Shown piece by piece: positions 1 through 41,816 of a stretch of 41,816 nucleotides of DNA. A program made the translations under genes and the position numbers. The notes under the pieces were generated by a model. It was not told the origin of the DNA. It saw only the letters and a program-made list of their open reading frames with translations, and ran no database searches. The number at the start of each line of letters is the position of its first letter. The stretch's first letter is position 1. This stretch comes from Desulfuromonadales bacterium. Lineage in GTDB: Bacteria; Desulfobacterota; Desulfuromonadia; Desulfuromonadales; Syntrophotaleaceae. The stretch covers positions 1 through 41,816 of the forward strand of contig JAUWLU010000004.1 of the NCBI GenBank assembly GCA_030613545.1, read 5' to 3'.

Positions 1-140
1 CAAAAAGTCATGAGATGGCTAAGCAAAAATTTCGAGCTACAAGGCGTAGTGGTTTTTCAGGGGTGAAGGCATACATATAGTATGTCGAAGTCCTGAAAAA
101 GCGCTGCAACGCTGTAGGGCGGACTTTTTGCGACGCCATC
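1..140 (-). repeat. MITE-like element copy A (truncated by window edge)
   Basis: Reverse complement of the ~150 bp element at 33579-33728 and 37467-37616; ends ...GGACTTTTTGCGACGCCATC at 121-140; outer end lies beyond base 1. Confidence 0.85.
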
Positions 141-290
141 AGCAATAACCCCTTCGTCTTTGGCGATGTGACCTTAAGAAGGTTTTTGCTTTCGTAGCGT
201 TCGTTGCGTGAACAATCGCCGTTTGTGGGGTGCAGGGTTTTAGTGTTTCCTGCGATCTGATGCGCCTGAGCAGACTGCACAATCAGGTTC

Positions 291-1100
291 TTAAGTGAGC
301 TCCTCGTTCAGGCTGCCAGTGCGGTAGCCCTCCAGGTCGAGAGTCACAAAGCGGAATCCGGCTTTTTTGCAGTGGGCGACCAGGCCACTGCGCAGCGGCT
401 CGCGGATCAGGTTGGGCAGCTGGGCGGGCGGCACCTCGATACGGGCAGTGCTGCCATGATGGCGAACTCGGCAGTTGTCGAACCCCTGCTGGTTGAGAAA
501 GGCTTCGCAGTCCTCCACCTGGGAAAGCGCCGCGACCGTGATGGGCGTGCCGTAAGGGATGCGTGAAGCCAGGCAGGCGAAGGCCGGTTTGTCTGCCGTC
601 GGCAGGTCAAGCTGGCGGCTCAGGTCTCGCACATCCTGTTTGGTCAGGCCTGCTGTCACAAGGGGCGAGGAAATGCCGAGTTCCTTGATCGCTTCGCTGC
701 CGGGGCGATAGTCGTTAAGATCGTCGAGGTTGGAGCCGTCCACCATGCGAGTGAAGCCGAATTCCTGAGCCCGGTCGAGACAGCAACGCATCAGGGCCTT
801 TTTGCAATGATAACAGCGCCGGGCGTCGTTGCGTGCCACTTCCGGTGACTGCAGCAGGTCGATCGCGATCAGTTCCTGGCGGACGCCGAGTTGGGCGGCC
901 AGGGTCCTGCTCTCGTTTTGTTCGCGGGTCGGAAAGAAGGGCGAAACGGCGGTTACGGCCAGTACTCGGTCCGCACCGAGCAGGTCGCGCGCTACTCGTA
1001 GCAGCAGGGTCGAATCGACGCCGCCGGAAAAAGCCACGGCGAGCGATTCGAGCTTGCCGAGCTGTTTTTGCAGGGTGAGCAATTTGTCCTGCTGGATCAC
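291..1100 (-). CDS. larE: ATP-dependent sulfur transferase LarE (nickel-pincer cofactor biosynthesis)
   Basis: PP-loop AFSGGVDSTLLL, CYHCKKAL motif and FACLASRIPYG motif typical of LarE. Confidence 0.92.
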   Translation of the reverse strand: MIQQDKLLTLQKQLGKLESLAVAFSGGVDSTLLLRVARDLLGADRVLAVTAVSPFFPTREQNESRTLAAQLGVRQELIAIDLLQSPEVARNDARRCYHCKKALMRCCLDRAQEFGFTRMVDGSNLDDLNDYRPGSEAIKELGISSPLVTAGLTKQDVRDLSRQLDLPTADKPAFACLASRIPYGTPITVAALSQVEDCEAFLNQQGFDNCRVRHHGSTARIEVPPAQLPNLIREPLRSGLVAHCKKAGFRFVTLDLEGYRTGSLNEELT

Positions 1101-1104
1101 CGGC

Positions 1105-2034
1105 TCAGCCCTTCACATCGAAGATACCCGTCGACAGGTAGCGTTCGCCGGTATCGCACAACACCGTGACCACGTTGTGGCCGGGGCCGAGCCGCTTGGC
1201 TACCTGCAGGGCGGCAGCGACGTTGGCGCCGGAGGAGATGCCGACGAACAGCCCCTCCTCGCGGGCCAGGCGGGCGGCGGTGTCCATGGCCAGCTGGTCG
1301 ACGATGGTGATGACTTCCTGGTAGATGGATGTGTCGAGGACTTCCGGCACGAAACCGGCGCCGATGCCCTGGATGCAGTGCGGACCGGGAGTGCCCCCCG
1401 AGAGGACTGCCGAGGCGGCCGGTTCTACGGCGGCGATGAGCACCGCGGGGTTGTGGGCCCGCAGGGCGCGGCCGACGCCGGTAATGGTGCCGCCGGTGCC
1501 GACCCCGGCCACAAAGGCGTCGACCCGGCCTTGCAGGGCGGCGAGGATCTCCGGTCCGGTGGTCTGCTCGTGGATGCGCGGGTTGGCCGGATTGCTGAAC
1601 TGCATGGGCATGAAGCACTTCTCGGCGTTGCGGATCTCTTGGGCCCTGCCGATGGCGCCGCGCATGCCCTTGGCGCCGGGGGTGAGAATCAGTTCAGCAC
1701 CGTACGCGCCGAGCAGCCGTTGCCTCTCGACGCTCATGGTATCCGGCATGGTCAGAATCAGCCGGTAGCCCTTGACCGCGCAGACCAGCGACAGGCCGAT
1801 GCCGGTATTGCCGCTGGTCGGTTCGACCAGGGTGTCGCCGGGTTTGATAGAGCCGTCCTGTTCCGCCTGCTCGATCATGGCCAGAGCGATACGGTCCTTG
1901 ACGCTGCCGCCGGGATTGACCGACTCCATTTTGCCCCAGACGCTGGCGCAGTCGGCCTCGGTTATTTTATTGAGGCGCACCAGGGCGGTTTGGCCGATCT
2001 GGCCGAGGGAACTATCGCTGATGGGGATGGACAC
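1105..2034 (-). CDS. cysK: Cysteine synthase A
   Basis: NPGGSVKDRIA PLP-lysine motif, PTSGNTGIGL, GVGTGGTITGVGRAL, ISSGANVAAAL. Confidence 0.93.
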   Translation of the reverse strand: MSIPISDSSLGQIGQTALVRLNKITEADCASVWGKMESVNPGGSVKDRIALAMIEQAEQDGSIKPGDTLVEPTSGNTGIGLSLVCAVKGYRLILTMPDTMSVERQRLLGAYGAELILTPGAKGMRGAIGRAQEIRNAEKCFMPMQFSNPANPRIHEQTTGPEILAALQGRVDAFVAGVGTGGTITGVGRALRAHNPAVLIAAVEPAASAVLSGGTPGPHCIQGIGAGFVPEVLDTSIYQEVITIVDQLAMDTAARLAREEGLFVGISSGANVAAALQVAKRLGPGHNVVTVLCDTGERYLSTGIFDVKG

Positions 2035-2075
2035 GGGTACCTCCAGAATGATGGATCAAAAAGGACTTTATCCCT

Positions 2076-2103
2076 ATTAAATAGACTTCGCTAGAGCTGT
2101 CAA
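2076..2103 (-). promoter_or_regulatory. Candidate sigma70-type promoter for cysK
   Basis: Minus strand TTGACA (2098-2103), 16 bp spacer, TTTAAT (2076-2081), upstream of cysK. Confidence 0.5.
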
Positions 2104-2124
2104 GGTTGAAATGGTTCGACTCGG

Positions 2125-2640
2125 CTGCGCTATCCGCCTGACCCTGTTGAAAATAAAAACCGGCGGGTCGCGTCCCACTAGACGCCTTCCTTTTTATCCA
2201 GGCGGCAATAAAAAGGAAGCAAAAAGTGCCTTTCCCCTGCGGGGGGCATTGCTGGCGCGAAGGGACAGAGAAGGCTAAGGCTCGTTGCACCGTGCCGTAG
2301 CGGCGGCGGTTTCTTTGCAGCTCCTCCTTTTCCGCTGGCTGGTTGCTAACGCCATCGGCCCGCTTCTCTTGCGCAGCGGGGGCCGAAGTTGCTGTTGGGT
2401 AAAACCCAATAACGCATATGCAATACTGCTGCGCCACCCTCTGTCGTTCCCTGCCTGCAAGCCGTTCCGGTGACAGGGGGGCCGCCGACAAAGCGGCTTC
2501 GTTTCAATAGCGTAACGCAGGGACATTGATTCGCTGGCTCCCGCGACAGAAGTCCCGGCGACAGCCAGTCTGTCCTTTCTTTGGTGACTTTCTTTGGACT
2601 AGCAAAGAAAGTCACCCGGCTGGCCGGCCGGGACCGGCGA
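2125..2640 (-). repeat. Long composite intergenic repeat, copy 1
   Basis: In reverse complement shares ordered blocks with 18130-18645: GTCGCCGGTCCCGGCCGG, CTTTCTTTGCT..CCAAAGAAAG, CTGTCGCCGG.ACTTC.GTCGCGGG, GGGACGCGACCCGCCGG. Confidence 0.75.
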
Positions 2641-2664
2641 AGTTAAGGTTGCAGGTTTCAGCCA

Positions 2665-2745
2665 GTTTCAAATAAAAACCAACACCGGCGGGTCGCGTCC
2701 CACCAGACGCATTCCTTTTTATCCAGGCGGCAACAAAAAGGCGGC
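2665..2745 (-). repeat. Solo terminal segment of the long composite repeat
   Basis: caaataaaaacc..ccggcgggtcgcgtcccaccagacgc.ttcctttttatccaggcggcaa nearly duplicates 2150-2215. Confidence 0.75.
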
Positions 2746-2763
2746 CTTGCGGCCGCCTTTCTT
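2733..2763 (-). terminator. Rho-independent terminator downstream of dapL
   Basis: AAAGGCGGCC-TTGC-GGCCGCCTTT hairpin (2737-2760); on the minus strand followed by a short T-rich tail (reading ...CTTTTTGTTG). Confidence 0.8.
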
Positions 2764-2777
2764 TCATCTCATCGGAA

Positions 2778-4010
2778 TCAGGCCAGATTGTTTTTAATCC
2801 GCTTGACGGCCTCAATGACGTTTTCCCGGTCGCCGAAGGCCGACAGCCGGTAGAAGCCTTCGCCGCTGGCGCCGAAGCCGCTGCCGGGGGTGCCGACCAC
2901 GTGGCATTCGGACAGCAGCTTGTCGAAAAAGTCCCAGCTGCTCATGCCGCCCGGCGTCTTAAACCAGATATAAGGGGAGTTGACCCCACCGTAGACGGTC
3001 AGACCGGCGGCCTGCAGGCCTTCGCGAATGAGGCGGGCGTTTTCCATGTAGTAGTCGATGGTCTGCTGAATCTGCGCCCAGCCTTCATCCGAATAGACGG
3101 CGGCGGCGGCCTTTTGCACCGGGTAGGAGACGCCGTTGAACTTGGTCGACTGGCGGCGGTTCCACAGCTTGTTGAGGGAGGACAGTTCACCGTTGGCGGT
3201 ACGGGCCATAAGGGCCTCCGGCACCACGGTCAGGGCGCAGCGCACGCCGGTAAAGCCGGCGGTCTTGGAGAAGCTGCGGAATTCGATGGCGCATTTCTCG
3301 GCCCCTTCGATTTCGTAGATGGAACGGGGGATGCCCGGTTCGGTGATGAAGGCCTCGTAGGCGGCGTCGAAGAACAGCACCGCTTCGTTGGCCAGGGCAT
3401 AGTCGACCCACCGTTGCAGGTCCTCTTTGGAGGCCACGGTACCGGTCGGGTTATTGGGGTAGCAGAGGTAGACGATGTCGACCTTTTCCGTGGGAATGGC
3501 CGGAGTGAAGCCGTTCTCCTCGGTGCAGGGCAGGTAGACCATGCCCTTGTAGTAGCCTTTTTCGTCGGCTTCGCCGGTGCGGCCGATCATGACGTTGGTG
3601 TCATTGTAGACCGGGTAGACCGGATCGCAGATGGCTACCTTGTTGTCGAGGGCGAAGATGTCGAGGATGTTGGCGCAGTCGCACTTGCTGCCGTCGGAGA
3701 TGAAAATCTCCGAGGTCTTCAGGGACACGCCCAAGGGTTTGTAGGCCTTCTCGATGAGGGTATCGATGAGAAATTCGTAGCCCTGCTCGGGGCCGTAGCC
3801 CATGAAGGAGTCGCCTTGGGTAAGATCGTCTACCGCTTTATGAAAAGCGTCAATGACCACCGATGCCAGCGGCTGGGTGACGTCGCCGATGCCGAGGCGG
3901 ATGACCTTGGAGTCGGGGTTGGCATCGGTAAAAGCCTTGACCCGCCGGCCGATCTCGGGAAACAGGTAGCCGGCCTTGAGCTTGAGATAGTTGTCGTTTA
4001 AGCGTGCCAC
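2778..4010 (-). CDS. dapL: LL-diaminopimelate aminotransferase
   Basis: Start [60 protein letters not shown] site. Confidence 0.95.
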
Positions 4011-4093
4011 AAAAAAATCCTCCTTATATGCCTGGCAAAATGAGATTGACGGATTTATTGTCTCGAATGGGTTAAGTTAAGTTCCTGAAATCG

Positions 4094-4312
4094 TTGAAAG
4101 CCATTCTCGCGCCCGTTCGCTCTGCTCACTCAAGACGCAGAGACCGCAAAGGAAGGCAAAACCGGTTTTGTTTAAAAAATTCTCGAAAACACCATCCCTC
4201 TGTACACATAGGACGCGAAGCAAATGGAGAACACGTTATTTGCTTGTTTTGCCTTTCTCCGCGTCTTTGCGTCTTGAGCGACTGGAAGGAGCGGGCGCGA
4301 GAGGCCTTTCAT
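4094..4312. repeat. Long imperfect inverted repeat (arms ~65 bp)
   Basis: Left arm 4094-4161 (..TCTCGCGCCCG..CTCAAGACGCAGAGACCGCAAAGGAAGGCAAAAC) matches reverse complement of 4245-4312 (..TCTCGCGCCCG..CTCAAGACGCAAAGACGCGGAGAAAGGCAAAAC). Confidence 0.8.
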
Positions 4313-4395
4313 CGCCTGCGGGTGTGCCACAAAGGCCACAGGGAACCGTCAGAAAGGGATAGGCGGGTTGCCAGTTTTCCTGTCCCGCAGCTGCG

Positions 4396-5199
4396 TCATT
4401 TCAGTCCGAGAATATCCTGCATGTCGTAAATTCCGGGCTGCTGATCGCTGATCCAGGTCGCGGCGCGCACCGCACCGCGGGCGAACATGTCGCGGCTCAT
4501 GGCCCGATGGGTAATCTCGATCCGCTCGCCCATGCCGATGAAGTAGACGGTATGCTCACCGACGATATCGCCGCCGCGCACGGTCTGCATGCCGATCTCG
4601 TTCTTGGTCCGGGCGCCGCACATTCCTTCTCGATGGTAGACAGCGCTCTGCTGATAGTCGCGGCCAAGGGCGTCGGCGACGATCTCGCCCATGCGCACCG
4701 CGGTGCCGCTCGGCGAGTCCTTCTTCTGATTGTGATGCAGTTCGACAATTTCGACGTCGAAGTCGTCACCGAGAATCTTGGCGGCATCCTTGAGGATCTT
4801 GAAACAGGCGTTAACGCCGACGCTCATGTTCGGCGCCAGCACCACCGGAATCCGTTTGGCAAATTCTTCCACGGCCGCCCGTTGTTCAGGGGTAAAGCCG
4901 GTGGAGCCGATGACCATTTTCTTGCCGAGCCGGGCGCACACCTCGAGGTTTTTCAGGGTCACCTCGGGGAAGGTGAAATCGATGAGCACCTCGGCGTCCT
5001 GCAGGGCCTGTTCGTGGCTGTCGGTGATGGTGACGCCAAGGGGACCGCAGCCGGCGATGCTGCCGGCGTCCTGGCCGAGCATGTCGTGACCGGCCATTTC
5101 CAGCGCGCCGGCCAGTTCCAGGTCTTCGCTCTCCTTGATGGCGGTGATGATGCGGCCGCCCATGCGGCCTGCGGCGCCGTTGACGGCGATTTTAATCAT
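4396..5199 (-). CDS. dapB: 4-hydroxy-tetrahydrodipicolinate reductase
   Basis: MIKIAVNGAAGRMGGRI, ELHHNQKKDSPSGTAVRMGE signature. Confidence 0.95.
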   Translation of the reverse strand: MIKIAVNGAAGRMGGRIITAIKESEDLELAGALEMAGHDMLGQDAGSIAGCGPLGVTITDSHEQALQDAEVLIDFTFPEVTLKNLEVCARLGKKMVIGSTGFTPEQRAAVEEFAKRIPVVLAPNMSVGVNACFKILKDAAKILGDDFDVEIVELHHNQKKDSPSGTAVRMGEIVADALGRDYQQSAVYHREGMCGARTKNEIGMQTVRGGDIVGEHTVYFIGMGERIEITHRAMSRDMFARGAVRAATWISDQQPGIYDMQDILGLK

Positions 5200-5232
5200 A
5201 GTTTCCTCCGCGGAATGACGGGTATTAGTGGC

Positions 5233-6111
5233 TTAAGCGACCAGGCCGTGACGGGCCATGACTTTTCTCAGCTGTTCGACGCTCTGCGGCTGCATGGTCA
5301 CCAGAGGCAGGCGCACCTCGGCGCTGCATCTGCCCATCAGTTCCAGGGCCGCCTTGACCGGGGTCGGGTTCGACTCGATGAACATGACGTTGTGGATGTC
5401 GAGCAGTTCAAGGTGTTGCTGGCGGGCATCGGCCCAGCGGGCTTCCTCGATGGCGGCGACCAGGCTTTTGACCGCCGCCGGCATGATGTTGGCGGTGACC
5501 GAGATCGCCCCCTTGGCGCCGACCGCCATGAAGGGCAGGGTCAGTCCGTCGTCGCCGGACAGGATGGCGAACGCCTCACCGGTGCGGGCCAGGATCTCGC
5601 CGGCCTGGTTGACGCCGCCGGAGGCATCCTTGAGACCGATGACGTTGGGCAGCTCGGCCAGGCGCACGGTGGTCTCCACGGTCAGGTTGATGCCGGTGCG
5701 GCCGGGTACGTTATACAGTACCTGCGGCAGGGCTACCTGTTCCGCCACCGCCTTGAAGTGCTGGTAGAGGCCCTCCTGGGAGGGTTTGTTGTAGTAGGGG
5801 GTGATGAGCAGCGCGCCGTCCGCACCCGCCTCCTTGGCCGCCTTAGTCAGTTCGATGGCCTCGCTGGTGGAGTTGGAGCCCGTGCCGGCCAGGATAGGCA
5901 CCCGCTTGTTGACCTGCTCGACACAGGCACGAATGACCTCCGTGTGTCCCCGGTGATCGAGGGTAGCGGCTTCGCCGGTGCTGCCGCAGGGGACGATGCC
6001 GTCGGTGCCGTTCTCGATCTGGAACTCGACAAGTTGCCGGAATGCCTCCTCGTCAAAGCGCCCTTCACTGTCGAAGGGGGTGACGATGGCCACGATGGAT
6101 CCTCTGAACAT
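5233..6111 (-). CDS. dapA: 4-hydroxy-tetrahydrodipicolinate synthase
   Basis: MFRGSIVAIVTPF, GSTGEAATL, YYNKPSQEGLYQHF, YNVPGRTGINL, GLKDASG. Confidence 0.96.
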   Translation of the reverse strand: MFRGSIVAIVTPFDSEGRFDEEAFRQLVEFQIENGTDGIVPCGSTGEAATLDHRGHTEVIRACVEQVNKRVPILAGTGSNSTSEAIELTKAAKEAGADGALLITPYYNKPSQEGLYQHFKAVAEQVALPQVLYNVPGRTGINLTVETTVRLAELPNVIGLKDASGGVNQAGEILARTGEAFAILSGDDGLTLPFMAVGAKGAISVTANIMPAAVKSLVAAIEEARWADARQQHLELLDIHNVMFIESNPTPVKAALELMGRCSAEVRLPLVTMQPQSVEQLRKVMARHGLVA

Positions 6112-6183
6112 GACTGGTTCCTCCAGTATTTGCGAATCGATGGTTGCGTTTTGCCGCTCATGTGCGCGCGGCAGGGAGCGGGT

Positions 6184-7437
6184 TCAGATCCCTTCGGGAA
6201 CCGATTCCCCCTTGATCAGGTCATCGTAGGTTTCCCGCTGACGGATCACCAGCACCTGGTTGCCCTTGACCATCACCTCCGGAGTACGCGGCCGGCTGTT
6301 GTAGTTGGAGGCCATGGTAAAGCCGTAGGCACCGGCTGAAGAGACGGCGAGCAGATCGCCCTGTTTGAAGACAGGTACTTCCCGGTCCTGAGCGAGAAAG
6401 TCGCCCGACTCGCAGATCGGCCCAACCACGTCGGCAATCATTCGCTCGCTGGTCGAACGGTCTACCGGCTCGATGCCCTGGTAAGAACCATAAAGGGCCG
6501 GCCGGGCCAGGTCGTTCATGGCCGCATCGACGATGACGAAGTTTTTCGCTTCGCCTTCCTTGACGTACAGAACCTTGGTAGCAAGGATGCCGGCGTTGCC
6601 GACCATCATCCGGCCCGGTTCGAAGATCAGGGTCACATTGAGGCCCTTGGTGGCCTCGATGACTGCCTTGGCGTAATCGGCCGGGGTCGGCGGTTCTTCA
6701 TCCTCGTAGGTGATGCCCAGGCCGCCGCCCAGATCGAGATATTGGATGGCGAAGCCTTCCTGCTGCAGGACCTCGACCAGTTCGCGAACCTTTTTGATGG
6801 CATCGACAAAGGGCGACAGCTTGGTCAGCTGGCTGCCGATGTGGCAATCGACGCCGATCACCTGCAGATTAGGCATGGCAGCGGCGCGGCGGTAGTCCTC
6901 CAGCGCTTGGGTGATGTTGATGCCGAACTTGGCCTGTTTCATGCCGGTGGAGATGTAGGGGTGGGTCTGGGGGTCGACGTCGGGATTGACTCGAATGGCG
7001 ATGCCGGCCTTCTTGCCGAGCCGTCCGGCAACCCGGTCGATGGTCTCCAGTTCCTGGGGCGATTCGACGTTGAACATCAGGATGTCGGCGTTGAGGGCCG
7101 CTTCGATCTCCGTCTCGGTCTTGCCCACGCCGGAATAGACAATCTTCTGCGGATCGCAGCCGACCTGCTGGGCGCGAAACAGCTCACCGCCGGAGACCAT
7201 GTCGAAGCCCGCGCCGAGGTTGACGAAGGTCTTGAGCACCGCCAGGTTGCTGTTGGCCTTGATGGAATAGCAGACGATATGGGGGACGCTGGCAAAGGCC
7301 GAAGTGAAGGCCTCCATATGGCGGCTCAGGGTGGCATGGGAATAGAGGTAGAAGGGGGTGCCAACCTGGGCGGCGATGTCCTTGACGGCGACCTCTTCGC
7401 AATAAAGGTCGTTGCCCTGGTACTGAAAGTGGTTCAT
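6184..7437 (-). CDS. lysA: Diaminopimelate decarboxylase
   Basis: YSIKANSNLAVL PLP-lysine region, DCHIGSQL, GGGLGI, EPGR, CESGDFLA. Confidence 0.96.
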   Translation of the reverse strand: MNHFQYQGNDLYCEEVAVKDIAAQVGTPFYLYSHATLSRHMEAFTSAFASVPHIVCYSIKANSNLAVLKTFVNLGAGFDMVSGGELFRAQQVGCDPQKIVYSGVGKTETEIEAALNADILMFNVESPQELETIDRVAGRLGKKAGIAIRVNPDVDPQTHPYISTGMKQAKFGINITQALEDYRRAAAMPNLQVIGVDCHIGSQLTKLSPFVDAIKKVRELVEVLQQEGFAIQYLDLGGGLGITYEDEEPPTPADYAKAVIEATKGLNVTLIFEPGRMMVGNAGILATKVLYVKEGEAKNFVIVDAAMNDLARPALYGSYQGIEPVDRSTSERMIADVVGPICESGDFLAQDREVPVFKQGDLLAVSSAGAYGFTMASNYNSRPRTPEVMVKGNQVLVIRQRETYDDLIKGESVPEGI

Positions 7438-7548
7438 GGGATCCTCTCCTGAAAGTCGATATCGAAACTATGGTGAAAAAAGCAATGCAAAGAGCTGATA
7501 ACCCTACAGACGAAAAATTTAATCCTTAACACAGGCTCGCCGGGGATG

Positions 7549-8319
7549 TCAAAAACTGCCCTGCGGCGTGATGACCAGGGTGTCGGAAAGGGCGCTTTCC
7601 AGTACCTGCTCGGCCTGTCGCACTACAGTGCGGATGGCATAGACGTAGCTGCGGCCTGTTTCGAAACCGCTATCCTCAAATCGAGGCTGGCTGAGCAGCT
7701 CTTCGTTGCGGGGGGCGGCGCCAAAGGCCCGGCCGGGGCGGCGGCGGTAGAGCTGATAGCCGAGCAGCTCCATGCCCTCGGGCAATTCCGCTGCTTGCCA
7801 GCTGAGCAGCAGGCGACCGTTTCCCCGTTGAGCCTGCAGGCCAAGGGGCGGCGGCGGCGGTGTTGCCAGGGTCTGACGCCGCTCGATGGGGTGTCCGTCC
7901 TGGCCCCAGCGATTAAAGGGCACCACCTTGTAACTATAGCCCAGCCCGGGTTCAAGGCCGTTGTCGAGCAGAAACAGCCGTCCGTTGCGGCGCTGGGCAT
8001 GCCCCAGGTAGTCGAGTTCTACCAACCGCCACAGGGGCGCGTCGTTCCGACAGTCGGGGCAGTCTTCCTCAGGTTCGAAACTCTGCCGATAGACGCGGAA
8101 CCCGGCCAGATCGGTCATCTCGGTGCGGTCCTGATTGCTGCGGGGCAGGCTCCAGCTGAGCAGCAGGCCGTCGCCCTGCTGGTGCAGGGTCATCTCCGGC
8201 GGCGCCGCAGGCAGCGGTTGCGCCAGGGGCCGCACCGGTCCCTTGGTGCCGCAGCCGGCCAGCAGAACCAGGAACAGAAGAGCCATCATCAGGGTACCGG
8301 GGCGCGGTCGACAATTCAT
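7549..8319 (-). CDS. Fibronectin type III-like lipoprotein
   Basis: N-terminal signal with lipobox LLAGC; two FN3-like repeats (LLLSWSLPRS..GFRVYRQ, LLLSWQAAELPEGMELLGYQLYRR). Confidence 0.7.
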   Translation of the reverse strand: MNCRPRPGTLMMALLFLVLLAGCGTKGPVRPLAQPLPAAPPEMTLHQQGDGLLLSWSLPRSNQDRTEMTDLAGFRVYRQSFEPEEDCPDCRNDAPLWRLVELDYLGHAQRRNGRLFLLDNGLEPGLGYSYKVVPFNRWGQDGHPIERRQTLATPPPPPLGLQAQRGNGRLLLSWQAAELPEGMELLGYQLYRRRPGRAFGAAPRNEELLSQPRFEDSGFETGRSYVYAIRTVVRQAEQVLESALSDTLVITPQGSF

Positions 8320-8323
8320 GGCA

Positions 8324-9709
8324 TCAAGCCCTTTCGGCCCGCTCCCGGCGAGCCCGGGCGATCTCCTGCTGCACTGCCTCGCGGGCGGTGCCGCCGGTGG
8401 CGCGGCGGGCGTTGACCGAGGCGTCCAGGGTCACATAGTCGTAGATATCGGCTTCGATGTGCTCTGAGAAAGAGCGGAATTCCTCGAGGCTCAGTTCGGG
8501 GATGTCCTTGCCTGTCTCGATGCAGTAGCGCACCGTCTTGCCGACGATCTCGTGAGCATCGCGAAAAGGGATGCCCTTGCGCACCACGTAGTCGGCCACG
8601 TCGGTGGCGGTGGAGAAGCCCCGTGCTGCCGCCTGACGCATGTTGTCCGCCTTCACGGTGAGTTGGGCGATCATGTCGGCAAAGACCTTGAGGCTGCCCT
8701 TGACCGTGTCGAGGGTGTCGAACAGCGGCTCCTTGTCCTCCTGCATGTCCTTGTTGTAGGCCAGAGGCAGAGCCTTCATCACCGTCAGCAGGCTCATCAG
8801 GTTGCCGTAGACCCGACCGGTTTTGCCGCGCACCAGTTCCGGCACATCGGGGTTCTTTTTCTGCGGCATGATCGAGCTGCCGGTGCAGAAGGCATCGGAC
8901 AGAGAGATGAAGTCGAAGTCGGCGCTCGACCAGAGGATCAACTCCTCGGACAGGCGGGACAGGTGCATCATCAGGATGGACGAAGCGCCGCAGAATTCCA
9001 GAGCGAAGTCGCGGTCGGAAACCGAATCGAGGCTGTTGCGGGTCACGCCGTCGAAACCGAGCTGCTCGGCAACGAATTCCCGGTCGATGGGAAAGGTGGT
9101 CCCGGCCAGAGCCCCGGCGCCCAGGGGCAGCTGGTTGAGGCGCTTGAACAGATCGGCGAAGCGGCCGGCATCGCGGCGCAGCATCTCGTAATAGGCCAGC
9201 AGATGGTGGGAAAAGAGCACCGGCTGGGCAGTCTGCAAGTGAGTATAGCCAGGCATGATTACCGCCAGGTTGGCTTCTGCCTGGTCGAGCAGCGCCGCCT
9301 GTAGCTTGTCAAGGTAGCCCTGCACCGCCTGCAGCTCGTCCCGCAGGTAGAGGCGTACATCGAGGGCCACCTGGTCGTTACGGGAGCGGGCGGTGTGCAG
9401 TTTGCCGCCTACCGGGCCGATGCGCTCGATGAGCCGCGCCTCGATATTCATATGAATATCTTCCAGGGCCACCGAGAACTCGAAGTCGCCCGCCTCGATA
9501 TCGCCCAGGAGGCCTTCCAGGCCGGCGACGATGGTCTGCGCTTCCTCCTCGGCGATGATATCCTGTTTCGCCAGCATCCGTGCATGGGCGATGGAGCCCT
9601 GAATGTCGTAGCGGTAGAGGCGCTGGTCGAAATCGATGGAGGCGGTGAAGGCCTCGACAAATTCATCGGTGGGTTGGGTGAACCGGCCGGCCCAGGGTTT
9701 TTTGCTCAT
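8324..9709 (-). CDS. argH: Argininosuccinate lyase
   Basis: [48 protein letters not shown]. Confidence 0.97.
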
Positions 9710-9811
9710 TATTGATATGCTCCAGTATAAAAAGAATCCGATGGACCCGTGGCTTTTTGATGTTGGGTATGGTTAAAAGGAAACCCAACAGCATTCACCA
9801 GAGAGAGCCAT

Positions 9812-10050
9812 ATTTCACGCGGAGACGCGGAGAGCGCGGAGAAAACCCCAGAAACTCTGTTTACCACCCGTTCGCTTCGCTCACTAGAGAACACAGAGAA
9901 AGCTTATTGGCTTTAAATTCCTCTGAGTCCTCTGTGGCCTCTGTGGTGAAAGCTTTTGATCTTGATGGGACAACAATTTGAGCCGAGTGAATAACCAGGT
10001 ATTTTAAAAGATCACCCCCGCGTCTCCGCGGCTCCGCGTGAACCAGAGAA
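9812..10050. repeat. Palindromic short-period repeat (CGCGGAGA/ACACAGAG type)
   Basis: TTTCACGCGGAGACGCGGAGAGCGCGGAGAA (9813-9843) inverted against CGCGTCTCCGCGGCTCCGCGTGAA (10019-10042), with nested CACAGAG/CTCTGTG arms between. Confidence 0.75.
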
Positions 10051-10058
10051 GAGCACCC

Positions 10059-11288
<1,230 letters not shown>

Positions 11289-11353
11289 GGATATCTCCTT
11301 GTATCTTTATATGATTAGTTATTCAGGTGGTTGCCTTGATAATTTATTGTGTG

Positions 11354-11470
11354 TTTTTTACCACGAAGGACACGAAGAGCACGAAGGGGGCCTCTCATAA
11401 AACAATGCCGATCTTAAGCACGCCTATCGCTATTCTACCGGTTTTTCTTCGTGAACTTCGTGGTGAAATA
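11354..11470. repeat. Palindromic short-period repeat (CACGAAGGA type)
   Basis: ACCACGAAGGACACGAAGAGCACGAAGG inverted against TTCTTCGTGAACTTCGTGGTGAAA. Confidence 0.75.
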
Positions 11471-11509
11471 TGCTCTTTGTAACCACTGCAGCAATGGTCG
11501 TGAACCGGT

Positions 11510-12217
11510 TTAGAGTTTGATCACATAGCTGCCGGCGATCTTGTCGTGCAGCCCCTGTTTGCGTTCATCAAAGGCCACCATCAGATAGCCGATGCCGAGG
11601 ATGATGCCCGAGACGAATTTGCCGATCGTCTCCCGTAGCGCCGCGCCGCCGTAGCCGAGATCGCCGCCGTCCTTGCGTATGACCTTGATGCGCAGGGCCA
11701 TTTTGCCCAGGGTCTGGCCGCAGGAACCGGTGAAGATCACATAGTAGGCCAGGCCGAGCACCGTGGTAAAGAGCCAGATCAGCACCGCCATGGCACCGTC
11801 GCCATTGCCGAGACCGCCGAGCAGGGCGCCGCTGGCGCCGAGGACGACACCGCTGACGACCTGCAGGATAAATACCACCACCGAGTCGAGTAGGGAGGCC
11901 ACCACCCGTAGCCAGAACCCGGCGTATTGCTGCACCACAGCCCCGTCCGGCAGGGCCTGGGCGACCAGGGTCAGACCGCAGTTGCGGCAGCGTTCCGCGA
12001 CCTTCTGACGCAGATTGCAGGCCATGCAGGTGATCAGCACCTCTTCCGGCGGTCTTACCGGGGCGGCGTTCTCAAGGGGCGGCGGGTCGATAGCCGCCGG
12101 TTTGCTGAAGGGAAATGACTGGCCGCAGCTCGGACAATTGACCCGCTGGACGTCGGCAGGAATGGTCTGCTCGTCGATGTCTTTGCTGAACCCGCAGTGC
12201 GGGCAACGGATATCCAT
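11510..12217 (-). CDS. Zinc-ribbon and RDD-family membrane protein
   Basis: MDIRCPHCGFSK..VNCPSCGQSF..CMACNLRQKVAERCRNCG Cys pairs, then RDD-like membrane region (GFWLRVVASLLDSVVVFI, QTLGKMALRIKVI). Confidence 0.8.
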   Translation of the reverse strand: MDIRCPHCGFSKDIDEQTIPADVQRVNCPSCGQSFPFSKPAAIDPPPLENAAPVRPPEEVLITCMACNLRQKVAERCRNCGLTLVAQALPDGAVVQQYAGFWLRVVASLLDSVVVFILQVVSGVVLGASGALLGGLGNGDGAMAVLIWLFTTVLGLAYYVIFTGSCGQTLGKMALRIKVIRKDGGDLGYGGAALRETIGKFVSGIILGIGYLMVAFDERKQGLHDKIAGSYVIKL

Positions 12218-12398
12218 GATCTCTCCCAGGGTTGATCAGTGTCCAGTGTGGTTAGTCTCGTCAATGCATTCTGAGACATTTTTGGTGCTGCCAAGACGTC
12301 GCCAATGCAGGCCTAACCGTGTGTTAAGTCAAGTTGGGGCAACGCTGGCATCCATGAGACGGGCCTGAATCAGCAGGCAGGATTAGCCGCACAGGATA

Positions 12399-13307
12399 CT
12401 AGCCCATCAGGCTGGCCATGATGGCCTTCTGCACATGCAGGCGATTCTCGGCCTCGTCGAAGACCACCGAATGGGGTCCTTCGATGACTTCGTCGGTAAT
12501 CTCCTCGTCGCGGTGAGCCGGCAGGCAGTGTAGTACGATGCACTCGGGATCGGCTACGGCGACCACCTGACTGTTGATCTGAAAACCGGCAAAGGCTTTT
12601 TCCCGCTCCTTCTGTTCCTCCTCCTGGCCCATGCTGGCCCAGACATCGGTGTTGAGGACCTGGGCGCCCCGCGCCGCTGCCAGCGGATCGTTGGTGTAGA
12701 TGACCTTGGCGCCCATCTTTTCGGCGCGGGCCATCACCTGCGGATCGGGCTCGTAGCCGGCCGGGGTAGCGACCCGCAGTTCGAAGCCGAATACCGCCGC
12801 GGCGTTGATCCAGCTGTTGGCCATGTTGTTGCCGTCGCCGATCCAGCAGTAGGTCAGGTCGCGGTAGTTGGTCTTGTGCTCGATGACGGTGAAGAGATCG
12901 GCCATGAGCTGGCAGGGATGGTAGCTGTCGGTCAGGCCGTTGATTACCGGAATGTCCGAGAGTCGGGCCAACTCCTCCACCGCAGCCTGGGAAAAGGTGC
13001 GGATCATGATGCCATCGACGTAGCGGGACATGACCCGGGCGGTATCTTTGATCGGCTCGCCGCGCCCCATCTGGGTGCTGCTGGACGAAAGGAACAGGGC
13101 GTGTCCGCCGAGCTGGTACATGCCGACTTCAAAGGAAACCCGAGTGCGGGTGGAACTCTTTTCGAACAACATGCCCAGGGTCTGGCCCTGCAGCAGGCGA
13201 TGCTCTTCGCCCTTTTTCTGCTTGGCTTTTAACTCGCGAGCCAGGTCAAAGATCCCTTCCAGTTCCTCAAGGGTCCAGTCGGTGAGGCAGAGAAAGTCCT
13301 TTTTCAC
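12399..13307 (-). CDS. argF: Ornithine carbamoyltransferase
   Basis: FEKSSTRTRVSFEVGM, YHPCQLMADL, HCLPAHRDEEITDEV. Confidence 0.96.
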   Translation of the reverse strand: MKKDFLCLTDWTLEELEGIFDLARELKAKQKKGEEHRLLQGQTLGMLFEKSSTRTRVSFEVGMYQLGGHALFLSSSSTQMGRGEPIKDTARVMSRYVDGIMIRTFSQAAVEELARLSDIPVINGLTDSYHPCQLMADLFTVIEHKTNYRDLTYCWIGDGNNMANSWINAAAVFGFELRVATPAGYEPDPQVMARAEKMGAKVIYTNDPLAAARGAQVLNTDVWASMGQEEEQKEREKAFAGFQINSQVVAVADPECIVLHCLPAHRDEEITDEVIEGPHSVVFDEAENRLHVQKAIMASLMG

Positions 13308-13363
13308 GATCAGTCCTCCTGATAAATAAGGGGGCGGAAACAGCGTCTGCCGCCCTTTTTAAG

Positions 13364-14557
13364 TCAAATTTCCTGCAGGATGCCGTCCAGAATGGCCAGC
13401 GCTTCGTCGATCTCTTCGCGGGTGACGATCAATGGCGGCAAAAAGCGCAGCACCGTGTCAGCGGTACAATTGATCAATAGACCCTGCTTCAGGGCTCGGG
13501 AGACAATATCGGCGCCCGGAATGGTCAGTTCCATGCCGAGAATCAGACCCTGGCCGCGCACTTCCTTGATAAAGGGGAAGCGGTTCCGCAGTTCTTCCAG
13601 GCGGCTGCGCAGGTAGTCGCCCATGGCGACGCAGTTGTCGAGCACGCCGTCTTCGAGCAGGGTGCGCATGGCGGCCAGGGCGGCATTGCTCATCAGCGGG
13701 TTGCCGCCGAAGGTGGAGCCGTGGGAGCCGGGGCCGAAAGATTCGGCAACTGTTTCCGTGGCGATCATGGCGCCGATGGGCGGACCGCCGGCCAGGGCTT
13801 TGGCCAGGGTCATGATGTCCGGAGCCACGCCGTCCTGCTCATAGGCGAACAGGGTGCCGGTGCGGCCGCAGCCGACCTGAACCTCGTCGAAGACCAGCAA
13901 CAGGTCGTGCTCGTCGCAGATTTCTCGCACCGCGGCCAGATAGCCCGGCGGCGCTACTCGCACGCCCCCTTCGCCCTGGACCGGTTCCAGCATAACGGCG
14001 CAGACGTTGGGACTGATGGCCTTGCGCAGGGCTTCGGCGTCGCCAAAGGGCACATAGTGAAAACCGGGCAACAGGGGATTGAAACCGGCTTTGACTTTGT
14101 CCTGGCCGGTGGCGCTGATGGTGCCGATGGTGCGGCCGTGAAAGGAGGCCAGGGCGGTGATGACCTCGAAGCGGTTGGAACCGAACTTCTCCGCGCTGTA
14201 TTTGCGTACCAGTTTCATCGCCGCTTCATTGGCTTCGGCGCCGCTGTTGCAGAAAAACACCCGGTCGCCGAAAGAATGCTGGCAGAGCAGCTCGGCCAGT
14301 TCGGTCTGGGCGGGAATGTGGTAGAAGTTGGAGCAGTGGATCAGCTGCGCGGCCTGCTGCTGCAGAGCCGCGACCACCTTGGGATGGCAGTGGCCAAGGT
14401 TGTTGACCGCCACCCCGGCGAGAAAGTCGAGGTAGCCCTTGCCATCCACGTCCCACAGCCGGCAGCCCTCGCCGCGCACCGCCACCAGCGGATAGCGGCC
14501 ATAGGTCTTGGCCAGGTGCTTGTCACTCCGGGCGATCCATTGTTCAGAAGCGGTCAT
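13364..14557 (-). CDS. argD: Acetylornithine aminotransferase
   Basis: LDFLAGVAVNNLGHCHP, FCNSGAEANEAAMKLVRKY, LVFDEVQVGCGRTG, TLAKALAGGPPIGAM. Confidence 0.95.
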   Translation of the reverse strand: MTASEQWIARSDKHLAKTYGRYPLVAVRGEGCRLWDVDGKGYLDFLAGVAVNNLGHCHPKVVAALQQQAAQLIHCSNFYHIPAQTELAELLCQHSFGDRVFFCNSGAEANEAAMKLVRKYSAEKFGSNRFEVITALASFHGRTIGTISATGQDKVKAGFNPLLPGFHYVPFGDAEALRKAISPNVCAVMLEPVQGEGGVRVAPPGYLAAVREICDEHDLLLVFDEVQVGCGRTGTLFAYEQDGVAPDIMTLAKALAGGPPIGAMIATETVAESFGPGSHGSTFGGNPLMSNAALAAMRTLLEDGVLDNCVAMGDYLRSRLEELRNRFPFIKEVRGQGLILGMELTIPGADIVSRALKQGLLINCTADTVLRFLPPLIVTREEIDEALAILDGILQEI

Positions 14558-15444
14558 CAGGCAAACCTCCCTACGGCAGTGCCGATCCCTTTATCGGTGA
14601 AAATTTCCAGCAGGCAGGCGTGTTCCACCCGTCCGTCGATGATGTGAGCCTTGTGCACCCCTTCGCTGACGGCGTCGCAGCAGCAGTTGATCTTGGGGAT
14701 CATGCCGCCGCTGATGGTGCCGTCGTTGATCAGGTCGGGGGCGCGGTCGATGTCGATGGTGGAGATCAACTGGCCGCTCTTGTCCTTGACCCCCTCGATA
14801 TCGGTGAGCAGGATAAGCTTCTCAGCCCGCAGGGCGGCGGCGATGCGGCCAGCCACCAGATCGGCGTTGATGTTGTAGGTCTCGCCGTCGAGGCCGACCC
14901 CGACCGGGGCGATGACCGGGATAAAGCCGCTGTTTTCCAGGGCGCTGATGATCTGCGGATTGATCTGCTCGACCTCGCCGACCATGCCGACGTCGATGAT
15001 CTCCGGTGTCAGAGTGTCGGGGTTGAGGGCTTTGACCTCCAGCTTGCGGGCCACGATGAGCCGGCCGTCCTTGCCGCTCAGCCCCACTGCCTTGCCGTCG
15101 TGGCTGTTGATGTTGGCGACGATCTCCTTGTTGACCTTGCCGCCAAGGACCATCTCTACCACATCCATGGTCTCTGCATCGGTCACCCGCATGCCCTGTA
15201 CGAAGCGGGTTTCCTTGCCCATGGCCTTGAGTACCTGGCCGATCTGCGGCCCGCCGCCGTGGACGATGACCGGATTGAGGCCGATGTATTTAAGCAGCAC
15301 GATGTCCTTGGCAAATCCCCGCTTGAGGCGCTCTTCGACCATGGCGTTGCCGCCGTACTTGATGACGATGGTCTTGTTGGCGAAGCGCTTGATATAGGGC
15401 AGCGCCTCCATCAAAACACCCGCTTTTCTGATCAGTTCTTCCAT
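14557..15444 (-). CDS. argB: Acetylglutamate kinase
   Basis: [40 protein letters not shown]. Confidence 0.96.
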
Positions 15445-15532
15445 GCTTGGCTTCTTTCCGGTTTATCTTTATATAGGATTTTAAAATAGGTTGCGGACTC
15501 GGCAGTAATGTTCCTTGAGTCCCGGACCTGGA

Positions 15533-16857
<1,325 letters not shown>

Positions 16858-16861
<4 letters not shown>

Positions 16862-17391
16862 GGCAGGCTCTCGGAAGTGATGTGGTCGTTGGTGTAGATG
16901 CAGATGTCGGCGGCTATTTTCAATGCTTCTTCGGCGATCTGCCTGGCTTCGAGCTGTGAGTGGCCCACCAGGGCTTTGGCCGCGGCCTGGGCGAAGGGGC
17001 CACCGGAGCCGATGGCGGCGATGCCGTCGTCCGGCTCGATAACGTCGCCGGCACCGGACAGCACCAGGGTCGTTTCGGCATCGGCGACGATCAGCAGCGC
17101 CTCCAGCTTGCGCAAGATCTGGTCGGTGCGCCAGTCTTTGGCCAGGGCCACCGCCGCCTTGGGCAGATTGCCGCGAAACTCCTGCACCTTGGCCTCGAAC
17201 CTTTCAAACAGGGTGAAGGCGTCGGCGGTGCTGCCGGCAAAGCCGGCCAGAATCCGCTCGTTGTACATGCGGCGGATCTTGCGCGCGGTATGCTTCATGA
17301 CCGTGTTGTTCAGAGTCACCTGACCGTCGCCGGCCATGGCGATCTGGTCGTCTTTACGCACGCAGATGATGGTTGTTCCGCGAATATCCAT
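16858..17391 (-). CDS. hslV: ATP-dependent protease proteolytic subunit HslV
   Basis: [39 protein letters not shown]; overlaps hslU start by 4 bp. Confidence 0.97.
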
Positions 17392-17629
17392 GGTCTCTTT
17401 TCAGGTTGATGATCATTTTGAAAAAATAGAGGATATTTTAACACATGCCCAGGGCTAAAAAAAGAAAAATGGCAAAGAACTGGGCCTTTGCCAGGGGCGA
17501 TATGAACTGGGCGTGAGCGAAATCAAGTTGTTTTTTTCGAAGGATCCACAAGGTAGGATAGGATCTATTGGTTGCTGCCAAGGAGTTCACTGCCGTTCGC
17601 ATTGTGGGAGGGATATCAAGTAGGCAACA

Positions 17630-17668
17630 AAAGCTGCCGGCAGACCAAAGAAGGGGGCCGGCAGCTTA
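17630..17668 (-). terminator. Candidate Rho-independent terminator downstream of cupin gene
   Basis: AAGCTGCCGGC ... GCCGGCAGCTT hairpin followed on the minus strand by TTTTGTTG. Confidence 0.6.
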
Positions 17669-17695
17669 GCGTTTTTCGGAATGGGACGGTTATTT

Positions 17696-17733
17696 GATGC
17701 TTTCGCAAAAAGCCATGAGATGGCGACGCCATC
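17696..17733 (-). repeat. Short (internally deleted) MITE-like element copy B
   Basis: GATGCTTTCGCAAAAAGCCATGAGATGGCGACGCCATC, both ends of the long form without the interior; flanked by TTATTT direct repeats (17690-17695, 17734-17739). Confidence 0.85.
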
Positions 17734-18078
17734 TTATTTGAGGGGCGGGGTAAAGAGAGCCAGCAGTTCAACCGGCTCTTCTCCGACGTTCTTCAGGTTG
17801 TGGGAGACCCCCGCTGGTGCCACCACACAGCATCCGGCGGTGAGCAGGGTCTCTTTGCCGTTCATGGTGCAGAGCGCCTCGCCGCCGAGGATGTAAAACG
17901 TTTCGGCCTGCTGGTCGTGGGTGTGTGTGCGAATCTCGCCGCCGACTTCGATGCGGCCGCGATGGACGGAGAGGGCAGGGTTGAGGGCCGCGGTCACCAC
18001 GTCACGCAAAAAGAAACGGTCGTGCGTCGGATGGGCGTATTCTTCCTGCTCGGCGGTGCGAACGATGGTTCCCTTCAT
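17734..18078 (-). CDS. Cupin domain protein
   Basis: RIEVGGEIRTHTHDQQAETFYILGGEALCTMNGKETLLTAGCCVVAPAGVSHNLKN cupin motifs. Confidence 0.85.
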   Translation of the reverse strand: MKGTIVRTAEQEEYAHPTHDRFFLRDVVTAALNPALSVHRGRIEVGGEIRTHTHDQQAETFYILGGEALCTMNGKETLLTAGCCVVAPAGVSHNLKNVGEEPVELLALFTPPLK

Positions 18079-18129
18079 AATTTTCCCCGTCCTTCTTTGT
18101 AATGGTTTTCAGTAGAATCGGTCAAAAAG

Positions 18130-18645
18130 TACAAACCCTAATGTCGCCGGTCCCGGCCGGCAGCCGGATTACTTTCTTTGCTGGCTCCAAAGAAAGTAAT
18201 CAAAGAAAGGGCCTGGCTGTCGCCGGACTTCCGTCGCGGGCGGCGGCGGATCGATCATTCTTTGCTGCGCTATGGGCAGGTTGGCTCTTCGTTGGCGACC
18301 CCCCTGATCCGGCACGGGTTGCCCGGCCGGGAACACCCGCAGCGACGCCAGGGCTTGTGCATGGCTTGTTGCAGGTTTTTAAAGGCTTTTACACCAGTAA
18401 AGCATAGGATCCCGCTGAGCAAGGGAAGCGGAACAGTGGCCTCAGCAACCAACTCTCGCAAGAGAGGGCGCGGCAAAGAATCCGCCGTCGCTGCGGCACG
18501 ATACAACGGTCGTTGCTTCCGCTGCCCTGACGACCTGCTGCCCCACGCAGTGGCAGCCATTTTTTGCCTACTTTTTGTTGGCTCGGACAAAAAGTAGGGC
18601 GTCTGGCGGGACGCGACCCGCCGGTGTTGATGTTGATTGGTCAGA
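18130..18645 (+). repeat. Long composite intergenic repeat, copy 2
   Basis: Same ordered blocks as the reverse complement of 2125-2640, including CTTTCTTTG/CAAAGAAAG and CTACTTTTTG/CAAAAAGTAG hairpins and the GGGACGCGACCCGCCGG end. Confidence 0.75.
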
Positions 18646-18679
18646 TTGCAACCGCCAACCTCGCCGGTATCGTCTTTCC

Positions 18680-21331
18680 TTAAGCCGTCTCCAGCGCCTC
18701 GGCAATAATCTCCGGAGCTGCAGCCAAGGCTTCACTGAGCTGCTCCGGCTTACTGCCGCCAGCTTGGGCCAGGTCGGGCCGGCCACCACCGCCGCCGCCG
18801 ACCATGGCGGCCAGCTGTTTGATCAACGTCCCGGCCTGCAGACGTTTGGTCAGGTCTTTGGTGACCGCCACCAGCAACCCGGCCTTGCCGCCATGGGCGC
18901 CGCCGAGAATCAGCACACCCGACTCCATGCGATCGCGAACCTGGTCGGCCAACTCGCGCAGGGCCTTGCCATCGAGGTTGTCGGCCCGACCGCAGACCAG
19001 CTGAATGCCGGCCACGTCGCTGGCCTGCTTGAGCAGATCGCCAGCCTGGTCCGCGTTGAGCTTGCCTTGCAGGGCTTCTACCTCGCGCTCCAGTTCCTTC
19101 TGCCGCTCCAGCAGTTTGCGCAGCCGGGTTTCGAGCTGAGGACGATCGGTTTTGACCAGAGCCGCCAACTGGTCGAGGGTCTGTTCCTGGCCGCGCACCA
19201 GCTCCAGGGCCTTGGCGCCGGTTGCTGCCTCGATGCGCCGCACGCCGGCGGCGATGCCGGTCTCCTGGACGATCTTGAACAGGCCGATATCCCCCGAGGC
19301 GCCGGTGTGCGTACCGCCGCACAGTTCCATGCTGAAGTCGCCGATCCGTACCACCCGCACCGCATCGCCGTAACTTTCGCCGAACAGGGCGGTGGCGCCG
19401 GCGGCGACCGCCTCGTCTGTGGACATCTGCTGAGTGGCGACCCGCAGGTTGTCGCGGATGCGGCGGTTGACCTGCTCCTCGATGCGGATCAACTCGTCGG
19501 CGGTCAGGGCCGAGAAATGAATGAAGTCGAAACGCAGCCGCTCCGGGGTGACCAGGGAACCGGCCTGCTGGACGTGTTCGCCGAGGGTTTCGGCCAGTAC
19601 CTTTTGCAGAATGTGGGTGCTGGTGTGGTTGAGGGCGGTGGCCTGGCGCAGGGCCTGATCCACGGTCAGTTCGGCGCCGGGACCCTTGGCGACGCTGCCC
19701 TCGATGACCTTGCCGACATGCACGGTCAGTTCCGGCAGCGGCTTCTTGGTGTCGCTGATCGTCACCTTGCCGGTGGCGGTGGCGAGTTCGCCCCGGTCGC
19801 CGGTCTGGCCGCCCGATTCGCCGTAGAAGGGGGTGGCGGCGGTGACGATCTCTACTTCACTGCCCTGGTCGGCGCGGCCGACCGGCTGGCCGTCCTGCAG
19901 GATGGCGACGATTTCGCTGCTGCCGGTGAGGCTGTCGTAGCCGGTGAATGCGCTGCGCAGACCCTCCTCGACCAGTTGCCGGTAGATGCCGGCCACCGCT
20001 TCTTCACCGGAGCCCTTCCAGTGCTCGCGGGCCTTGCGGCGCTGCTCTTCCATGGCGCTGTCGAAACCGGCTTCGTCGATGGTGAAGCCTTCACCGGCGA
20101 CGATGTCGGCGGTCAGGTCGATGGGAAAGCCGTAGGTGTCGTAGAGGCGGAAGGCTATCTCGCCGGGAAGGACGGTCTGTTTCTGCTGCTGCAGGCGAGC
20201 GACTTCGTCGGTCAGGATGCGCAGGCCGTTGTCGAGGGTCTGGATGAAGCGTTCCTCTTCGTTCTTGACCACCTTGGCCACGTAGTCGGTGCGCTGGGCC
20301 ATCTCCGGATAGGCCTCGGCCATCGATTCGAGCACGAACACCGCGCTGCGGTAAAGGACCGGCTCCTCGAAGCCGAGCATCTTGGCATGGCGGGCGGCAC
20401 GGCGCATGATGCGCCGCAGCACGTAGCCGCGCCCTTCGTTGCTCGGCAGCACGCCGTCGGCGATGAGAAAGGCGGTGGCCCGGCTGTGGTCGGCGATGAC
20501 CCGCATGGAGACATCCTGCTCCTCGTCGGCGCCGTACTCTTTGCCGGCCAGTTCTTCGATGTAGGCGATGATGCCCCGCAGCAGGTCGCAGTCGTAGTTG
20601 CTCTGTACCCCTTGAACTACGGCGGCGATGCGCTCCAGGCCCATGCCGGTGTCGATGGACGGCTTCGGCAGCGGGCTCAGGGTGCCGTCGGCGCTGCGGT
20701 CGTACTGCATGAAGACCAGGTTCCACAGTTCCAGGTAGCGGTCGCAGTCGCAGCTGCCGATGCCGCAGTCGGGGCCGCAGGTCATTGCTTCGCCCTGGTC
20801 GATGTGAATCTCCGAGCAGGGGCCGCAGGGACCGGTCTCGCCCATGGACCAGAAGTTGTCTTTTTCGCCCATGCGAATGATCCGCTCTTCCGGCAGGCCG
20901 ATCTGGTCGCGCCAGAGGGAAAAGGCCTCCTCGTCGTCGCGGAACACGGTGATCCACAGCTTGTCCACAGGAAGCTTCATCTCAACCGTAAGAAACTCCC
21001 AGGCGTAGCGGATGGCATCTTCTTTGAAATAGTCGCCGAAGGAGAAGTTGCCGAGCATCTCGAAAAAGGTGTGGTGGCGGGCGGTGCGGCCGACATTCTC
21101 CAGGTCGTTGTGTTTGCCGCCGGCCCGCACGCACTTCTGTACCGAGGAGGCTCGCACATAGTCGCGCCTTTCGCGGCCGAGAAAGACGTCCTTGAACTGG
21201 TTCATGCCGGCGTTGATGAACAGCAGGGTCGGATCGTTATGCGGGATCAGCGGCGAGGAAGCGACCAGGGTGTGGTTGCGCTCCTCGAAATAGCGCAAAA
21301 AGCGGCTGCGGATTTCATTGGCTGTGAGCAT
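18680..21331 (-). CDS. alaS: Alanyl-tRNA synthetase
   Basis: [69 protein letters not shown]. Confidence 0.97.
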
Positions 21332-21355
21332 GAGCGGTCTCTGTTACCTTTCTTA

Positions 21356-21501
21356 ATGGCGTCGCAAAAAGTCCGCCCTGCGGCGTTGCAGTGGTTTTTC
21401 AGGACTTCGACATACGGTGTATGCCTTCACCCCTGAAAAATCACTACGCCTTGCAGGTCGAAATTTTTGCTTAGCCATCTCATGGCTTTTTGCGAAAGTG
21501 C
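21356..21501 (+). repeat. MITE-like element copy C (right end degenerate)
   Basis: ATGGCGTCGCAAAAAGTCCGCCC ... CTCATGGCTTTTTGCGAAAGTGC; near identical to copies D and E. Confidence 0.9.
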
Positions 21502-21550
21502 GGACGATTGGGTCGACGCAGGGGCGTTGAAAATCGCACCGCACGGGGCA

Positions 21551-22033
21551 TTAGCTGCCTTTCAGTTGTTCCAGTATTGCCGCCAGGGCGAAGCCCCGGC
21601 GTAAAAAATAATTGACGACTCGGCGTTTCTCCCGGTCGTCAGCCTGTCGATAGTCAAAGGAAGGGAAACGCCGCTCCAGCAGTTCGGCGAGCAGCGCCTC
21701 CTCGTTGAAGTCTGCTTTCAGTTCCGCCAGGGTTTGCTCGGCAAGCTCTTCGGCGATGCCGGCAAGCTGCAGCTCCCGTCGCAATCGCGCACCGACGGCC
21801 CGGCCGCCGGTCAGCAACTGGCGGGCCCGGCAGCGGGCGAAACGACTGTCGTCGACATAGCCGTATTCCCGGCAGCGGTCTACTGCGGCTGATATTGCGT
21901 CCGCCTCAAAGCCCTTGCGTTGCAGTCTTGACGCCAGTTCTTTTTCGCTCCGTTCACGGGTTTTCAACAACCGCAAGGCGGCGTTGAAGGCGTCATTCCT
22001 GATCATTGCCCTCGGACGCACCTTCCGCCTCAT
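21551..22033 (-). CDS. recX: Regulatory protein RecX
   Basis: ALRLLKTRERSEKELASRLQRKGF, CREYGYVDDSRFA; start may be the internal Met at 22006. Confidence 0.85.
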   Translation of the reverse strand: MRRKVRPRAMIRNDAFNAALRLLKTRERSEKELASRLQRKGFEADAISAAVDRCREYGYVDDSRFARCRARQLLTGGRAVGARLRRELQLAGIAEELAEQTLAELKADFNEEALLAELLERRFPSFDYRQADDREKRRVVNYFLRRGFALAAILEQLKGS

Positions 22034-23159
22034 CCTGTGGCGCTCCTTCGTGAGGGCGCTCGAAATCGTCCCAGCTCAAATCCGAGGTAGAGGAGATGCC
22101 GGAGGCCTTGAGCTTGAAGTCGTCGGGGTTGGAACTCTGGCGCAGGGCTTCCTCGAAGGTGATGAGATTTTGCTTGTAGAGGGTCATCAGCGACTGGTCG
22201 AAGGTCTGCATGCCGTAGGAGACGTAGCCCTGCTGAATAGCGTCGCGCAGCAGCTTGGTCTTCTCCCGGTCGTCGATGAGGTCGCGGGTACGGGCGGTGG
22301 AAACCATGACCTCCACCGCCGGGACCCGGCCCTTGCCGTCGGCCCGCGGCACCAGGCGCTGGGAGATGACCGCCTTGATGATACCGGACAGCTGCGCGCG
22401 AATCTGCCGGTGCTGATGGGGCGGGAAGACCGAGATGATGCGGTTGATCGATTCCGGAGCGTCGACGGTATGCAGGGTAGCCAGCACCAGATGGCCGGTC
22501 TCGGCGGCGTGCAGGGCGGTTTCCACCGTCTCCTGGTCGCGCATCTCGCCAATCAGGATGACGTCCGGGTCCTGGCGCAGGGCGTACTTGAGGGCGGTGG
22601 GGAAGTTTTCCGTGTCGCTGCCGATCTCGCGCTGGTTGATGATCGACTTGCGGTCCTTGTGGAGGAATTCGATGGGGTCCTCCACGGTGAGGATGTGCAC
22701 GGTGCGCTGGCTGTTGATGTAGTCGATCATGGCCGCCAGGGTGGTCGACTTGCCGGAGCCGGTGGCGCCGGTGACCAGCACCAGGCCGCGCAGTTCCATG
22801 GCGATCTTCTTGATCACCGGCGGCAGGGTCAGTTCGGCCAGGTTGGGGATGGTAAAGGGGATGACGCGGAAGACCATGGTGATGCTGCCGCGCTGGCTGA
22901 AGATGTTGGCGCGGAAGCGCCCCAGGCCAGGCACGCCGTAGGCCATGTCGACCTCGTGGGTTTCTTCAAAATGGCGCTGGCGCTTTTCATTCATGATGGC
23001 AAAGGCGATCTGCCGGGTCTCGTCGGCGCTGATCCGTTCGGCCTTGGGCAGCGGCCGCAGGGCGCCGTCGATGCGGTAGATGGGCGGCAGCCCCGGCTTG
23101 ATGTGGATATCCGAAGCCTTGGCCTTAAGGGCTATGGTGAGGATTTCATTCAGTTCCAT
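21993..23159 (-). CDS. pilT: Twitching motility ATPase PilT
   Basis: [88 protein letters not shown]; the supplied ORF extends further upstream. Confidence 0.93.
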
Positions 23160-24183
23160 GGTCCGCATCCGCTGCAACGGCGGCCGGCGTTGCCAGGCCG
23201 AAGTGCTCAAAGAGTTTTTGTTCGATGGACAGGCTCATGTCGGGGTGCTCGCGCAGAAACTGCTTGGCATTTTCTCGGCCCTGGCCGATGCGTTCGCCGG
23301 CAAAGGAATACCAGGCGCCGCTCTTGTCGATGATGTCGTGGGCCGCGCCGAGGTCGACCAGATCCCCCTCGCGGGAGATGCCCTCGCCGTACATGATGTC
23401 GAATTCCGCTTCTTTAAAGGGGGCCGCGACCTTGTTCTTGACCACCTTGACCCGCGTGCGGTTGCCGATCACATCCTGGCCCTGTTTGAGGGCGGCGATG
23501 CGGCGGATGTCCATGCGTATCGACGAGTAGAACTTGAGGGCGTTGCCGCCGGTGGTGGTTTCCGGGTTGCCGAACATGACCCCGATCTTCATCCGGATCT
23601 GGTTGATGAAGATCAGGCTGCAGTTCGATTTGCTGATGGTGCCGGTCAGTTTGCGCAGGGCCTGGGACATGAGGCGTGCCTGCAAACCCATATGAGAGTC
23701 ACCCATCTCCCCTTCGATTTCGGCCCGGGGCACCAGGGCGGCTACGGAGTCAATCACCAGCACGTCGATGGCACCGCTGCGCACCAGCACCTCGGTGATT
23801 TCCAGAGCCTGTTCGCCGGTGGCGGGCTGGGAGACCAGCAGATCGTCGGGCTTGACTCCCAGTTTGCGAGCGTAGTTGATGTCGAGGGCGTGTTCGGCAT
23901 CGACAAAGGCGGCGATGCCCCCCGTTTTCTGTGCTTCGGCGACAATATGCAGGGCCAGGGTCGTCTTGCCCGACGATTCCGGGCCATAGATTTCGACGAT
24001 ACGGCCGCGGGGGATGCCGCCGACGCCGAGGGCCATATCGAGGCTCAGAGCCCCGGTGGGGATGACCTCGATGTCGGGCATGGCGGAATCTTCGCCGAGG
24101 CGCATGATGCTGCCCTTGCCGAACTGTTTTTCAATCTGGCTCATGGCCAGGTCGATGGCGCGATCGCGGTTGTTGTCGCTCAT
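23146..24183 (-). CDS. recA: Recombinase RecA
   Basis: [63 protein letters not shown]. Confidence 0.98.
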
Positions 24184-24216
24184 ATGACTAAAATCCTTTG
24201 ATGGTTAAAGGCCGTT

Positions 24217-24786
24217 TCAGGGTTGCGGTCCGGTCAGGGACACCGTGCACCTCGGCAGATGCAGAGCGCCTTGTGGACCGAGCCGGCTTTCGTAGAGGAC
24301 CAGCCGGTCGAGCGGTGCACTGCCGCAGTTCCGGTCGCTAAATGATTCGAGTATCCGCCCGGCGCCAGGGGTGGGTTTTCGGCAGCGGCCGAGGGTCAGG
24401 TGGGGCACGAAGGGCCGTTCGTCGACCGGCAGCTGCAGGGCGTTCAATTCAGTGTTCAGGGCTCCATGCAACCGAACCAGGGTGTCACCACCGTCGAGGC
24501 CCAGCCAGATCACCCGCGGTCGGTGGCGGGAGGGGAAGGCGCCGACCCCGGAAAGGGCCGCTGTGACGGGCGGATACAAGCTACCTATCGATAGCATAGA
24601 ACTGCCGAGCTTTTCAAGGGAATCTTCTGCAATATCGCCGAGAAAGGCCAGGGTCAGATGGATCGTTTCCGGCTTCACCCAGCGCATTCCCGGCAGGGTC
24701 TCCGCCAGTTCCTGCTGCAACGCACCGATGGTTCGCAGGGTGGCTTCCGGCAGGGGCAGGGCGACAAAAACGCGTACCTTGTGCAT
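24217..24786 (-). CDS. thpR: RNA 2',3'-cyclic phosphodiesterase
   Basis: RVFVALPLPEAT; HLTL and HLTLGR 2H-phosphoesterase motifs. Start set at internal Met MHKVRVF. Confidence 0.88.
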   Translation of the reverse strand: MHKVRVFVALPLPEATLRTIGALQQELAETLPGMRWVKPETIHLTLAFLGDIAEDSLEKLGSSMLSIGSLYPPVTAALSGVGAFPSRHRPRVIWLGLDGGDTLVRLHGALNTELNALQLPVDERPFVPHLTLGRCRKPTPGAGRILESFSDRNCGSAPLDRLVLYESRLGPQGALHLPRCTVSLTGPQP

Positions 24787-24854
24787 GGCAGGCTCCAGGG
24801 CAGATTGTTGAAAAAGTCTCTCCATGGGCTCCGAGGCTGTCTTTCAACAGGCCC

Positions 24855-26096
24855 CTAGCCCAGTCGGGCGCTCAGGTAGCGGCGCACCCATTCCAGAGCC
24901 ATGCAGCTGGCCATGCGGCGAATCCGCTCGCGGTCGCCGCTGAAGCGGTAGCCCTTGACCTGCTCGGACCGACCGTCGCAGAGGGCGAGAAACACCGTGC
25001 CCACCGGTTTTTGCGGTGTGCCGCCGTCGGGGCCGGCGATGCCGGTGATGGCCAGACCCAAGTCGCTGCCGGCGGCGGAGCGGATGCCTTGAGCCATGGC
25101 CAGGGCGCAGGCCTCGCTGACCGCGCCGGGATTCTGCAGAATCTCGGCCGGTACCTGCAGCCAGTCGTGCTTGGCGGCATTGGCGTAGGTAACCGCGCCC
25201 CGTTCGAAAAAGGCCGAGGCGCCGGGCAGTTCGGTGAGCATGCAAGCGACCTCCCCGCCGGTGCACGATTCGGCCAGGGCAATGGTCAGTCCCGCATCGG
25301 TGAGCATGCGGGCGACGTTGCCGGCCAGGGTCTCCCGGCCGTTGGCAAAGACATAGGGTTCCAGCAGCTGGCGAGCTTGCAGTTCGGCCCGGTCGAGCAG
25401 GTTGCCGGCCGACTCGCCGCTGGCGCGGAGCTTGACATGGACGAAGGGGAAATCGACGCCGAAGGCCAGGGCGACTCCCGCAGGCAGGGTCTGGGGGTCG
25501 AACAATTCTTCGACCCGCGGCTCCGAAAGGCCGAATACCTTGAGGATGCGCTCCTGCAGGGGGGCGCTGCCGCCGCTACGCTTTTGGATGCGCGGCAGCA
25601 CCTGCTGTTCGAGCATATCGACCATTTCCTTGGGCACCCCGGGCAGAAAGAACAGCTCGCAGTTCTGCTGCCGCAGGGTAAAACCGGGGGCGGTGCCGAG
25701 GCGGTTGCCGAGGATGGTCGATTTTTGCGGCAGCAGAGCCTGCTTTTCGTTGCGCGGATTCATCTCCGTATTGCGGCCGGCAAAAAAAGCCCGAATCTGG
25801 GCCAGGGCTTCATCGTTGAGCACCAGCCGACGGCCGAAGGCCCGGGCGGCTACCCGCGCGGTCAGGTCGTCCTCTGTGGGTCCGAGGCCGCCGGTGACGA
25901 TGACCACCTCACGCCGATTGGCCAGGTCGCACAGGGCTCGTTCGATTTCCTCCTCCACATCGCCCACCACTCGGGATTCGCGGATCGTATAGCCTTGAGC
26001 GCCGAGCATGGTGGCGATGCGCGAGGTGTTGGTGTCGGCCATCTCGCCGTTGATCAGTTCATCGCCGATGGCCAGTACGGCAATATCGAGACTCAT
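24855..26096 (-). CDS. cinA: CinA family competence/damage-inducible protein
   Basis: MSLDIAVLAIGDELINGEMADTN, VTGGLGPTEDDLT, C-terminal LAESCTGG and ITGIAGPDGGT. Confidence 0.94.
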   Translation of the reverse strand: MSLDIAVLAIGDELINGEMADTNTSRIATMLGAQGYTIRESRVVGDVEEEIERALCDLANRREVVIVTGGLGPTEDDLTARVAARAFGRRLVLNDEALAQIRAFFAGRNTEMNPRNEKQALLPQKSTILGNRLGTAPGFTLRQQNCELFFLPGVPKEMVDMLEQQVLPRIQKRSGGSAPLQERILKVFGLSEPRVEELFDPQTLPAGVALAFGVDFPFVHVKLRASGESAGNLLDRAELQARQLLEPYVFANGRETLAGNVARMLTDAGLTIALAESCTGGEVACMLTELPGASAFFERGAVTYANAAKHDWLQVPAEILQNPGAVSEACALAMAQGIRSAAGSDLGLAITGIAGPDGGTPQKPVGTVFLALCDGRSEQVKGYRFSGDRERIRRMASCMALEWVRRYLSARLG

Positions 26097-26566
26097 GATC
26101 GGCCCTCCAGAAAAAGTGCCGAAAGCAACAGGCAGAGGCGCAGGGCAAGGGCACCGTAGAGGCCGGCAACCACGTCGTCCAGCACTACGCCGAAGCCGTT
26201 TTTCAGGCGCCGGTCGAACCAGGAGGCCGGCGGCACCTTGACGATGTCGAAGATGCGGAACAGCACGAAGCCGAGCAGGGCATTGGTCCAGGAAAAGGGC
26301 AGCAGGGCCACCGTGACCAGGTAGCCGACTAGTTCGTCGATGACGATGCGGCCGTCGTCGGCCTCGCCGTAGATGTGGCCGGCTGCCCCAGCCACCCAGA
26401 AGGACAGGCAGAGCAAGGCACTCCAGGTAAGGATGTAGAGGGGCGCGGGCAGGGACGCCAGCAGGTAGAATGCCGGAATCCCGGCCAGGGTGCCGACGGT
26501 GCCGGGGGCCACCGGGCTGTAGCCAAGGCCGGCATTGCTCGCCAGACAGAGGACGAAGCGGCGCAT
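26093..26566 (-). CDS. pgpA: Phosphatidylglycerophosphatase A
   Basis: GLGYSPVAPGTVGTLAGIP, IVIDELVGYLVTV, FRIFDIVKVPPASWFDR. Confidence 0.92.
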   Translation of the reverse strand: MRRFVLCLASNAGLGYSPVAPGTVGTLAGIPAFYLLASLPAPLYILTWSALLCLSFWVAGAAGHIYGEADDGRIVIDELVGYLVTVALLPFSWTNALLGFVLFRIFDIVKVPPASWFDRRLKNGFGVVLDDVVAGLYGALALRLCLLLSALFLEGRS

Positions 26567-26736
26567 GTAAGCTCCTTAGGTATCAAGCGGTGGGGGATGG
26601 CCGAGGCCGGTGCGCCATCAGCCTGCAAGGCTAACAAGATAGCAATTCGGCAGGGAAAATCAAAGGGGAAATGTCGCGGCGAGAGCGGTGCTGACAGGGG
26701 CTGGCGGGAAGCCGGGGAAACTTCCCGCCAGGAGGA

Positions 26737-27640
26737 TTACTTTTTAGGGTGCATGATCGGACCGTTGGGCCAGACCGGATAGAAAAAGGGGAAATCGCCG
26801 GTTTTCTCCTTGCCGAAGTCGGCCATGAAATTCTGGATTTCGGGCGACAGGATGAAGTCGGCCAGGGCCTTGGCCCCCCCCATGGTTGACCTGGGGGTGA
26901 CGGGCCGGATTGGCTTCCATGAGGATATAGGGGCGGCGCATGGTGGGGTCCTGGTCGAGCAGGATCTGCGCGTTGCCAAAGGGGTGCTTTTGCAATACCG
27001 AGGGCATGCGGCCGAAGATGAAATAGGCCTTCCGCTCGTTAGCAAAGAGCGGAATGTTGCCGGCATAAGGTGCTTCATCCTGAATGAACCATTCGCCGCT
27101 CGGCCGAATGCCGGCTCGTTTCCACAGGGTGTGACCGACCTCACGGGGACCGTTGCTGTTGACGTCGAGAAAGGTGCTCTGTGTCGCGGCGATGCGTTTC
27201 AGGGCCTCGGCGCCGTCCTTGAGACCGCGGATGCCGGCCGGGTCGGCGGCCGGACCGTAAATAACCAGGTCGTTGCGGGCGCAGGGCCGCATGTTGATGC
27301 CGTAGCCGTCGGCCACCAAGTCGGTGGTGATGTCGCCGGCATGCATCACCAGAAAGTCCGCTTCGCCACTGCGGAAGGGTACCGAAATGGTCGGCCGCGG
27401 GCCGCTGGCGACCAACTCGACCCGGTAACCGGTCTTGGCCTCGAAGCGTTGCACGATCACATCCCACAGGCCGGTCATGGTCATGCCGCCGATCACGCAG
27501 GCGCGCACCGTGTGTTGGTTGCTTGCCGGTTCGGTGTTCGCCTTGTCTGGCGATGCGGCCAGGGCCGTCTGGGCCAGCAGCAGGCAGCCGAGCAGGACCG
27601 CGAGAAGGCCGCGGGCGGGGCTGATGATCGCTGATTTCAT
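26737..27640 (-). pseudogene. TupA-like periplasmic substrate-binding protein, frameshifted at a poly-G(8)
   Basis: Signal peptide; FEAKTGYRVELVASG..GEADFLVMHA..DGYGINMRPCARNDLVIYGPAADPAGI..LKRIAATQSTFL..LWKRAGIRPSGEWF resembles TupA. The expected C-terminus (GAKALADFILSPEIQNFMADFGKEKTGDFPFFYPVWPNGPIMHPKK) is in another frame after C8 at 26874-26881. Confidence 0.8.
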
Positions 27641-27743
27641 GAAGTCCCTCCTTCAAATGCTTGTTGTGTCGACAGACCCAATAAGCCGCCGCGAAATATT
27701 AAATGTAAATAGGCTGGCCGGTGGCAAGATGGCAGTTTTGCGG

Positions 27744-27767
27744 CGTTGTTTAGGGGAATGTATAGCG
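27744..27767. promoter_or_regulatory. Weak ModE-like 24-bp palindrome in the divergent intergenic region
   Basis: CGTTGTTTAGGGGAATGTATAGCG; CG..CG ends and TATAGCG arm, one arm degenerate. Confidence 0.3.
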
Positions 27768-27835
27768 AAGTTTTTTGGAGTGCAAGTTAGAAGTGTTTTA
27801 AGCGGGACTTGTTCTGCTGCCGGTTGCCAGGGAGG

Positions 27836-27859
27836 CGCTATATTGATTGCTTGACAACG
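27836..27859. promoter_or_regulatory. ModE-like 24-bp operator candidate, overlapping -35
   Basis: CGCTATATTGATTGCTTGACAACG; 16/24 by eye against the E. coli modA operator as recalled (CGTTATATTGTCGCCTACATAACG). Confidence 0.45.
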
Positions 27860-27879
27860 CTTGCAGGGCTTCGTTATAG
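27851..27879 (+). promoter_or_regulatory. Sigma70-type promoter of TonB-dependent receptor gene
   Basis: TTGACA (27851-27856), 17 bp spacer, TTATAG (27874-27879). Confidence 0.65.
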
Positions 27880-27895
27880 TCGCGCAATTATAGCG
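27872..27895. promoter_or_regulatory. ModE-like 24-bp operator candidate, overlapping -10
   Basis: CGTTATAGTCGCGCAATTATAGCG; inverted arms CGTTATA/TATAGCG. Confidence 0.55.
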
Positions 27896-27969
27896 GTGGA
27901 GGCCATTTTAATCCCAACGGGCACCCCTGCATTTCAAATGGACTCTTGAATGATGACAAAGGAGGATCT

Positions 27970-29925
27970 ATGAAGCACAGATTTGTTGCGGTGCTGGCCG
28001 CAATGGCAATGCTGGGTGGAGGCGCCGGGCTGGCGTCGGCCGCCACCGATGGCGTCTATCGCCTCGGCGAGGTCGTTGTCTCGGGCCAGAAGACGGGGGT
28101 CGAGGCCATCGGCAATACCCATAAAGTGACGGCGGAAGAGATCGAGCAGCGCGGTGTGCGTAGTCTCGACGAGGCCATCAATCTGTTGCCGGGGGTGCAG
28201 GTCCGCACCGGTGGCGACGGCGCGCCGCGCATCGATATCCGCGGATTCCGTACCCGGCATGTCAAGTTGTTGCTGAACGGCACCCCGTTCAACGGCACCT
28301 ATGACGGCCAGTTCGATCCGAGCCTGATTTCGGTGGAGAACATCGCCGAGATCGTGGTCACCACCGGCGGCAGTTCGGTGCTGTACGGGTCGGGCGGCAA
28401 CGCCGGGGTCATCAACATCATCACCAAGAAGGGCGTCAAGGGAGCCCACGGCTCTGCGGGGGTAGAACTGGCCGAAGGGGACGCCCAGTTGCTGCGGGCC
28501 ACCGGTTCCTATGGTGGAGAGAAGTACGACCTGTTTGTCAGCGGCAGCCTGTACGACCGCGACCACTTCGAGCTGTCCGACCATTTTTCGGCGACCGCTG
28601 ATGAAGACGGTGACGAGCGGGAGAACAGCGACCGGCGGCGCAACAATGTCTTCGTCAATGTCGGCTTCGCCCCCAGCGACGCCACCCTGCTCGGTCTGAC
28701 CTTCAGCTATCTCGACGGGAAGCGCGGCAAGCCGCCGGCAATCGTGAAAGACGATTATTCCAGTCAGAAGTTTGAGCGGGAGGAAGATGCGGAAGAATTC
28801 AACTTCCAGCTGGCTCTCAGCCACGATTTTTCAGGCCCTCTGAGTCTCAAGGGCTGGGCGTATTTCAACAGCCTTGATGTGCTGGAAAGCCGCTACGATG
28901 ATGCCGATTACGACAGCCAGACAAGGAAAAGCTCCTCCCGTACCGATTCGACCACCGAGATTTCCGGGATCAATTTGCAGCTGCGCTACGGCTTCGAGCG
29001 TTTCGGCGCCTTGACCCTTGGCGGCATGTTTGAGAACAACGATTGGGAAGCCGATGGATTCTCTAATCCGGCTAACAACAATAGTGTGCCGTTTGATGAA
29101 GAGGAAGACTTCCAGCTCTACTCGGCCAGTCTCGAATACGAGGTGTCGCCCCTGCAGGACCTCGGTGTGGTGCTGGGCTTCGGCTATCATTGGCAGGACC
29201 GGGACGGGAAGGATGCGGATGATTATTCTTATCTGCTCGGTTTGTACTACGACCTTCGCGAAGGTACCCGCCTGAAAGCGTCCCACGCCCGCAAGGTGCG
29301 TTTCCCGACCCTGCGTGATCTCTACGACACAGACAAAGGGAATCCCGAACTGGATGCCGAGGTGACCTGGCATTACGAAGCCGGCATCGAGCAGGATCTG
29401 CAGGCCGAGACCATGGTCTCTCTGACCGGCTTCTACATCGACATCGAGGACTTCATCGAGGTGCCCGATGGCGATAGCCAGTTGCAAAACTTCGACGAGT
29501 ACGAGTTTTATGGGGTGGAAGTGGCGGCCGAGAATCGCTACTTCGAGCGCCTGTTGCTGCGGGCCAGCTATTCTTACATGCACACTGAGGATAAAGGTTC
29601 CGACAGCGAGCGGGACGAACTGCAGAACCGGCCCGAGCACAAGACAACTCTGGAAGCCACCTACCAGCTGCCTTGGGGATTGAGCGCTTACGGTTCTGCC
29701 CGGTATGTGACGAACAGCCACTACTACAACAAGAAGGATTGGACCGACCAGCAGCGCCTGCCGGAATATGTTTTGGTTGATTTCAAGATCAACAAAAGCG
29801 CGGCTAATGGCGCCCTTGATCTCTATATCGGCATCGATAATCTGTTCGACGAGGACTACGAGCAGAGCTATGCCTTCCCCCAGGCCGGCCGTACTTTCTA
29901 CGGCGGTGTGAACTGGAAGTTCTGA
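27970..29925 (+). CDS. TonB-dependent outer membrane receptor
   Basis: RBS GGAGG at 27961; signal peptide; plug domain (LDEAINLLPGVQVRTGGDGAPRIDIRGF, GGSSVLYGSGGNAGVINIITKKG); C-terminal beta-barrel ending GRTFYGGVNWKF. Confidence 0.93.
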   Translation: MKHRFVAVLAAMAMLGGGAGLASAATDGVYRLGEVVVSGQKTGVEAIGNTHKVTAEEIEQRGVRSLDEAINLLPGVQVRTGGDGAPRIDIRGFRTRHVKLLLNGTPFNGTYDGQFDPSLISVENIAEIVVTTGGSSVLYGSGGNAGVINIITKKGVKGAHGSAGVELAEGDAQLLRATGSYGGEKYDLFVSGSLYDRDHFELSDHFSATADEDGDERENSDRRRNNVFVNVGFAPSDATLLGLTFSYLDGKRGKPPAIVKDDYSSQKFEREEDAEEFNFQLALSHDFSGPLSLKGWAYFNSLDVLESRYDDADYDSQTRKSSSRTDSTTEISGINLQLRYGFERFGALTLGGMFENNDWEADGFSNPANNNSVPFDEEEDFQLYSASLEYEVSPLQDLGVVLGFGYHWQDRDGKDADDYSYLLGLYYDLREGTRLKASHARKVRFPTLRDLYDTDKGNPELDAEVTWHYEAGIEQDLQAETMVSLTGFYIDIEDFIEVPDGDSQLQNFDEYEFYGVEVAAENRYFERLLLRASYSYMHTEDKGSDSERDELQNRPEHKTTLEATYQLPWGLSAYGSARYVTNSHYYNKKDWTDQQRLPEYVLVDFKINKSAANGALDLYIGIDNLFDEDYEQSYAFPQAGRTFYGGVNWKF

Positions 29926-29951
29926 TCGAACGAAGCTGGTTTAGACAACAA

Positions 29952-29987
29952 AAACGGCCGGTCCCGAAAGGGGCTGGCCGTTTTGTA
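29952..29987 (+). terminator. Rho-independent terminator after TonB receptor
   Basis: AAAACGGCCGGTCCC-GAAA-GGGGCTGGCCGTTTT hairpin ending in T-rich tract. Confidence 0.85.
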
Positions 29988-30000
29988 TTCAAAGGCATTT

Positions 30001-30162
30001 TCTCACGCGGTGACGCGGAGGCGCGGAGAAAGGCTTAACGGATGATCAGGTTGTTATTTGCTAATCGAGGTTTGCGGTGACTGTAGATCAGGATGCTTGA
30101 TTCTGACAACAGGATATTCGTCTTTGATCTTCTCCGCGTCCCCGCGTCTCCGCGTGAGTCGA
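30001..30162. repeat. Palindromic short-period repeat (CGCGGAGA type)
   Basis: TCTCACGCGGTGACGCGGAGGCGCGGAGAA inverted against TTCTCCGCGTCCCCGCGTCTCCGCGTGAG. Confidence 0.75.
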
Positions 30163-30184
30163 TTTTTACTGGACAAGTAAATGC

Positions 30185-31359
30185 TCAGCTCTCCTCCGCC
30201 AAGCCGATGGCCCGCTCCACCAGCCGGTAGACCTCAGGCAGAGGCCGGCCACTGTCGTTCGCCAACTGGCGGCAGCTCTCAAATTCCGGTACCGTGCGCA
30301 GTCGTAGATTCCCTTCATAAAAATGCTTGACCTGAACCGGACCGAGGGGGGTGGCGACAGTGCCCGCTTCGCTGCGCAGTTTGTAACGCCGGGACTCGCG
30401 CCAGCGTACCCCGGCGGCGCTGCTTTCGCGCAGGATTTTCCGCCCCAGTTGTTCGGACAAATGGGGCGGGGCGATGACCGTCAAAGCGAGGCCGGGGCGG
30501 TTTTTTTTCATCTGCAGGGCGCTGTAACCGACGTCGAGGGCGCCGGCTGCCAGCAGGTTGTCCATCAGGGCGCCGAGCCATTCGGGGTTGGCGTCGTCGA
30601 GGTGGCTTTCGAGAATCGCCACCCGGTCCTGGTCGAGGGCCTCTTCGGCGTCCGTTTCACCGAGCAGACCGCGCAGCAGATTGGGCCGGTCGCTCAGCTC
30701 CCGCTCGCCGGCCCCGTAGCCGACTGTTTGCAGGGTCATGGCCGGCAGGGTGCCGAAGGTAGCGATCTCGGCGGCGATGGCGGCACCGGTGGGGGTGACC
30801 AGTTCGATTCCGGCGCCATCGTCGACCACCGGCAGACCGCGCAGAATCTCCAGGGTGGCCGGGGCCGGCAGGGGAAAGCTGCCGTGGGCGCAGCGCACCG
30901 TGCCGCGGGTCATCGGCAGAGGGGCGCAGACGATCCGCGGATTGCCCAGCAGATGCAGACCGATGGCGGCGCCGACGATGTCGACGATGGAGTCGAGGGC
31001 GCCGACCTCGTGGAAATGGACCGTTTCCAGGGCCACGCCATGAATCTTGGCTTCCGCTTCACCGATGCGGCGGAAGATGCGTCGCGCCAGTTCTTTGGGG
31101 AGCCGGGCCAGGTCGCTGTCCGCCAGCATGCGGTCGATGCCGCTCCAGGTGCGGTGGTGATGTTGCTCCTCACAAAGCACCGTCAGCTTGCTGGCGGTGA
31201 TGGACTGGCGCTGGACTTTTTTCAGTTCCAGGCGGTAGCCGGCAACGGGCAGCTTGGCCAGTTGCTGTTCAAGGTCGGCCAGGGGCAGGCCGAGATCGAG
31301 CAGCAGGCCGAGAAACATGTCACCGGAGATGCCGGAGAAGGTGTCGAGAAACAGGGTCT

Positions 31360-31363
<4 letters not shown>
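30185..31363 (-). CDS. larC: Nickel-pincer cofactor biosynthesis protein LarC (single ORF)
   Basis: MKTLFLDTFSGISGDMFLGLLLDLG, VHFHEVGALDSIVDIVG, TPTGAAIAAEI, ILESHLDDANPEW. Confidence 0.94.
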
Positions 31364-32118
<755 letters not shown>

Positions 32119-32202
32119 GAAAACTCGCGGTAGGGGCAGTGTCGGCGCTCGGCCCAGTGCTCAAAGGGCACCTCTACCGAACTCATGCTGCCTGGCTGAC
32201 GG

Positions 32203-33297
32203 TTAAAAAGTCTCGTCGATGGCTTGAAAATCCAGCTCAGTTTCGGCCAAAGATTGTAGCAGGGTGATCTTCTGCCGGTCCTCGGCGTCGATCTTGGCGA
32301 CATCGTTGGCGATGGCCGAAAAGACTTCGGCGCTGCTGAAGCTTTTGGCGCGCATATAGGGGATCTGGCTGCGGTCGAGAATCTGCTGGGTGACCTTAGA
32401 GATGGGAATCAGGCCGGGTATCACCAGTCCGGCAATCTTATCCCGGTAGTCGGAAATGTTGTACAGGGCGGCCAGGGTTACCAGCAGCTCGTTGCGGGTG
32501 CTGGTGACGATCAACAGGGACGAATCTTCCAGCAGGTCGTGAACCCGTTGAGTGGAGGCGGCACCGAGCTGTACGTGGTTTATGATGCGCGGTCCGGCGT
32601 TCTGCTCGCCCTTGAGGGTGACATCGAGCAGTTGGGCGATGTGCTTGAGGGTTGGATTGGCCAGCACCGGTGAGAAGTCGAAGCCGGCGACGACACGAAA
32701 GGGCTGGTCGGTAAAAGCCTGCTGCAGGTAGCCCATGGTCTGTTGCCGTTTGTCCGGCAGCAGCTTATTGATCAGCAGCATCCGCAGGTCGGCCTGTTCC
32801 TGGCGGAGCAGGGCCATATTGAGGTGAACATTGTCGATCACTCGGCCGATGCCGGCATCGGTCACCATCAGAATCGGCGCGTCGAGCAATCGAGCCATGC
32901 GGGCATTGTTCAGACCGATCACCGAGCCGACGCCGCTATGACCGGCCCCCTCGATGATCAGCAGGTCGCAGCGTCGCTCCAGTTCGCGGGCCGCCTGCAG
33001 CACTTGCCCCTCGAGGTCGTCGGCCGAGATCCTTCGATCGAGAATCTGGCGGGTCGAGTTGGGCTTCAAAACCACCGGCGACATGTAATCGAGGTCGTCT
33101 TTCAGGTCGTAGATTCGGGCAAGCAGGGCGGCATCCTGATCGACCCAGCGACCCCGAAACATGGTCGGCTTCGGTCCCAGCGGTTTCATAAAGCCGACCC
33201 GGCGATACTTTTTACGGGCCATATGCAGCAGGGCGATGCTGGTGGTGGTCTTGCCACACTGCTGGCCGGTAGCGGCGATAAAGATTTTTTTGCACAC
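32203..33297 (-). CDS. Phosphotransacetylase-N-terminal-like P-loop protein with DRTGG-type domain
   Basis: IFIAATGQQCGKTTTSIALL P-loop, LLIIEGAGHSGVGSVIGLNNARMARLLDAPILMV (BioD/Pta-like), C-terminal DRTGG-like region. Confidence 0.8.
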   Translation of the reverse strand: MCKKIFIAATGQQCGKTTTSIALLHMARKKYRRVGFMKPLGPKPTMFRGRWVDQDAALLARIYDLKDDLDYMSPVVLKPNSTRQILDRRISADDLEGQVLQAARELERRCDLLIIEGAGHSGVGSVIGLNNARMARLLDAPILMVTDAGIGRVIDNVHLNMALLRQEQADLRMLLINKLLPDKRQQTMGYLQQAFTDQPFRVVAGFDFSPVLANPTLKHIAQLLDVTLKGEQNAGPRIINHVQLGAASTQRVHDLLEDSSLLIVTSTRNELLVTLAALYNISDYRDKIAGLVIPGLIPISKVTQQILDRSQIPYMRAKSFSSAEVFSAIANDVAKIDAEDRQKITLLQSLAETELDFQAIDETF

Positions 33298-33342
33298 GGC
33301 TTTGCCTTCCGGGCGTAAATGTTCAGTTTGTGATTTCGCACC

Positions 33343-33370
33343 ATTATATAGGCAAGCCCGGCCATTTCAA
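33343..33370 (-). promoter_or_regulatory. Sigma70-type promoter for the minus-strand Pta-like/larB/larC operon
   Basis: Minus strand TTGAAA (33365-33370), 16 bp spacer, TATAAT (33343-33348). Confidence 0.6.
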
Positions 33371-33480
33371 AGACCTGTTAACGCGTCTGGACTCATGAGC
33401 GGTTTTCGGCCTGTTACGGAACGGCCAAGGAAGGTTGCCGGATAAAATTTAATCCATCTTGCCAGGTCATGGGTAAATGT

Positions 33481-33509
33481 TTGACTCAGCGATACAAGTT
33501 CGTTATATT
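33481..33509 (+). promoter_or_regulatory. Sigma70-type promoter for the plus-strand ECF operon
   Basis: TTGACT (33481-33486), 17 bp spacer, TATATT (33504-33509). Confidence 0.6.
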
Positions 33510-33524
33510 CCGCTGGGGATAGCG
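33501..33524. promoter_or_regulatory. ModE-like 24-bp operator candidate, overlapping -10
   Basis: CGTTATATTCCGCTGGGGATAGCG; first 9 bp identical to the E. coli modA operator as recalled, same total length. Confidence 0.6.
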
Positions 33525-33578
33525 GTGCTTGATTGTGCCGAATGGCGCACTGGCGGCCTCGGCAATGCTGTTAAGGAA

Positions 33579-33728
33579 GATGGCGTCGCAAAAAGTCCAC
33601 CCTGCTACGTTGCAGTGCTTTTTCAGGACTTCGACATACACCATGTATGCCTTCACCCCCGAAAAACCACTACGCCTTGTAGAACGAAATTTTTGCTTAG
33701 CCATCATATGGCTTTTTGCGAAAGCATC
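33579..33728 (+). repeat. MITE-like element copy D, 150 bp, flanked by AAGGAA direct repeats
   Basis: GATGGCGTCGCAAAAAGTCC ... GGCTTTTTGCGAAAGCATC; AAGGAA at 33573-33578 and 33729-33734. Confidence 0.92.
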
Positions 33729-33783
33729 AAGGAACAAACCGGCGACTTTGAGGTTTGCCGGTGAGAACGGATATATTCGGACG

Positions 33784-35148
33784 ATGGGCGTAATTTTGCG
33801 GTTGAAGAAATTTTCCTTCACCTATCCGGAGGTGGAGACGCCCGTCCTGCAGGATCTCGATCTGGAGGTCGAGGCCGGTCGCTGTTACTGTCTGACCGGA
33901 CCGACCGGTTCGGGCAAGACGACCCTGGCTCTGGCCCTCAAGGGGCTGCTGAGTGCCGGCCGGTACGAGGGTGAGATCGATATGCCTTCGGTGGACGGTT
34001 CGCCCGCCATGGCGGTCGGCATGGTGTTGCAGGATCCGGAGGTGCAGTTGCTGACCAGCACGGTGGGCGCGGAGGTGGCCTTCGGTCTGGAAAATCTCTG
34101 TGTTGAGCCGGCGGAGATGCCGCAGCGGGTGATCACTGCTCTGCAGGCGGTAGGGCTCGAAAAGCCGCTGGATTATCCGGTGGACAAGCTGTCCATGGGA
34201 CAGAAGTATCGTCTGCTGATCGCTGCGCTGCTGGTCATGGAGCCGCGTCTGCTGATCCTCGACGAGCCGGGTGCGCAGCTCGATCCGGAAGGTCTCGACC
34301 TGTTGCGCAAGTGCCTGCGGCGCCTCAAGCAGAGCGGGGTCGCGATCATCCTTTGCGAACACCGCCCCGAGTCGCTGCTGAGCGAAATCGACACCTTCTG
34401 GCAGCTCGACGGCAGCGGCAAATTCGCCGATGGCCGCTACCGGGGGGAAGAGCACGCCCCCCTTGAGCCGCCGCCTCCATCGACGACCGCTGAAGCGGAA
34501 CCGGTGCTGCAAGTGCAGGACCTGTCCTTTGTCGGGGTTGGCGAACAGCCGGTCTGGTCGCAGGTCTCCTTTGCCGTCGACAAGGGCCGGCGTTATGCCG
34601 TTACCGGCCTGAATGGTACCGGCAAGACCACCTTGCTGCGCTGCCTGGCCGGTTTTCTCAGTCCCCAGCAGGGAGCGGTGCAGATCCTCGGCGGCGCACC
34701 CGATGCCTATCGCCTGCGCGGCCGGCTCGGTTGCCTGTTTCAGAATCCGCAAAAACAGATCTTTGAAAACACCGTTGGCGAGGAGGTGGCTTTTCCGCTG
34801 AAACGTTTCGGGCTCTTAAGCGGGACCGTGGAAGAGCGAACCGCGGAGGCCCTGGCCGCCTGCGGCATCAGCCATCTGGTCGACCAGTCGCCCCACAAGC
34901 TCAGCTACGGTCAGAAACATCTGGTGGCTCTGGCCTCGGTGCTGGCCCCCCGTCCTGAACTGCTGCTGCTTGATGATCCCTTGGCCGGACTCGATGACGG
35001 CCACAGCCGGGCGGTGATGGAATTGCTGGTTCATTACAATCTGCAGCACGGCATGACCATGCTCTGGACCTTCCACGATCCCGAGGCCTGGCCGGGTTGG
35101 GCCGATCAGGTGCTGCACCTTGAAGGAGGCCGCCTTGTTGCCCGGTAA
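33784..35148 (+). CDS. Fused two-domain ECF-type energy-coupling ATPase
   Basis: Two Walker A motifs ([28 protein letters not shown]), two Walker B (LLILDEPGAQLDPEG, LLLLDDPLAGLDDG), Q-loop VLQDPEVQLL and LFQNPQKQIFENTVGEEVAF. Start reset to 33784; the supplied ORF runs into the MITE. Confidence 0.93.
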   Translation: MGVILRLKKFSFTYPEVETPVLQDLDLEVEAGRCYCLTGPTGSGKTTLALALKGLLSAGRYEGEIDMPSVDGSPAMAVGMVLQDPEVQLLTSTVGAEVAFGLENLCVEPAEMPQRVITALQAVGLEKPLDYPVDKLSMGQKYRLLIAALLVMEPRLLILDEPGAQLDPEGLDLLRKCLRRLKQSGVAIILCEHRPESLLSEIDTFWQLDGSGKFADGRYRGEEHAPLEPPPPSTTAEAEPVLQVQDLSFVGVGEQPVWSQVSFAVDKGRRYAVTGLNGTGKTTLLRCLAGFLSPQQGAVQILGGAPDAYRLRGRLGCLFQNPQKQIFENTVGEEVAFPLKRFGLLSGTVEERTAEALAACGISHLVDQSPHKLSYGQKHLVALASVLAPRPELLLLDDPLAGLDDGHSRAVMELLVHYNLQHGMTMLWTFHDPEAWPGWADQVLHLEGGRLVAR

Positions 35149-35827
35149 GCTCTTTTCGACTCGAAAGGTCTGCCTGCCGTCGGTCTCCCTTGAAGGCCCG
35201 GCTCCGGCCGGTGACGCGGCGCGGGTCGGTCTGCGCATGCTGCTGGCCCTGACCCTTTCCTGTCTGGCCTTTGCCGCCCGCACCATCCCTTTTCTGCTGG
35301 TACTGACCGCTATCGATCTGGCCCTGCTCTGGTGGCTGCGCGGCAAACAGCTGTCCCTGCGACGGGAACTCAAGGCTTTCGCCTGGCAGACCCTGGTCAT
35401 TCTGATGCTTTATCTGGTCCGGTTCCGTGACCTGGCCGGTCTCTGGGGCGGTTTCAAGATTTCCTGGCAGCTCTTTCTGGCCTTGCTGCCGAGCATGGTT
35501 TTTGTTCGCAGCACCTCTCAGACGCGCATTGTTCAGGCCCTTAACCGGGTCATGCCCTGCCGCATGGCTTTTGTGCTCAGCACCTGTCTCAAGTTTGCGC
35601 CTCAGCTGTTGGCGGAGGTGCGCAGCATCTACGAAGGGCAGGTACTGCGCGGAGCGCGCATTCTGCCCCGGGATCTGGTGAAACCCTGGCACTGGTTCGA
35701 TCTGCTGCATTGCGTGGTGGTGCCGGCGGTGGTGCAAAGTATGGCTCTGGCCGGCAACATCGCTCTGGCGGCTCGAGCCCGCGATTTTGGTAGCCAACCG
35801 CGACGCAGCTGCTGGCCTGGACTTTAA
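35120..35827 (+). CDS. ECF transporter T component (CbiQ/EcfT family)
   Basis: LLALTLSCLAFAARTIPFLLVLTAIDLALLWW; coupling-helix ARGARILPRDL and C-terminal MALAGNIALAARARDFG; start may be TTG at 35135. Confidence 0.82.
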   Translation: MKEAALLPGKLFSTRKVCLPSVSLEGPAPAGDAARVGLRMLLALTLSCLAFAARTIPFLLVLTAIDLALLWWLRGKQLSLRRELKAFAWQTLVILMLYLVRFRDLAGLWGGFKISWQLFLALLPSMVFVRSTSQTRIVQALNRVMPCRMAFVLSTCLKFAPQLLAEVRSIYEGQVLRGARILPRDLVKPWHWFDLLHCVVVPAVVQSMALAGNIALAARARDFGSQPRRSCWPGL

Positions 35828-35895
35828 TTGTTTACCGCAAAGGGCCATCCCAGGCTGTTTTGCAACACTCGGCTGAACGGGAGAACCATCCGATT

Positions 35896-36447
35896 ATGAA
35901 TCCAGTTGTTGAACAAGCCGGCGGCCTGTTCCGTTTGTCCCTTAAAGAGGCCCTGTTCATTGGCTTTTGCGCCGTCTTTGCGGTGCTGGCCCGGATGATG
36001 CTGCGGCTGCATCTGCATATCTCCGGTCATGCCATGCTGGTGACCGCTTTCTTTCTGCTGCTGGCCCGCGGCAGTGTCCGCTACCGTTTCGGCGCCAGTT
36101 TCGCCGGGCTGTTGGCCGGCAGCGCGTCGATCTTTCTCGGCTTTGCCAAGAGCGGCCCCTTCATGCTGGTCAAGTATCTGGCTGTGGCCCTGGTCATCGA
36201 CCTGGCCGGTTTGCTGATGCCGGGTCTGTTTCGTAACTATTTCTGGTGCGCCCTGGTCGGCGGTTGCGCCGGCGCGACCAAGTTTTTCACCGCCTATAGT
36301 GTGAACTTTCTGGCCGGCATGGACCGCACGGTTAATTTTCAAGCCTCGCTGTTCGAAGCGGCTGGCGCTATTTTGTTCGGGGTACTTGGCGGTCTGTTGG
36401 TCCCCGTGGTTCTCCGCCGTTTGCATGCCTACGGCGTAATATCGTAA
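35896..36447 (+). CDS. Integral membrane protein, candidate ECF substrate-binding (S) component
   Basis: ~6 hydrophobic segments, ~183 aa, directly downstream of ECF A and T genes; RLHLHISGHAML near TM1-2. Confidence 0.6.
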   Translation: MNPVVEQAGGLFRLSLKEALFIGFCAVFAVLARMMLRLHLHISGHAMLVTAFFLLLARGSVRYRFGASFAGLLAGSASIFLGFAKSGPFMLVKYLAVALVIDLAGLLMPGLFRNYFWCALVGGCAGATKFFTAYSVNFLAGMDRTVNFQASLFEAAGAILFGVLGGLLVPVVLRRLHAYGVIS

Positions 36448-36483
36448 GGAGCGGCGCTAGAGTGCCGCCAACAAGGTGACAAG

Positions 36484-37224
36484 ATGAACGTACTGATCTG
36501 TATCGACGACACGGATAATCTCGAGTCCCGGGGCACCGGGGAACTGGCCACCATTCTGGCTGAAGAAATCGAACGACGCTCCTGGGGTAGCAGCGATTTC
36601 GTCACCCGCCACCAGCTGTTGGTCCATCCCGACGTGCCCTATACCTCCCATAACAGCTCCATGTGTTTTGCCGCCGATATCGACCTGGCCATTCTCGATT
36701 CGCTGATCGCCTATGCCGGCGATTTCCTGCGCGAGGAGAGTGCTGTCGGTTCGGATCCGGGTTTATGCGTATCGGTGATCGACCAGTTGGCCGATCCCGA
36801 GGCGGTTATCGCTTTTGGTCGTTCGGCCAAAGAGGAGGTGCTGAACAAAAAGCTAGCCTACGATCTGGCGACCCAACTCGGCGTGCACCTTTCCGAGCAT
36901 GGCGGCACCGGTCAGGGAGTGGTCGGGGCACTGGCCGGCATCGGTCTGCGCTTAAGTGGCAACGACGGCCGGATGAAGGGCTGGCTGCGGATTCAGACCC
37001 ACGATGGTCTGGCCAGCGTCGGTGATATCATGGCCCAGACCGACCTTGGCGGGGTGCGCACTCTCGATGGCGCATTGCTGTCGGCGACGGAAATGGTGGA
37101 AATAGAAAGCAAGCCCAAGGCCGTGCTGCTCGATGGAAAGATCTACATGATGGTTTCGCCGGTGACCGATGGCGGCCGGGTGCGCTGGCGGACCACGCCG
37201 CGCAGTCAACTGAAAAAGTTTTGA
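36484..37224 (+). CDS. TiaS-like protein with N-terminal IDDTD kinase-type domain
   Basis: MNVLICIDDTDNLESRGTGELATILAEEIE resembles the TiaS threonine/cytidine-kinase domain (IDDTD motif); 246 aa, shorter than full-length archaeal TiaS. Confidence 0.65.
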   Translation: MNVLICIDDTDNLESRGTGELATILAEEIERRSWGSSDFVTRHQLLVHPDVPYTSHNSSMCFAADIDLAILDSLIAYAGDFLREESAVGSDPGLCVSVIDQLADPEAVIAFGRSAKEEVLNKKLAYDLATQLGVHLSEHGGTGQGVVGALAGIGLRLSGNDGRMKGWLRIQTHDGLASVGDIMAQTDLGGVRTLDGALLSATEMVEIESKPKAVLLDGKIYMMVSPVTDGGRVRWRTTPRSQLKKF

Positions 37225-37237
37225 AAGGAGTTTCTCT

Positions 37238-37441
37238 ATGTGGCTGAAGGATACTCAGGGCAAGAAGGCGTTTCGCCACGGTCATGATGCCTTTAACCGG
37301 GCCAGCGAGGCGGCTGCGGAGTGCGGTGATTTTCGTCCGGACGTGGAGGAAGAGTGGGTGGCCGATGAAGAGCGGTCCTGCTACAACTGCCGCCTGCGGC
37401 GCTGGACCGCCGAGTCCTTTGTCTGTCTGCTGCCGGCCTGA
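37238..37441 (+). CDS. Small Cys-containing protein
   Basis: 67 aa, GAAAGGAG RBS upstream of ATG; CYNCRLRRWTAESFVC. Confidence 0.6.
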   Translation: MWLKDTQGKKAFRHGHDAFNRASEAAAECGDFRPDVEEEWVADEERSCYNCRLRRWTAESFVCLLPA

Positions 37442-37466
37442 TCCGGATCGAACCTGACGAAAGGTT

Positions 37467-37616
37467 GATGGCGTCGCAAAAAGTCCGTCCTCCGGCGTTG
37501 CAGCGCTTTTTCAGGACTTCGACATACTGTATGTATGCCTTCACCCCTGAAAAACCACTACGCCTTGTAGGCCGAAGTTTTTGCTTAACCATCTCATGAC
37601 TTTTTGCGAAAGCATC
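37467..37616 (+). repeat. MITE-like element copy E, 150 bp, flanked by AAAGGTT direct repeats
   Basis: GATGGCGTCGCAAAAAGTCC ... GACTTTTTGCGAAAGCATC; AAAGGTT at 37460-37466 and 37617-37623. Confidence 0.93.
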
Positions 37617-37629
37617 AAAGGTTGGAACC

Positions 37630-38454
37630 ATGCGTTTTGTTGGAATCGTTGCCGTCTCCCTGCTGCTGTTGGCCTCTGGAGTTTCGTCAGCTGCCGAGTG
37701 GGTGCAGGAGAGTCCCGGACAAAAAGCCTATTACGACAGCCGGGGCCAGCTCGAGCGGTTGGAAATCGATGCCGATGGCGACGGCCGCTTTGAGGCGGAA
37801 GAGCGCTATCGCAGCCAGCGCCGTGTCGAGCGGCGCGAGGATCTCGATGGCGACGGTCAGTGGGAACGACAGTACCTCTGGCATAAGGACGGTTCGGCGG
37901 AGTTGATCGAGCAGGGTCGCAAGGGGAAGCTGCAAAAGACCTTTTATACCGCCGACGGTTCCGTGGCGCGGATCGAGAAGGATGGCGATCGGGACGGCAA
38001 GGCGGAATCGGTCTGGGAATATAAAGCCGGGGTGCTACAGCGGGTCAGCAAACCCCGCGGGGTCTGGCACTATCAAAACGGCAAGCTGAGCCGGGCCGAG
38101 CTCGACGAGGACCGTAACGGCCGTGTCGAGCGGATCGAATACTATCAGGATGCAAATCGCCTGGCCAAAGTCGAGGAACTGGCGGCCAACGGCAAGGTGC
38201 GCAGCACCTGGCACTATGGCGCCAACGGCAAGCCGCAGCGGGCCGAAGAGGATACGGACGGCGATGGTCGCCTCGATCTTCAGCGGCGCTACCATGCCAA
38301 CGGCACTATGGAACAGATCATCGATGCCGATGAGAACGGCGTGCCGGAGATCCGCGAGCTGTTCAGCGCCGCCGGCAGTTTGATCAGCCGCGAAGAGGAT
38401 CTCGATGGTGACGGGGTTTTCGACTTGCGCACCGGAAAGCTAGCCAAACACTGA
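37630..38454 (+). CDS. Secreted/periplasmic protein with seven DxDxDG-type repeats
   Basis: Signal peptide MRFVGIVAVSLLLLASGVSSAAE; DADGDGRFE, DLDGDGQWE, DGDRDGKAE, DEDRNGRVE, DTDGDGRLD, DADENGVPE, DLDGDGVFD. Confidence 0.8.
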   Translation: MRFVGIVAVSLLLLASGVSSAAEWVQESPGQKAYYDSRGQLERLEIDADGDGRFEAEERYRSQRRVERREDLDGDGQWERQYLWHKDGSAELIEQGRKGKLQKTFYTADGSVARIEKDGDRDGKAESVWEYKAGVLQRVSKPRGVWHYQNGKLSRAELDEDRNGRVERIEYYQDANRLAKVEELAANGKVRSTWHYGANGKPQRAEEDTDGDGRLDLQRRYHANGTMEQIIDADENGVPEIRELFSAAGSLISREEDLDGDGVFDLRTGKLAKH

Positions 38455-38459
38455 ACTTT

Positions 38460-38491
38460 GATGGCGTCACATGACTTTTTGTGAAAGCATC
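38460..38491 (+). repeat. Short (internally deleted) MITE-like element copy F
   Basis: GATGGCGTCACATGACTTTTTGTGAAAGCATC flanked by AACTTT (38454-38459, 38492-38497). Confidence 0.85.
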
Positions 38492-38515
38492 AACTTTGGG
38501 GAGGAGAAGCGATAC

Positions 38516-39211
38516 ATGGAAAGTCTCGTTGCCTTTTTAAGCAAGGCTGGTCCCATCGGCATCGCCATCGTCGGCTCGTCGGTGATTGCGCTGTTTATCA
38601 TAATCGAACGCTGCTGGGCCTTTCGCCAGCTGCGGTTCAAGGATGCCCGCCTGCTGCACCGCTTGCGCAAACGGGCCGTCGCAGGATCCTATGCCGAGGC
38701 CATGGCCCTGGTGCGGGAGGAGTCTCATCCCCTGGCGGTAGCCATGACACCGGTATTAACCCGCCTCGATGGGCCGCAACGGACCACTCGCGCAGCCCTG
38801 GAAAAGGCCATAGGCCACGTGGCGGCTCGCGAGGTTCGTCAGCTGGAGCGTTTTTTGCCAACCCTCTTTTTGATTTCCAGCGTAACCCCGCTGCTCGGCC
38901 TTTTCGGTACCGTCACCGGCATGATCAAGGCCTTTCAGGCCATTCAACATCTCGGCGGCAAGGTTAATGCGTCGGTGCTGGCCGGCGGTATCTGGGAAGC
39001 CATGTTGACCACTGCTCTCGGCCTCGGGGTGGCGATTCCGGCTATGGTGGCGCACAACTATCTGCAAGGCAAGGTTCATGTGGTGGTGGCCGAGATCAAG
39101 GAAGAGTCGGGAGTGCTGCTCGACGAGCTGGAGGAGGCCGGTCGTTTCGATTCTGCTAGCAAGTCGGCTTCGCTGCATGAAATTAACCAAGCTCAACAGG
39201 AGATTGGCTGA
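38516..39211 (+). CDS. exbB: ExbB/MotA/TolQ-family proton channel protein
   Basis: TLFLISSVTPLLGLFGTVTGMIKAFQAI, GIWEAMLTTALGLGVAIPAMVAHNY. Confidence 0.93.
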   Translation: MESLVAFLSKAGPIGIAIVGSSVIALFIIIERCWAFRQLRFKDARLLHRLRKRAVAGSYAEAMALVREESHPLAVAMTPVLTRLDGPQRTTRAALEKAIGHVAAREVRQLERFLPTLFLISSVTPLLGLFGTVTGMIKAFQAIQHLGGKVNASVLAGGIWEAMLTTALGLGVAIPAMVAHNYLQGKVHVVVAEIKEESGVLLDELEEAGRFDSASKSASLHEINQAQQEIG

Positions 39212-39606
39212 TGGATATCCCGGTACGGACCAAAAGCACCGGGCTTAACCTGACTCCGTTGATCGATATCGTCTTTTTGTTGCTGGTCTTTTTTCTTTTG
39301 ACCACCCAGTTTATTGAAGAGGATGGTATCGGGGTCAAGCTGCCCAGTTCCAACTCAGTCACCACCCGCGATCGGGACGAGGTGGCGATAGCCATTACCC
39401 GGCAGGGGGATCTCTTTGTCCAAGGACAGCGTTTGCCCCTCGCCAGCTTGACCGCCAAGCTGGAGGAAGTTCTTGGCGCCGATACCACGGTAGTGGTGCG
39501 GGGCGATCGCGAAGTAGCTCTGCAGACCCTGGTGTCGGTGATGGAAAAGGCCAAGCAGGCCGGGGCAGCCCGGCTGGTGGTCGCAACGCTTCAAGAGGGT
39601 GGCTGA
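39211..39606 (+). CDS. exbD: ExbD/TolR-family biopolymer transport protein
   Basis: LNLTPLIDIVFLLLVFFLLTTQFIEEDGIGVKLPSS. Confidence 0.93.
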   Translation: MDIPVRTKSTGLNLTPLIDIVFLLLVFFLLTTQFIEEDGIGVKLPSSNSVTTRDRDEVAIAITRQGDLFVQGQRLPLASLTAKLEEVLGADTTVVVRGDREVALQTLVSVMEKAKQAGAARLVVATLQEGG

Positions 39607-39609
39607 GCC

Positions 39610-40311
39610 ATGGTAGCCCGACAGCGATGGGCCCTGGGAGGGTCTCTGCTCATACATGCCGGTCTGGTGTTGCTTATCGGTGCCAGCCTGATGACCCCGC
39701 AACGGGTTGTCAATCGCATCGAAATCGATCTCGAAGGGATGGCGGTCCCCAACCAGACCCTCGGTGTGCAGACGCCGGCTCCTTCGCAGATTCCCAATCA
39801 GCCCACCACCGTGGCTGTGCCGGTTCAGACCACGGTGCCTATGCATCTGCAGATGCCGCAAATGGTACCACCACGGCCGGCGACCAGTTTCGATGCCGAT
39901 GCCTCTCTGGCGGCACCCGCCGTTCCGGCATTGCCCGGGCGGCCGGCGGTTGCTCTGCAGCGACCGGTCGGAGGCACCGCCGGCGGTGGCAGCGGCAAGC
40001 GTGGCACAGGGCGCGGTTCCTCTCTCGACGGCTATTGTAATACCGTTCGCTTGCATATCGACCGGGCCAAGCGCTATCCCCGGATTGCTCAGCAGCGTCG
40101 CATCGAAGGGGTGGCCGTGGTCTCCTTTCGGCTCAGCTCCGCCGGCCTGGTCATGGCCGGCCCCGATCTGCTTAAAGGGTCCGGTTACGGCCTGGTCGAC
40201 AAGGCCGCTCTGCGGGCGGTAACCCGGGGGGCTCCCTATCCGAAATATCCCGGCCCTGCCGACCCGGCTGGCCATGCTTTTGAAGTGCCGGTCCGCTTTT
40301 ACCTGCGATAA
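39610..40311 (+). CDS. tonB: TonB-family energy transducer
   Basis: N-terminal TM, Pro-rich middle, C-terminal YPRIAQQRRIEGVAVVSFRLSSAG...VPVRFYLR TonB domain. Confidence 0.88.
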   Translation: MVARQRWALGGSLLIHAGLVLLIGASLMTPQRVVNRIEIDLEGMAVPNQTLGVQTPAPSQIPNQPTTVAVPVQTTVPMHLQMPQMVPPRPATSFDADASLAAPAVPALPGRPAVALQRPVGGTAGGGSGKRGTGRGSSLDGYCNTVRLHIDRAKRYPRIAQQRRIEGVAVVSFRLSSAGLVMAGPDLLKGSGYGLVDKAALRAVTRGAPYPKYPGPADPAGHAFEVPVRFYLR

Positions 40312-40394
40312 GTTTTTCGGCATAATAATCTCTTGCCAGCCCCTCGTCACGACTCTTAATCCCCTGCCGACGGTACCTTCGCATTCTTCGCTAT

Positions 40395-40424
40395 TTGACC
40401 CGGCTACCACTCAAAAGGTACAAT
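40395..40424 (+). promoter_or_regulatory. Candidate sigma70-type promoter
   Basis: TTGACC (40395-40400), 18 bp spacer, TACAAT (40419-40424). Confidence 0.45.
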
Positions 40425-40528
40425 TAATCATGACTTATAAGGTCCTCATTGTGTCGGAGGTACCTTCTATCGGTGTATCTGGCAACGGGAGGGGATCATG
40501 GCTCAAAGAACATGAGGAAGGAGCTGAC

Positions 40529-40876
40529 GTGAGGCGGATTGTGGAAATCACTCCGGTGACGCTGCAGAGGTTGCGCAACTATGGACGGGTCGCCGAGAAC
40601 AAGATGAAAATGGCTCACAAGAAGCAGTGGATGACCATGACCCTGGAAAGCATGCAAGAATATCAGGAAGCCCTGAAATATTCCGATTATGCCGGTGCCG
40701 TGGTCGGCTATGCCAGCTTCCTGTTCCGGGTGCAGAACGGCATGACGCCTCCGCGAATCCTCTATGGCGAACAACTGTTGAGGAATACCCTGGTTCACCT
40801 GCTGAAGGAGTTGCACATTCCGATTGTGCTGGTCGAGGTGCCTGTGGATGAGCACTCGGCTGTTGTTGTTCCTTGA
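40529..40876 (+). CDS. Conserved-looking protein of unknown function
   Basis: GTG start preceded by [43 protein letters not shown]...; an in-frame ATG at 40430 is the alternative start. Confidence 0.55.
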   Translation: MRRIVEITPVTLQRLRNYGRVAENKMKMAHKKQWMTMTLESMQEYQEALKYSDYAGAVVGYASFLFRVQNGMTPPRILYGEQLLRNTLVHLLKELHIPIVLVEVPVDEHSAVVVP

Positions 40877-40926
40877 TGACGCAATGCAGGCTGCTTGAAG
40901 CTGCTATCAGCAGCCTCGCAGGAAAG

Positions 40927-40967
40927 CAAAGGCCGCCGCGGCTATTCAACCGCGGCGGCCTTTTTCC
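40927..40967. terminator. Bidirectional terminator hairpin
   Basis: AAAGGCCGCCGCGG-CTATTCAA-CCGCGGCGGCCTTTTT. Confidence 0.8.
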
Positions 40968-41100
40968 GTTCTCGATCCTTATCGTGGTCGCGGGCTACCA
41001 GCATGTAGATGGACGGAACGATGAACAGGGTGAAGAGGCTGCCGATGAACATGCCGCCGACCAGCACCAGACCGATGGAGTTACGGGCTGCGGCGCCGGA
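40942..41100 (-). pseudogene. C-terminal remnant of an RND efflux pump inner-membrane protein
   Basis: Minus-strand translation SGAAARNSIGLVLVGGMFIGSLFTLFIVPSIYMLVARDHDKDRERKKAAAVE* matches the typical AcrB/MexB-family C-terminus; no upstream coding continuation. Confidence 0.75.
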
Positions 41101-41102
41101 AA

Positions 41103-41145
41103 CCCGCTAGTGTCCATCCGGAAACTCCAGATGGACACTAGCGGG
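41103..41145. repeat. Perfect 15-bp inverted repeat with 13-bp loop
   Basis: CCCGCTAGTGTCCAT-ccggaaactccag-ATGGACACTAGCGGG. Confidence 0.9.
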
Positions 41146-41302
41146 AAAAGAAGCGAAACATGCCGGCCGCCTGCTGATTGGCCGCCTTGACCGCGCAGCC
41201 CATGCGATTCATATTCAAGAACCGCCAGTACTGCTGCGGTTAGAGCGGGAGTGACGGCGGGAGGCAGGGGAAGGGCTGGCCGGGCTGGTGATTGGACCGG
41301 GA

Positions 41303-41752
41303 CTACAATACGGTGTCGCAGTGTTGGCACTTCAGTTCGACTTTGCCCTGCAGGCCCATGTAGGCCTTGGTGATGTCTTTCCAGGTGACAATGCCCTCGA
41401 TCTGCCCCGTCGGCGATACCACCGGCAGGCAGGAGACATTGTTTTGCAAGAGGATCTCTACCGCTTCGGCTACCGGGGTGTCGCGGCTGACGGTAATCAG
41501 ATTCCTGGTCATGATCTGATGGGCTTTGCGCGACAGGCGGGCGATGTCGCAGGGGCGCTCGGCCGGGGTGTTAAGGAACGGGCTGCTGGCCTTGAGAAGA
41601 TCCCGGTCCGAAATGACCCCAACCAGCTTTTTGCCTTCCACCACCAGCAGGTGGTGGAATTTGGCGTAGCAGAAGATGCCGTTGATGGTTCGCAGGGTAT
41701 CGTCCATCTCCACGGTCGCCACCCGGGCGGTCATGATCGAAGCGATCTTCAT
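41303..41752 (-). CDS. CBS-domain pair protein
   Basis: KIASIMTARVATVEMDDTLRTI..LLVVEGKKLVGVISDRDLL..IMTRNLITVSRDTPVAEAVEILLQNNVSCLPVVSPTGQIEGIVTWKDI; C-terminal CQHC. Confidence 0.9.
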   Translation of the reverse strand: MKIASIMTARVATVEMDDTLRTINGIFCYAKFHHLLVVEGKKLVGVISDRDLLKASSPFLNTPAERPCDIARLSRKAHQIMTRNLITVSRDTPVAEAVEILLQNNVSCLPVVSPTGQIEGIVTWKDITKAYMGLQGKVELKCQHCDTVL

Positions 41753-41816
41753 GATTTCCTCGTTTTTTGATTTGGGGAAACATACAGGTTTGCAGTCTTT
41801 GGTAATGCATTGATGA

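What the first reader, a model, noticed from the sequence alone, without database searches (positions are those of the whole stretch)
26737..40311. Hypothesis: one envelope-spanning, oxyanion-regulated uptake system (TonB receptor + TupA-like SBP + ECF importer + ExbBD-TonB)
Within 13.6 kb: an outer-membrane TonB-dependent receptor, a TupA-like periplasmic protein without adjacent ABC permease/ATPase, an ECF A-T-S set, and a dedicated ExbB-ExbD-TonB set. Shared ModE-like operators link the two halves. Known Mo/W importers are ABC type (ModABC, TupABC, WtpABC), so an ECF route, possibly for a chelated metal or a Mo/W-related cofactor, would be new. The substrate is inference only.
Basis: inference. 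Interest (0 to 1): 0.78.

Follow-up and report, generated by a model that had tools for sequence, protein, structure and literature searches.

The report
TonB-ECF molybdenum/tungsten uptake system
A bacterium related to Desulfuromonas carries a conserved set of genes that appears to pull a molybdenum- or tungsten-containing substance through both cell membranes with a type of importer (ECF) previously associated with vitamins and nickel/cobalt, switched on when these metals are scarce; if confirmed it would be a new route for acquiring metals that many anaerobic enzymes need.

Summary
The genes are real and the core of the hypothesis holds. ModE operators overlap the promoters of both halves: the genome has only three such sites (up to 1 mismatch), and the third precedes wtpAB, a tungstate/molybdate importer. 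The sites recur at 15 of 16 family promoters (0.05 expected). One relative carries the cassette in a co-directional run with a Moco riboswitch, AOR, modE, tonB, tupABC and moeA; elsewhere the TiaS-like gene neighbours molybdenum-storage, Tup, Wtp, Mod or MolABC-type genes in 16 of 19 loci. Corrections: the TupA-like protein is optional and its frame is broken here; ExbBD-TonB belongs to the cassette mainly in the family; larBC are flanking genes. Best reading: a ModE-repressed Mo/W scavenging system importing a Mo/W complex. The ligand and the TiaS-like step are inferred, not shown. New variant of a known kind.

The parts
26744..27640 (-). TupA-like periplasmic binding protein, reading frame broken at the C8 run 26874-26881; optional accessory
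   Evidence: SBP_bac_11 E 2.6e-7, TupA model E 6e-10 below cut-off; intact orthologues L024:9554-10438, L026, L116
27836..27859 (+). ModE-like upstream site of a tandem operator (2 mismatches), overlaps the -35 of the receptor promoter
   Evidence: a second upstream match about 35 bp away also in L016, L022, L024, L029, L030
27851..27880 (+). Promoter-like TTGACA-18-TATAGT of the receptor gene
   Evidence: 11 of 12 consensus positions
27872..27895 (+). Perfect ModE-type operator, overlaps the -10 of the receptor promoter
27970..29925 (+). TonB-dependent outer-membrane receptor
   Evidence: Pfam Plug and TonB_dep_Rec; adjacent to the ECF genes in relatives
33481..33509 (+). Promoter-like TTGACT-17-TATATT of the ECF operon
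33501..33524 (+). ModE-type operator (1 mismatch), overlaps the -10 of the ECF promoter
33784..35148 (+). ECF A component, two fused ABC ATPase domains
   Evidence: ECF_ATPase_1 E 2.5e-87, ABC_tran two stretches
35120..35827 (+). ECF T component
   Evidence: profile A3 matches PDB EcfT chains, E 9e-13
35896..36447 (+). ECF S component of an undescribed family
   Evidence: no sequence family hit; AF2 pLDDT 83.6; Foldseek 5edl TM 0.69, ThiT, RibU
36484..37224 (+). TiaS-like kinase-domain protein, conserved partner of Mo/W genes
   Evidence: TiaS E 2e-8, methanogenesis marker 11 E 2e-10; Foldseek TiaS E 2e-9; neighbours
37238..37441 (+). 67-aa ORF with four invariant cysteines (CYNCR...RRW), conserved beside the TiaS-like gene
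37630..38454 (+). Secreted MORN-like repeat protein between the TiaS-like gene and ExbB, found in most relatives of the family
   Evidence: weak MORN_2 match; synteny
38513..39211 (+). ExbB proton channel
   Evidence: PF01618 E 8e-30
39211..39606 (+). ExbD
   Evidence: PF02472 E 1e-29
39610..40311 (+). TonB
   Evidence: TonB_C E 1e-12

Best explanation
A ModE-repressed molybdenum/tungsten scavenging system. When intracellular Mo/W is low, ModE leaves its operators and the receptor and ECF transcription units are expressed together with the WtpABC importer. The receptor, energised by ExbB-ExbD-TonB, brings a Mo- or W-containing complex (most likely oxyanion bound to a metallophore or other organic ligand) into the periplasm; the S component captures it and the A-T module drives it into the cytoplasm, where the TiaS-like ATP-dependent protein and the 67-aa cysteine protein process it, handing the metal to MoSto storage or MoeA. 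Shown by sequence: the gene set, its conservation, the operators and the Mo/W neighbourhoods. Inferred: repression by ModE, the ligand, transport itself, and the role of the TiaS-like protein.
For: Genome-wide, only three ModE sites with up to 1 mismatch and none for the reversed control: receptor promoter, ecfA promoter, and wtpAB (WtpA E 4e-130). A full-length ModE gene is present. Sites at 15 of 16 family promoters, 0.05 expected, overlapping promoter hexamers. TBDR, ecfA, ecfT, ecfS and TiaS-like clustered in the strong S-component loci inside and outside the family; S and TiaS-like co-occurrence P about 1e-12. L071: Moco riboswitch, AOR, MoeB-like, ModE, cassette, TonB, porin, TupABC and MoeA on one strand. 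MoSto near the cassette in L026-L030 (MoSto homology established on L121) and at the edge of L071; modABC beside the S gene in L083. TiaS-like beside MoSto, Tup, Wtp, Mod or MolABC-like genes in 16 of 19 loci without an ECF set nearby. Own genome has AFOR tungsten-enzyme genes and MoSto.
Against: No experiment. Clear ModE operators at the cassette are confined to this family (weak ones in L032 and before modE in L071); at least five loci (L017, L018, L072, L074, L078) show no Mo/W gene in the stretch read. MoO4/WO4 pass porins, so why a receptor is needed is unexplained unless the metal is complexed; no metallophore synthesis gene was looked for or identified. The S ligand is unknown; vitamin-type S components bind organic molecules.
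Confidence: 0.62

Rival explanations
1. The receptor and ECF importer take up a ready-made metal-pterin cofactor (molybdopterin or tungstopterin, or its nucleotide form) released by other cells, and the TiaS-like protein trims or re-activates it.
For: ECF S components of the fold found here bind vitamins and precursors. A receptor suits a ligand above the porin limit. L071 has the cassette downstream of a Moco riboswitch and near moeA.
Against: Repression by metal-sensing ModE and co-regulation with wtpAB point to metal supply; the TiaS-like gene also accompanies plain oxyanion importers (Tup, Wtp, Mod) and MoSto.
Confidence: 0.13
2. The ECF part imports free molybdate or tungstate directly and the receptor only concentrates it; no organic ligand is involved.
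For: TiaS-like partner is shared with oxyanion importers; basic residues R37, H45 and K85 of the S component are conserved or nearly so.
Against: Vitamin-type S fold; small oxyanions do not normally need TonB receptors; the S family is not related in sequence to any solved protein.
Confidence: 0.15
3. The system handles nickel or the nickel-pincer cofactor, because larB and larC lie between the receptor and the ECF genes.
For: larBC adjoin the cassette in several family members; a distant S-like ECF set in L079 lies close to a LarE-like gene.
Against: larBC are on the other strand and absent from the cassette in other families; no LarA in the genome; operators and neighbours are Mo/W-related.
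Confidence: 0.04
4. A generic vitamin (cobalamin or thiamine-like) receptor plus importer that happens to be regulated by ModE.
For: Receptor resembles siderophore and B12 receptors; S fold resembles thiamine S components.
Against: No cobalamin or TPP riboswitch at 14 loci searched, while a Moco riboswitch is found at one; recurrent Mo/W neighbours.
Confidence: 0.06

Closest known systems
Group I ECF transporters with a dedicated double-ATPase A subunit (YkoEDC type)
   Same: A-T-S operon, fused ABC domains, S fold closest to PDB 5edl
   Different: S component belongs to no described family; operon associated with a TonB receptor and followed by a TiaS-like gene; Mo/W regulation
ModABC, TupABC, WtpABC
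   Same: Mo/W regulation by ModE; wtpAB shares the operator in this genome; TupABC lies beside the cassette in L071
   Different: Canonical ABC importers with binding proteins; no ECF parts and no receptor
MolBCA (FecCD/BtuC-type molybdate-tungstate importer)
   Same: In L119 a TBDR, MolBCA-like importer, TiaS-like gene, MoSto and MoeA form a parallel cluster
   Different: Inner-membrane step is a type II ABC importer rather than ECF
TiaS, tRNA-Ile2 agmatidine synthetase
   Same: N-terminal kinase domain, DDTD motif and Thr18 aligned, fold match E 2e-9
   Different: Only residues 1-158 align; the rest of the 420-residue enzyme is missing; genomic context is Mo/W, not tRNA
Molybdenum storage protein MosAB
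   Same: Neighbour of the cassette and of TiaS-like genes
   Different: Cytoplasmic store, not an importer

Membership tests
ECF transporter | ABC ATPase A subunit(s) of the ECF type | tested here: met
   ECF_ATPase models E 2.5e-87, two ABC domains; just below the curated cut-off for a single-domain A subunit
ECF transporter | T subunit of the EcfT/CbiQ family | tested here: met
   profile A3 against PDB EcfT, E 9e-13
ECF transporter | S component with six-helix S fold | tested here: met
   six helices predicted, Foldseek 5edl TM 0.69, E 3e-3; no sequence match
ECF transporter | ATP-driven substrate uptake | not testable with these tools
   needs transport assay
ModE regulon | ModE protein (HTH plus two Mop domains) encoded in the genome | tested here: met
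   L021:1830-2702
ModE regulon | ModE palindrome at the promoter | tested here: met
ModE regulon | binding and metal-dependent repression | not testable with these tools
   needs EMSA and transcript assays
Mod/Tup/Wtp ABC importer | cognate permease beside the binding protein | tested here: not met
   SBP has no adjacent permease or ATPase; its frame is broken
TupA | score above the curated TupA cut-off | tested here: not met
   38.9 bits against 400; the query was the frame-broken protein
TiaS | full-length TiaS domain set and score above cut-off | tested here: not met
   33 bits against 600; only residues 1-158 align
TiaS | DDTD motif and the residue aligned with Thr18 | tested here: met
   DDTD and T18 invariant among 12 relatives and aligned with TiaS

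The most novel reading that the evidence does not exclude
A separate Mo/W acquisition pathway: a TonB receptor and an ECF importer take up a Mo/W-organic complex (metallophore or intact metal-pterin), and a TiaS-like ATP-dependent protein with a small four-cysteine partner releases or activates the metal in the cytoplasm, a step shared with conventional Mo/W importers and so far unrecognised.
Probability: 0.4. Interest if true: 0.9.

Novelty: new variant of a known kind. Interest (0 to 1): 0.8.

Why it matters
Described Mo/W importers of prokaryotes are ABC types with binding proteins (PMC5517513 lists ModABC, TupABC and WtpABC). An ECF-type importer paired with its own outer-membrane receptor would be a new way to obtain two metals that limit anaerobic carbon and nitrogen enzymes, would imply that Mo/W occurs as complexes worth scavenging in sediments, and gives a testable function to a TiaS-like family that accompanies Mo/W storage and transport genes across the phylum.

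Tried and rejected
Nickel-pincer reading from the neighbouring larBC: larBC are not part of the cassette outside the family and LarA is absent. Vitamin B12 or thiamine reading: no such riboswitch at 14 loci. Plasmid-borne origin: no match to the S component in 72,556 plasmids. The viral structure library gave only meaningless matches for the TiaS-like model. Literature searches in the open-access library for ECF with Mo/W, TonB receptors with Mo/W, molybdophore receptors and methanogenesis marker 11 found no description of such a system; subscription papers were not searchable. The weak S-like matches in L081 and L082 were first taken for noise, but both lie directly beside MoSto genes and keep a PGHKM motif; they are reported as a lead, not as members.

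Full report
What is there. The window is a contig of a 2.85 Mb, nearly complete draft genome (G000) whose nearest named relatives are Desulfuromonadales. T and S are too divergent for Pfam or NCBIfam; a profile of T relatives matches EcfT chains (E 9e-13), and the predicted S structure (pLDDT 83.6) is closest to vitamin-type S components (5edl TM 0.69, ThiT, PanT, RibU). It is followed by a 67-aa ORF with four invariant cysteines. The TupA-like protein is only distantly related to TupA, and its frame is broken at a run of eight C (26874-26881); intact copies exist in relatives, so this may be a sequencing error or a recent pseudogene.

Is it one system? The receptor, ecfA, ecfT, ecfS and TiaS-like genes occur together in the close relatives and in distant families: L017 (Desulfobacteraceae MAG), L018 (Desulfobulbus rhabdoformis), L031, L032, L071-L078 and L080; the order of the genes varies, and in L076 the ECF genes are on the opposite strand. 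A profile search of 394 genomes of the phylum found S in 14, of which twelve also have the TiaS-like gene (33 of 394 overall; chance about 1e-12, though relatedness of genomes inflates this). Two of those twelve are not clean cases: G248 has only an S fragment beside its TiaS-like gene, and in G283 a distant S-like gene and the TiaS-like gene are on different contigs. Pairwise divergences of receptor, A and S correlate (r 0.83-0.93; shared ancestry alone would also raise these values). ExbB-ExbD-TonB and a MORN-like protein follow in the family; a TonB gene directly follows TiaS-like in L071.

Regulation. The palindrome CGYTATA-N10-TATARCG, derived from the published ModE consensus (PMC2700814), has four matches in the window with 0.03 expected. 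In the whole genome only three sites have up to one mismatch, with none for the reversed-pattern control: the receptor promoter, the ecfA promoter, and the region before a WtpA-WtpB pair (WtpA E 4e-130). A full-length ModE gene is present. Across the family, 15 of 16 receptor and ecfA upstream regions carry a site (up to 2 mismatches) against 0.05 in shuffles. In the window the sites overlap the -35 and -10 of TTGACA-18-TATAGT and the -10 of TTGACT-17-TATATT, the geometry of repression. This ties the system to Mo/W supply; ModE binding itself is not shown.

Mo/W neighbourhoods without the operators. In L071, a complete genome of the same order, one strand carries a Moco riboswitch (RF01055, 67.6 bits), an AOR-type tungsten enzyme gene, a MoeB/ThiF homologue, modE, the receptor, ecfA-T-S, TiaS-like, tonB, a porin, tupABC and moeA, with a MoSto gene at the far edge. 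MoSto genes lie near the cassette in L026-L030. In G361 an S gene end lies beside modABC on contig L083; the S gene is split over two contigs there, so joining the two is inference. The TiaS-like gene by itself is next to MoSto, TupAB, WtpAB, ModAB or MolABC-like genes in 16 of 19 loci fetched from genomes where it was not beside an intact ECF set; identities were checked with PDB searches (MoSto beta E 4e-66; MolA HI_1472 E 1e-21). L119 is a parallel arrangement: receptor, MolBCA-like importer, TiaS-like, MoSto, PadR regulator, MoeA. So the receptor and TiaS-like parts seem to work with more than one kind of inner-membrane importer, much as B12 receptors can be paired with BtuCD or with ECF importers (the B12 comparison is from general knowledge).

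Mechanism. Most likely, Mo/W shortage releases ModE, and the receptor, ECF importer and WtpABC are made. A TonB receptor and a vitamin-type S component suggest that the ligand is an organic complex of Mo/W rather than free oxyanion; near-invariant basic residues (R37, H45, K85) lie, by the usual S-component topology, on the side where such proteins bind ligand, which fits an anionic ligand, but the model was not inspected in three dimensions. The TiaS-like protein keeps the DDTD motif and the threonine corresponding to Thr18 of TiaS (that Thr18 is phosphorylated in TiaS is from general knowledge), so an ATP-dependent step on the imported species or on metal insertion is plausible. None of these steps has been tested.

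Limits. The draft genome is in 403 contigs. Loci L017, L018, L072, L074 and L078 show no Mo/W gene in the stretch read. The genome samples cover one phylum. Literature was limited to open-access papers. The S ligand cannot be decided from sequence.

Noticed in passing
33573-33730 and 37461-37618: A 158-bp repeat with at least 40 copies in the genome; one copy separates the ModE-site promoter from ecfA (operator at -283 here against -115 in L022).
   Followed up: partly
30185-32118 (-): larC and larB (nickel-pincer cofactor genes) although no LarA was found in the genome; they may serve another enzyme.
   Followed up: partly
32203-33297 (-): AAA_26/DRTGG protein resembling the N-terminal part of phosphate acetyltransferase, conserved beside larBC or the cassette in the family.
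   Followed up: no
37238-37441: 67-aa ORF with four invariant cysteines, conserved beside TiaS-like genes in ECF and MolABC-type loci.
   Followed up: partly
L081:216-623 and L082:9656-10024: Orphan S-component-like membrane proteins with a PGHKM motif directly beside MoSto genes in two other families.
   Followed up: partly
L079:3722-6360: A distant S-like gene and ecfA near a LarE-like gene, hinting that the S superfamily may include other substrates.
   Followed up: no
L119:11696-11902, L121:8272-8547, L030:1128-1343: A small conserved protein of about 70-90 aa encoded beside MoSto genes, without any NCBIfam match.
   Followed up: no
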